Of a stretch of 40,869 nt of DNA, positions 1 through 40,869 are shown piece by piece. The DNA is taken from the IMG/VR virus record IMGVR_UViG_3300035661_000143, positions 1 through 40,869 of that record; one strand, given 5' to 3'. The notes under the pieces are model-generated. The model ran no database searches, had not been told where the DNA came from, and was given only the letters and a program-made list of their open reading frames with translations. How positions within the stretch are numbered: position 1 is the first letter of the stretch; the number at the start of each line of letters is the position of its first letter. The stretch comes from a virus. A program made the position numbers and the translations under genes.

Positions 1-321
1 TATTATCCAGTATAGTTCGTGTTCTGTTGGTTTTGTACAGCCATGATAGCCGCAGCGATCATAACAAATTTGTCTTGCTTTACCATTGTCTTTAAGATAT
101 TCAAGAAAATCATCTGTTATTTCTATGATATCGAAGTCAATATTTCTAATAATGACCTGACCTAATTTTGAGTTAGCACATAAATTAAGAAGATCTTGTC
201 TTAGAAAAGCATCAAGTTCAACCAAACGTCCATCATGGCGAAGGGACTCTTTACCCATACCATACATCTCATTTGGTTTCAACTTGTAAATAGAATCATA
301 TTGTAATCTTGCAAACTTCAT
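1..321 (-). CDS. Hypothetical protein, C-terminus off the window
   Basis: An open frame of 107 codons runs off the left edge, beginning MKFARLQYDS at an ATG that overlaps the stop of the upstream gene (ATGA). The visible part ends with a cysteine cluster (ICYDRCGYHGC), which could bind metal. I do not recognise a family. The overlap suggests translational coupling to the gene upstream and to the DNA polymerase before it. Confidence 0.7.
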   Translation of the reverse strand, partial: MKFARLQYDSIYKLKPNEMYGMGKESLRHDGRLVELDAFLRQDLLNLCANSKLGQVIIRNIDFDIIEITDDFLEYLKDNGKARQICYDRCGYHGCTKPTEHELYWII

Positions 322-560
322 ATATTTCTCCAATCATTGCAACCAAATCTAATCATTTGGATTATAGCAGGAAAAGCTTTTGTAGATGCTAAGTATTCTT
401 GGGCGTGTTTATCACAATAAGTAATAATATAGCCGTTAAAAACTATTTCAACATCCCATTCTTCTTTGCATCCTTCGTGTCTACAAAAATCTAAAAATCT
501 AGGATTTTCTTTTCTTTTTCGTTTTGGAAAAAGGAAGTGGATGCCTTCTTCTTCAATCAT
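318..560 (-). CDS. Small putative zinc-binding protein
   Basis: 80 residues. The C-x4-C (CRHEGC) and C-x2-H (CDKH) pairs about 20 residues apart suggest one zinc site; the N-terminus is very basic (FPKRKRKE). Its ATG overlaps the stop of the DNA polymerase gene (ATGA) and its own stop overlaps the next ATG, so polymerase and two small genes form one coupled unit. Function unknown. Confidence 0.7.
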   Translation of the reverse strand: MIEEEGIHFLFPKRKRKENPRFLDFCRHEGCKEEWDVEIVFNGYIITYCDKHAQEYLASTKAFPAIIQMIRFGCNDWRNI

Positions 561-3052
561 GCGAAGAAATCCGAAAGAGTTGCATTGTTGGTCTGAAGAA
601 TTTCCCAGCCAATAGCATCAGTGATTTTAGACATAGGATCGACAAAGGCCTTCTCGAACTGAAGATCACGGTCAATAAACTTGTCGAGACCAAACTGCGG
701 TGGCAGTTCACCTGGCGATGCAATGACATTGCAGTGCATCGGATTTGATTCACGAAGATAAGTGAATCGCAACTTATTGCCTTCCTGAATAGCCTCAAGT
801 TTTTTGTCGAGTTTGTGTTTCTTCAGAAGGAAGTTGTACAACAGAGCACCTTTGACCTGGATCGGTGCACCTTTGGAGAAGATTTGTGCACCTGAACCAT
901 ATTTCTTAAGACCAGAAACAGATCGTGGGAATGCAATCTTCTCGAATGGAAGAGACTCAAATTCAGATTTGAAGTCCTTCACATAATTTTGATACTCTTC
1001 CTTGGTGCCATTCATAATCATAAACAGTGATTTACGAATTGCCTCTCGTACAACCATCGGAGTAGATGATTGAACACACTGAATACCAACGATTTTCAGC
1101 TTTGGTTCCTCAGGACGGAAACCTTCTTCATCTCGCACATTTAGAATGTAGTGTTTCTTCGCGGTCCAAATTCCCTTGTCAGAAATTGTTTCGCGGTTCA
1201 TCACAATTCGGTTACGTTTACAGCCAGTGCTGCTTGCAAGTTCAATCAAGACCTTGTCAATATGAGGAAGCATCTGTTCCTTACAGAATTTGTCGAGCAT
1301 GTTAGTAGTCTTCTCGATGGAAGCACCCTTCGGAAATACTCTATCAACCAACGGACCGGCATTGATATACAGCGAATCTGTGTCAGACGCTACAATGAAG
1401 TCCTTGTCCTTAGTTCCGTACAGTTTGTTGAAATACTTGTTGAGCTCCATAGCAACTGATCGAATGATAAACTGACCGGATGAAGTAATCGCTTCAGCCA
1501 TGTTAAAGTTAAACCAACGAAAGTACTGATTTGCCAACGCACCGTAACCTGAGTTCAAGGTATCCTTGAGCGCCCTTTGCTTGTTATGGTATTTGGAAAT
1601 GAGTTTCTTTTCGCCAGCTTTCTTGGCTTCCTTAAGCAATTTCTGGTACTTTTGACGATCAGTAAACAACTTATCCATAAGCTCAGCAAGAAAGCCAGGC
1701 TTATCATTAGCAAATTTATAGCCATTCGCAGCAATGCAATATCCGTCTCGGACATATTCTGAGAGACCTCCTTCAAAGATGATAGGATTCACGTCCTCAT
1801 TATAAATCGCAAATTTACCGCTCGCCCGATCTAGAATAGTTTCAGGACTGATATTCCACTGCATGATTGTGTGAGGATATTCGGATCGAACGTCGATGCC
1901 GATAACCCAGCGATACTCACCAGGAATAATGTCTTTGTTGAAACCACCGATGAGTTTCTTATCGAGCACACCAGGCTTGAAAGGAGGAATAACTACATTC
2001 TTTTCATCGAGAAGGAAGTAATGGATCAAAGTGTCCCACAGCTTCACGGTACCAAGACAATCGGAGAATCGACATTTTGCATCATACGCTCTCGCGCAGA
2101 TAAGTTCGATCAATCCCATCTTGGATTCGATTTGTTCTACGCGAACACAGTCGATGATGTTATAGTCAATGAAACGTTGAAAGTCGCGGACATACATTTC
2201 GGCCAGAGTTGAGGACTCACCGAAGTCAAGTTTACCTTCACCGAGTTCTTCCATCGACACGTCATCGAGTCTATATGACTCGAGAGTTTTGAAGGAGAAT
2301 TTCTTGTAGATAGGAAGATAGTCGAGTACTGTAATACCGTAAATTTCGTAAATGACCTTGCCATCGAAACCGGTTTGATCAGTGATTTGTTCCCATGGCG
2401 AAAGCATCTTGTGAGCTCCTTCACCAAGGACTTTATCAAGACGATTAATCAGATAGGGAATATCGAATCCTTCGACGTTCCAACCGGTAACAATATCAAG
2501 ATCAAGTTCACGCCAACACAAAAGAAACTCAGTCAAAAGTTCCTTTTCGTCGGCACACTTCTTGTAGCGAGTGAATTTATCAGTGGAGATATAGTCTTTA
2601 TAACCAAAGACGTGGTTGCATCCGTGATGGCGGATGGTAATAGCTGTTACAGTCTTATCAGCACGTTCAGGTGTTGGGAATCCATCATCATGCTCAACCT
2701 CGATATCCAGAATACCGATGGCAATCGCTTCTTGTTCGAAGTCGATTTCACCTGGATACTTGTCATGAATAAAGAGATAAGGCCAATCCGTCAATCCGTA
2801 GATCGGAAAATTGGAAACATTCTTGTATTCGGCTAGAAACTCTTTTGCTTCCGAAATAGAACCAAAGTCTACCTTATCAACGACTTGACCATCAAGAGTC
2901 CTGTACTTGGATTCTTTTTGGGAAGGTACGAAAACATATGGTTTATAAGGGACTTTTTTTGCTACCCGCTTACCATTTTGATAACCGCGGAGCAGAATGT
3001 CATTACGTCTTAGGTGGACAGATGTATAAAAATCAGAACGTAAAATGGTCAA
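557..3052 (-). CDS. 43: Family B DNA polymerase, T4 gp43 type
   Basis: Replicative DNA polymerase with 3'-5' proofreading, 831 residues (T4 gp43 is about 900). Exonuclease motifs are visible: ExoI DIE at residues 116-118, ExoII GWNVEGFD at 190-197, ExoIII YNIID at 297-301. Polymerase motif A is D387-x2-S-E-Y-P (an unusual variant of DxxSLYPS), motif B is around K496-TLNSGYG (to 504), and motif C is DTDS at 557-560. No ATG is available: an in-frame TAA lies just upstream and the start is TTG with AAGGA in front of it. A sigma70 promoter lies 53 bases upstream, consistent with early or middle expression. All catalytic aspartates are present. Confidence 0.97.
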   Translation of the reverse strand: MTILRSDFYTSVHLRRNDILLRGYQNGKRVAKKVPYKPYVFVPSQKESKYRTLDGQVVDKVDFGSISEAKEFLAEYKNVSNFPIYGLTDWPYLFIHDKYPGEIDFEQEAIAIGILDIEVEHDDGFPTPERADKTVTAITIRHHGCNHVFGYKDYISTDKFTRYKKCADEKELLTEFLLCWRELDLDIVTGWNVEGFDIPYLINRLDKVLGEGAHKMLSPWEQITDQTGFDGKVIYEIYGITVLDYLPIYKKFSFKTLESYRLDDVSMEELGEGKLDFGESSTLAEMYVRDFQRFIDYNIIDCVRVEQIESKMGLIELICARAYDAKCRFSDCLGTVKLWDTLIHYFLLDEKNVVIPPFKPGVLDKKLIGGFNKDIIPGEYRWVIGIDVRSEYPHTIMQWNISPETILDRASGKFAIYNEDVNPIIFEGGLSEYVRDGYCIAANGYKFANDKPGFLAELMDKLFTDRQKYQKLLKEAKKAGEKKLISKYHNKQRALKDTLNSGYGALANQYFRWFNFNMAEAITSSGQFIIRSVAMELNKYFNKLYGTKDKDFIVASDTDSLYINAGPLVDRVFPKGASIEKTTNMLDKFCKEQMLPHIDKVLIELASSTGCKRNRIVMNRETISDKGIWTAKKHYILNVRDEEGFRPEEPKLKIVGIQCVQSSTPMVVREAIRKSLFMIMNGTKEEYQNYVKDFKSEFESLPFEKIAFPRSVSGLKKYGSGAQIFSKGAPIQVKGALLYNFLLKKHKLDKKLEAIQEGNKLRFTYLRESNPMHCNVIASPGELPPQFGLDKFIDRDLQFEKAFVDPMSKITDAIGWEILQTNNATLSDFFA

Positions 3053-3104
3053 ATGAATTTCCTTTTATTCTTAATGGTGGCGACTTGGCCGTACCCATCA
3101 AAGG

Positions 3105-3133
3105 ATTGTATATCAGAATCTTGTATTTGTCAA
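3105..3133 (-). promoter_or_regulatory. Sigma70 promoter for DNA polymerase
   Basis: On the minus strand TTGACA (3128-3133), a 17-base spacer, then TACAAT (3105-3110). A late-type CATAAATA (3136-3143) sits just upstream. Together they would give host-polymerase transcription of the DNA polymerase gene independent of the lysis genes. Confidence 0.75.
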
Positions 3134-3145
3134 CTTATTTATGTA

Positions 3146-3565
3146 TTAGATTTGCCGCTTAGTGATAGCATCGCTAATTTTTGTAGCGACTTTCTCAAGG
3201 GATCGACCACCGAAGTAGGCAACAACTACAGTCATGTAGATTCCCCACATATTCGGATCAAGCGGATCAGTTGATCCATGAGTCCACGAACCAAGAATCT
3301 TATCCCAAACAACAATTTTCCAAGTGAAAAGAACAAATGGAAGAGCAAATACTGGACGAACCCATCGAGTTATCCAATTGCCTTGTTCAGCCACGAGAAC
3401 AGAAGCGTTTACTTCTGCTTCTCGCTTTTGAATATCGAGATCTTTTGCGGCAAGATCAGCTGCAATTTTCTCTGTTGTGTTACCAGCAGCAAGCTTTGCT
3501 TGATAAGCTTTTACAAGCGAACCAAGTAGAGGTCCCGATAGAAAACTAAGAATCAGGGACCACAT
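3146..3565 (-). CDS. Holin-like membrane protein (GTA_holin_3TM-like)
   Basis: 139 residues. A hydrophobic N-terminal segment (residues 2-20) is followed by a charged helix (about 25-58), then WITRWVRPVFALPFVLFTW and a last hydrophobic segment MWGIYMTVVVAYFGG. The W-x-RPVFA region resembles three-helix phage holins used to release gene transfer agents and phages. It is the third gene of a compact cassette after the endolysin and another membrane protein, with 3-base gaps, which supports a lysis role. Family assignment is from pattern only. Confidence 0.65.
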   Translation of the reverse strand: MWSLILSFLSGPLLGSLVKAYQAKLAAGNTTEKIAADLAAKDLDIQKREAEVNASVLVAEQGNWITRWVRPVFALPFVLFTWKIVVWDKILGSWTHGSTDPLDPNMWGIYMTVVVAYFGGRSLEKVATKISDAITKRQI

Positions 3566-3568
3566 AGA

Positions 3569-4018
3569 TTACTTTACCTCAGTCTGTGAAGGTGCAAGAG
3601 CAGCAGATGCAGACTCTGGTGCAGCAACTTCTGGAGTTACAAGAGATGCTTTCACATCTTCATTTTCTCTCTTCTCAGAAAGATGGCGGAACCAATTAAG
3701 CAACCAAGTAACGCCGATAACGATAAGAGGATATGCCCATTCTGGAATACGAGAAGTCAGAGGAGTGATGTTTACACCAGTCAGTGCAGGAAGAACCGAG
3801 TCATACATCATGACTACGATGCCTGCGAGAGTGATGACTGCACCAGCAATCTTCTGCTTGATGCCTGCAAACTTAACCTTCAATACAGCCAAGAAAGAAT
3901 CATCTTCCTTGATAAGAGAAGCAAGCTGCGGTGTCTGTGCAAGAATCTTGCGAATCCAGAACCAGTAAATTACAAAGATGGTGAATGCAATTGCTACAGT
4001 ATTAATTACGGCGAACAT
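3569..4018 (-). CDS. Membrane protein, second holin or lysis regulator candidate
   Basis: 149 residues with an N-terminal membrane helix (about 5-25), two further hydrophobic segments (about 58-77 and 95-112), then a charged, Ala/Pro/Ser/Glu-rich tail predicted to be cytoplasmic. It lies 3 bases after the endolysin gene and 3 bases before the holin-like gene. No family recognised; context suggests holin, antiholin or accessory lysis protein. Confidence 0.6.
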   Translation of the reverse strand: MFAVINTVAIAFTIFVIYWFWIRKILAQTPQLASLIKEDDSFLAVLKVKFAGIKQKIAGAVITLAGIVVMMYDSVLPALTGVNITPLTSRIPEWAYPLIVIGVTWLLNWFRHLSEKRENEDVKASLVTPEVAAPESASAALAPSQTEVK

Positions 4019-4021
4019 GAT

Positions 4022-4927
4022 TTATCCTTTTTGAGCTTGATGCCATGCATACCAAATAACGCCAATAACCACAAGGGCGCAAACACCTACAATACCTGCT
4101 GTTAGTAATGGAATTCCATACGCAACAGCTTGATGAGTTGCAATACCGGTCGCTACAACAAGACCGCCTGTAGTTGCGTTCTTGACGGTAGCTGCGGAAG
4201 GCGCATTAGATACCGGTGGAGTACGAGCAGGCTGGTCGGGCTTGCTCTGGACAATGATTTGCTGATCAGGAACAGCAACTGGAGTTGATTTTACAACTGG
4301 AGTTGGCGTATTACCAAGAGCGAGACCCTTCTCGAAGAGAGCAGCCTCACGACGGCGGCGGCCTTGAAGACCGGAAACGCCTGGCCACAAACGAGCCATC
4401 GAGCGAATAAGAGTTGGAATCTGTGCAAAGTTTCCTGTTGCAATTGCTTCTTTAATTTCTCGCATTTCACGATTACGATCACTTGAAGAATTGAAACCAC
4501 CAGCGCCGCGGTTGTATGCGATGGAAACAATCACACCAAAGCAAGTCGAGTTCATTTTATCCGCACCTGGACAAGAACGAAGAACTTGAGCTGACCACTG
4601 AGGAACATCCCGCTCTGCAAATACTTTAATTGCCACATCCCAAGGAATAATAATCGAAGACTTGACCGCACCAAGAAGTGAAGCAGCTCGACCGCCTGTT
4701 ACGCCTGAACAGCGGATCATTTGAGTCAACATATCTGCTGGAACATACTGTCCGAAATCTGCAGTGATTTTAGCTGGAGACGCATATCCCAAATCGTAAC
4801 CAATACCAACAGTTACACCAGAAGCGCCTTGCGGCCACTCTGGATGCTGGTAGTTCTTGATATAATAAGCTTTCGAAGTGACTTCCTCGGCAACGATTAG
4901 ATCGAAGGCACTCTGGGAGATAAGCAT
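4022..4927 (-). CDS. Endolysin, pesticin-like muramidase with C-terminal membrane helix
   Basis: 301 residues. The N-terminal 200 residues resemble pesticin-type T4-lysozyme-like muramidases: acidic pair E14-E15 in IVAEEVTSKAYY, and GVTVGIGYDLGY around residue 40-50 (catalytic T and D region), then a conserved YNRGAGGF and a WPGVSGLQGRRRREAALF block. Residues 205-250 are a Pro/Thr/Lys-rich linker, and the last 50 contain a strong membrane helix (GIPLLTAGIVGVCALVVIGV) ending WHQAQKG. A C-terminal anchor on an endolysin is unusual. It has its own late promoter and is insulated by a terminator upstream. Confidence 0.8.
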   Translation of the reverse strand: MLISQSAFDLIVAEEVTSKAYYIKNYQHPEWPQGASGVTVGIGYDLGYASPAKITADFGQYVPADMLTQMIRCSGVTGGRAASLLGAVKSSIIIPWDVAIKVFAERDVPQWSAQVLRSCPGADKMNSTCFGVIVSIAYNRGAGGFNSSSDRNREMREIKEAIATGNFAQIPTLIRSMARLWPGVSGLQGRRRREAALFEKGLALGNTPTPVVKSTPVAVPDQQIIVQSKPDQPARTPPVSNAPSAATVKNATTGGLVVATGIATHQAVAYGIPLLTAGIVGVCALVVIGVIWYAWHQAQKG

Positions 4928-4957
4928 AGTAAATTTCCTGTTTGAATCTATCTATGC

Positions 4958-4965
4958 TATTTATG
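4958..4965 (-). promoter_or_regulatory. T4-type late promoter CATAAATA for the lysis cassette
   Basis: CATAAATA on the minus strand, 31 bases upstream of the endolysin ATG and directly after a terminator. The octamer matches the late promoter class recognised by T4-type gp55 sigma with a C at the first position. Confidence 0.7.
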
Positions 4966-4991
4966 AAAAAAGGGCCCCAACGAGGGCCCTC
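4966..4991 (-). terminator. Rho-independent terminator after the DUF3563-like gene
   Basis: On the minus strand GAGGGCCC, six-base loop, GGGCCC, then TTTTTT. The stem arms are 4984-4990 and 4971-4977. It separates early genes (above 4999) from the late lysis cassette. Confidence 0.85.
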
Positions 4992-4998
4992 TTTATTC

Positions 4999-5172
4999 TT
5001 AAATAAACGACTGTGATAGTCGCTTCTGGTCTAGTTCTCTCATACGATATTCGAGATCGACCACATCGGTTGCTCCGGAAAGATAGAGTTCATCGGCTGA
5101 CAGAGTCATATCCGAAAAGAACTTTTTAATGCTATGGCGTTGCGCCCAACCGAGAATCAATGAGATAATCAT
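4999..5172 (-). CDS. Small protein of the DUF3563 type
   Basis: 57 residues, MIISLILGWAQRHS onward. The stretch DELYLSGATDVVDLEYRMRELD resembles the short DUF3563 proteins common in proteobacteria (pattern D-x-YL-x-x-x-x-D-x-x-DLE-R-x-REL). The start has a near-perfect Shine-Dalgarno (AGAAGGAGG) and lies downstream of a sigma70-like promoter; a terminator follows its stop. Function of the family is unknown. Confidence 0.7.
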   Translation of the reverse strand: MIISLILGWAQRHSIKKFFSDMTLSADELYLSGATDVVDLEYRMRELDQKRLSQSFI

Positions 5173-5202
5173 TGCATCCTCCTTCTGTTGTACTATTTAC
5201 AT

Positions 5203-5231
5203 ATTATAATGCACTGCACAAAAGAAGGCAA
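5203..5231 (-). promoter_or_regulatory. Sigma70-like promoter
   Basis: On the minus strand TTGCCT (5226-5231), 17 bases, TATAAT (5203-5208), about 30 bases upstream of the strong ribosome site of the DUF3563-like gene. The -10 is perfect, the -35 has two differences. Confidence 0.65.
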
Positions 5232-5235
5232 GGGA

Positions 5236-5478
5236 TTAATGCTTTTTAGCGCCCTTAGTCTCATCACATCTAATAATTAGATGAGACGATCTTTGATCCC
5301 AAAGTATTCGAGGAGTCATTCCTGCAGATTGAAATTGTCGAGCTTTAGAAAGTACATCAATGAATCCAGGAGTATCGCCTCCCATCATGTCAATTAGATT
5401 GGCTAGTTCATCTTGCGAGATTTCTGTGAATCCATCTCTCGCGTCTTGAAAAAATTTTCCTGTGTCTACTGAAGTCAT
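5236..5478 (-). CDS. Hypothetical acidic small protein
   Basis: 80 residues, MTSVDTGKFFQDAR onward, rich in Asp and Glu in the first half and ending ETKGAKKH. GGAG lies six bases upstream of the ATG. It follows the metallopeptidase gene by 10 bases, so both are probably in one early transcript. No family recognised. Confidence 0.65.
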   Translation of the reverse strand: MTSVDTGKFFQDARDGFTEISQDELANLIDMMGGDTPGFIDVLSKARQFQSAGMTPRILWDQRSSHLIIRCDETKGAKKH

Positions 5479-5488
5479 GTCGTCTCCT

Positions 5489-5968
5489 TTAGAAGGTGAT
5501 CTGTTCTTTTTCTAGATGTCTCTTATAGGCCGTGTAGAGGTTTCGTTCCATACGAAAAGCTTCCTTTTCCCATGGTAGTTCTCTGTAAGTAAAGTCTTTC
5601 TCCTTGATAGTTCGCATTTTCCATCGTACTTGACGAGCCATTGCTGGATCTTCAAGAGACCAATCCCAAAGTTGATTTTTCACATATTGCTTTATATGAA
5701 CGCATTCGTGCATAATTCCACGCAGAATGCCTTGCTTACCTAATTTTTTTGAAAGATTAAGATCAAATTCGCGTGGCGGCTTACAGTCGTCGAAATATGC
5801 TATCAGTTCTGCTTTTGCTCTTACAAGAGCGAAGTCTACATGTTTGATGTGAATTTCAAGCTTCGAGAGCATCTGATAACCAATTAGCCGCTTAAGACAC
5901 CATCGTACTGCATATTCTATTTCTTCACTAGAAATAGAACCGTTACTTCCACGATGGTGAATTGTCAT
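5489..5968 (-). CDS. Putative zinc metallopeptidase (HExxH)
   Basis: 159 residues. The motif HECVH followed by IKQY at about residues 88-96 is a zincin active site, and a downstream acidic segment WEKEAFRMERN (about 133-143) may give the third zinc ligand, as in SprT-like or other phage peptidases. GGAGG precedes the ATG. A sigma70 promoter and an overlapping late octamer lie upstream, so it may be made both early and late. Target unknown. Confidence 0.7.
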   Translation of the reverse strand: MTIHHRGSNGSISSEEIEYAVRWCLKRLIGYQMLSKLEIHIKHVDFALVRAKAELIAYFDDCKPPREFDLNLSKKLGKQGILRGIMHECVHIKQYVKNQLWDWSLEDPAMARQVRWKMRTIKEKDFTYRELPWEKEAFRMERNLYTAYKRHLEKEQITF

Positions 5969-5996
5969 TTGGTCTGACCTCCGCTTAAAGACCTAT

Positions 5997-6030
5997 TATT
6001 TATAGTATCATAGCTGTTGCAAAAAGTCAA
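5997..6030 (-). promoter_or_regulatory. Overlapping early (sigma70) and late promoter
   Basis: TTGACT (6025-6030), 17-base spacer, TACTAT (6002-6007). The -10 overlaps a perfect TATAAATA late octamer (5997-6004). It reads toward the metallopeptidase gene. Confidence 0.7.
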
Positions 6031-6063
6031 CATCTTTTTAATCCGTATACGGCTTTCGTGGGA

Positions 6064-6092
6064 TTGACAAGTGACACTTTTTGTAGTAGAAT
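6064..6092 (+). promoter_or_regulatory. Sigma70 promoter on the plus strand, antisense to the repeat protein gene
   Basis: TTGACA (6064-6069), 17-base spacer, TAGAAT (6087-6092). It points right, into the 3' end of the minus-strand gene at 6126-8363, where no plus-strand gene is apparent. It is divergent from the promoter at 5997-6030. Confidence 0.55.
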
Positions 6093-6125
6093 AAGAACTG
6101 TCCTACGGCACCAGTGGACTACAGA

Positions 6126-8363
6126 TTAACGATCCTTATACTTAGCACGAATGATTGGAGGTAGTTTGCTCTTGATAGCTTGGATAGCATCAGCAAATGA
6201 ATAGGTCTTCTTGAAGTAGACATTAGACATATCGTACAACGAGTTGACGAGACGAGAGAATGTTACTGAGAAGGCTACTGCAATCTGTTTACCAACAGAT
6301 CGGATACCTGAGACCTTCTGACCAGTACGGAAGAAATTCAAAGAGTTATAAGCCTTCTGTCGGAAGAAGATCAAACGAGGCTGCATCGCAAGCACAAGAC
6401 GCTTGTTCATAGTCAGAATTTCTGAATACATCGGATAAATTGTAACAGTCAGGATTTTTCTTACTTGACGAGTTATTACATTCGTAATAGGCAATGCAAT
6501 TGTAAAGATTTTTTCTGATCCCTTAATCAATTTCACTGTCTGTGCATTTACAAATAGTACGGATTTTTGAATCTGTTTAAGAACTGACGTGAACTGTCCT
6601 GATACAAATCTCAGAATCTTGTTAGTTGCAACTCTAGACGTGAAAGATGAAGCAAACCAAACAGGTAGAATCTTGCCGATTGCTCGAAGACCAGTTAATG
6701 TCTCGCCAATGGAAACAGTCAATTTCTTTCCTGCAGCTTTATAAGATCTAATCGACCATGTTAGTGCAGTTGAAATCGTCTTGCTAGTTGCATTTCTATC
6801 ACGAAACAATTGTGCGAATGCAATTGTAGTTTTTACAATTGCCACCTTCATAGTCTGAAGACGTGCAGCATTCCCAATGTAAACTGTAAATCTAAGATAG
6901 TGACCAGTCTGTTCAGTGAACTTCTGTACAAGACTAAGAGATGCTTGCATGATCTTCGGGAACGAACGAGTAAGAGTTACAATTTGACCAATAGAAGTTC
7001 TGAATGCTTTCGAAGAAGACTTCAGTGCCGTAACAGTTTCTGACAGTGCAAATGTCACATACTTACGAAGCGATCGTGATATAGTTATTGCCCCTGAGAA
7101 GAACACAGAAAACACTTTTCTCGATGATCTTACTAAAGCAAGAATAGATACATTCTGGAATAGAATATTCTTTCCAATTCCACGTAGCGTCTTGAATGTA
7201 TTTCCTGAGGCTACAGTAAAAGTCTTTGGTACATATCGACGGGATACTTCTAAAATCTTTTCTGATATAGGAACAAGAATAATTTTAGATAGGCTCTTAA
7301 GCAAAGCTGGAGCTTGTGCAAGAGTCATTGTCAGCTTCTTAACTATACCTGAACGAGATGACATTGATTGTAAAAGCGCCATATAAATGGTAGTCGATAT
7401 TCTACGTAGCGCATTAAGCTGTTCAGAGATATAAAAATTAAGATACTTAGTAAGAGCACGAGAGTAACGAACAGACACTGGTGTGCTTGCTACAATGATT
7501 TTTATAGCCTGCTTGATGTCAATTAAAGATCCAAGTAAACCAAGCGGTGCTGATAGAACCTTTGGAATAACTCTGATTATTTTCATTGCAAAGGTATTGA
7601 ATATAGTAAGATATAATGGGAATTTCTTTACTACATTCTGAATGACGATCAAAGGAATAAGAATGATTTTGGAGACACTCTTTGGATTCTTCAACGCTTG
7701 AGCTGTTGCAAAGGTAAAGGCACGAATCTTAACCGGTAACTTAGCAAACAACAAAGCATTTCCGATGCTTGTAATAAATCCCTTTCCAGCAGCTTTAAAA
7801 GATTTAACTGTTTCTGGAAGTGCTATTCCAAAAGTTTTAGACATCAATTTCATAATCTTTACAGTCTCAGCAAACTGTATTGATAGGACTTTCAAATTTT
7901 GTCGTGAAATATTAATTATAGATGCGAACAGAATTATGACTGTTTTTGTTGCAAATTTTCCAGCTGTCTCTGAAAATCTATTTCCTAAAGCAACAGCGAA
8001 GATCTTTGCGCCAGCCTTTAAAAAGTTTTGGGTATTAGTTATAGCAAAATTAATGATTTTTGCAATATTGTTCTTAAGGGATGCAATAGAAGCTAAACTA
8101 ACTACGAAGAATTTACCTCTAGCAGTACGCAATACACTAAAAGCTTCTGCAGAAACTGCAGTAACGGATTTGACTAATAGACGACCAGGATTTGGTTTTA
8201 CAGCTTCTGCAACAGCAACTGATAAATTTTTTGCCAAACTCTTGATATACAAGAGTGGACTACTTATACTCACAAGTGATGTAGAAAACCACGTCTTACG
8301 TTGTGGAATCTGATTGTGGTTTGATGTTAATGGTCGGGTCCCGGTGGCCCAAAAGCCTAGCAT
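6126..8363 (-). CDS. 18-residue repeat protein, large copy
   Basis: 745 residues, very basic and hydrophobic with few acidic residues. From about residue 80 to 680 the protein reads as more than 30 near-contiguous repeats of 18 residues, each starting with K followed by alternating hydrophobics, a turn, and an amphipathic segment; example KTFTVASGNTFKTLRGIG. A few repeats have 20 or more residues. The C-terminus loses the pattern (KSKLPPIIRAKYKDR). A paralogue lies at 13212-14567. A repeating beta plus helix or beta-solenoid unit is plausible, but I know no family. A late promoter and position after tail-type genes suggest a virion or adhesion role. Confidence 0.75.
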   Translation of the reverse strand: MLGFWATGTRPLTSNHNQIPQRKTWFSTSLVSISSPLLYIKSLAKNLSVAVAEAVKPNPGRLLVKSVTAVSAEAFSVLRTARGKFFVVSLASIASLKNNIAKIINFAITNTQNFLKAGAKIFAVALGNRFSETAGKFATKTVIILFASIINISRQNLKVLSIQFAETVKIMKLMSKTFGIALPETVKSFKAAGKGFITSIGNALLFAKLPVKIRAFTFATAQALKNPKSVSKIILIPLIVIQNVVKKFPLYLTIFNTFAMKIIRVIPKVLSAPLGLLGSLIDIKQAIKIIVASTPVSVRYSRALTKYLNFYISEQLNALRRISTTIYMALLQSMSSRSGIVKKLTMTLAQAPALLKSLSKIILVPISEKILEVSRRYVPKTFTVASGNTFKTLRGIGKNILFQNVSILALVRSSRKVFSVFFSGAITISRSLRKYVTFALSETVTALKSSSKAFRTSIGQIVTLTRSFPKIMQASLSLVQKFTEQTGHYLRFTVYIGNAARLQTMKVAIVKTTIAFAQLFRDRNATSKTISTALTWSIRSYKAAGKKLTVSIGETLTGLRAIGKILPVWFASSFTSRVATNKILRFVSGQFTSVLKQIQKSVLFVNAQTVKLIKGSEKIFTIALPITNVITRQVRKILTVTIYPMYSEILTMNKRLVLAMQPRLIFFRQKAYNSLNFFRTGQKVSGIRSVGKQIAVAFSVTFSRLVNSLYDMSNVYFKKTYSFADAIQAIKSKLPPIIRAKYKDR

Positions 8364-8371
8364 TAGATTAT

Positions 8372-8395
8372 CCTATAGGTTTCCCTATATTTATG
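8372..8395 (-). promoter_or_regulatory. Late promoter with 5'-UTR hairpin
   Basis: CATAAATA (8388-8395 on the minus strand) followed by ATAGG-GAAA-CCTAT, a hairpin with a GAAA loop, just before the AGGAT ribosome site of the 745-residue protein. Confidence 0.65.
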
Positions 8396-8401
8396 GATAG
8401 C

Positions 8402-9019
8402 TTAGCTAAACTTTGGTCCCTGAGTCCAAACAACTACTGAACGTCGAATGCCTTTTGTAACCGGCTTTACTCGGTGAATAAGCCAAGAGGGGAAAATAAT
8501 TGCACGGCCTTTTGGTAATTCAACTGTCTCAGGTTTCTTTTCATTTCCAAGATTTACTTGAAACTCTCCACCTTCAAAGTCATCATTCAGAAGAATAGTC
8601 ATTGAAAGCTTTCGCGGTTCTGGCATGTTAGCATTATATGCAGACTTACCGAGAATTATATCCATATGCCAATCATACTCAGCTAATTCTTCAGAATTAT
8701 ATGCTGTGTACTGGAATGAATCGTAACCATTGAGTTCGAAACCATAAAATTGGTCATTGATAGTGTTAAGAATCATGTTCATTCGATCAAACACCCAAGC
8801 ATTTTCTGTAGTTCGACTATAGAATGCAAGATCACACTTTCGATCTGGAGACATCTTTTCTATATTGTCTATCACAGTTCCTCGGTGTAGATCAGCTGTT
8901 TCACAGTTGTTGATGATCCACTGAAGTTCTTCTTCTGTAAAACCATTATCCCACCAGGTATATGGATAAGTGATCTGTGCACGATCAGATGTAGTATTTT
9001 GGATGCCGTTGTACTTCAT
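8402..9019 (-). CDS. 2-oxoglutarate/Fe(II)-dependent dioxygenase
   Basis: 205 residues. Prolyl-4-hydroxylase-type core: the HxD iron motif in YDWHMD (about residue 125), the distal His in PSWLIHRVKP (about 185) and the 2OG-binding Arg in GIRRSVVVW. AAGGAC before the chosen ATG supports this start over an upstream in-frame one. It would hydroxylate a protein, nucleic acid or small molecule using 2OG and O2. It follows the PP-loop ATPase gene by 10 bases; the shared operon suggests linked roles. Confidence 0.85.
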   Translation of the reverse strand: MKYNGIQNTTSDRAQITYPYTWWDNGFTEEELQWIINNCETADLHRGTVIDNIEKMSPDRKCDLAFYSRTTENAWVFDRMNMILNTINDQFYGFELNGYDSFQYTAYNSEELAEYDWHMDIILGKSAYNANMPEPRKLSMTILLNDDFEGGEFQVNLGNEKKPETVELPKGRAIIFPSWLIHRVKPVTKGIRRSVVVWTQGPKFS

Positions 9020-9029
9020 AGTTTGTCCT

Positions 9030-10136
9030 TTATAACCAGTATCTTTTAGATCGAATTGGTGCAGGTTGATTGTTGATAAAGAGATCAGCTTTCTTGAGAG
9101 TATCAATGTAGTGCTGAAAATTCTGTTTGTAGTAGTTTATAGAATCAGAGTTGTCTTTGATGATAAAGTAATCTTTTGGTCCAATCGGACTTTTTCTATT
9201 TGGTTTGTAAAAGACTACTTTTCCAACAGAAAATGTTTTGAGATTCCAATATGGATAAATCAAAGAATAGTAAACATCACGTCTGAGATAACTATTCAGA
9301 AATGAGTTGTAACCCCAGACTCCTGATTTCTTTTCATAATAATACGGATCATTCACTCGAGTAACAAATTTCTTAATAATCTGTGCAATCTTAACTGGAA
9401 TCAAAGGTGACGATGGAGACCAATAGAAATATTCATCGAACCAACCATCACGTCCTTGCTTCGCCTGAAAATTTGGACCTACTGCATCATCTACTTCATC
9501 TACGAAATCACAGTAATATTGACCGTCTTCGTATTTGATAAATGTCTTTTCTTTACCCCAGACGATGCAAAGTTTTTTGCCAGATTCTATAATCTTCTTG
9601 TAATCTTCTACCACTTCACGAATATAACCGCGAGATGTGTTTGTTACAGACGGATAACAATTCATCATCAGTTCATAATCGACTTTGCTCTCAAAGATCT
9701 TTTTGTAAAGAGGTTCATGGTCAATGATGCGATACTTAAATTTTACACCTTCTTTTTGCCATGCTTGAATAGTAGGAAGAACTACATTGAAGATTTCAAT
9801 ATTATAGACGTTTGATCTATCGCCTGTAACACCATAATCCCAGAGTGAAGCTATCTCATCTATTTTACAACCGGCATTAATGAATGACTTGACTACGTTA
9901 TGAGAGTCAATACCGCCAGAATACATGATGACTACATAATCGTATTCGGCTCTAATCTGACGAGCTCGTTTATTATAGAGTTCTGTAAGTTCTATTGGTG
10001 GATCTATTCTCCAGTCTATTGCAGAATATACTTCATCATTAAAATGCCAGGTTGGTCTTCCCCAAAGAGAAGCTTCATACTTAGAATAGGTTGTCTTATC
10101 ACCTACTCTGTAATAGCCAAAAATGTCACTTCGCAT
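9030..10136 (-). CDS. PP-loop ATPase (adenylating enzyme)
   Basis: 368 residues. The motif VIMYSGGIDSHNVV at about residue 67-80 is the SGGxDS pyrophosphate-binding loop of PP-loop ATPases, such as asparagine synthetase C-domains and tRNA or sugar amidotransferases, which adenylate a carbonyl before amine or sulfur transfer. No glutaminase domain is present, so the nitrogen source would be separate. The rest, rich in Tyr and Lys, matches no subfamily I can name. Substrate unknown. Confidence 0.8.
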   Translation of the reverse strand: MRSDIFGYYRVGDKTTYSKYEASLWGRPTWHFNDEVYSAIDWRIDPPIELTELYNKRARQIRAEYDYVVIMYSGGIDSHNVVKSFINAGCKIDEIASLWDYGVTGDRSNVYNIEIFNVVLPTIQAWQKEGVKFKYRIIDHEPLYKKIFESKVDYELMMNCYPSVTNTSRGYIREVVEDYKKIIESGKKLCIVWGKEKTFIKYEDGQYYCDFVDEVDDAVGPNFQAKQGRDGWFDEYFYWSPSSPLIPVKIAQIIKKFVTRVNDPYYYEKKSGVWGYNSFLNSYLRRDVYYSLIYPYWNLKTFSVGKVVFYKPNRKSPIGPKDYFIIKDNSDSINYYKQNFQHYIDTLKKADLFINNQPAPIRSKRYWL

Positions 10137-10139
10137 TCT

Positions 10140-11009
10140 TTATCCTGTAAGGTCAGCTACAATTTCCTTTAGCGGTCTAATTTGCTTGATTTGATTTATC
10201 GCTGCGCCAGCATATATTAAACCAGCATCATCTGTAAAAAGACGTCCAATTCGCACTTCTGTATTTTCTGGTAGTGCAGGGACAACAAATTTCCCAATAA
10301 GCAATGCATTCTTTCCAGGTATCTCAGAATTTTTTGCTTCTTCAAACGTGGTTTGAAGCATTCTTTCTTTAGCTACTTGAGAAATAGGAGATTCTTTTGA
10401 CATAGCAATTAGAGTACCTATTGCAACTCCTACTGCGCCTCGAGAAAGATAATCATCAATCTGCTGTTTTGTACTAATGCCACCTGAAACAATGATTTGT
10501 TTATCAGGAAAATCTTTCTTTATAGCATCAAATAAATCAGAAGTGCTTTGTCCTTTAACAGAACCGGCTGCTTCATTGCCTTTAATCATCAGCATATCGT
10601 GATATTTATATAAGAAACCGCGATGGACTGTCTCTGGATTATACTGTAAAATCTTTTGAATAAGTGTAAAACCTTCTGCCTTTAAAGCTTGAAGAGCAGA
10701 AGAAAATCTTTCTTCTGTAGCACCAGTAGGTGCTTCCAATTCTAGAATTTTAAGATTGAATGCACGAAGAACCTTCATTACATCATCATTGAAAATATCA
10801 GACATAAGCATAGAAAAGATTAAATCTGACTTGCTCTTGCTCTGGAATAGAATAATGTCTTTGATGAGACTTTCAAAGTCAATTTTCCATCTATAGTAAT
10901 ATCTAAATAGCGATATAGAAGGAAACAATCCAGCTTCAGCACATGCAACAGCGAACGGACCATCCGAAATTTGGTTCATTGCTGCCGCTATGATAGGTGG
11001 ATTAAGCAT
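10140..11009 (-). CDS. FMN-dependent TIM-barrel enzyme, nitronate monooxygenase-like
   Basis: 289 residues. Features of the nitronate monooxygenase / enoyl reductase II fold are visible: MLNPPIIAAAMNQISDGPFAVACAEAG at the N-terminus, KGNEAAGSVKG in the middle (about 142-152), and the FMN phosphate loop IIVSGGIS with AVGVAIGTLIAMSKES. Its ATG overlaps the stop of the gene upstream. Such enzymes are rare in phages. Its place between tail genes and a PP-loop ATPase plus 2OG oxygenase suggests a modification pathway, but the substrate is unknown. Confidence 0.75.
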   Translation of the reverse strand: MLNPPIIAAAMNQISDGPFAVACAEAGLFPSISLFRYYYRWKIDFESLIKDIILFQSKSKSDLIFSMLMSDIFNDDVMKVLRAFNLKILELEAPTGATEERFSSALQALKAEGFTLIQKILQYNPETVHRGFLYKYHDMLMIKGNEAAGSVKGQSTSDLFDAIKKDFPDKQIIVSGGISTKQQIDDYLSRGAVGVAIGTLIAMSKESPISQVAKERMLQTTFEEAKNSEIPGKNALLIGKFVVPALPENTEVRIGRLFTDDAGLIYAGAAINQIKQIRPLKEIVADLTG

Positions 11010-11424
11010 TATTTTCTGCCTTCAAATTTTCAATAAGAGTTGCTACATCAACTTCAACTGGTGGAATAACTGGAGCAGGAGGAACATGCACGAATTCTTT
11101 TGTTTCTGTCATCTTATTTTTTATAAGACTCATGGCATTTGTTGCAGTATTTGCTTTTACATCGCTCAATAGTCTTAACCATTCAGCAGGTGCAGCTTGC
11201 TGAATCATTGTGTCAATTTCTTCAGAAGTTGCATCTGTCTTGTACATAGTCAAATTAACATCTGAACGACAGCGGGCAGGAGTTCCATCTTCTGCAAGAA
11301 GTGGCTTTCCTTCAGACTCGAATTGTCCAATCAAATCAAATTCAGAAAGTGTGTCTGTAAAGTATCTTACTACAAACGAATGACTTGCTTCGTCAACAGA
11401 AATTATTCTATACTTAATATTCAT
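11002..11424 (-). CDS. Hypothetical protein, possible tail-assembly factor
   Basis: 140 residues, MNIKYRIISVDEASHSFVVRY onward, with a C-terminal Pro-rich stretch VPPAPVIPPVEV and a helical end. It overlaps the next gene by 8 bases and follows the glycine-rich proteins. It looks like the small accessory proteins that follow fibre genes, but I recognise no family. Confidence 0.6.
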   Translation of the reverse strand: MNIKYRIISVDEASHSFVVRYFTDTLSEFDLIGQFESEGKPLLAEDGTPARCRSDVNLTMYKTDATSEEIDTMIQQAAPAEWLRLLSDVKANTATNAMSLIKNKMTETKEFVHVPPAPVIPPVEVDVATLIENLKAENNA

Positions 11425-11432
11425 CTTCTTCC

Positions 11433-11915
11433 TTACACGATAGTTCCAGAAAATGTGCCGTTAGCACCGTAAATTATACCAGCAGTTCCTGCAATAGAAT
11501 TTCCTTGTGTCCCACCAGGACCTGCTGCTCCTGTTGGTCCTTGTGCTCCTGCTCCAGGTGAAGCACCGGCACCGCCGCCGGGACCGCCAGAAAAGGCAGG
11601 TGACGCTCCAGCAGCTCCAGCAGCAGTCCAGCTGCCGCCAGATCCACCAACACCGCCATAAGGTGCAACGCCTGGACCACCAGCACCACCGGATGAGCCA
11701 GATCTTGCAGAGCCTGGTGAACCAACACCATCACCACCTGGTCCACCGGAGCCGCCACCACTTCCAGATCCACCGCCGCCACCGCCGCCGCCTGCATAAA
11801 AAACAGCACAAGCACAAGCGCAATCGCAAGCACCCATCATATTACAATTTAGCATTTCCTCAAATGATGGAATATTAAGAGAATCTTGAATTGTTTTGAA
11901 AAAGAAATCAGACAT
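11433..11915 (-). CDS. Glycine-rich protein with Cys cluster, putative tail adhesin
   Basis: 160 residues. The N-terminal 45 residues include a striking MGACDCACACAVFYAGG segment with four cysteines; the rest is Gly/Ser/Ala/Pro-rich (many GGSGG, GPGG, GAAG runs). Polyglycine-rich segments are characteristic of receptor-binding adhesins such as gp38 of T-even-like phages, where they pack as polyglycine II helices. TAATG coupling to the glycine-rich gene upstream. Confidence 0.6.
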   Translation of the reverse strand: MSDFFFKTIQDSLNIPSFEEMLNCNMMGACDCACACAVFYAGGGGGGGGSGSGGGSGGPGGDGVGSPGSARSGSSGGAGGPGVAPYGGVGGSGGSWTAAGAAGASPAFSGGPGGGAGASPGAGAQGPTGAAGPGGTQGNSIAGTAGIIYGANGTFSGTIV

Positions 11916-12508
11916 TAAACTAGAGCTCCACCGCCGCCTCCGCCGCCGCCTCCGCCACCAAAGCCAATTGAGCCGCCCGGACCGCCCGGTCCGCCTGGTC
12001 CACCTGTACCAGGAGCACCACCTGTAATTGTTCCGCCAGTAGAAACCATTCGAACTGAAACTCCAGTTATTGTTGGTACATTTAATGCTTTACCACCTGT
12101 ACCACCGGTTCCACCAGTAACGCCTGTACCGCCAGTTCCTCCTGCAGTAGCATTGCTGCCACCACCACCTGCACCACCATTTGGTGACGGAGTGGATCCA
12201 CCTGCACCACCATTACCGCCAGCTCCATGAACACCTGCAGTACCACTTGAACCAACTCCGCCTGGTGATCCAGTAGCACCAGGCGCTCCAGTAATTGTGC
12301 TTGTAACAACGAGATGAACAAGTGAACCAGCTACAAAGTTTCCAGTATCAAGTGCAGGCGTCGCCCCAGCTGCAGAAGTAATTGCGCTGTTTACGACTGC
12401 GATAACATTAAGAGGATATCCGGGAGAACCTGCAAGAGTGAAAACATTCTGTTGAGAACCAGTTGGATTCACAATCTTGTGGTTGCGAGTCATTGGAAAC
12501 ACAAACAT
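11915..12508 (-). CDS. Glycine-rich protein, putative tail adhesin
   Basis: 197 residues. The first 85 residues are an ordinary beta-rich domain (MFVFPMTRNHKIVNPTGSQQ onward); the rest is about half glycine with GGTGGTG and GGPGGPGG blocks and ends in eleven glycines then ALV. Starts 2 bases after the stop of the fibre-like gene. The organisation matches gp38-like distal adhesins, but the fold is inferred from composition only. Confidence 0.6.
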   Translation of the reverse strand: MFVFPMTRNHKIVNPTGSQQNVFTLAGSPGYPLNVIAVVNSAITSAAGATPALDTGNFVAGSLVHLVVTSTITGAPGATGSPGGVGSSGTAGVHGAGGNGGAGGSTPSPNGGAGGGGSNATAGGTGGTGVTGGTGGTGGKALNVPTITGVSVRMVSTGGTITGGAPGTGGPGGPGGPGGSIGFGGGGGGGGGGGALV

Positions 12509-12510
12509 AT

Positions 12511-13212
12511 TTATCTCACATCAGGTAGGAATGAACCATACAAGTTGGTCCCATCACAGACAAAGGAAATAATATCTCTACTTGAAGCGGTTGTGGTTAA
12601 AATTGGGGCAGATGCAGCAGGCCATTTGAATACAGAGTTCCATGCAAGAATCTGACGAGATCCAGTTGCGTCTTGAAGAACATGAAGAATGTAAGTTCCG
12701 ACTTTCAAATTTGTTGGTGCAGAGAATGTGGTTACGTTTGCAGTTAATGTAAGAGTTGCAATTTGACCAAGCGAAGCATCCCATGTCTGGGTTGCAGCAT
12801 AAGTAAGTATCTGTGAGAGTACATTTGCAGACGCTACGTCGACGATTCCATTTGCTTTAAAAGTAGCACCAAAAGTATTGTTAGCTGTATAGATGTTGAT
12901 ATCATTCTTAACAGCCAAATCTGTAGATAGAGCTGTAAGAAATACAGTAGGCGCAAGAGTGAAGTTTACGTTTGCTGTAGTTCCAAGATGGTTGTTGGCT
13001 ACCGCTGTTCTAACAAGTGTAGAAGTAGAATTATTCCAAGTTCCTGAACCAAACTCCCACTCTAAAAGGGATGCAGATTCAGCACGGTAAGAAACTGGAG
13101 TGTTGTTAGCTACAACTGCAGGAGTACGAAAACCAGATACAGCTGTAGAAACGACAAAGTTTCCTGTGCCGGCTGATACTGCCACAAATGCTACTGCATC
13201 ATATAATGCCAT
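12511..13212 (-). CDS. Tail-fibre-like structural protein
   Basis: 233 residues, Thr/Ala/Asn-rich and beta-type. It contains LLEWEFGSGTWNNSTSTLVRTAV in its first third and ends SRDIISFVCDGTNLYGSFLPDVR, patterns often seen in phage tail fibres and appendages. TAATG overlap with the 18-residue repeat gene upstream. Probably a virion fibre or baseplate appendage. Confidence 0.65.
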   Translation of the reverse strand: MALYDAVAFVAVSAGTGNFVVSTAVSGFRTPAVVANNTPVSYRAESASLLEWEFGSGTWNNSTSTLVRTAVANNHLGTTANVNFTLAPTVFLTALSTDLAVKNDINIYTANNTFGATFKANGIVDVASANVLSQILTYAATQTWDASLGQIATLTLTANVTTFSAPTNLKVGTYILHVLQDATGSRQILAWNSVFKWPAASAPILTTTASSRDIISFVCDGTNLYGSFLPDVR

Positions 13213-14567
13213 TAGAACTTCCTATTTTTCTTATTTATCTTCTTTGTAAAGATTACTTGATTCCAAAGAGCATTCGCGCGGATAGCAGGAAGCTTCTTCT
13301 TAACATTAGCGTATAGACCAAAGAAGGTAGATCGCATTCTGTTGTAGAATCCTACAAAATGCTGACCAGAAATCATTCGGAGTGCTATCTTACGGACAAT
13401 AGGCAGCGCAATTCTATGAGTCATTGGAACAATAATGGCTCGCTTAAAGAATTTTACGACATCAAAGTTTGCAAGCCAAGAAATTGGAACAATGATATTC
13501 TTTACAAATACTCGGCGATATGAGATTACATAACTAATTCCTACTTTAAAGAACTTGCCCAAATTAATACGCCAAGTAAAGCTCTGTGGTGAAGTAAACG
13601 AGAACTGTCTAAGAACAGGCTTTATAGCAGACAAAGTTACTCTAGAACTCTGGATAATATTGAGTAATTTATTCAGTGCTTTTGATGTAAATCTATTAAT
13701 AGTTGATGCAAAAACAATACGAATTATCTTTCTGATTATTTTTACAATAGAGATAGCTTGAGAATTCGTGAAACTTACAATCTTTGAAAGTCTTTTATTG
13801 TAACTTATTGCTTCAGCAAAATTAATAATATTGATCTTCTTTATTCCACGACGAAGGCTTGCTAGCATTCCTACAGATACAGTAAATGTTCGTCCGAATG
13901 CTTTCTGTATAGCTCTATTGAGTACAGAAGATTGCACTAGTGAAAGTAGTCTGTTGATTGCTTTTAATGATGCTATTCCAAGCGTAGAATTTGAAATTAT
14001 TGGAATAATTTTTCTTGCACTACGAACAAAAGAAATTCCTACACTCTGTGTAAATAACAGCAGTTTGGTAACGCTGCGGATTGAAGAGAATAGAGAAGGA
14101 CTTACAACACTGAACGCTCTGTTGATTGTCTTTATACTTGCAAGAACTACCCGTGAAGAGGTAACTACAGAAATGATCTTACCAATTTTAGAAGATAGAG
14201 CAGCAGTTAATGGATCAGTAAACTGAAAGGTCTTTTGAAATCCACGTACTAGAGATAGTACAACTGGATTTGTTGCGATTATTATTTTACTTACAGATGC
14301 AGTTTTAGCAGCAGTTAATGGATCAGTAAACTGAAAGATCTTTTGAAATCCACGTACTAGAGATAGTACAACTGGATTTGTTGCGATTATTATTTTACTT
14401 ACAGATGCAGTTTTAGCAAAAGTGTTGTTGAATACAACTATTATAGAACGACCAACACTCGCAATCTTTGCAAAGCGAACAGCCTGAAAGAATGCGAGTG
14501 ATTTTTGAAAAGTTGTTCCGCCACCGCCACCGGCAGTAGCTTTATTGAAAAGTAGAAGCAGAGACAT
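13212..14567 (-). CDS. 18-residue repeat protein, small copy
   Basis: 451 residues, paralogous in design to the protein at 6126-8363. After MSLLLLFNKATAGGGGG the chain reads as about 20 units of 18 (sometimes 20) residues starting with K or R, for example KIIIATNPVVLSLVRGFQ and KLLLFTQSVGISFVRSAR. One 36-residue pair of units is duplicated almost exactly (108-bp tandem repeat at DNA level). Basic, few acidic residues. Adjacent to fibre and glycine-rich genes, so a virion or adhesin role is likely; no family known to me. Confidence 0.75.
   Translation of the reverse strand: MSLLLLFNKATAGGGGGTTFQKSLAFFQAVRFAKIASVGRSIIVVFNNTFAKTASVSKIIIATNPVVLSLVRGFQKIFQFTDPLTAAKTASVSKIIIATNPVVLSLVRGFQKTFQFTDPLTAALSSKIGKIISVVTSSRVVLASIKTINRAFSVVSPSLFSSIRSVTKLLLFTQSVGISFVRSARKIIPIISNSTLGIASLKAINRLLSLVQSSVLNRAIQKAFGRTFTVSVGMLASLRRGIKKINIINFAEAISYNKRLSKIVSFTNSQAISIVKIIRKIIRIVFASTINRFTSKALNKLLNIIQSSRVTLSAIKPVLRQFSFTSPQSFTWRINLGKFFKVGISYVISYRRVFVKNIIVPISWLANFDVVKFFKRAIIVPMTHRIALPIVRKIALRMISGQHFVGFYNRMRSTFFGLYANVKKKLPAIRANALWNQVIFTKKINKKNRKF
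14203..14418. repeat. 108-bp tandem duplication in the repeat protein gene
   Basis: Two copies, 14203-14310 and 14311-14418, differ at one visible base (AAAGGTC versus AAAGATC). The unit is exactly two 18-codon repeats, showing recent expansion in register. Confidence 0.9.
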
Positions 14568-14621
14568 TTTAGTTTAGCCTCCGCCCCTAATTTGAGTCTC
14601 CCATAAGAAGTAAATCTCCTA

Positions 14622-15257
14622 TTAGATAGGAACTTCTTCCCAAGAGAATGAAGCGATCATGGACAAAGCACCAGAAGCAGTAGAAGTATAAATTCCAGTG
14701 TAAGCACCAGGTGGAAGGATCAAAGATCCTTCAAGATCGATAATGGTTGGAGAGACTTGCTGTTCGGTTGAAATAGCACCAGTAAGACCTGAACCAAAAG
14801 CGTATGTTACAACTGGAGCAGTTGGCATAGTTGCTGAAGTATCTGCAAGACCATAACCAGCAGCACCCAAACCGAAGAAGCTCGATCGTGGAGTAGCAGC
14901 AGCAGTGTGAGTTACGTTGACACCTGAGTTATAACCAGTCATAAGACCTAATGTTGCAGCAGCAGTGAAAGCAACAAGGAACGAGAAACCAACTTTATTC
15001 AAGACCAAGTTAACTGGTGAGTTAATTGGATTTGAAAGTAACAAACCAGTATAAGTTGTTGCAAGACCGACGGTTGTAGCAATACCAGTTTGGTTTGCTA
15101 CGTTAAACATAGATCGGCGATAAGCTGCTTCGTAGTAACGACCATGAAGTTCGGATACGATCATATCACCCATGTTTCCTGCGCGGACTGGAGGCTGCTG
15201 ACCTGGAGATAGGGAAACAGTTGAGGCAATTGGACCTACCTGTGGTTGAATAAGCAT
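14622..15257 (-). CDS. Putative structural protein
   Basis: 211 residues, Ala/Gly/Thr-rich. The N-terminal part contains GDMIVSELHGRYYEAAYRRSMFNVANQTG, then hydrophobic beta segments and a C-terminal IIDLEGSLILPPGAYTGIYTSTASG. It has its own late promoter (15288-15295), typical for virion proteins. Exact role not recognised. Confidence 0.65.
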   Translation of the reverse strand: MLIQPQVGPIASTVSLSPGQQPPVRAGNMGDMIVSELHGRYYEAAYRRSMFNVANQTGIATTVGLATTYTGLLLSNPINSPVNLVLNKVGFSFLVAFTAAATLGLMTGYNSGVNVTHTAAATPRSSFFGLGAAGYGLADTSATMPTAPVVTYAFGSGLTGAISTEQQVSPTIIDLEGSLILPPGAYTGIYTSTASGALSMIASFSWEEVPI

Positions 15258-15287
15258 GTTTTCATAATCCTTTTTTGTTGGTTGTCA

Positions 15288-15295
15288 TATTTATT
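15288..15295 (-). promoter_or_regulatory. Late promoter AATAAATA
   Basis: AATAAATA on the minus strand, 31 bases before the ATG of the 211-residue structural protein and just after the stop of the gene upstream. One mismatch to TATAAATA. Confidence 0.5.
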
Positions 15296-15300
15296 AGTTC

Positions 15301-16893
15301 TTAGGTGTTAAAGAAAGTTGGATCAGCTCTAAATCTTGCCGGATCATCTTGTGTTATTGTACCAGAGTTCAGATACTGAGGAAGATCATATAGTTGCTGA
15401 GATTGAATTTTCAATTCCATGAGAATCTGGAATAGAAGCTCAGCAATAGATTGACCTTCATACTGGGTAGAATCCTGGACGTTGAGCGTGCCACCTTGGT
15501 CACCGCCTTTAAGTGGTCCTTGATTGAATGGATATACTGAAGCTTCTTCAGCATTTCTAATACGTCCTTGGTTATCAGATAGAAGTCTTCGAGTAACAGG
15601 AACTGCAGCAAGAACACCTGGTGTACCAGTATCTACTGTACCTGCAGTGACTGGGTTATAAGTTGGTGCAACAGCAATTGCAGAACCACCACCAACACCA
15701 AGAGTACCGGCAAGACCACCAGTTACTGCTGTAGTAGTACCCACAAAAAGGTTGGTAGGAATTGGTGTTAGCGGATTCTGTGTTAATTGAGCAGTTCTTA
15801 AATATGCAGTTAACGAACAAGTGGTTGTTATAGTGACCCTCATATAACGGGCAACACACGAAAAGTGTGTTGTAGCAGAAGCAATGTTGCCAATGATGCT
15901 TGTAGGCAAGTTACCACTGGATGTTGTAAAACCTGTTGCAGAAGCCCAGTTAATACCATCATTTGACATAGCGATAGATGCAGAGCCAACAAGTGTACCT
16001 GAAGTAAACGAAATAGAATTGTAACCGATAGTATCAATATAATAAACAGAACCAGCAGGCCCGTTTAGAATAATTGGTGCTGGAGCATCGCTTAAAATCA
16101 TTGCTCCGCGCGGATCAAGCTTTGGTGGATTTACTACGTTTACGTTAAACTGTAAATCGCCAGTAATTACAGACTCAAGAAGATTGACGCCTGCAAAGTC
16201 ACCAACAGGATCACCGGTTATAGCTGTGAATAGAGGTTGATCTTGGGTTTGTGCAGCATTTAGATTTTGGTTATCAACCTGAAGTCCCTTAGCATTTCTA
16301 GGATCGTTGCTAAGAGTAATAGGCAAACCATTGGCTGTATTTTTACCAGATACTTCCATAATAGCAACTTTTGCGTTGCCAAGGTTTGAAGGCGCACGAG
16401 GACCGGTTGCCATAATACCGAATGTGGTATCTACAGCAAATCCAGTCGTTGGAGAACCGCCAAGATTTTGTACAATCAATCTGAAGTAATTACCTGGAAG
16501 AGTAATATTTTCGTTGAATGGCTGACCATCAGCTCTTGTAAAGTTATCTACAGAAGTAAGCTGAGTTCCTCCAGCATCAAGATATTGATAGACAGATAGT
16601 GTGTATGTCTGATCGCAGACTACTTCAATCTGTGCAGCCTGTTGATTCAGAATAGTCTCAAGCCCACCAACAAACGAAGCACCTACACCAAGCTGGGTGT
16701 TATTACTGTTCAGCGTGCTTGCTGGATATGAAAGAGCGTTGAGTTTGACTGGAAGTGGATTTGTATTCGATACAAGAGATTCACCCGACTGGCCGCCAGC
16801 ATCAAGCTGCATGACCTGAGTTTTGACGCCGCCGCGATCAATGTCGCGGATTACATCACCACTACCTGTGTTGACTTGGGTATTATCGGCCAT
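15301..16893 (-). CDS. Structural protein (tail or baseplate type)
   Basis: 530 residues, beta-rich and acidic to neutral. The first third has a domain often seen in phage structural proteins (SGESLVSNTNPLPVKLNALSYPAS; VVCDQTYTLSVYQYLDAGG), the middle a discoidin-like segment (SIAMSNDGINWASATGF; ARYMRVTITTTCS), and the end a helical LLFQILMELKIQSQQLYDLPQYLN. Preceded by a CATAAATA late promoter. The carbohydrate-binding-like middle would fit a surface or fibre protein; this is inference. Confidence 0.65.
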   Translation of the reverse strand: MADNTQVNTGSGDVIRDIDRGGVKTQVMQLDAGGQSGESLVSNTNPLPVKLNALSYPASTLNSNNTQLGVGASFVGGLETILNQQAAQIEVVCDQTYTLSVYQYLDAGGTQLTSVDNFTRADGQPFNENITLPGNYFRLIVQNLGGSPTTGFAVDTTFGIMATGPRAPSNLGNAKVAIMEVSGKNTANGLPITLSNDPRNAKGLQVDNQNLNAAQTQDQPLFTAITGDPVGDFAGVNLLESVITGDLQFNVNVVNPPKLDPRGAMILSDAPAPIILNGPAGSVYYIDTIGYNSISFTSGTLVGSASIAMSNDGINWASATGFTTSSGNLPTSIIGNIASATTHFSCVARYMRVTITTTCSLTAYLRTAQLTQNPLTPIPTNLFVGTTTAVTGGLAGTLGVGGGSAIAVAPTYNPVTAGTVDTGTPGVLAAVPVTRRLLSDNQGRIRNAEEASVYPFNQGPLKGGDQGGTLNVQDSTQYEGQSIAELLFQILMELKIQSQQLYDLPQYLNSGTITQDDPARFRADPTFFNT

Positions 16894-16911
16894 TCAGCTA
16901 TCCTTTTAGCC

Positions 16912-16919
16912 TATTTATG
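16912..16919 (-). promoter_or_regulatory. Late promoter CATAAATA
   Basis: CATAAATAGG on the minus strand, 18 bases before the ATG of the 530-residue structural protein, with AAAGGA as ribosome site. It overlaps the stop codon of the methyltransferase gene. Confidence 0.7.
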
Positions 16920-17562
16920 GTTTCTTACTGAATACACCCCAGAATGTACGCTTCGAAACTGGTTCAGAAACTACGTCTGAATCCATAATATCAATAATAT
17001 CAGTTTTGAATCTGCGCTGAAGAGCAATGAAAATGTCTGCTTGGTCATCAATCCAACCGGCATCTGTAGGAACAAACCGACAGCGTTCATTTACTACAAA
17101 AAGTTTTGCACCATCTTGCATCAAATAGTCGATCGCTTCAAGTTCAGTGTCAAGGTCACGAACATGCTGAAGAGACCAGATAGCCATAACAAGACCAAAA
17201 TGACCCTCAAACAGTCTATTCATAAGAGCGTTCTCATGAGAGACAGAAAAGAAGTTTGGAGAATCCACGTAAATGTGACCTAGTGCTCTCATTTGCATAG
17301 AAATATCAAGAACAGTAGCCTGACAACCATACTTGTCGATAACGGCTTTAGACATTCGTCCGATACCACCACCGAAATCAAGTACGGGAACACCCGAATA
17401 CATATTGACATTCTTGTCAATCAAATTCAGAAGATAAGGTGTTTCTTTTTCCCAGCGTTGTTCTGTAGTCAGATCAACTTCTGGAGTAAGAATAATATTT
17501 TTTGCATCTTGAATAGATCCAACAGCGAATACGTTTGGATTATAAGTTGCTTCCATTTTCAA
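16915..17562 (-). CDS. Class I SAM-dependent methyltransferase
   Basis: 215 residues. Motif I VLDFGGGIGRMSKAV (about residue 60-74) binds SAM, followed by acidic motif II ATVLDIS, and motif IV/post regions FGLVMAIWSLQHVRDLDTELEAI. Resembles small-molecule or protein methyltransferases rather than DNA methylases (no DPPY/NPPY). Embedded among late structural genes with its own TATAAATA promoter, so it may modify a virion component; substrate unknown. Confidence 0.8.
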   Translation of the reverse strand: MKMEATYNPNVFAVGSIQDAKNIILTPEVDLTTEQRWEKETPYLLNLIDKNVNMYSGVPVLDFGGGIGRMSKAVIDKYGCQATVLDISMQMRALGHIYVDSPNFFSVSHENALMNRLFEGHFGLVMAIWSLQHVRDLDTELEAIDYLMQDGAKLFVVNERCRFVPTDAGWIDDQADIFIALQRRFKTDIIDIMDSDVVSEPVSKRTFWGVFSKKP

Positions 17563-17584
17563 TTCCTTTCATGATGTAAATCAA

Positions 17585-17592
17585 TATTTATA
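17585..17592 (-). promoter_or_regulatory. Late promoter TATAAATA
   Basis: Perfect T4 late octamer on the minus strand, 22 bases before the methyltransferase ATG, overlapping the stop of the homing endonuclease gene. Confidence 0.75.
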
Positions 17593-18361
17593 CACACTTA
17601 GATACTCTATATCCATTCCAAGATTCCATCTTTCCATTAGCTAATTTTGAAAATACCGAAGAATGAAAATTGTTCTCTTTACAAAAAGCTACAAGTCCTT
17701 TGACTACATTCTTTGAACCATCCGGATATGTGATCTCAAGAAGTTTTCTATTATTCATAACTGGTTCACCGAGATGTGCTATTCTATTAGATTCTGAAGA
17801 TTTTGCTTTAGAAGCTTTGGAATGATGTTTTCCCTTCATGGCATAGTTTGGTTTGCGTGTTCCGTCGGCGAACTGTCGCTTCTGAACTTCAGAGATCTTC
17901 TTTTTTGCTTCCTCAGTATGCGATCGTTCTTCAAGAGTTTTCTTTGCCCAAGCAGCTCTATTAGCTATGGCTACTTTTTCTACTCGATCGCGTGAATAAG
18001 GTCCAAGTTTTCTGCCTTTCAAAGATTTAGATATTTTTTGACCAACAGAAAGACGTTTTTGAGCATCTCCGTGCCATAGATAGTCAGTTCTATTGTTTAG
18101 ATTATAGTATTTGTCTCCAAGTTCATTGGAATCCATCATATCAAGCCATCTTTGTTCTTTCCAAAGAAGACCATCCTGTGAGTCAAATCGTTCTAAGATT
18201 CGTCGCTTAAAATCATTTGGTCGTTTTGCTAAAGCTTTCTTCATCCAATTCGAAGAACAGACATAGCCATCATCTTCTGTTCCCCAATGAGAGCCTAAAT
18301 AATATCTTTTTCTTGCTTTATCAAACCAAAGATAGATAAAACCATATTTCTGTTTCTTCAT
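17588..18361 (-). CDS. GIY-YIG homing endonuclease with NUMOD motifs
   Basis: 257 residues. Divergent GIY-YIG core: GFIYLWFDKARKRYYLGSH (residues 7-25), catalytic Arg region FKRRILERF, Glu in LWKEQRWLDMM and Asn in KYYNLNN. The middle holds NUMOD3-type DNA-binding motifs (GQKISKSLKGRKLGPYS; HTEEAKKKISEVQ; GKHHSKASKAKSSES), and the end a NUMOD1-like helix (LVAFCKENNFHSSVFSKLANGK). Full length, apparently intact, inserted between a structural gene and the methyltransferase gene. Late promoter inside a hairpin controls it. Confidence 0.88.
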   Translation of the reverse strand: MKKQKYGFIYLWFDKARKRYYLGSHWGTEDDGYVCSSNWMKKALAKRPNDFKRRILERFDSQDGLLWKEQRWLDMMDSNELGDKYYNLNNRTDYLWHGDAQKRLSVGQKISKSLKGRKLGPYSRDRVEKVAIANRAAWAKKTLEERSHTEEAKKKISEVQKRQFADGTRKPNYAMKGKHHSKASKAKSSESNRIAHLGEPVMNNRKLLEITYPDGSKNVVKGLVAFCKENNFHSSVFSKLANGKMESWNGYRVSKCV

Positions 18362-18363
18362 AG

Positions 18364-18398
18364 CAAAATATCCTACAGTTTTCTATAGGATATTTATA
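18364..18398 (-). promoter_or_regulatory. Hairpin-embedded late promoter of the GIY-YIG gene
   Basis: Minus strand: TATAAATA (18391-18398) overlaps the 5' arm of a hairpin AAATATCCTATAG / CTGTAGGATATTT, whose 3' arm contains the AGGA ribosome site. Late transcripts would start inside the 5' arm and leave the ribosome site free; read-through transcripts would mask it. A second CATAAATA lies at 18439-18446. Confidence 0.65.
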
Positions 18399-18451
18399 CG
18401 TATTAATTTTATGATTTAAGATATACTTGATACTGTGTTATTTATGACACA

Positions 18452-19126
18452 TCACGTGAGAACGTCAGAGAATGTGAAGTTGATCGAGTCAGATACGTTA
18501 AGAGCGATACCTGCGAAGTCTGCGTGAGCAAACATAGAACCACCTTGTGCTGCACCTACCGCAGTTGCAGGAGATTGACCTGAGGTCGCACCACCTGATG
18601 CCGCTCCACCGTCACCACCGATTGTGGTCTGAACACCAGAAGAGTGGACAGCAGAAGTAGAACCGAGAGCACCACGAGTGATTGTTTCAGTTGTGGAGTT
18701 AGAACCTGCAGTAATAAGAACAGTTTCATTTTCGATCTGACGGTAATATGAGGATGCAGCAATACCTGAAGCAGCACCAAGAGACACAGTAGTCTGAGCA
18801 GCAGTCATAGATGCCGCAACAGTTGTGGTTGGAGATGCAGTTGTGGTATCAAACAAACCAGCTTCTGTGATGGTCTTTACACCAACAAGACAGGTGAGTG
18901 TTCCAGTGACCTGATAGGTATCACCAAGGAAGGTTGTGGTTGCTTGGGTTGAAGTACCAGCCACACGAGCTTCAGTTTGAGGTTTAAAGAGTGCTACGTT
19001 TGGGTTTGCCGAAGCTGTAACAGTCGAGTCACCCCAACCAATGTTCTTTGGCTCAGTGCCTGCACCTTTAACGAGGCGCCATAGGATCGAACGACCCGAA
19101 TAAGTTGCAGTATTTGCATTAGCCAT
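18452..19126 (-). CDS. Structural protein
   Basis: 224 residues, MANANTATYSGRSILWRLVKG onward, Ala/Thr/Gly-rich, beta-type, with KTITEAGLFDTTTAS in the middle, an arrangement seen in phage virion or tail proteins, and ending DSINFTFSDVLT. Late promoter CATAAATA lies 53 bases upstream. Role in the virion not identified. Confidence 0.65.
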   Translation of the reverse strand: MANANTATYSGRSILWRLVKGAGTEPKNIGWGDSTVTASANPNVALFKPQTEARVAGTSTQATTTFLGDTYQVTGTLTCLVGVKTITEAGLFDTTTASPTTTVAASMTAAQTTVSLGAASGIAASSYYRQIENETVLITAGSNSTTETITRGALGSTSAVHSSGVQTTIGGDGGAASGGATSGQSPATAVGAAQGGSMFAHADFAGIALNVSDSINFTFSDVLT

Positions 19127-19178
19127 TTGATAGCTCCTTGTTTTTATTTGTCAATGACGAAAGATCTTCTTTGATTGT

Positions 19179-19186
19179 ATTTATGA
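19179..19186 (-). promoter_or_regulatory. Late promoter CATAAATA
   Basis: CATAAATA on the minus strand upstream of the 224-residue structural protein. It sits back to back with the plus-strand TATAAATA at 19198-19205. Confidence 0.6.
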
Positions 19187-19197
19187 GTCCAGAGCTT

Positions 19198-19205
19198 TAT
19201 AAATA
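19198..19205 (+). promoter_or_regulatory. Late promoter TATAAATA on the plus strand
   Basis: Perfect octamer 56 bases before the plus-strand GIY-YIG remnant. The leader between them contains GTCAGT...ACTGAC and can fold, but I could not define a clear ribosome-site switch. Confidence 0.6.
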
Positions 19206-19260
19206 AGTTGTCAGTCGCGGAGTAGGATCCCACTGACTCTAACTCGACTAGGAAATCAGC

Positions 19261-19626
19261 ATGACTATTTATTACATCTACAGTTATCTAGGAACAAATA
19301 GTAGCCCTTTCTATATCGGAAAGGGTTCTAAGCGACGAGCTTGGACCAAACATACCAACGTAGAACGACCTTCTAGAGAAAATATATCTAAAGGCAACAA
19401 AGGAGTAAAGAAAAAACAAATTAAACTTCGCGATCCAATATCTTTAGAAACTAGATCAAAAATTTCGGCAAGTCTTAAAGAAAGAATCATGTCAGAACAT
19501 GAGAAGATTGCTAAAAGAAAGCCACATGGTCCTACGTCTGAAGAACAAAAGAAAATTAGATCTGAAGGACTTAAGCGTTTTTACGCTCAGAAGTCAAAAC
19601 AGCAAGATCTTCTTTTATCTTTGTAA
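19261..19626 (+). CDS. Truncated GIY-YIG endonuclease, only clear plus-strand gene
   Basis: 121 residues. The GIY-YIG start is present (YYIYSYLGTNSSPFYIGKGSKRRAWTKH), but it passes directly into NUMOD3-like repeats (RENISKGNKG; SLETRSKISASLKER; TSEEQKKIRSEGLKRF). The central catalytic part with the Glu and Asn residues is missing, so it is probably inactive as a nuclease. Its end overlaps the convergent TPR glycosyltransferase gene by 56 bases. Confidence 0.7.
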   Translation: MTIYYIYSYLGTNSSPFYIGKGSKRRAWTKHTNVERPSRENISKGNKGVKKKQIKLRDPISLETRSKISASLKERIMSEHEKIAKRKPHGPTSEEQKKIRSEGLKRFYAQKSKQQDLLLSL

Positions 19627-20869
19627 TAACACCAGTCCATTCACCGGGTTCTTGTTGGCGATACAATTTTACGCTTGGATACCACGGAGAATCATCCCGA
19701 CCACGTAACCAGACCCAATATGGTGCATAACAAAGGGCAACCCATGTTGGAACGCCTAAAGAACCAGAAAGATGAGCTATAGAAGTACAGCATGTAATAA
19801 CTAAATCCATTTGGCAAAGTGCTGCAGCTGTTCCAACAAATCCTTCTTTTTTCAACTCTGGAGATAAATCTACGACAAGTGATCCAGCCTGGAGTCTATC
19901 CAAATCATGCTCACCATCTCCAACTTGGAAAGAATAAAGTAAAACATCTGGATTCTCAGCAAGCTGCAGCATCAACTCTAGAGGAATAGATCGTTGAATA
20001 TTTTGATCCATTTCTGGATTTCCTGTCCAACAAATTCCTACTTTAAGTGTTCCTTTGAGTTCCGGCTGTGGAAGATTGCAAGATGTTTCTCTTGCTCTCT
20101 TTGCAATAAGCCCTGGATCAGGATAAACATTGTCTGGAGTTGTTCCATGAAACTGTGGTAGATTTAGAAGATACTGAGCATAATCTGCTTTTGGCCACGG
20201 CACACGATCAGGAACTAATTCGTAATCGAGTTCTTCTTTTAATCGCCAAAATAGATTGTGAAGTTTTGGATCACAAAGGAATTTGATCTTAACATCTGGA
20301 TACTTGTTCTTTAGCCAATGAATATATCGAGAAAATAGAATTCTATCACCAAAACCTTGTTCAGATTGAAGATATAGAATCTTGCCGTTCAAGTCAGCTT
20401 CACCATCCCAAAGAGGATAAGGTAGAGGCTTCATTTCTTTTTTCTTTACTTGGCGGCGAATATCGTATTCTTTGAATCCTTCAATCCATTCTCCACGATC
20501 AAGAAGAGTTAGTGAATTTTCCCATTTTGACATGAAGTCTTCAGGCTTGCAGTTATATGCCTTGTCGAAAGCTTCTTCTGCTCTATCAAACTCACCCATT
20601 GAAGATAACAGAAGACCATAGTTGTTCCAAAGAGTCTCGTTGACATAACCATAGTTTTGAGCTTTGATAAATGCTTCTTCTGCTTCGGGAAATTTATTGA
20701 GGTTCCATAAAACAGCCCCAAGATTATTCCAGAGAATGCCTGCTGATGGATTCATCGCCATGGCACGTTCTAAAATAATCTTGGATGTTGTGTACTTACG
20801 GTTTCGCTTACATTGGAGGGCAGCTTCGTTGAGTTGCTCTACGATCTTTTTCTTCTTCAAATCTTCCAT
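19571..20869 (-). CDS. TPR-glycosyltransferase fusion
   Basis: 432 residues. The N-terminal 140 hold three TPR units (ILWNNLGAVLWNLNKFPEAEEAFIKA; TLWNNYGLLLSSMGEFDRAEEAFDKA). The C-terminal domain resembles glycosyltransferases of the heptosyltransferase / O-GlcNAc-transferase superfamily: LYLQSEQGFGDRILFSRYI and the nucleotide-sugar site LVITCCTSIAHLSGSLGVPTWVALCYAPYWVW. Probably glycosylates a protein or capsule or virion component. Its 3' end is overlapped by the plus-strand endonuclease remnant. Confidence 0.8.
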   Translation of the reverse strand: MEDLKKKKIVEQLNEAALQCKRNRKYTTSKIILERAMAMNPSAGILWNNLGAVLWNLNKFPEAEEAFIKAQNYGYVNETLWNNYGLLLSSMGEFDRAEEAFDKAYNCKPEDFMSKWENSLTLLDRGEWIEGFKEYDIRRQVKKKEMKPLPYPLWDGEADLNGKILYLQSEQGFGDRILFSRYIHWLKNKYPDVKIKFLCDPKLHNLFWRLKEELDYELVPDRVPWPKADYAQYLLNLPQFHGTTPDNVYPDPGLIAKRARETSCNLPQPELKGTLKVGICWTGNPEMDQNIQRSIPLELMLQLAENPDVLLYSFQVGDGEHDLDRLQAGSLVVDLSPELKKEGFVGTAAALCQMDLVITCCTSIAHLSGSLGVPTWVALCYAPYWVWLRGRDDSPWYPSVKLYRQQEPGEWTGVITKIKEDLAVLTSERKNA

Positions 20870-20884
20870 AATATACTTTCAGAA

Positions 20885-21103
20885 TTAGACTACCCAGGTA
20901 AGTTCCTCATCAACCACAAATTTTGCTTTTGCTTCGTCGATTTCCTTGCCGGTAAACTTGAGACGTAGAGTCCCATAGTGATCCGAAACAAGTTCAGCTT
21001 CGAAAGCAGCCACAGTTGCCTGTACTTCGTCGCCGTTGACTGTTGCGGAAACCACCTCGGTGCCATTTGTAACAGAGTGAACTGTGAAAACAATTGCTGT
21101 CAT
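20885..21103 (-). CDS. Small hypothetical protein
   Basis: 72 residues, MTAIVFTVHSVTNGTEVVSATVNG onward, beta-rich and acidic. The ATG overlaps the stop of the zinc-ribbon gene (TAATG). No family recognised; position suggests a virion-associated or assembly role. Confidence 0.6.
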   Translation of the reverse strand: MTAIVFTVHSVTNGTEVVSATVNGDEVQATVAAFEAELVSDHYGTLRLKFTGKEIDEAKAKFVVDEELTWVV

Positions 21104-21321
21104 TATCTTTTTTCCTTTTTCCAAATTACTCCTAGATCCTCTTTTACAGGTCTAGGTGCGAAACACTTGGGACATCTAGTTCCCACTTCTCGTCCATTTT
21201 CATCTACACCAGCTGCACCACACTCCGGACAAGCACGAATGATTTCAGCAGATAGCGATTGTTGAATTTCAGTAGCAGTTGCGCCACCAGGCGTCAACCG
21301 CCTTTTTAGCCATCCAAACAT
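21103..21321 (-). CDS. Zinc-ribbon protein
   Basis: 72 residues. Two CPxC knuckles, ACPECGAAG at about residue 30 and RCPKCFAPR at about 49, form a zinc ribbon; the N-terminus is basic (MFGWLKRRL). Coupled to its neighbours by near-overlaps. May act as a small adaptor in assembly or transcription; unknown. Confidence 0.65.
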   Translation of the reverse strand: MFGWLKRRLTPGGATATEIQQSLSAEIIRACPECGAAGVDENGREVGTRCPKCFAPRPVKEDLGVIWKKEKR

Positions 21322-21327
21322 TATTTA

Positions 21328-21645
21328 TTACCTCGAGATTTCAGGTGTTACGGTCACTGAGCCTTCTATGACTCGATAAACTGTGTTGCCGGTCTGCATA
21401 ACAACGTCGAAAACGTAGTTACCAGGCGCAATACCAGCAGTATTTGCAGCAGACATATCTAGTGTGAGTTTTCCAGTGTCAAGTGTAACACCGAAATTCC
21501 AAGCAGTATTGGACGTCCAAATCTTTCTCATTTGAGAACGTCCAGTGTACTGCGATGTATCTATCAAGTTACCATCACGATCAGTCAATTCCCAGTCTTG
21601 GGAAAAGGTTGCTGACTGTTGAATAGTGATATCAGATGCACTCAT
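21328..21645 (-). CDS. Small beta-rich structural protein
   Basis: 105 residues, MSASDITIQQSATFSQDWELTDRDGN onward, with an Ig-like or fibre-type beta pattern (GNYVFDVVMQTGNTVYRVIEGSVTVTPEI). Its ribosome site is inside a hairpin with a late promoter just before it, so translation is probably limited to late transcripts. Confidence 0.65.
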   Translation of the reverse strand: MSASDITIQQSATFSQDWELTDRDGNLIDTSQYTGRSQMRKIWTSNTAWNFGVTLDTGKLTLDMSAANTAGIAPGNYVFDVVMQTGNTVYRVIEGSVTVTPEISR

Positions 21646-21653
21646 ACGAAAAT

Positions 21654-21682
21654 AGCTCCGTTTCTATACGGAGCTATTTATA
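21654..21682 (-). promoter_or_regulatory. Late promoter plus ribosome-site hairpin
   Basis: Minus strand: CTTATAAATA (octamer 21675-21682), then AGCTCCGT-tatagaa-ACGGAGCT. The GGAG in the 3' arm is the likely ribosome site of the 105-residue gene. The late start point would fall in the 5' arm, so only late mRNA exposes it. Confidence 0.7.
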
Positions 21683-21700
21683 AGTTCTAGAAGTAGGGTC

Positions 21701-22657
21701 TTAAACCATAACATGACGCCATTGGCGCCATCCTTTGAAGTTACCATGTTCCCAAGGACGATTCCAACCTAAATCGCCAAAGCCCGAGATCGCCCATTTG
21801 TCTGGAGTAGCTTGGTGTTCTGCAGGTGAGGCATGTTTTGGAACTGATCCAACAAGTCGTTCGTAAAGCTGAAGATCGCCTTCGATGGTTGGAATCTTTC
21901 CTTCATAAGTCATATAAGAAACTCGGGCACAACGTGCAACCGAGCACTTAATCATGATCTCTTGGATCGTCTCACATTCGCGAGGTCCTGCTCCGCCGTC
22001 TCCAATGACATAATCAGCGATTCGCTCTTCGTCTGCATCATTGACATAAGGAAGATGCCATTGACTTCCATAGTCGTTTGTGACTAACTTTCGAGGTGTA
22101 GACGCACAGTGTGAGTCCCACATTCGATCTGCAAGCTCGTGTATCTCTGGCTGTGCATCTTTATGACGTCGTAGCTCATAGAAGTTAGTCCATTCTGTTG
22201 CTGTAACAAGCACGTTAATATGTGAGAACGGCTCGAGTAATCGATTGACTATCTGCTTATGATAACCTGCACGATCGAACAATTCAGCGACTTTGATAGC
22301 ATTGTCCCGAGCAATGTTCCAAGCATCTTCTCGGCTAGTCGGTTCATTATGAAAATCAGGGTCAGGGTGACCAGCTGAGAAGTAGAGAGACTTATCGTTC
22401 TCTTTATCAGCTTGCATTCCTGACTGGTTGGCTCCCCAGTGAATTGGCCCGGCAGTGTCACGAATAACGTCGTTAATCAGTTTCTGAACCGGAATAGCAC
22501 GAGAAGATGAAGCATTCCGAGAGAAAACACGATGAGTCATAAACTCAGCATGAATGAATCGCGGATAGCGAAGTTGCATCGTCGTGAGGCGGATAGGCTC
22601 ATGTCGTCCATCATAATCTGCAATAGAGTCTGCAACGATCTTAGCTGTAATTGTCAT
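21701..22657 (-). CDS. thyX: ThyX-like flavin-dependent thymidylate synthase
   Basis: 318 residues. The segment FMTHRVFSRNASSSRAIPV (about residues 38-56) matches the ThyX signature (RHRxxSxxxxSxR) in the variant found in phages. Downstream ERLVGS and a GNFKGWRQWRH end fit the family's long form. It would make dTMP from dUMP using FAD and methylene-THF for phage DNA synthesis. Whether activity is retained with the T in place of the first Arg is uncertain. ATGA overlap with the gene upstream. Confidence 0.75.
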   Translation of the reverse strand: MTITAKIVADSIADYDGRHEPIRLTTMQLRYPRFIHAEFMTHRVFSRNASSSRAIPVQKLINDVIRDTAGPIHWGANQSGMQADKENDKSLYFSAGHPDPDFHNEPTSREDAWNIARDNAIKVAELFDRAGYHKQIVNRLLEPFSHINVLVTATEWTNFYELRRHKDAQPEIHELADRMWDSHCASTPRKLVTNDYGSQWHLPYVNDADEERIADYVIGDGGAGPRECETIQEIMIKCSVARCARVSYMTYEGKIPTIEGDLQLYERLVGSVPKHASPAEHQATPDKWAISGFGDLGWNRPWEHGNFKGWRQWRHVMV

Positions 22658-22917
22658 ATTTTCTTTCCTCCAGAATAATGGAGCTCAGATCGAAATATGA
22701 CCATCGGTCCTTGTTTGTGCAAGTTGTCGACGATCAAATTTTCGGGCGCCGCCAACTCTTCACGTTTACCGGGAATTTTCGCGAAGCCATCAGAGAGGCT
22801 CGGATATCGCTTGGAAGACTCCACCAATAAAGAAGGAAAAGAATAAGCGGCGGACCTATCACGGCCGTGCTTATTGCGAAGGCGGCGCAGCTCATTTTCT
22901 CGATCTTTCCATTTCAT
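22654..22917 (-). CDS. Hypothetical basic protein
   Basis: 87 residues, MKWKDRENELRRLRNKHGRDRSAA onward, strongly basic N-terminal third. Overlaps ThyX (ATGA) and the short gene upstream by 26 bases. No family recognised. Confidence 0.55.
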   Translation of the reverse strand: MKWKDRENELRRLRNKHGRDRSAAYSFPSLLVESSKRYPSLSDGFAKIPGKREELAAPENLIVDNLHKQGPMVIFRSELHYSGGKKI

Positions 22918-23050
22918 TTAGAACCTCAGCGGTTACGAGCAGAACAAGCACACGAACAGCCTTTAAGACGTCATTGGTTTCAGTAATCAGATCTTCAAGG
23001 AATGGTCTAATGTACTGCGTGTTCGTTACAAGCTGTTTTAAGCCAGCCAT
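22892..23050 (-). CDS. Small hypothetical helical protein
   Basis: 52 residues, MAGLKQLVTNTQYIRPFLEDLI onward, helical, ending VLNEMERSRK. Starts inside the end of the upstream gene (44-base overlap) with GGAA in front, and ends inside the next one, so it would be coupled to both. Moderate support only. Confidence 0.45.
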   Translation of the reverse strand: MAGLKQLVTNTQYIRPFLEDLITETNDVLKAVRVLVLLVTAEVLNEMERSRK

Positions 23051-23288
23051 TAAGATTCCGTAAGCTTCCAGGCTTGCCACAAGTTTCACAAGTGATTGCA
23101 CACTGACGTTCGGCAGTACGAACGATATCGTCGATCGCATCGAAGTCGCCGGCGTGGACGTAGATTCGCAATCCACCAAATTTCTCCTTGATTTGAAGAA
23201 TATGACCATTCTTCTTTGCAATAGCATCTACAGCAGCTTGAACAATCGGACGCCAACCAGGTCCAACATCATTGATAGCAGAAGCCAT
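23007..23288 (-). CDS. Conserved phage-type protein with CxxC motif
   Basis: 93 residues. Contains ILQIKEKFGGLRIYVHAGD, a pattern I associate with conserved small phage proteins, and a likely zinc site (QCAITCETCG ... ACNEH). Function unknown. Confidence 0.65.
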   Translation of the reverse strand: MASAINDVGPGWRPIVQAAVDAIAKKNGHILQIKEKFGGLRIYVHAGDFDAIDDIVRTAERQCAITCETCGKPGSLRNLNGWLKTACNEHAVH

Positions 23289-23289
23289 C

Positions 23290-23634
23290 TTAACACCCTA
23301 CGTTTTCATCTTCATCGTCTTCAGGTTCTGGCGGATACTCGTAGTAACCTACGATATCGCCTATTTTCTTAAGGAGCTCATAGATTCTATCGTAGGAATC
23401 ATAGCCCTTAATGTAGTAATAGACACCTTCATTCTTTGTGACTTCCTCACGCTGCATGAATAACTGACAGAACTTGAAGAGCTCGTGGCGCTTCATTTCT
23501 TCAGCGCGTTCGATTTTATTCTTTTCAGCTTGATCAGCCATCATCTCAGTTGTAGTCTTGAACTCAAGCTCCATCTTGGTTTCTTCAGGAATTACGGCGA
23601 GCTGTTCAGGAGCTGATCTGAAGAAAAATCTCAT
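23290..23634 (-). CDS. Hypothetical protein
   Basis: 114 residues: a charged coiled-coil-like middle (EMMADQAEKNKIERAEEMKRHELF) and a very acidic tail (YPPEPEDDEDENVGC). ATGA overlap with the gene upstream. Not recognised. Confidence 0.6.
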   Translation of the reverse strand: MRFFFRSAPEQLAVIPEETKMELEFKTTTEMMADQAEKNKIERAEEMKRHELFKFCQLFMQREEVTKNEGVYYYIKGYDSYDRIYELLKKIGDIVGYYEYPPEPEDDEDENVGC

Positions 23635-23819
23635 GCGACCTCCTCAAGTAACGGCTTACCGACAAGCTCATCCTTGCCAGTAATAGTCGGAATGCTCTTG
23701 GCGAAGTTGTGAGCGCCAATAAAGGTAGGAAACGAAACCTTTTTATCGAGAATGAAATTGAAAAGAACGTCCTTCGGATCAATTCGTCGGACCGACCAGT
23801 GTACGAAAGTCTTCATCAT
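23631..23819 (-). CDS. Small hypothetical protein
   Basis: 62 residues, MMKTFVHWSVRRIDPKDV onward. The start ATGATG overlaps the upstream stop, which favours it over a longer in-frame start. Probably coupled; no family recognised. Confidence 0.6.
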   Translation of the reverse strand: MMKTFVHWSVRRIDPKDVLFNFILDKKVSFPTFIGAHNFAKSIPTITGKDELVGKPLLEEVA

Positions 23820-24088
23820 TGGCTCCAGTGTTTGTTCGGATACGGACAGATTTCTTGTACAGGACAGGTATCGCAATACCATTCTCGCTTATCATCTTGC
23901 GAAAGTATACAACCCCAAGGCTTTGGATCCTGTCGTTCAGGATCATGATTTCCCCAGCCCCAAACTACCGGCATCGTGTCGGCAATTTTAGTGCAGAGCT
24001 GCTGTAGCTTTTTAGTGCTCAGCTTGAAGTCTAAAGACTTTTTAGCCTTCAACTCATCAAGTTCTTCCTGTGTCAAAAGGTACATCAT
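23816..24088 (-). CDS. Hypothetical protein with Cys cluster
   Basis: 90 residues. The C-terminal half has WGCILSQDDKREWYCDTCPVQEICPYP, four or five cysteines that may bind a metal. First gene after a consensus sigma70 promoter, so probably early. Not recognised further. Confidence 0.65.
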   Translation of the reverse strand: MMYLLTQEELDELKAKKSLDFKLSTKKLQQLCTKIADTMPVVWGWGNHDPERQDPKPWGCILSQDDKREWYCDTCPVQEICPYPNKHWSQ

Positions 24089-24094
24089 ATTCTA

Positions 24095-24123
24095 ATTATA
24101 CACCAGAGTTCGATATTTGTCAA
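24095..24123 (-). promoter_or_regulatory. Consensus sigma70 promoter
   Basis: TTGACA (24118-24123), exactly 17 bases, TATAAT (24095-24100) on the minus strand; only a few bases separate the -10 from the ATG region of the gene at 24088, so the leader is very short. Perfect match to the bacterial housekeeping consensus. Confidence 0.85.
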
Positions 24124-24132
24124 CCCAGAACG

Positions 24133-24163
24133 AAAAAAAGCCCCAGATTTCTCTGAGGCTTTT
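24133..24163 (-). terminator. Rho-independent terminator
   Basis: Minus strand AAAAGCCTCAGA-gaaa-TCTGGGGCTTTTTTT. It ends the upstream small-gene unit just before the consensus promoter of the next unit; symmetric enough to work in both directions. Confidence 0.85.
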
Positions 24164-24169
24164 CCTTCT

Positions 24170-24364
24170 TCAGTATCCGCGGATTGCGGCTTTTGCAACT
24201 TCAACTGCTTTGATAGCACAGTTATCAGTAGGAAAAATCTTAAGGTGACGATTAAGACGGATCACCTTGTTCTTTTCAGCCTGGTTGCGGTTCTTGTAGT
24301 TGAGGCAGAAAATCGCATTGCGACCAACTTTCCTCATTTTGTTGGATCCGTTCTTGGACGCCAT
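24170..24364 (-). CDS. Small basic hypothetical protein
   Basis: 64 residues, MASKNGSNKMRKVGRNAIFCLNYKNRNQAEKN onward, strongly basic; resembles small nucleic-acid-binding early proteins, without a named family. Followed by a terminator. Confidence 0.55.
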   Translation of the reverse strand: MASKNGSNKMRKVGRNAIFCLNYKNRNQAEKNKVIRLNRHLKIFPTDNCAIKAVEVAKAAIRGY

Positions 24365-24413
24365 GACAGTAAACTCCTTAAATTAAGGAGCGGGATGCTC
24401 CTTTACTTACTTG

Positions 24414-24611
24414 TCATGGTTCTGTTCCTTGTTCATGAGTTCTCTCCTTAAGCGAACTGCTCTTTAAGCGGTTCTTCGAGTGATATGAGACCGGAGCATT
24501 GCTCCGATATGTTCCGTCGTTGCAGAGACGCGCAGTCTCTCTTGCTAGTTTCTTCTGGGCTTTGGTGCGGTAGGGCTTATAATTAGCCATATCACGAGTT
24601 GTATTTGACAT
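24414..24611 (-). CDS. Small basic hypothetical protein
   Basis: 65 residues, MSNTTRDMANYKPYRTKAQKKLARETARL onward, basic and helical. GGAGAAG ribosome site lies just after a 9-bp inverted repeat that could regulate it. Confidence 0.55.
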   Translation of the reverse strand: MSNTTRDMANYKPYRTKAQKKLARETARLCNDGTYRSNAPVSYHSKNRLKSSSLKERTHEQGTEP

Positions 24612-24624
24612 TGGTCTTCTCCGT

Positions 24625-24670
24625 CGATCGGTGAAGAACCAGTATGGTAGTCTTTTTAGAACACCGATCG
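24625..24670. repeat. Inverted repeat before a small early gene
   Basis: CGATCGGTG (24625-24633) and CACCGATCG (24662-24670) are perfect inverted copies 28 bases apart. On the minus strand they would fold just ahead of the ribosome site of the gene starting at 24611. Could be an operator or leader hairpin. Confidence 0.45.
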
Positions 24671-24708
24671 ATTATGAAGTCGATCAGTTATGTCTCGTCA
24701 TCCATTGC

Positions 24709-24918
24709 TCAAGTCCTTTTTATTAAGAAGGTTTCAGATACAAAATTTTCTGGAGAAGATAACAAAGGAAAAATGCCTTTGTTCGATTTATGTTTGAATC
24801 GTTTCGCAGAATGATAATTTTTGGAGCGCCATTTAGCTTTAGTTAGTTCACGAGAAATGCTATTTCCTGAACTGAGTCCAGTTGTACCATAACTTTTTCC
24901 GCCGACTCTAACCATCAA
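24709..24918 (-). CDS. Small basic hypothetical protein
   Basis: 69 residues, MMVRVGGKSYGTTGLSSGNS onward, Lys/Ser-rich. No family recognised. Preceded closely by a 26-codon reading frame. Confidence 0.45.
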   Translation of the reverse strand: MMVRVGGKSYGTTGLSSGNSISRELTKAKWRSKNYHSAKRFKHKSNKGIFPLLSSPENFVSETFLIKRT

Positions 24919-24948
24919 TTATCCACTTATTAAATCCCGGGTAACAAT

Positions 24949-25029
24949 CTATCCGGCGCCCTTTAATTGAAAACAGATTCTATTGCTAGGCTCTGTAAGA
25001 TCCCGAAGCGTAAGCTGGTTAGTTCCCAT
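24949..25029 (-). CDS. Possible 26-residue peptide
   Basis: MGTNQLTLRDLTEPSNRICF and six further residues, with AAAGGA eight bases before the ATG. It lies between two small genes in the same direction. Too short to be sure. Confidence 0.35.
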   Translation of the reverse strand: MGTNQLTLRDLTEPSNRICFQLKGAG

Positions 25030-25068
25030 GGTTGCGATCCTTTGTAGGTCCGAACCTATGCTTCAAAA

Positions 25069-25302
25069 TTATCCAAGTCGAAGCGGACGCCTTTTAATAT
25101 ATTCGGCATCTGCAGATGATCTTGGTGAATTACTTAAATGATTAGCAAATCTTGTAAGTTTCTTCATGCTGTTGGTCACGCGCTTTACAGCTGCAATTCC
25201 ACGCTTTTGTTTTTCTCTAGCAGCCTGTTCGTCTGGAGTTCCGTCTCGTGCTTCACGAGCCGCTCGCTGGCGGGCCATTTTCTGTTGTACTGTTTCAGTC
25301 AT
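25069..25302 (-). CDS. Hypothetical basic protein
   Basis: 77 residues, MTETVQQKMARQRAAREARDG onward, highly charged and helical. AAGAGG before the internal ATG decides this start. It begins 18 bases after the 3' end of tRNA-Gln, so both are on one transcript. Confidence 0.55.
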   Translation of the reverse strand: MTETVQQKMARQRAAREARDGTPDEQAAREKQKRGIAAVKRVTNSMKKLTRFANHLSNSPRSSADAEYIKRRPLRLG

Positions 25303-25319
25303 AAACGACCTCTTAAGTT

Positions 25320-25397
25320 TGGATGGGGACAACGGTTACGATCCGTTTATCAATCTGTTTCAAAGACAGAAGCCGGTTGCCATCCGGACAATCCCCA
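25320..25397 (-). tRNA. tRNA-Gln(TTG)
   Basis: Acceptor TGGGGAT/GTCCCCA, with the U1-A72 pair typical of Gln, anticodon loop CTTTGAA, T-arm AACGG-ATCGTAA-CCGTT, CCA encoded. T-loop has A54 and T58. Confidence 0.9.
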
Positions 25398-25419
25398 ATA
25401 ATTCATTTTTATTTATCAT

Positions 25420-25650
25420 TCAGTGAAGTGTACGAGCCTCAGGCCAAATAACAGCAACAGGACCGAGTTGAGAACAATGCATACTTGACGCAGAATCTAC
25501 ACTCTTTGGCACACTCCAGTTTTTCATCGCGTATCTCTTAAGATTTTGTGGAGTAGGCTCAAGGCCTGTCTCTAACCAAAACTCTTCAAGATCAACAACC
25601 ATATCTATGATGGCGTTAAACTCAATATGAACTGAGGTTCGTTTAGCCAT
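25420..25650 (-). CDS. Hypothetical small protein
   Basis: 76 residues, MAKRTSVHIEFNAIIDMVVDLEEFWLETG onward, acidic helical middle. CAGGAG ribosome site; first gene after a good sigma70 promoter, so early. Not recognised. Confidence 0.6.
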   Translation of the reverse strand: MAKRTSVHIEFNAIIDMVVDLEEFWLETGLEPTPQNLKRYAMKNWSVPKSVDSASSMHCSQLGPVAVIWPEARTLH

Positions 25651-25674
25651 TTAAGTTCTCCTGTGTGAATTTTA

Positions 25675-25703
25675 ATTTTATCACAGGATAGGCTAAGAGT
25701 CAA
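25675..25703 (-). promoter_or_regulatory. Sigma70 promoter
   Basis: TTGACT (25698-25703), 17 bases, TAAAAT (25675-25680) on the minus strand, reading into the small gene and tRNA-Gln. Confidence 0.75.
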
Positions 25704-25748
25704 CCAAAGAAAAGTGCAATAATTTCAATGACTTAAGGTATGCCGGTC

Positions 25749-25823
25749 TATGGTCACTGGTATGGACAGGCTTTGAAGGGTGTTTACCCACAACTCAATC
25801 GTCCGGGTTAACCAGCGACCATA
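25749..25823 (-). ncRNA. Possible structured RNA of tRNA size
   Basis: Outer stem TATGGTCGCTGG / CCAGTGACCATA (12 bp, one G-T pair) encloses nested stems GGAC/GTCC, TTGA/TCAA and GGGT-AAAC-ACCC. 75 bases long, but no T-loop or anticodon arm of tRNA type. Strand is uncertain because the fold is symmetric. Confidence 0.4.
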
Positions 25824-25829
25824 AGAAAT

Positions 25830-25913
25830 TGGCGGAGCGCTGAGGTCTCGATCCCCAGACGTTAGTCCTCATTCTTTAGCAAAGAAGACCGATACCTAAT
25901 CGGTTAACGCTCC
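25830..25913 (-). tRNA. tRNA-Ser(GCT)
   Basis: Acceptor GGAGCGT/GCGCTCC, D-arm ACCG/CGGT, anticodon loop TTGCTAA, variable arm GAC-taac-GTC, T-arm TGGGG-ATCGAGA-CCTCA, CCA encoded. Confidence 0.88.
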
Positions 25914-25918
25914 ATATT

Positions 25919-26071
25919 CTATTTATTCATCAACGCGGTTCGTTGCTTATAAAGTTCAGAAAGCTGTTGAAGAATTTTCAGATTGTCAGAGGTCTTACCA
26001 TGAGCTTTCGTGTTCATGATTTCCTTCAGTCGAAGAATTTTCTTGTTTACATTGTCAAGTTCTTTAGACAT
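25919..26071 (-). CDS. Small helical hypothetical protein
   Basis: 50 residues, MSKELDNVNKKILRLKEIMN onward, coiled-coil-like. The start overlaps the end of the upstream coiled-coil gene by 8 bases; the stop overlaps an AATAAATA octamer. Confidence 0.55.
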   Translation of the reverse strand: MSKELDNVNKKILRLKEIMNTKAHGKTSDNLKILQQLSELYKQRTALMNK

Positions 26072-26249
26072 TAGGATCATCCGATCTAGCATCATTCAAA
26101 AGTTCACAAAGATTTGTGAGATGCTTACTAAGAGACATTAACTGCTCAATTGTCTGAAGATATTGAATTTCTTTAGCTTTCAAGTTAGCTATTTCAGCTT
26201 GCTGAGTTTTAACAGTCCTATTTAGGCAATCTTCATTCGCTTGATCCAC
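26064..26249 (-). CDS. Small coiled-coil protein
   Basis: 61 residues, MDQANEDCLNRTVKTQQAEI onward; heptad-like leucines over most of its length. Overlaps both neighbours, so it belongs to one small-gene operon with 25919-26071 and 26233-26475. Function unknown. Confidence 0.6.
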   Translation of the reverse strand: MDQANEDCLNRTVKTQQAEIANLKAKEIQYLQTIEQLMSLSKHLTNLCELLNDARSDDPNV

Positions 26250-26475
26250 GTTTATTATCCAAATGTTCAGACAAAGTCTTTGCAGCGCTCATAAGCATTT
26301 CTGCAGCGCGATTATTTTTATCTTCAGTTCTAAGAATGGAAGCCTGCAAAATGAGATTGGAAACATCGCACGTTGCAGTGCCGACAGTCATTAGATGCTG
26401 TCCGATTTTTACAATTTCTCGGACAGCCTCTTTTTTGTCAGAATCATAGACGCGTTCTGAGCCAAATTTAGCCAT
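26233..26475 (-). CDS. Hypothetical helical protein
   Basis: 80 residues, MAKFGSERVYDSDKKEAVREI onward. The ATG overlaps the stop of the metallophosphoesterase gene by one base; the end overlaps the coiled-coil gene. Not recognised. Confidence 0.6.
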   Translation of the reverse strand: MAKFGSERVYDSDKKEAVREIVKIGQHLMTVGTATCDVSNLILQASILRTEDKNNRAAEMLMSAAKTLSEHLDNKRGSSE

Positions 26476-27104
26476 CAGTCGATTTCCTTAACTTCAAGCT
26501 CAGCAACACAAACAAAACGAGTGCCTTTGATCTCTTGGTCGAAAGACTTGTGATGATGGCCAAAAACCCAAACTTCGGGCTTGTGGAGTCCAAACATCGC
26601 ATCAAGTGCCTGACCAGTTTTGGTCGAGATACCAAAGTGATGAGAATGGATATACCCCACCAGGAACTCAGGACAATCATGAGTTACCATGACTCGAGGC
26701 TTTGCAGCTTCGTAGATATCCATGATCTGATAGAACTCAGATTGAGAGAGTTCCTCATCAGCCCACCAATCGAGACCTTCAGTACGATACTGCATGTCGA
26801 TAGAATACGCTCCACCAACGAACATCATATCGCCTTCGACAGTTCCATCAGGAATCCAGTGCTTATGGCGCTTGCAAACGTCAGGATTATCATGATTTCC
26901 GCGGATGAAACGAGCACCGCTAGAAACCATAAGATCATAAGGCGGATTTGGATAATACGGATTCAAATCCATATATTCAGCTTGGGACTGAGAGCGTCTA
27001 AATCCAACGCCCATGTCTCCAACTTGAATGGTGTTCTGATGCTGCTTAAGAATGGACTTATAAGCGCCATACTTTCCGTGAACATCACCGATGAAAGTAG
27101 TCAT
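26475..27104 (-). CDS. Metallophosphoesterase (calcineurin-like)
   Basis: 209 residues. Complete metal-site motifs: FIGDVHGKY (D7, H9), VGDMG, RGNHDNPDV (about 74-82), a middle MVTHDCPEF and the C-terminal GHHHKSFDQ. Two-metal phosphatases of this class hydrolyse phosphomono- or diesters, for example nucleotides or RNA ends; in phages some act on phosphoproteins. A TATAAT sigma70 promoter lies directly upstream, pointing to early expression. Substrate cannot be read from sequence. Confidence 0.88.
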   Translation of the reverse strand: MTTFIGDVHGKYGAYKSILKQHQNTIQVGDMGVGFRRSQSQAEYMDLNPYYPNPPYDLMVSSGARFIRGNHDNPDVCKRHKHWIPDGTVEGDMMFVGGAYSIDMQYRTEGLDWWADEELSQSEFYQIMDIYEAAKPRVMVTHDCPEFLVGYIHSHHFGISTKTGQALDAMFGLHKPEVWVFGHHHKSFDQEIKGTRFVCVAELEVKEID

Positions 27105-27126
27105 GATTTCCTCTTAATTCTAAATT

Positions 27127-27155
27127 ATTATAACATAGAATAAAGAATTAGTCAA
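27127..27155 (-). promoter_or_regulatory. Sigma70 promoter for the metallophosphoesterase
   Basis: TTGACT (27150-27155), 17 bases, TATAAT (27127-27132) on the minus strand, 23 bases before the ATG with AAGAGGAA as ribosome site. It overlaps the end of the lipoprotein gene. Confidence 0.85.
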
Positions 27156-27426
27156 CAATCATTTCATCTAAAAACTTTTTTACAGCTTTGTTGATTTCCC
27201 TTTTAGTTTCCGGGGAGCCTTTGTCCGTCATATCCGTGTGGTGACTTTTTAAGTAATACACTTCAATACCAAACTGATCAGCTTCTCGTGGAGTGGGAAC
27301 AACTCCATAATCTGCTTCAAAATCCAAACTGTCTGATCGTATCATGAGAACCCGCTTAAATTCTTTAGGTTTCTCAGAGCATCCACTCAACAGCGCGAGT
27401 AGAATGACTATCACAAGATAATGCAT
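27148..27426 (-). CDS. Putative lipoprotein
   Basis: 92 residues with a signal peptide and lipobox (LVIVILLALLSGC, Cys at residue 16), then a soluble domain rich in charged residues. Small phage lipoproteins often act in superinfection exclusion or lysis (spanin o type), but this one lies away from the lysis cassette and no family is recognised. Confidence 0.65.
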   Translation of the reverse strand: MHYLVIVILLALLSGCSEKPKEFKRVLMIRSDSLDFEADYGVVPTPREADQFGIEVYYLKSHHTDMTDKGSPETKREINKAVKKFLDEMIVD

Positions 27427-27439
27427 AATATCCTCTAAT

Positions 27440-27518
27440 TGGTGCTCATCGTGAGAGTCGAACTCACATTCTCCAGTTACGGTTCCGACGCTTAGGAGGC
27501 GCGGCCGATTAGATGAGC
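27440..27518 (-). tRNA. tRNA-Arg(CCT), displaced D-loop type
   Basis: Acceptor GCTCATC/GATGAGC with A73 and CCA. Anticodon loop CTCCTAA follows TA by only 11 bases; the D-loop-like AACTGGAG lies after it, next to the T-arm GTGAG-TTCGACT-CTCAC. A canonical D-arm before the anticodon is absent. Confidence 0.7.
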
Positions 27519-27527
27519 AAAATAGTT

Positions 27528-27578
27528 ACTCCAGTGAAGAGGATAGACAATTATAGTCTATTTATCATTCACTGGAGT
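27528..27578 (-). promoter_or_regulatory. Hairpin and late-promoter element 1, no endonuclease left
   Basis: Outer stem ACTCCAGTGAA / TTCACTGGAGT (11 bp), inner stem ATAGAC/GTCTAT, late octamer GATAAATA at 27559-27566. It starts 6 bases after tRNA-Arg(TCT), which lacks CCA, but no endonuclease follows: tRNA-Arg(CCT) is next. Confidence 0.7.
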
Positions 27579-27583
27579 CTATG

Positions 27584-27661
27584 TGACCACAGCAGGACTC
27601 GAACCCGCATCTTCCATCCAGTTACTCTGTACGGTTTAGAAGACCGTGGAGCTATGTGGCC
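27584..27661 (-). tRNA. tRNA-Arg(TCT), displaced D-loop type
   Basis: Acceptor GGCCACA/TGTGGTC, A73, no CCA. Anticodon arm ACGGT-CTTCTAA-ACCGT comes 7 bases after the acceptor; TAACTGGATGG follows it. T-arm GCGGG-TTCGAGT-CCTGC. Confidence 0.7.
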
Positions 27662-27662
27662 G

Positions 27663-27782
27663 TTATTTCTTTTCTGGAGTGAGAACCAGAAGTATGGCAA
27701 CGAGTAATAATAAAATCGTGCCTATAAAGTATAGGTTGCTATATGGAGATGCTTGTACCGCATCCGCAAGAACCTTTTGCAT
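27663..27782 (-). CDS. Possible small membrane protein
   Basis: 39 residues, MQKVLADAVQASPYSNLYF then a membrane helix (IGTILLLLVAILLVL) and TPEKK. It overlaps the end of the iscA-type gene in another frame and has no clear ribosome site, so support is limited. Confidence 0.4.
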   Translation of the reverse strand: MQKVLADAVQASPYSNLYFIGTILLLLVAILLVLTPEKK

Positions 27783-28083
27783 TTGGATTGGAGACTGTAA
27801 GTGTGTCTCCGATAAAATTCTCAATAACATCGATGGTTGATCCAGCAAGTTTATCAAGCACCTGAGCATCTACTGCTACGAAGGATTCACTTGATATTTC
27901 AAGCCGAATGTCAAGAACATCATCACCGTAGAAAGGATACTCGAGATAATCCATCGGCATCCATGAATATTCAAACCCGGCACAACCTCCGCCTTGAAGC
28001 GTGAGGAAAAGAATTGGTTTGCCAAGAGCCTGAAGTTTTTTAGAAATCAGGCTCTTGGCTTTATTGGTAATCTTTACAGACAA
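27739..28083 (-). CDS. A-type iron-sulfur carrier (IscA/ErpA family)
   Basis: 114 residues. Conserved Cys in GGGCAGFEYSW (about residue 34) and the C-terminal GSCGCGTS pair are the three cluster ligands of IscA/ErpA proteins. Such proteins deliver Fe-S clusters; in a phage it may support Fe-S enzymes needed late in infection. It follows the Pro-rich small gene by 6 bases. Confidence 0.88.
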   Translation of the reverse strand: MSVKITNKAKSLISKKLQALGKPILFLTLQGGGCAGFEYSWMPMDYLEYPFYGDDVLDIRLEISSESFVAVDAQVLDKLAGSTIDVIENFIGDTLTVSNPNAKGSCGCGTSISI

Positions 28084-28089
28084 GATGCG

Positions 28090-28230
28090 TTATCCGCTAC
28101 CTTGTTTTGAAGGATCATCAGGTTGAGGTACAGGATCAGAACCCGCAGGCACCTTTGGTTGAGGACCTGGATCCATCACTCCTGGAGTAGTTTCCCCACC
28201 GAACTTAGAATCGTCTTCTTTATCACTCAT
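28090..28230 (-). CDS. Small Pro-rich acidic protein
   Basis: 46 residues, MSDKEDDSKFGGETTPGVMD onward, with repeated P-x-P segments. AAAGGAG ribosome site and a late promoter 28 bases upstream. Function unknown. Confidence 0.6.
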   Translation of the reverse strand: MSDKEDDSKFGGETTPGVMDPGPQPKVPAGSDPVPQPDDPSKQGSG

Positions 28231-28257
28231 GGTAGTCTCCTTTGTTAGTAGACAACC

Positions 28258-28265
28258 TATTTATG
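28258..28265 (-). promoter_or_regulatory. Late promoter CATAAATA
   Basis: CATAAATAGG on the minus strand, between a terminator and the Pro-rich small gene plus iscA-type gene, giving those genes late expression. Confidence 0.7.
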
Positions 28266-28270
28266 ATACG

Positions 28271-28319
28271 AAAAAAGTGTAGAAAAAGTTCTGTTTAGTT
28301 AACTTTGTTCTACACTTTT
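28271..28319 (-). terminator. Rho-independent terminator after tRNA-Arg(ACG)
   Basis: Minus strand AAAAGTGTAGAA / TTCTACACTTTTTT, with an extra inner stem AAAGTT/AACTTT in the loop, followed by a T run. Long, strong stem. Confidence 0.85.
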
Positions 28320-28331
28320 CTTGTTTTTAAT

Positions 28332-28413
28332 TGGAGTACACGAGGGGAGTCGAACCCCTATTTTCAATCCAGTTACCTGTCTCTCGCTTCGTAGGCGAGG
28401 GGGTTACGTGTAC
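28332..28413 (-). tRNA. tRNA-Arg(ACG), displaced D-loop type
   Basis: Acceptor GTACACG/CGTGTAC, CCA encoded. After TA-ACCCC comes the anticodon arm CTCGC-CTACGAA-GCGAG; ACC pairs with the GGT beyond it, and AACTGGATTGAAAAT leads to the T-arm AGGGG-TTCGACT-CCCCT. Confidence 0.75.
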
Positions 28414-28416
28414 ATA

Positions 28417-28605
28417 TTACATTTGCCATCCCTTCCGAGATAGCTTGTCCATTTCAAACCACACTTCATCAAGTGGTCTTTCGACTGGAGTAACCTTTGC
28501 CTTTTGATTCTTCGAGAGTGAAGCCCAAGAGAGAAAAGGCTTTGTTGAATTTAGCAAGAAATAATAACGATCTTGCTCATCTTGAGTCAGATTTTCCCAG
28601 AACAT
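28417..28605 (-). CDS. Small hypothetical protein
   Basis: 62 residues, MFWENLTQDEQDRYYFLLNSTKPFL onward, ending just before the tRNA-Arg(ACG) 5' end. Overlaps the gene upstream by 29 bases. Not recognised. Confidence 0.55.
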   Translation of the reverse strand: MFWENLTQDEQDRYYFLLNSTKPFLSWASLSKNQKAKVTPVERPLDEVWFEMDKLSRKGWQM

Positions 28606-28714
28606 TTTTCTTTTCCAATTTATGAATAAGCTTCAGAAATTTTCTAAAATTTTTCAGAAGCTCTTTGTTTGGAATATGAAATCTGATCTTTAACCATTCA
28701 GGATATTCAGACAT
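28577..28714 (-). CDS. Small basic hypothetical protein
   Basis: 45 residues, MSEYPEWLKIRFHIPNKELL onward, rich in Lys. Its ATG overlaps the end of the frame upstream (ATGTCTGA), which favours this start over a longer one. Confidence 0.45.
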   Translation of the reverse strand: MSEYPEWLKIRFHIPNKELLKNFRKFLKLIHKLEKKNVLGKSDSR

Positions 28715-28862
28715 CACTTGACTTTCTAGTTTTCTTGTAGTCTTGAGAACGCTCATTAAGATAAGCATAATCAAGCCGTGGAATATCGTTCACCACATAA
28801 ACTTCAAAGCCATCTTTGAGAATTTTACCAAGAATCGCATCCGTTTCTTCAAGCCATCCCAC
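28707..28862 (-). CDS. Hypothetical protein, possibly 5'-truncated
   Basis: 51 residues from a GTG start (VGWLEETDAILGKILKDGFE onward). The open frame continues upstream for 20 codons without ATG and stops beside the end of the GIY-YIG gene, so insertion of that gene may have removed the original start. Confidence 0.4.
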   Translation of the reverse strand: MGWLEETDAILGKILKDGFEVYVVNDIPRLDYAYLNERSQDYKKTRKSSDV

Positions 28863-28918
28863 AGTGTGCGAGTTTCCTAGGCGAAGACGACATTGCTTAA
28901 AATATCTTATCCGGTTAG

Positions 28919-29455
28919 CTAGATTCTTTCATGGTAGTTCTCCGTTAATTTCTTTTTGTAAGGACCTCGCGGTCCTTTCGGATGAGACGCCGGATTATGG
29001 GACTTTCTCATTTTTTCTTTGGTTTCCTCAGAATGAGTTTTACCAAGAAATGGTTTAAGATCTTCATTGCCACCACGTTTAAGATTTTTTATCGTTATAT
29101 GACGATATTTGTGATGGTCTCTTTTCAAAGCTTTAGCAACAGCAGCTTTTCGCTTTTCAGTATGCTGAAGACCAAGGTTATTAATATAACCAAACCCTCC
29201 GTGTCCACCTTCGCAAAGATTATAAGACTGATCACAGATAACTACTAAGCGCTTTTCAGCAGCATTCATCTCTTCTTCAGTCTTACAAATTTCAAGAATT
29301 TCTTTCTTAAAGTTTTCTTTACCATGCTTCTTTATAGCGCGTTTAAGAAGTTTACCAGATCCAAGATAATCATCTTCTAAATTCTTGGTTTGATGTTTTC
29401 CGATATAAAACTTACCATCAAGCAAGTTCGTTATCTTATAGATCGTGTAGTACAT
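28919..29455 (-). CDS. GIY-YIG homing endonuclease with NUMOD3
   Basis: 178 residues. Start MYYTIYKITNLLDGKFYIGKH gives the GIY-YIG strands; then SGKLLKRAIKKHGKENFKKE with the catalytic Arg, the Glu in MNAAEKRLVVI, and the Asn in SYNLCEGG. C-terminal NUMOD3 motif (THSEETKEKMRKSH) and GPRGPYKKK. All catalytic residues are present, and the ribosome site and late promoter are intact, so it is probably active. Sits directly after the 3' end of tRNA-Leu(TAG). Confidence 0.88.
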   Translation of the reverse strand: MYYTIYKITNLLDGKFYIGKHQTKNLEDDYLGSGKLLKRAIKKHGKENFKKEILEICKTEEEMNAAEKRLVVICDQSYNLCEGGHGGFGYINNLGLQHTEKRKAAVAKALKRDHHKYRHITIKNLKRGGNEDLKPFLGKTHSEETKEKMRKSHNPASHPKGPRGPYKKKLTENYHERI

Positions 29456-29461
29456 TTGTTT

Positions 29462-29511
29462 ACTCCAACAGAGAGGATAGACGGTCAAGTCTATTTATCA
29501 TCTGTTGGAGT
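29462..29511 (-). promoter_or_regulatory. Hairpin and late-promoter element 2
   Basis: Outer stem ACTCCAACAGA / TCTGTTGGAGT (11 bp), inner ATAGAC/GTCTAT-like stem, late octamer GATAAATA at 29492-29499. The ribosome site GGAG of the endonuclease lies in the outer stem. Confidence 0.8.
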
Positions 29512-29516
29512 CTATG

Positions 29517-29599
29517 TATCTGCGGGGAGACTCGAACTCCCAAAGCTACGCGGTCTAAACGCGCAAAGTGTGCCTAGTTCCTTATAAAGCCACGCAGAC
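29517..29599 (-). tRNA. tRNA-Leu(TAG) with extended 5' region
   Basis: Acceptor GTCTGCG/CGCAGAT, A73, no CCA. Anticodon arm GCGCG-TTTAGAC-CGCGT, T-arm GGGAG-TTCGAGT-CTCCC. Nine bases, not two, precede D-arm AAG-GAACTAGGCACA-CTT; GGCT there can pair with AGCT in the variable region. The 5' end is also coding sequence of the endonuclease pseudogene. Confidence 0.7.
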
Positions 29600-30107
29600 A
29601 TAATCAATTTTCTTTTTGTACGGACCTCGAGGTCCTTTTGGATGAGACTTAGGATTATGAGATGTACTCATTTTCTTTTTAGTTTCATCAGAATGTTTTT
29701 TACCGGTAAAATTTGGACCTAAACCACTTGTATTTCTTACTTGTTTTTTAATTGCAGTTCTCCATTTTGGAGAATTTTTCCAAACATTTACGCTTTTCAA
29801 AGCTGCTTTTCTATGGTCAGCAAGATTATTTTTATTGATATAACCGAAGCCACCATTTCCACCTTCGCAAAGATTATAAGACTGATCACAGATAACTACT
29901 AAGCGCTTTTCAGCAGCATTCATCTCTTCTTCAGTCTTACAAATTTCAAGAATTTCTTTCTTGAAGTTTTCTTTGCCATGCTTTTGAACAGCACGCTTTA
30001 GAAATTTACCCGATCCGAAGTAACCATCATCCAAATTCTTGGTTTGATGCTTTCCGATATAAAACTTACCATCAAGCAAGTTCGTTATCTTATAGATCGT
30101 AGTACAT
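29582..30107 (-). pseudogene. GIY-YIG endonuclease gene with N-terminal frameshift
   Basis: About 165 codons are open and close to the intact copies (SGKFLKRAVQKHGKENFKKE, MNAAEKRLVVI, SYNLCEGGNGGFGYINKN, NUMOD3). Two bases are missing after ATGTACTAC, so translation from the ATG at 30107 ends at once (MYYDL stop). Its promoter element also carries an insertion. The frame ends inside tRNA-Leu(TAG), adding IDYVCVAL at the C-terminus. Confidence 0.8.
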
Positions 30108-30112
30108 TGATT

Positions 30113-30163
30113 ACTCCTGAGAAGAGGATAGATGGTTAGATCTATTTTATCATTCTCAGGAGT
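30113..30163 (-). promoter_or_regulatory. Hairpin and promoter element 3, octamer disrupted
   Basis: Outer stem ACTCCTGAGAA / TTCTCAGGAGT is intact, but the late octamer reads GATAAAATA with one extra A. It precedes the frameshifted endonuclease gene. Confidence 0.75.
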
Positions 30164-30168
30164 CTATG

Positions 30169-30239
30169 TGCTGTCACAGAGAATCGAACTCTGGCTACCT
30201 CCTTACCAAAGAGGCTTTCTACCACTAAAATATGACAAC
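30169..30239 (-). tRNA. tRNA-Thr(GGT)
   Basis: Acceptor GTTGTCA/TGACAGC, D-arm TTTT/AAAG with AGTGGTAG, anticodon arm CCTCT-TTGGTAA-GGAGG, T-arm CAGAG-TTCGATT-CTCTG, A73, no CCA. Canonical shape. Confidence 0.9.
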
Positions 30240-30240
30240 T

Positions 30241-30571
30241 TAAAATTCAGATTAGTGACGTACAATACGACAACGGAAACGTCTTGACCGCTGAAGCGTT
30301 CTGGAGACCCTGTGAGGGTCGACTGTTGGTTTGCAGTATCTAATCTTTAACTTTTCAGATTGCTGTTTTTGACGGCTGTGCTACCATTACACTACCTGCC
30401 AGCCGCTTTTACACTTATGGCCATTGGGCGGAATCGAACCGCGCTTGCTGTTTTGTTATTTAGACGCTGGAAGCAATCTTTAATTTGACAGGAAACATTT
30501 TCCTACCACTAGGAAAAGCCGAATCGACTTTTTTTGGGATCGAACCAAATTTGTTTTTTGTGGTAAGTTTC
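30241..30571 (-). other. Cluster of tRNA-like fragments
   Basis: Gene-free stretch holding two T-arms (TTTGG-TTCGATC-CCAAA near 30535; GCGG-TTCGATT-CCGC near 30435), two D-arm-like pieces (TTTTCCTAGTGGTAGGAAAA; GTAGTGTAATGGTAGCAC) and a hairpin GACCCT-CAC-AGGGTC. Acceptors do not pair in normal order, so I cannot call complete tRNAs. A TGTCAA following CCTG resembles an Asp(GTC) loop. Confidence 0.5.
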
Positions 30572-31090
30572 CTAAATTGATTTACGATAAGGTCCTCGAG
30601 GCCCTCTTGGATGAGAAGCAGGATTATGGTTTTTCTGTTTATAAGTTAAACCAGCATTCCCGGGCTTTTTACCTAAAAGAGCTAAAGAAATATTCTGTTT
30701 ATGTTTTTCAGATTTAGGTTTTCCTTTTATGAAAATGCCTAAATTGAAATGATTTTTAGTATTCTTTTTAGCAGCAACAGATTTTTGTTCTGTTGTTAGT
30801 GATGAATTAATGAAACCAAAACCACCTTTGCCACCTTCACAAAGATTGTATGACTGATCACAGATAACTACTAAGCGCTTTTCAGCAGCATTCATCTCTT
30901 CTTCTGTCATGTGAATTTCAAGATATTCTTTCTTAAAATTTTCTTTACCATGCTTTTGAATAGCCCGCTTTAGAAGTTTACCTGACCCAAAATAAGAATC
31001 TTCTAAATTTTTAGTTTGATGCTTTCCAATATAGAATTTACCATCAAGAAGATTAGTTATCTTATAGATTGTGAAGTACGTGTAGGTCAA
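30572..31090 (-). CDS. GIY-YIG homing endonuclease with NUMOD3
   Basis: 172 residues from a TTG start (MTYTYFTIYKITNLLDGKFY) eight bases after GGAG. Catalytic Arg (LKRAIQKHGKENF), Glu (MNAAEKRLVVI) and Asn (SYNLCEGG) are all present, and a NUMOD3-type motif (SEKHKQNISLALLGKKPG) precedes GPRGPYRKSI. Intact paralogue of the copy at 28919-29455; follows tRNA-Thr(TGT) and element 4. Confidence 0.85.
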   Translation of the reverse strand: MTYTYFTIYKITNLLDGKFYIGKHQTKNLEDSYFGSGKLLKRAIQKHGKENFKKEYLEIHMTEEEMNAAEKRLVVICDQSYNLCEGGKGGFGFINSSLTTEQKSVAAKKNTKNHFNLGIFIKGKPKSEKHKQNISLALLGKKPGNAGLTYKQKNHNPASHPRGPRGPYRKSI

Positions 31091-31097
31091 GAAAGTT

Positions 31098-31147
31098 ACT
31101 CCTAAGAAGAGGATAGATGGTCAAATCTATTTATCATTCTTAGGAGT
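31098..31147 (-). promoter_or_regulatory. Hairpin and late-promoter element 4
   Basis: Outer stem ACTCCTAAGAA / TTCTTAGGAGT (11 bp), inner ATAGAT/ATCTAT stem, octamer GATAAATA at 31128-31135. Drives the intact endonuclease at 30572-31090. Confidence 0.8.
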
Positions 31148-31151
31148 CTAT

Positions 31152-31223
31152 GTGCTGGATGGCGGAATCGAATCGCCGATAGAGCGTTACAAGGGCCCTG
31201 TTATACCACTTAACTAATCCAAC
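31152..31223 (-). tRNA. tRNA-Thr(TGT)
   Basis: Acceptor GTTGGAT/ATCCAGC, D-arm GTTA/TAAC, anticodon loop CTTGTAA with a C31-C39 mismatch, T-stem with an A53-C61 mismatch, A73, no CCA. Confidence 0.8.
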
Positions 31224-31230
31224 TTTATTT

Positions 31231-31304
31231 TGGCTGCCACTCTTGGTCACGATCCAAGACCTGCGCTTTCAGAGAGCGACGTACATCCATTATACGAAGC
31301 GGCA
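31231..31304 (-). tRNA. tRNA-Gln(CTG)
   Basis: Acceptor TGCCGCT/AGTGGCA with U1-A72, anticodon loop CTCTGAA, T-arm CTTGG-ATCGTGA-CCAAG (A54, T58), G73, CCA encoded. Confidence 0.88.
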
Positions 31305-31360
31305 ATAATTATTTTTACCTTAGAAGGTAAAAGAATTGAAATTTTATCATAGAAAGTAAA

Positions 31361-31695
31361 TCTTCATAAGATGGACTATAAGCCGGTTTCTGTACTACGA
31401 AATATAGTGACGATTTAGAGCATCCGTAGCGACATTCATTTGACTTGGTTCATAGTTACCCATGAACTCCTTGCTCCCTACCATTACCTAGCACACATTT
31501 AAGTGATGGGGATGGATACCCGTCGGCGAACTTGAGATTGCTGCGCGTAGAGTTTAGCCGTTTCAGCCGAATTTAATCGGATCGTTTCTGTTCCACTAGT
31601 CCTCGGATCACTCCAGGTGGTCGTTAGCCACTACGCTTCCATACTGCAGACCGGACTTTCCTGACCGTAGCCTAAATGTCCGTCCTTCTTATGAA
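31361..31695 (-). ncRNA. rnpB: RNase P RNA (bacterial type A-like)
   Basis: 335 bases. P1 pairs the ends: CTTCATAAGA-a-GGA at the 5' end with TCC-a-TCTTATGAAG at the 3' end. Conserved blocks in order: CAGGAAAGTCCGGTC (5' P4 region, CR-I), GACTAGTGGAACAGAAACG, GGCTAAACTCTACGCGCAGCAA, TAAATGAATGTCGC and ACAGAAACCGGCTTAT (3' P4 region, CR-V). These match E. coli rnpB segments in the same order. It is the ribozyme subunit that cuts the 5' leader from pre-tRNA; no P protein gene is seen here, so it would use the host protein. It lies in the middle of the tRNA island. Confidence 0.92.
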
Positions 31696-31704
31696 GAAGT
31701 TCTT

Positions 31705-31837
31705 ATCGGCGGTAGCTTTCTTCCATTGTCTACGATTGAGAGATCAAGCTCAACCCAACTGAAAGCCTATTGCTTCGCTATAAAGTCGAATGCGCACTTG
31801 ACAGTTAGTTCGAGAGAATGAGCAATCACTGTCGCCG
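31705..31837 (-). ncRNA. Unassigned structured RNA upstream of RNase P RNA
   Basis: Gene-free 133 bases closed by TCGGCG / CGCCGA, with inner pairs ACAGT/ACTGT, ATTGC/GCAAT (alternative) and TTGAG/CTCAA. No tRNA arms found. It could be a leader of the RNase P transcript or a separate RNA; I know no matching family. Confidence 0.35.
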
Positions 31838-31879
31838 AAATTGGTGCCAGGCAACGGCACAACCCGCCCACCCAGCTTA

Positions 31880-31956
31880 TTGGCTCCAGAGGCTGGTTTC
31901 GATCCAGCATCGGCGAGAGTTAACAGCTCTCCGTCCTTACCATTTGACTACTCTGA
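31880..31956 (-). tRNA. tRNA-Asn(GTT)
   Basis: Acceptor TTCAGAG/CTCTGGA, G73 with CCA, anticodon arm GAGAG-CTGTTAA-CTCTC, T-arm GCTGG-ATCGAAA-CCAGC (A54). Confidence 0.9.
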
Positions 31957-31962
31957 AATAAC

Positions 31963-32038
31963 TTGGTGCAACCTGCAGGAATCGAACCCGCTTCAACCGT
32001 TCTTCAAACGGCCGCTATAACCATATCAGCTAAAGTTG
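31963..32038 (-). tRNA. tRNA-Phe(GAA)
   Basis: Acceptor GCAACTT/AGGTTGC, D-arm GCTG/TAGC, anticodon arm GCCGT-TTGAAGA-ACGGT, T-arm GCGGG-TTCGATT-CCTGC, A73 and CCA. Canonical. Confidence 0.92.
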
Positions 32039-32047
32039 CATTTAATT

Positions 32048-32121
32048 TGGAGCGGCATGACGGTAACGATCCGTCTTACTTTGATTGGCAACCAAAGACA
32101 TTACCTTTATGCTAATGCCGC
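32048..32121 (-). tRNA. tRNA-Gly(GCC)
   Basis: Acceptor GCGGCAT/ATGCCGC, anticodon arm TTTGG-TTGCCAA-TCAAA, T-arm GACGG-ATCGTTA-CCGTC (A54, T58), CCA encoded. Confidence 0.9.
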
Positions 32122-32128
32122 ATTTAAC

Positions 32129-32443
32129 TTAATCTCCAGAAGACGTAGAAGCCTTTTGCAGAATGCCGATGATATTTGGTTCATCGACGAGAATTACATC
32201 TTCACCTTCGATCTTCAACGGAACACCTTGTCCACGAAGAAGTAGAACTTTATCACCTACGGATACCTGTGAAGCTCTCAAAGAGCCATCAGCATTTGGC
32301 ATTCCGGGTCCAACTGCAAGAACCATCGCTTCTTGATTGATCGACTCAGGAGACATTTCAGAGAGGTGAACACCACCTGCAGTGAGTAGTTTCGACTCGA
32401 ATCGCTTCAAAATTACGCGATTGAACAGCGGTTGAAATTGCAT
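32129..32443 (-). CDS. groES: GroES-like co-chaperonin
   Basis: 104 residues from MQFQPLFNRVILKRFESK, close to the GroES N-terminus. The mobile-loop region is LLTAGGVHLSEMSPESINQ, followed by VLAVGPGMPNADG, VGDKVLLLRG and GEDVILVDEPNIIGIL, all GroES landmarks. It would cap host GroEL, as T4 gp31 does for capsid folding. No GroEL gene is visible. AAGGA precedes the chosen ATG. Confidence 0.9.
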   Translation of the reverse strand: MQFQPLFNRVILKRFESKLLTAGGVHLSEMSPESINQEAMVLAVGPGMPNADGSLRASQVSVGDKVLLLRGQGVPLKIEGEDVILVDEPNIIGILQKASTSSGD

Positions 32444-32503
32444 AATAAAATCCTTCACAAGTTTGTCTGGTCTGACTGACTACTGTTACAGAAGTCCGAG
32501 AAA

Positions 32504-32632
32504 TTATTTTCGAGGTTTCCCTCTTTTAGCTTCAGAAATTTTTCTTTTAGTTTCTTCTGATAATTTCTACCAGAAAGTGTCATAGAACTTACCATCAAGC
32601 AAGTTCGTTATCTTATAGATCGTGTAATACTT
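32504..32632 (-). pseudogene. GIY-YIG endonuclease remnant with internal deletion
   Basis: The first 17 codons of the endonuclease (KYYTIYKITNLLDGKFY) are followed by DTFW, a TAG stop, then only a NUMOD3 piece (KLSEETKRKISEAKRGKPRK). About 100 codons of catalytic core are gone and no ATG remains. Promoter element 5 upstream is intact. Confidence 0.8.
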
Positions 32633-32638
32633 TTTATT

Positions 32639-32688
32639 ACCCTAGAAGAGAGGACAGACGGTCAAGTCTATTTATCATCTTCTAGGGC
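32639..32688 (-). promoter_or_regulatory. Hairpin and late-promoter element 5
   Basis: Outer stem CCCTAGAAGA / TCTTCTAGGG (10 bp, end pair lost), inner AGAC/GTCT stem, octamer GATAAATA at 32669-32676. Only an endonuclease remnant follows. Confidence 0.75.
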
Positions 32689-32693
32689 TTATG

Positions 32694-32774
32694 TCCGCCA
32701 TCCAGGTAACGATCCTGGCTGCCCGAGAGATCCGTTTTACAGACGGCAGTGCCTCCTTAGCACTCTACTGGCGG
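32694..32774 (-). tRNA. tRNA-Tyr(GTA)
   Basis: Acceptor CCGCCAG/ATGGCGG (one mismatch), D-stem AGTGC/GCACT, anticodon loop CTGTAAA, long variable arm, T-arm CCAGG-ATCGTTA-CCTGG (A54, T58), A73, no CCA. Confidence 0.85.
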
Positions 32775-32866
32775 TTAACTGATAGAACTTGCTCGCCTTA
32801 GCATGTTATGAGCACTTTGTCCGAAGACTGAGGCACTGTCACCCTCCCGGTAGACAGATTCTGATT

Positions 32867-32960
32867 TGGTTGCGTTGCCTGGGAGTCGAACCCAGTATCA
32901 TCTGGTTATGAGCCAAATATGGTAAGGCTTTTACAGCCGATCCGTTCCACTCGCCCGCGA
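32867..32960 (-). tRNA. tRNA-Met(CAT)-like, 5' half aberrant
   Basis: Anticodon arm TTTGG-CTCATAA-CCAGA and T-arm CTGGG-TTCGACT-CCCAG are clear and CCA is encoded, but the 3' acceptor GCAACGC finds no partner; the 5' half has a GGC-TGTAAAA-GCC hairpin in place of a normal D-arm. Possibly a pseudogene or rearranged. Confidence 0.45.
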
Positions 32961-33060
32961 TTCGTAAGGACAATTTGTCCTAATTTGTGATAGGGCTTTT
33001 CGTCTCCCATATCTATCCGCGCTTTACTTCCGAGCTGCAGATGAAATTTGATTTCATTAT

Positions 33061-33091
33061 TATTTATACAACACTTTTCGTATTATGTCAA
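33061..33091 (-). promoter_or_regulatory. Overlapping sigma70 and late promoter
   Basis: TTGACA (33086-33091), 17 bases, TATAAA (33063-33068); the -10 is part of a perfect TATAAATA (33061-33068). It reads into the Met and Tyr tRNA region. Confidence 0.7.
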
Positions 33092-33174
33092 ACAATTTAT
33101 TCCACACTTCGGTTTTCTCTAGAGCGTGTGGCTGCTCAAGCATGTAGCAATGGATTTAAAGTGCGCTACAAATT

Positions 33175-33258
33175 TGGCGGAATGCTGAGGTCTCGATCCC
33201 CAGACTTTCGTCCCAGCTGTTTTCGAGGCAGCGCTGCAACCTATGCAGTTAACATTCC
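33175..33258 (-). tRNA. tRNA-Ser(CGA)
   Basis: Acceptor GGAATGT/GCATTCC, anticodon loop CTCGAAA (C31-A39 mismatch), long variable arm, T-arm TGGGG-ATCGAGA-CCTCA, CCA encoded. Confidence 0.85.
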
Positions 33259-33263
33259 ATATT

Positions 33264-33348
33264 TGGCGGAGCGCTGAGGTCTCGATCCCCAGACATTACA
33301 TCCCAATCGCTTTCCAAGCGATGCTGCCACCTAGGCAATTAACGCTCC
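33264..33348 (-). tRNA. tRNA-Ser(GGA)
   Basis: Acceptor GGAGCGT/GCGCTCC, anticodon arm ATCGC-TTGGAAA-GCGAT, long variable arm, T-arm TGGGG-ATCGAGA-CCTCA, CCA encoded. Close relative of the other three Ser tRNAs. Confidence 0.9.
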
Positions 33349-33353
33349 ATAAC

Positions 33354-33499
33354 TTACTTGAAAGGATAAACTCGACCGAGATAAAGTGAAGCAGTTGGAG
33401 GAGTCCAAGAGCTTCGTGGCTGAGTTTGTTCCACAATTACGAAAGTCCAATGCTTCCGAGTTCCATGGAAGCCCTTGTAAATTCTTCAACTTGAAGCAT
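33354..33499 (-). pseudogene. Small gene with a one-base frameshift
   Basis: The ATG overlaps the stop of the gene upstream (TAATG). MLQVEEF is followed, one base out of frame, by YKGFHGTRKHWTFVIVEQTQ and a further 21 codons ending YPFK. A single extra T in the GAATTTAC run would restore 48 codons. Either a true frameshift or an assembly error in a T run. Confidence 0.55.
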
Positions 33500-33897
33500 T
33501 ACCGACTCTTCTGTGAAGAGTAAAACTGATTGGAAGTAGTTGCAGCAGCAATCCAATCCCATTCATTATTGAAAATCTTGTTTGCTTCATCAAAGGAAAG
33601 AGAAACTTCTTCATCCTTCGAAGACAAAAACAGATTGATAATTGAGGTATAACCTTTGTCAATATTAACTGGCGTTATAAGACCCAAGTTGTTCGGAACA
33701 TCGAACTTTGTGAAATCAGCAGACTTTGCAGCCTTGAGATAGCCCTTCAGCTTTTTTGCAACCATCTCTCGATAAACATCAAGAGCATCTGCGTATTCAA
33801 CCATATGAGCATCTCGAAACTTTCGAAGCGTATCTACAATTTCTTGTTTGGAAAACTTCGACTCAATTCCTGATAAACCTTGGACCATGGATGCCAT
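33499..33897 (-). CDS. Hypothetical protein
   Basis: 132 residues, MASMVQGLSGIESKFSKQEI onward; a helical N-terminal half with FRDAHMVEYADALDVYREM and a mixed C-terminal half. Complete and coupled to the frameshifted gene after it. No family recognised. Confidence 0.65.
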   Translation of the reverse strand: MASMVQGLSGIESKFSKQEIVDTLRKFRDAHMVEYADALDVYREMVAKKLKGYLKAAKSADFTKFDVPNNLGLITPVNIDKGYTSIINLFLSSKDEEVSLSFDEANKIFNNEWDWIAAATTSNQFYSSQKSR

Positions 33898-33918
33898 TCA
33901 GTACCTCATAATGTAAAT

Positions 33919-33993
33919 TGGAGAATAGGGGGAGAATCGAACTCCTATGCACAGTTTTGCAGACCGGCAGAGCACCCAGGCTAATCCCTACTC
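33919..33993 (-). tRNA. tRNA-Cys(GCA)
   Basis: Acceptor GAGTAGG/CCTATTC, D-arm AGC-CTGGGT-GCT, anticodon loop CTGCAAA, T-arm GGAG-TTCGATT-CTCC, CCA encoded. Its first two bases overlap the stop of the gene upstream. Confidence 0.85.
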
Positions 33994-34336
33994 ATTTCTG
34001 TAATCGTTTAAGCCGAGAAAGTTCTTTCCGAGCTTCGATCAAATCTTCTTGCTGTCGTTTCAGTTTACGTTCGGCTTCCCAAAGAGCGCCGCGTAGTCGC
34101 TGAACCAGCTTATTGAATTTCCAAGGAATTGTATTTCCACGAGCTTCCTGGTGTTGCCATGAAGCCATCGCGTAATTTACAGGGACAAGTTTAACTGCCC
34201 ACTCCATAGCTACGTGGTGAACATCGTCAATTGGAACTTCATTTACATTATATTCTGATTCGACAAATTTGTCAAATACTTTTTCAGAATAATGCAAACC
34301 AGTGTCTACATAATCTTGATAATCTTTTGAGACCAT
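33992..34336 (-). CDS. Hypothetical coiled-coil protein
   Basis: 114 residues. N-terminal half acidic (MVSKDYQDYVDTGLHYSEKV onward); the last 45 residues form a basic coiled coil (LRGALWEAERKLKRQQEDLIEA and onward). Its stop overlaps the 5' end of tRNA-Cys. Not recognised. Confidence 0.65.
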   Translation of the reverse strand: MVSKDYQDYVDTGLHYSEKVFDKFVESEYNVNEVPIDDVHHVAMEWAVKLVPVNYAMASWQHQEARGNTIPWKFNKLVQRLRGALWEAERKLKRQQEDLIEARKELSRLKRLQK

Positions 34337-34339
34337 GTT

Positions 34340-34437
34340 CCACCTAAATTAGTTGCGGAGCATTACGTCTCCGCTAGCAATGCACGTCCGACCGGCTTAC
34401 GATCTTGTTGGACCGAAATACAAGTAACTCTTTTCGA
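34340..34437 (-). other. Gene-free stretch with tRNA-like hairpins
   Basis: Contains AGCGGAG-acgtaat-GCTCCGC near 34360, a T-arm-sized hairpin, AGTTGC/GCAACT pairing of the ends (34443/34352 area), and CTTGT/ACAAG inside. It may be a degenerate tRNA; no anticodon can be assigned. Confidence 0.35.
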
Positions 34438-34617
34438 TCAAGCAACTTGCAGATATGGCGACCACGGCAGGATTCGAACCTGCATTTTCATCCAGTTACC
34501 GTGCTCTCCGTTCGAAGCGGAGGGGGTTACGTGGCCATTATTCTTTTGGTACAAGCGGAATGAGACTTGGAAACCATTTTTCAAGAACTTCTCAATCATA
34601 GTGAAGCGTGAGATCAT
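34438..34617 (-). CDS. Small protein running through tRNA-Arg(TCG)
   Basis: 59 residues, MISRFTMIEKFLKNGFQVSF onward. The ATG overlaps the rusA-type stop (ATGA). From about residue 27 the codons are also the tRNA-Arg(TCG) gene (GHVTPSASNGEHGNW), so the C-terminal half is probably accidental read-through into the tRNA. Confidence 0.45.
   Translation of the reverse strand: MISRFTMIEKFLKNGFQVSFRLYQKNNGHVTPSASNGEHGNWMKMQVRILPWSPYLQVA
34456..34536 (-). tRNA. tRNA-Arg(TCG), displaced D-loop type
   Basis: Acceptor GGCCACG/CGTGGTC, CCA encoded. TA-ACCCC, then CTCCG-CTTCGAA-CGGAG, AGCAC, GGT, AACTGGATGAAAAT, and T-arm GCAGG-TTCGAAT-CCTGC. Same layout as the other three Arg tRNAs. Confidence 0.75.
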
Positions 34618-34982
34618 CGTGCACCATCACGCTTAGTTGGATGGCCGATATACATCTTGCTCATCGTGACCTTCTGAATATGTCGGTCATCCTTAAGGAT
34701 CGAAGGACCCTTCAGTGACTTTGCATCTAGAGCCATGAAAACAGCTTCGAGCAAGTGATCCAGGTCAGGAGACGCTGGGTTTGTGAAGCTGAGAACCAAA
34801 TCGATCGGATGATCGATAGGCAAGTCAACAGCATGAGAAATTTGTCGAGTAGCTGACTTGGTCAATTCCTCACGAAATTGCTGTAGTACAGCTCGATGCT
34901 GACGCTTGTGCGGACAGCCGTGAATGTACATCGTAAGAACTGGAGGATGAATCATGTCGTCATAACGAATAACGGATTTCAC
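34614..34982 (-). CDS. rusA: RusA-like Holliday junction resolvase
   Basis: 122 residues (E. coli RusA has 120). The active-site pattern PDLDHLLEAVFMALDAKSL (Asp pair) followed by ILKDDRHIQKVTMSK (Asp-Asp and Lys) matches RusA. It cuts branched DNA during phage recombination and packaging. GTG start with GGAG seven bases upstream, overlapping the stop of a short frame before it. Confidence 0.85.
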   Translation of the reverse strand: MKSVIRYDDMIHPPVLTMYIHGCPHKRQHRAVLQQFREELTKSATRQISHAVDLPIDHPIDLVLSFTNPASPDLDHLLEAVFMALDAKSLKGPSILKDDRHIQKVTMSKMYIGHPTKRDGAR

Positions 34983-35080
34983 TTTACTTCTCCAAAAAAG
35001 AATTTTCTATGCCGAGAGATTATGCGTCCTACAATCGGCGGCGATACAATAGGAACTTTAGGATCATGCCAGATATTACT
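34979..35080 (-). CDS. Possible small gene lacking a start codon
   Basis: 33 codons SNIWHDPKVPIVSPPIVGRI and onward end with a TGA overlapping the GTG of the rusA-like gene. AGGAAG lies just upstream, but the expected ATG position reads TAG/AGT. Possibly a degraded gene. Confidence 0.3.
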   Translation of the reverse strand, partial: SNIWHDPKVPIVSPPIVGRIISRHRKFFFGEVK

Positions 35081-35123
35081 CTAACTTCCTCTACTCCCGT
35101 TCGAGCATTGACGACATAGAAAT

Positions 35124-35216
35124 TGGTCTACGATCAAGGTAACGATCCCTGCCAAAGGCCCTTATCTGGGGCAAAAGGTTTATAAAACCTCCCTGAACAC
35201 CTGTTCTATCGTAGTT
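35124..35216 (-). tRNA. tRNA with long variable arm, anticodon read as TAT
   Basis: Acceptor CTACGAT/ATCGTAG, CCA encoded, T-arm CAGGG-ATCGTTA-CCTTG (A54, T58). Small D-arm GAAC-AGGT-GTTC, anticodon loop TTTATAA, variable arm GCCC-cagataa-GGGC. The long arm suggests Leu or Ser class, the anticodon Ile(ATA); identity uncertain. Confidence 0.6.
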
Positions 35217-35217
35217 A

Positions 35218-35436
35218 TTAATCTACAACTGAGTAAAAACGAGCTGTCGTATCCGTCAGCTTCATCATTACAAAGTCTTGAAACTTATACATCTGTCCAG
35301 GAACGGCAGTCGCATTTCCGGGATAAGACTCCAGCTTCTCAAACACCTCGCAAGTAACAGGCGGGGAGTGTCCGAAGATCAGCTTGTTCATCACGGCATT
35401 ATTCTCTGCCGATTGCTCTTTAGTCATATCAGCCAC
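35218..35436 (-). CDS. Hypothetical small protein
   Basis: 72 residues, MADMTKEQSAENNAVMNKLIFGHS onward, from a GTG start eight bases after GGAG. First gene after a sigma70 promoter; ends next to the 5' end of the TAT tRNA, so the two are on one early transcript. Not recognised. Confidence 0.6.
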   Translation of the reverse strand: MADMTKEQSAENNAVMNKLIFGHSPPVTCEVFEKLESYPGNATAVPGQMYKFQDFVMMKLTDTTARFYSVVD

Positions 35437-35461
35437 TTAAGTATCTCCATTTGTTAGTTCA

Positions 35462-35490
35462 TACTAACATAGAAATGTTTAAGTTGTCAA
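35462..35490 (-). promoter_or_regulatory. Sigma70 promoter
   Basis: TTGACA (35485-35490), 17 bases, TTAGTA (35462-35467) on the minus strand, 26 bases before the GTG of the 72-residue gene. Confidence 0.7.
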
Positions 35491-35499
35491 CTGAAAATT

Positions 35500-35576
35500 T
35501 GGTGTCCAAAGAGAGATTCGAACTCTCACCTGTGCAGCTTCTTAGACTGGTGCCTCTGCCGTTGGGCTACTTGGAC
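35500..35576 (-). tRNA. tRNA-Leu(AAG), short variable loop
   Basis: Acceptor GTCCAAG/TTTGGAC, D-arm GCCC-AACGGCAGA-GGC, anticodon loop CTAAGAA, T-arm GAGAG-TTCGAAT-CTCTC, CCA encoded. The anticodon is Leu, but the variable loop is short, unlike class II leucine tRNAs. Confidence 0.8.
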
Positions 35577-35637
35577 TTAAATGGTGAAGGTTAACCGTGA
35601 CCTTCGTCGGAACTATTTTTCGCGTTCAACCGTATAA

Positions 35638-35721
35638 TGGCGGAGAGCTGAGGTCTCGATCCCCAGACTTTCGTCCGATTCGCTTTCAAGGCGGTCCCGG
35701 TTCCCAACCGGTTAACTCTCC
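35638..35721 (-). tRNA. tRNA-Ser(TGA)
   Basis: Acceptor GGAGAGT/GCTCTCC, D-stem ACCGG/CCGGG-like, anticodon loop CTTGAAA, long variable arm, T-arm TGGGG-ATCGAGA-CCTCA, CCA encoded. Confidence 0.85.
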
Positions 35722-35734
35722 AATTTCTTTTTTC

Positions 35735-35836
35735 TTAAACTTTCACTAATTTTTCTTTTTGCAGATAGTGTAGTACAAGAAAGTTACTCCTGAGAAGAGG
35801 ATAAGCAATTATAGCTCATTTATCATTCTCAGGAGT
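35735..35836 (-). promoter_or_regulatory. Hairpin element 6 with endonuclease remnant
   Basis: Outer stem ACTCCTGAGAA / TTCTCAGGAGT (35786-35796 and 35826-35836), late octamer changed to GATAAATG. Only a scrap of endonuclease start (LYYTICKKK) and a Lys-rich tail follow before tRNA-Ser(TGA). Confidence 0.7.
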
Positions 35837-35841
35837 CTATG

Positions 35842-35909
35842 TAGCGAAAGAAGGAAACGAACCTTCCCTGGGCTCTTATGAGGAGCCTGTCAGAACCATC
35901 TGTATCGCC
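35842..35909 (-). tRNA. tRNA-Met(CAT)
   Basis: Anticodon arm GGCTC-CTCATAA-GAGCC, D-arm CAG-ATGGTT-CTG, T-arm GAAGG-TTCGTTT-CCTTC (T58), acceptor GGCGATA/TTTCGCT with one mismatch, A73, no CCA. The 5' half also encodes the C-terminus of the GIY-YIG protein. Confidence 0.75.
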
Positions 35910-36352
35910 ATAAATCTTCCATCAGTACCTTTTTGTCGCGGTTTATCCACGTGGTTCTGACTGAGTTTTTCTTTCGTCTCTACAGAAACTTTATGACCTT
36001 TCAATTTGGCCGAAATGCGAGCTTTAGCTTCAGGAGAATGTTTTCGTCCTTTGAAACTTGAGCTGTTTCGATTGATATGGTCAAAACCTCCTCGAGGTCC
36101 GCCTCTAGCAACATTATATGACACTTCAGGATCAAGCACAACAAAAATCTTCTCGGCTAAGTGCATCTCATTTTCTGATTTGCAGCGATGAAGAATTTCA
36201 CGAGAAAAGTTTTCTTCACCATATTTTTTAAGTGCAGATCTGAAGACTTTGCCTGATCCCAAATAGCCATCTTCTATATTTTTCGTCTTGTGACGACCAA
36301 TGTAGAATTTGCCATTGACGAGATTAGTAGTTTTGTAGATGATATATTCCAT
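35876..36352 (-). CDS. GIY-YIG homing endonuclease overlapping tRNA-Met
   Basis: 158 residues. MEYIIYKTTNLVNGKFYIGRHKTKN gives the GIY-YIG strands; Arg in VFRSALKKYGEENFSRE, Glu in MHLAEKIFVVL, Asn in SYNVARGG; NUMOD3 motifs HSPEAKARISAKLKG and SVETKEKLSQ. The last 11 residues (MAIQMVLTGSS) are encoded by the tRNA-Met 5' half, with the stop in the anticodon loop. More divergent than the other copies. No ribosome site; late transcripts may be leaderless. Confidence 0.85.
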   Translation of the reverse strand: MEYIIYKTTNLVNGKFYIGRHKTKNIEDGYLGSGKVFRSALKKYGEENFSREILHRCKSENEMHLAEKIFVVLDPEVSYNVARGGPRGGFDHINRNSSSFKGRKHSPEAKARISAKLKGHKVSVETKEKLSQNHVDKPRQKGTDGRFMAIQMVLTGSS

Positions 36353-36376
36353 GGTCTATTTATAAGACAATGGAAT
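36346..36376 (-). promoter_or_regulatory. Hairpin-embedded late promoter at the start codon
   Basis: Minus strand ATTCCAT-tgtc-TTATAAATAGACC-ATGGAAT. The 7-bp stem encloses TATAAATA (36357-36364), and its 3' arm includes the ATG of the endonuclease, so read-through transcripts would hide the start codon. Confidence 0.7.
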
Positions 36377-36378
36377 TG

Positions 36379-36455
36379 AGTGGTAGACCACCACGGTAAC
36401 GATCCGTGTTCTCATGGGTTAAAAGGCCAGCGCATTACCTTTATGCTAGTGGTCT
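36379..36455 (-). tRNA. tRNA-Lys(TTT)
   Basis: Acceptor AGACCAC/GTGGTCT, D-arm GCAT/ATGC, anticodon loop CTTTTAA with C31-C39 mismatch, T-arm CACGG-ATCGTTA-CCGTG (A54, T58), CCA encoded. Confidence 0.85.
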
Positions 36456-36478
36456 ATAAGGTAACAAGCACGCGATGC

Positions 36479-36673
36479 CTATTCTATTTCGCGTTTATTC
36501 CAGCTATCTGCTAGAGCTTGCATTTGATCTGCGCGGCGCTTCATTTTGTTGGTGAAGGTGTGCATTCTGATTAGAGTATGTTTATTCCCACCACATCGTG
36601 GACAGGTTATAAAAGATTTTGATATATCGCCCTCCCAGGCACCATCTGCAAGACGTTGCCAGAGCCGCGACAT
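36479..36673 (-). CDS. Zinc-ribbon protein, probably frameshifted
   Basis: 64 residues with one CPRCGG knuckle and a basic helical end. The better start, ATG at 36702 after GAGGAAATTGAA, gives MNRFNAICRKCRGSGN in another frame, which supplies the missing CxxCxGxG half. Joining the two frames would make a DnaJ-type two-knuckle zinc ribbon, so a frameshift (real or artefact) is likely. Confidence 0.5.
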   Translation of the reverse strand: MSRLWQRLADGAWEGDISKSFITCPRCGGNKHTLIRMHTFTNKMKRRADQMQALADSWNKREIE

Positions 36674-36720
36674 TTTCTACAAATCGCATTAAATCTGTTC
36701 ATTTCAATTTCCTCTATTCT

Positions 36721-36750
36721 GTTATATCATTCTCGCGAGAATGATATAAC
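36721..36750. repeat. Perfect 30-bp palindrome
   Basis: GTTATATCATTCTCG followed at once by its exact reverse complement. It marks the end of the gene-free RNA-like stretch and precedes the zinc-ribbon gene. No T run follows on the minus strand, so it may be an RNA processing hairpin or protein site. Confidence 0.8.
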
Positions 36751-37640
36751 GGAGTAGAATTGGTACGGTGAGATTACCCGTCTTACAGTTGCACCTCTGA
36801 GATTATCCTAATCCTTGCGAGGACGGCCGTGTCAGCACTTTAGGTTCCTGTTCATCCACGAGAGTCTCAAAAGAGAGATCATCTCGTCTGCAACCATGGT
36901 CGCCTGTTTTAAGTGAAGGCAGTATCACTATTCCGAAGAACTACTCATCGACTTCATCCCCACTTGCCTTGCGAGCAATTCGAGTCCGCTAAGACTCTAT
37001 GATGACTCTATCAATAAACAACGTCGGCCTTGCGAGCTCTGTTGCGCTTCATTACCTTGCGGTTGAAGCATTTGACCACTTACATTCTTCAGTGAACTAG
37101 ACTTTGCTTTTTAATCGTGAAAATATTGGAATTGAACCAATGCTTTCTCCTTGAAATGGAGATTGACTACCACAGTCAATTTTCTGTTGCTACCTACTGC
37201 CCCGTGCTAGTTCAGTCGCTTCGCCCTCTTTTGGAGAACAAAATACAACACGTTGCTTACGTTTTGCCTTGCGAGCTACTCCGTCAATCTTCAAGATTTT
37301 GTGTCTCTTTCAAGAAACGAGACCCAGCATCTTTGCATTTGTGAACTACCTTTCGTTGCGACACGTCAGACTAATTTCACTATACGTTATCTATCCTCAT
37401 AAAGCTAGTTTGCATGTCAGTGAGGCTTGCGACCTCTTATCCTACAGTGTTACCCTCGGACTATCTTTCGACTAACCTAGCCGTTCTGACTATCCCCTTG
37501 GAAGAGGACACCTCGCGGTGCAGATCGTACTTGCTTGAATGAGCCATTCAACATGGTGCGGGCCTGTAGGAGGTGACCGCTTTACATACATCACTGCATG
37601 CTATTCTTAGGGGACGTCAAGCCGCCCTATTTTTAAGTAA
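36751..37640 (-). ncRNA. Large structured RNA candidate (GOLLD/ROOL-like)
   Basis: About 890 bases with no convincing gene. On the minus strand at least six hairpins end in C-GCAA-G tetraloops (near 36816, 36970, 37032, 37057, 37270 and 37430) and one in C-GAAA-G (near 37467); examples ACC-GCAA-GGT and GAGGTCGCAAGCCTC. A tRNA-Glu is embedded. Size, tetraloop density and tRNA neighbourhood recall the GOLLD and ROOL RNAs known from phages, but I cannot align it. Ends are estimates. Confidence 0.55.
37117..37185 (-). tRNA. tRNA-Glu(TTC)
   Basis: Anticodon arm TCTCC-ATTTCAA-GGAGA, D-stem GACT/AGTC, T-arm ATTGG-TTCAATT-CCAAT, acceptor GAAAAT/ATTTTC with the first pair A-A; no CCA. Sits inside the large structured RNA candidate. 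Confidence 0.8.
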
Positions 37641-37725
37641 TATTTAAAGTTTGTTTTGGAAATTCCGCAAATTTACTGTGAATAAGGTGTCTGCGCTATT
37701 TCCAAGCCTATCACCTTAAGCAAAT

Positions 37726-37799
37726 TGGTACGCCGTACAGGAATCGAACCTGTGATACACGGTTATCGGCCGCGTTTTTTGCCACTAAAATAACAGCGT
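37726..37799 (-). tRNA. tRNA-Ile(GAT) with C33
   Basis: Acceptor ACGCTGT/ACGGCGT, D-arm TTTT-AGTGGCA-AAAA, anticodon arm CGCGG-CCGATAA-CCGTG, T-arm ACAGG-TTCGATT-CCTGT, A73 and CCA. Position 33 is C instead of U. Confidence 0.85.
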
Positions 37800-37804
37800 G
37801 TAAT

Positions 37805-37879
37805 TGGTTGTCCCTGATGGTTTCGATCCATCTTTTAACGGTTATCGGCCGTTTGCCTTAGCCACTAGACGAAGGGACA
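37805..37879 (-). tRNA. tRNA-Ile(GAT), second copy with C33
   Basis: Acceptor TGTCCCT/AGGGACA, D-arm GTCT/AGGC, anticodon arm AACGG-CCGATAA-CCGTT, T-arm GATGG-ATCGAAA-CCATC (A54), A73 and CCA. Same unusual C33 loop, different body. Confidence 0.85.
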
Positions 37880-38596
37880 TTAATGTGCGAAGGTAAGCTC
37901 ATTGAGCTTGATGCGATCAAATTCAGCATAGATTTTCTTTAGCCAAGTACGAACGTATCCGCGAAGAACAAGTGAATAAGAAGCAGCAGCACCTTCATTT
38001 GTTTCATTCTCGATAAAGTGCTTGAAGGTCACGCCGATCTTTTCGACATTCTCCATAGCGAGTTCATCAAGCTTTGGAATGTCAATTGTTCCCGATCGAG
38101 GATCAGAAAAAATGGATTCCGTTGTAACCTTATCCCACTCAAAGAAGTTCGAGTTGTTGATATGATTCTTGACAAGAAAATAATGAGCAGTTGGAATTTT
38201 TTCTGCAGTGTCTTTGATTTCCGCGAGCGAAGCAAGCGTTGGACCTAAGACATGCATGACTGCAAGATTGAGTGTTTTTGACTTGACCATATCAAGCAAA
38301 CCAACATTCAGCATAGTTTCGAGTGTAGGACTCAAGAGACCTGCGCGAATATCGATAACAGTGATTGGTGTCTTTTCGAGAGTGTCGAAGACTTTCATCT
38401 GACCATCAGATGTAGTCAAGTCAACCATCTCAGTATCGTTTGAATTGAACCGCTTCAGAACTCCATTTGGAGTTTCAGTATCAAAGGCTCGAAATTTTGA
38501 ACCTTGAGCAGTCAGATATTCAAGAAGAGTTCGCGAGATAGTAGTTTTACCTACGCCGCCTTTGTCCGCGCCAACCATAATAAGTAGAGGTGTCAT
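37880..38596 (-). CDS. ParA/MinD-type ATPase
   Basis: 238 residues from MTPLLIMVGADKGGVGKTTI, which contains the deviant Walker A motif KGGVGKTT (residues 12-19). Walker B-like VIDIRAG is near residue 78; the C-terminus is helical. GGAG before the second ATG decides the start. ParA-type ATPases position DNA or protein complexes; no parB or centromere is visible here, so the role is open. Late promoter upstream. Confidence 0.85.
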   Translation of the reverse strand: MTPLLIMVGADKGGVGKTTISRTLLEYLTAQGSKFRAFDTETPNGVLKRFNSNDTEMVDLTTSDGQMKVFDTLEKTPITVIDIRAGLLSPTLETMLNVGLLDMVKSKTLNLAVMHVLGPTLASLAEIKDTAEKIPTAHYFLVKNHINNSNFFEWDKVTTESIFSDPRSGTIDIPKLDELAMENVEKIGVTFKHFIENETNEGAAASYSLVLRGYVRTWLKKIYAEFDRIKLNELTFAH

Positions 38597-38626
38597 TTGT
38601 CGCTCCATAAAGTAGTATTCATGAAC

Positions 38627-38634
38627 TATTTATG
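38627..38634 (-). promoter_or_regulatory. Late promoter CATAAATA
   Basis: CATAAATAG on the minus strand, 30 bases before the ParA-type start, in the gap after the dehydrogenase gene. Confidence 0.65.
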
Positions 38635-38641
38635 AGACAGA

Positions 38642-39196
38642 CTAACCATGTTGTATTTGTTGATTGACCAGCTTCAAAGACAATTCCATAATATGAAGGT
38701 CAGGAGGAAGACTCATCAAAAAGTCTACTGTCCTAATAATATCCATCTGGAAAAGCTTCGGAACATTCTTGCCTTCCCACACCGGAGTGTCGATAACATG
38801 AAATCGAAGCAGTGTAATTTTTGGATAGACACAATCGTTTGACTGATACATATAAGATACTTTATCCAACATCGTCTTTTCAGCCGTGTAAGTTGGAGAA
38901 TATCTTGAAGATGTCCAAGCTGAAGTGCTTGTAATATTCCAAATTGCTGATCTAGGTTTTGTGTGCCAGAATTGAGCAAGTTTCATTGTCAATTGCGTCT
39001 GCGACGTGCCTACATGAGCATTATTAATGAGAAGATCAAAGTCGCCAATTGCTTGGACCAAATTATCAAGCGCTTCAAGCTTTGAAAAATCAAATCCATT
39101 TGACCGACTAAAATTTTCTACATCATGAGATTTGCTCAAATGATCGAAGAAGATTTTACCGAGTCCGCTTGTTGCTCCAGTAATTGCAATTTTCAT
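38642..39196 (-). CDS. Short-chain dehydrogenase/reductase
   Basis: 184 residues, shorter than the usual 230-250. Cofactor loop TGATSGLGKIF (TGxxxGxG), NNAHVG, catalytic Ser in WNITSTSAW and YTAEK (YxxxK). The Rossmann core is complete; some C-terminal elements look reduced. It reduces or oxidises a small alcohol or ketone with NAD(P)H; substrate unknown. ATG chosen over an upstream TTG. Confidence 0.85.
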   Translation of the reverse strand: MKIAITGATSGLGKIFFDHLSKSHDVENFSRSNGFDFSKLEALDNLVQAIGDFDLLINNAHVGTSQTQLTMKLAQFWHTKPRSAIWNITSTSAWTSSRYSPTYTAEKTMLDKVSYMYQSNDCVYPKITLLRFHVIDTPVWEGKNVPKLFQMDIIRTVDFLMSLPPDLHIMELSLKLVNQQIQHG

Positions 39197-39211
39197 TGTC
39201 AACTTTCAAAA

Positions 39212-39284
39212 TGGCTTCGAGGGGAGGATTCGATACCTCCATAAGGCTTCGCGAAAAACTTGCTTTAACTTAAGCTACCCAGAA
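39212..39284 (-). tRNA. Degenerate tRNA, anticodon read as CGC
   Basis: Acceptor TTCTGGG/CCTCGAA with a mismatch, D-arm GCTT-AAGTTA-AAGC without GG, anticodon loop TTCGCGA in a mismatched stem, T-loop TATCGAAT one base too long; CCA encoded. Would be Ala(CGC); may be a pseudogene. Confidence 0.45.
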
Positions 39285-39359
39285 TGGTGCGTCATGAATG
39301 AATTGAACATTCGGCCACTTGCGTGTCGAGCAAGGGTTCTCCCACTGAACTAATGACGC
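39285..39359 (-). tRNA. tRNA-Val(GAC) with C33
   Basis: Acceptor GCGTCAT/ATGACGC, D-arm GTTC-AGTGGGA-GAAC, anticodon arm CTTGC-TCGACAC-GCAAG, T-arm GAATG-TTCAATT-CATTC, A73 and CCA. Position 33 is C. Confidence 0.88.
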
Positions 39360-39374
39360 GTTATTAAAATTGAG

Positions 39375-39452
39375 TGGCACGCGATGCAGGATTCGAACCC
39401 ACGATCCTGGTTTTGGAGACCAGAGCTTTAGACCAGGCTAAGCTAAACGCGC
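39375..39452 (-). tRNA. tRNA-Trp(CCA)
   Basis: Anticodon arm CTGGT-CTCCAAA-ACCAG, D-arm GCTT/AAGC, T-arm GTGGG-TTCGAAT-CCTGC, acceptor GCGCGTT/ATCGCGT with one mismatch, G73 and CCA. Confidence 0.88.
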
Positions 39453-39464
39453 ATATCAGAGAAA

Positions 39465-39541
39465 TGGTACTCTCTGTCAGAATCGAACTGACCTTCCAGG
39501 TATGTAAAACCTGTGCTTTCCCAGGATAGACTTAAGAGAGC
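39465..39541 (-). tRNA. tRNA-Val(TAC)
   Basis: Acceptor GCTCTCT/AGAGAGT, anticodon arm CAGGT-TTTACAT-ACCTG, T-arm GTCAG-TTCGATT-CTGAC, A73 and CCA. D-stem is weak. Confidence 0.85.
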
Positions 39542-39622
39542 ATATAGCACAGTACAAAGGGACCTTATTCCCAATCATTACAAAGGTGGACAGCACTTTC
39601 GCACTCTGTCGTACATTCAAAT

Positions 39623-39705
39623 TGGAGCGGGTGGTGAGTAACGATCTCACTATTCGGGTTACAACTCATGGACAGTGAGTTATGATCCCAGTTCACTAAG
39701 GGTCC
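39623..39705 (-). tRNA. Chimeric tRNA, Asp(GTC)-like with Gly-type 3' end
   Basis: D-arm GTGA-ACTGGGA-TCAT and anticodon arm ACTCA-CTGTCCA-TGAGT are good, but the 3' part (T-arm GTGAG-ATCGTTA-CTCAC, acceptor CACCCGC, CCA) is identical over 37 bases to that of tRNA-Gly(TCC) at 40272 and does not pair with the 5' acceptor GGACCCT. Confidence 0.5.
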
Positions 39706-39711
39706 TGGATT

Positions 39712-39787
39712 TGGTACTAGACTTCGGATTCGAACCAAATGCTCACGCTTCACAGGCGCGCCACCTTTGCCATCGAGTATATCTAGC
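39712..39787 (-). tRNA. tRNA-His(GTG)
   Basis: Acceptor GCTAGAT/GTCTAGT, anticodon arm CGCGC-CTGTGAA-GCGTG, T-arm TTTGG-TTCGAAT-CCGAA, A73 and CCA. D-stem has one mismatch. Confidence 0.85.
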
Positions 39788-39873
39788 ATGAAATTGATAT
39801 GCCACGTTTTCTCACCCACTGAGTGTTTACAGCAGTAGAGAACATTTAGTTTCCCGGCATAACGGAAATTCTT

Positions 39874-39940
39874 TGGTGCTTCATCAAGGAGTCGAACCTG
39901 CGCTGCAAGCTTCCAAAGCTCACCGACTTCCGTAATCTTT
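39874..39940 (-). tRNA. tRNA-Pro(TGG)-like 3' part
   Basis: Anticodon arm TGAGC-TTTGGAA-GCTTG, a T-loop TTCGACT with a poor stem, and ATGAAGC-A-CCA at the 3' end are visible, but no matching 5' acceptor or D-arm is found. Probably rearranged or decayed. Confidence 0.4.
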
Positions 39941-40266
39941 CACCCTGTTGAATTTGAAAGAGTTGCCCGATTTGAGTGAATCGCAGCTCATAAGCATATA
40001 CTGAATTTCTGCGGGTTATTAATGAGGTTCCCGCCACCTCAAACGGTACGCAATTAAGACAGAAAGCGCTGAACCATCTCAAAAGTAATCCGTCGATTTG
40101 TCTCCACACGGTGTTCCGCCCACCGACTTCCAAGGCCGGCCCTCTTCTCAAGAGGTTTGCAGAGTTGAATTTGGAGCGGGACCGAATAGTGAGCTCTGTC
40201 TTGTAACCGTTGGTGCACCATATCGGTTATAGAAGCCGAGCCACGGCCATAGTCATAGTCACGCAT
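39941..40266 (-). other. Scrambled tRNA-like region
   Basis: No gene. CACCGACTTCC occurs twice (39921 and 40121). A loop CCTC-TTGAGAA-GAGG near 40148 resembles Leu(GAG). Near 40165 a TGGAGCGGGA end precedes an inverted copy of the CCGAATAGTGAG segment found at 39645. These look like shuffled tRNA pieces. Confidence 0.45.
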
Positions 40267-40271
40267 TAAAT

Positions 40272-40346
40272 TGGAGCGGGTGGTGAGTAACGATCTCACT
40301 ATTCAGGTTTGGAAGACCCACGTGTATCCATCAACACTTCACCAGC
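40272..40346 (-). tRNA. tRNA-Gly(TCC)
   Basis: Acceptor GCTGGTG/CACCCGC (one mismatch), D-arm GTGT-TGATGGAT-ACAC, anticodon loop CTTCCAA, T-arm GTGAG-ATCGTTA-CTCAC (A54, T58), CCA encoded. Overlaps the end of the small gene upstream by 48 bases. Confidence 0.85.
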
Positions 40347-40520
40347 ATTCTTTGGTTTATAATCCAGAGGACGCGGAAGCGTGCAAACATGGATTTTATA
40401 CTTGATGTAATGGATAAAATTGCGCTTCAATTTAGTGCGCTCAAAACCGAGGTCACACCAAATACAGCCGCAGGATTTTTCCACAATCATCTTGTTCTTT
40501 TCATCAATTGAAATTATCAT
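40299..40520 (-). CDS. Small hypothetical protein ending in tRNA-Gly
   Basis: 73 residues, MIISIDEKNKMIVEKSCGCIWCD onward, with CGCIWC as a possible metal site. The last 15 codons or so are also the 5' half of tRNA-Gly(TCC). First gene after a sigma70 promoter. The ATG nearest the promoter is chosen. Confidence 0.6.
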   Translation of the reverse strand: MIISIDEKNKMIVEKSCGCIWCDLGFERTKLKRNFIHYIKYKIHVCTLPRPLDYKPKNAGEVLMDTRGSSKPE

Positions 40521-40525
40521 AGCAA

Positions 40526-40554
40526 ACTTTAACATAGAATGCTTTAATTGTCAA
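40526..40554 (-). promoter_or_regulatory. Sigma70 promoter
   Basis: TTGACA (40549-40554), 17 bases, TAAAGT (40526-40531), immediately before the small gene at 40299-40520. The 125 bases upstream to the Leu tRNA hold nothing I can call. Confidence 0.7.
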
Positions 40555-40680
40555 CTGAAAAATCTTTATAATAGTATGCTGTTTCGCTAAAAGGTCTGGC
40601 TGATCTTCACCATTTTTATGTCAAGAGACTGCCTACTCTTTAAAAGATGGCTGCTTCTAAGCCAACTTCCTAATGTAAAT

Positions 40681-40758
40681 TGGTATCCGTCGCGAGATTC
40701 GAACTCGCACTGTTCACGTTTTGAGTGTGATGCCTCCTGCCGGTTGGGCTAGACGGAC
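40681..40758 (-). tRNA. tRNA-Leu(CAA), short variable loop
   Basis: Acceptor GTCCGTC/GACGGAT, D-arm GCCC-AACCGGCAGGA-GGC, anticodon loop CTCAAAA with A31-C39 mismatch, T-arm GCGAG-TTCGAAT-CTCGC, A73 and CCA. Same body type as tRNA-Leu(AAG). Confidence 0.85.
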
Positions 40759-40764
40759 ATAATA

Positions 40765-40850
40765 TGGTACCCGCGGCGAGACTCGAACTCGCAAAAGACA
40801 CAGATTTTAAGTCTGCAGACTGTGCCGTTCGTCATTAGTCTCACGAGGGC
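40765..40850 (-). tRNA. tRNA-Leu(TAA) with extended 5' region
   Basis: Acceptor GCCCTCG/CGCGGGT (one mismatch), anticodon arm GCAGA-CTTAAAA-TCTGT, T-arm GCGAG-TTCGAGT-CTCGC, CCA encoded. Ten bases precede the D-arm GAC-GAACGGCACA-GTC, and AGAC there pairs with GTCT in the variable region. Confidence 0.75.
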
Positions 40851-40869
40851 AAAATTTCTTTTTATAAGG

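Follow-up and report, generated by a model that had tools for sequence, protein, structure and literature searches.

A bacterial class A RNase P RNA within the tRNA array of a T4-like phage

The minus strand of a 40.9-kb IMG/VR virus fragment (hereafter the window, meaning the whole stretch of DNA analyzed) contains, embedded among phage tRNA genes, the full gene for an RNase P RNA of bacterial class A. The RNA belongs to a T4-like tailed phage and not to a host, and comparison with relatives shows that the RNase P fold is under selection in phages. Most likely, this is a working gene whose product joins host RnpA to process phage tRNAs, although its activity and expression are inferred.

RNase P RNA is a ribozyme found in almost all cells, and the maturation of phage tRNAs is the classic example of a process that depends on it. 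Specifically, phage T4 relies on both the RNA and the protein of host RNase P, whereas the phage described here brings the RNA itself. A copy carried by phages would mean that this ancient core ribozyme exists in a viral version. One may then ask why phages need additional RNase P, whether they share RnpA with the host, and to what minimum size a bacterial-type RNase P RNA can shrink. Cultured phages of Microbacterium foliorum, discussed below, make these questions testable now.

The literature we searched contains no earlier report of a phage-encoded RNase P RNA. Because that search omits most subscription journals and preprints, novelty is provisional. Al-Shayeb 2020 (PMC7162821) describes huge phages with tRNAs, a CCA-adding enzyme, and tRNA synthetases, and does not mention RNase P. 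The megaphages of Lui 2021 (PMC8172020) yielded tRNAs and a tmRNA only. A mycobacterial survey records extra rnpB copies and draws no phage link. An earlier note on the window, made from the sequence alone, was not aware of RNase P RNA being a standard phage feature. That view half holds: the RNA is unannotated and unreported as far as we could find, yet many phage records rich in tRNAs have it, as do four cultured phages.

The window RNA and its surroundings

Rfam cmscan matches minus-strand positions 31691-31363 to the full length (1-367) of model RF00010, bacterial RNase P class A, at 146.8 bits (E 2e-45; gathering score 100). Because P1 pairing runs beyond this match, we extend the gene to the approximate limits given in Table 1, a length of ~337 nt. 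Folding energy provides weaker support: the z score is -2.2, 3 of 100 shuffles fold equally well, and the free-energy fold misses the pseudoknots, as expected. Scans for promoters and terminators near the gene revealed nothing clear and nothing above chance.

Table 1. Coordinates of the RNase P RNA gene, its elements, and associated features (window positions unless a record is named).
Feature	Position	Strand	Basis or remark
RNase P RNA gene, class A without P13/P14	31361..31697	-	RF00010, helix assignment, L240 orthologue
P1 5' strand	31682..31697	-	pairs with 31361-31376
P4 5' strand AAGUCCGGU, bulged U31655	31650..31658	-	pairs with 31380-31387
P4 3' strand ACCGGCUU, block ACAGAAACCGGCUUA	31380..31387	-	helix assignment and covariation
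P6 5' strand AUGGA	31638..31642	-	pseudoknot with UCCAU 31512-31516, P17 loop
L15 GGU, CCA-pairing motif	31480..31482	-	UGGUA before P15 3' strand
Extended P19, CUACG/CGUAG	31395..31429	-	helix assignment
Upstream tRNAs Gly(GCC), Phe(GAA), Asn(GTT), in transcription order	31881..32121	-	ARAGORN
Downstream tRNAs Gln(CTG), Thr(TGT)	31152..31304	-	ARAGORN
GOLLD RNA in the same tRNA array	36765..37256	-	RF02032, 164.8 bits, E 1.3e-44
Miniature RNase P RNA	L222 3996-4212; also L236, L237, L238		four cultured Microbacterium phages

Helices P1-P12, P15, and P17-P19 can be assigned in the window RNA, as can the P4 and P6 pseudoknots and the GGU of L15; P11 is the least certain. P1 comprises 11 bp (31697-31687 with 31371-31361), an A-A mismatch, and 4 bp (31685-31682 with 31376-31373). 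P4, the long-range helix formed by CR I and CR V, has 8 pairs and the bulged U, and the P6 pseudoknot between J5/7 and L17, a class A trait, is present. P3 is a 3-bp hairpin with a UACG loop, and a GUGA loop caps P9. L15 reads UGGUA and therefore keeps the GGU for pairing with the CCA of tRNA; 17 of the 21 window tRNA genes checked encode CCA. The only class A helices that cannot be assigned are P13, P14, and a clear P16, and the covariance-model alignment likewise shows P13 and P14 to be absent. Many accepted bacterial RNase P RNAs lack these two helices (PMC8172020), so they are not required for class A membership. CR IV deviates from the consensus, reading AGUCAAAUG instead of AGAUGAAUG; together with the very short P3, this variant could possibly lower protein or metal binding.

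Thus described, the RNA resembles bacterial rnpB in its catalytic-domain helices, bulged U in P4, P6/P2 topology, L15 GGU, and P7-P12. It differs from rnpB in being phage-encoded within a tRNA array, in lacking P13/P14, and in its P3, extended P19, and CR IV. Class A RNAs from Bdellovibrionota and Margulisbacteria (L163, L207, L208, L151) also do without P13 and P14, but these sit in bacterial contigs.

The gene is surrounded by ~25 tRNA genes, all of which share its minus strand and lie at 25 to 41 kb of the window (20 from ARAGORN and 5 more from Rfam at its cut-off, with 3 further weak candidates). The RNase P RNA lies between tRNA-Asn, ~184 nt upstream, and tRNA-Gln, ~57 nt downstream, a looser spacing than in most relatives. 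The upstream gap (31698-31880) yielded no match and is not significantly folded (z -1.2); it may hold a decayed or divergent gene, because the phage record L240, introduced below, has a tRNA there (3270-3341). Elsewhere, the window has phage-type matches to a DNA polymerase (phrog_262), a holin, and tail-fiber-like and endolysin-like proteins, and it encodes several SegE-like GIY-YIG homing endonucleases, thymidylate synthase (Thy1), and GroES. No relatives were found for a 530-aa ORF. The GroES (Cpn10) gene, at 32129-32458 on the minus strand, lies within the tRNA array.

The earlier note had identified a complete bacterial-type RNase P RNA of phage origin in a tRNA island. The ribozyme identity, the origin, and the position all hold, and the Rfam check it proposed gave the full-length match reported above. 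Both P4 blocks it named are confirmed, with the bulged U. It did not state the strand, which is the minus strand. Its P1 of 10 plus 3 bp is too short, and its count of about 35 tRNA genes is too high.

Phage relatives and conservation of the fold

An ORF at 34614-34982, adjoining tRNA-Ile(TAT), led to L240, a 181-kb record that carries a T4-type major head protein (8e-161) and a related homing endonuclease. Its tRNAs run Gly-Phe-Asn, as in the window, followed by one more tRNA and then an RNase P RNA (3348-3679; 139.1 bits to RF00010). A second relative, G048, possesses a polymerase 48% identical to that of the window, head and scaffold proteins, SbcCD, UvsX, and 26 tRNAs; its RNase P RNA directly precedes tRNA-Val, an array position different from that in the window. 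The T4-type major head protein is present in the relatives G048 and G075. Because relatives with T4-type virion genes carry the same RNA and the window itself has phage-type matches, we assign the RNA to a T4-like tailed phage. A T5-like identity, our first guess from the polymerase, was dropped: phrog_262 also matches the genomes of E. coli and of archaea, and the relatives have head and scaffold proteins of T4 type. No RNase P RNA was found in 20 DNA-polymerase relatives of the window, mostly short records and fragments.

The window and L240 RNAs are 70% identical. Of 54 helix pairs scored, 34 are unchanged, 5 are changed on one side, and 15 on both, and none is broken. When the changed 3' letters of the 20 altered pairs were redrawn 10,000 times, a mean of 9.3 pairs and a maximum of 17 were kept. 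The strands for this count come from our own alignment and exclude P10, P11, P17, P19, and the re-formed P1. In L240, a different 9-bp helix occupies the place of the window P1, and P6 reads AUACA/UGUAU versus AUGGA/UCCAU in the window.

Covariation extends across 11 phage RNAs aligned from P4 to P4. Their score is 0.492 versus 0.178 +/- 0.018 for shuffled alignments and 0.057-0.122 for slid structures; relatedness is not preserved by the shuffles but is preserved by the slid control. Pairing holds in 87.3% of cells, and P4, P7, and P18 covary, while P11 pairs poorly. In P4, 98.9% of cells are paired and 3 pairs show two-sided changes: A-U to G-C and C-G to G-C in L142, L143, and L144, with an outer pair that alternates among U-A, A-U, and G-C. 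Among 18 phage RNAs, P6 partners are RNA-specific, with none of 5,000 permutations reaching the observed sum; the P6 of the window RNA taken singly is within chance (0.35). These comparisons show that the RNase P fold is under selection in phages.

Where the phages obtained the RNA is less clear. The nearest non-phage RNAs by DNA match are from Bdellovibrionota and Margulisbacteria (75-80% over ~130 nt). The RNA tree is weak overall and does not firmly place the window RNA. L142 groups with a Patescibacteria-type RNA (99% support) and, separately, L120 groups with L143 (86), and for that reason more than one capture is likely.

Occurrence in other records and in cultured phages

An exact P4 motif search returned at least 119 IMG/VR stretches. 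Of the 50 records examined with Rfam, 21 exceed the cut-off, and another ten or so reach 50-85 bits. Approximately 30 IMG/VR records contain an RNase P RNA, most of them within a same-strand tRNA array; the matches include near-duplicates (L003/L087, L027/L094, L018/L097). The spacer to the neighboring tRNA is often nearly nil, with the next tRNA starting 15-25 nt past the 3' block of P4, at the end of P1. Particular neighbors recur within groups: Phe-RNA-Ser, Cys-RNA-Gly, and Thr-RNA-Gly. Strong matches to phrog_2, which we take to be the large terminase, occur in 6 of 29 records, and 4 of those 6 also match the Pfam terminase model. In a few records (L011, L015, L068, L073), the RNA probably lies in host flank.

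Some matches were rejected. Those in Acinetobacter phages were discarded as host flank. Inspection of the annotation showed that a match on a Tsukamurella plasmid resembles an ordinary bacterial gene and has no tRNA array. Microcystis phage MaAM05 (L223, MW495066.1) was set aside because fabI, engB, and glyS near the match look bacterial; the record may be mislabeled.

Cultured phages carry the RNA as well. Specifically, the M. foliorum phages A3Wally, Zooman, and Big4 and a fourth phage (192-195 kb) all possess an unannotated 216-nt RNase P RNA lying between a pair of neighboring tRNA genes. These RNAs score 51-72 bits against RF00010, under the gathering score, with E values of 4e-13 to 4e-20. 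Unlike the class A form, they have a reduced specificity domain. In A3Wally, P6 is lengthened to 8 bp.

We note further observations on divergent forms. Zooman and Big4 differ in the inner pairs of P4, where both strands are changed from AAG/CUU to AGU/GCU. The reduced RNAs of L092, L018, L080, and L222 share a short element, CACUAAGC..A.ACU.A..., at the site of the specificity domain. Conceivably, this element is a replacement domain; a search for the miniature-specificity-domain motif returned mainly chance matches in protein-coding sequence. In L034, L049, and L231, a divergent form lies between tRNAs and matches RF00010 weakly (50-60 bits). An unusual stretch replaces its specificity domain, and two of the three records have a terminase match.

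Proposed role and rival readings

The notion we favor is that the RNase P RNA is transcribed together with the phage tRNAs, folds, and recruits host RnpA. The resulting hybrid enzyme would remove the 5' leaders from a burst of phage pre-tRNAs, most of them CCA-encoding. Where a downstream tRNA abuts the ribozyme, cleavage at the 5' end of that tRNA would also release the ribozyme 3' end. The phage would thereby gain RNase P capacity, or an RNase P specificity fitted to its own tRNAs, that is independent of host rnpB after shutdown of host DNA and transcription. The setting resembles the T4 tRNA cluster: a T4-like phage, a polycistronic tRNA array, and precursors that need RNase P. The earlier note had likewise proposed maturation of phage tRNAs, which remains the best reading, although it is an inference without transcript or cleavage data.

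Unlike the bacterial RNase P holoenzyme, the phage version comes with no phage-encoded RnpA that we could find. RnpA (PF00825) was detected in none of 31 related phage records, a scan that did not include the window fragment and in which 10 of 14 controls were positive. Because most of the records are metagenomic fragments, absence is unproven for each individual virus.

A bolder reading, which we consider as apt to fail as to stand, is that many tailed-phage lineages, from T4-like phages to records of >300 kb, carry RNase P RNA in tRNA operons, including, in cultured phages, versions of ~210-240 nt whose specificity domain is reduced or replaced. Together with host RnpA, these RNAs would constitute a self-freeing viral RNase P that shifts processing toward phage tRNAs.

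Among rival explanations, the one that survives best is a decoy, in which the phage RNA titrates host RnpA and host tRNA maturation drops, with catalysis on phage tRNAs secondary or absent. In its favor, no RnpA occurs in the phage records with the RNA, which must draw on the host pool if it binds protein, and in some phage RNAs most of the specificity domain is gone or has been replaced. However, a decoy would need only the RnpA-binding surface, and the RNA retains P4, including the bulged U, along with P6 and the GGU of L15, and P4 and P6 covary. Nor does a decoy explain why the RNA so constantly lies inside tRNA arrays. Retention of the catalytic core makes this reading unlikely in our judgment.

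Less probable still is a passenger, that is, a copy of host rnpB that came along with tRNA genes when arrays recombined and that persists although the phage gains nothing from it. Arrays do shuffle, as the differing position of the G048 RNA illustrates, and the phage versions probably have more than one origin, as with the Patescibacteria-type RNA of L142. Against this idea, 15 two-sided changes with no broken pair at the identity observed are the reverse of neutral decay, and the RNA recurs inside the tRNA arrays of many phage lineages. Finally, host contamination or a chimeric contig is ruled out for the feature as such and is very improbable for this contig: while the first pattern scan also caught host rnpB flanking viral sequence (probably L011, L015, and L073; H8), the window gene sits between same-strand phage tRNAs near homing endonucleases, GOLLD, and a phage polymerase, the independent L240 record preserves the gene order, and complete cultured phages possess the feature.

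The proposed viral RNase P RNA also has a parallel in GOLLD and ROOL, which are large structured RNAs found beside phage tRNAs. Unlike RNase P RNA, their structure is unrelated, and to our knowledge neither has a catalytic role. The GOLLD RNA of the window contains a tRNA-Glu(TTC)-like sequence (37117-37185) without an encoded CCA. The array of L080 combines tRNAs, GOLLD, a tmRNA (93 bits), and an RNase P RNA. In the relative L239, GOLLD occupies 5915-6398, and a ParA-like gene shares 59% identity with the window ORF at 37880-38608.
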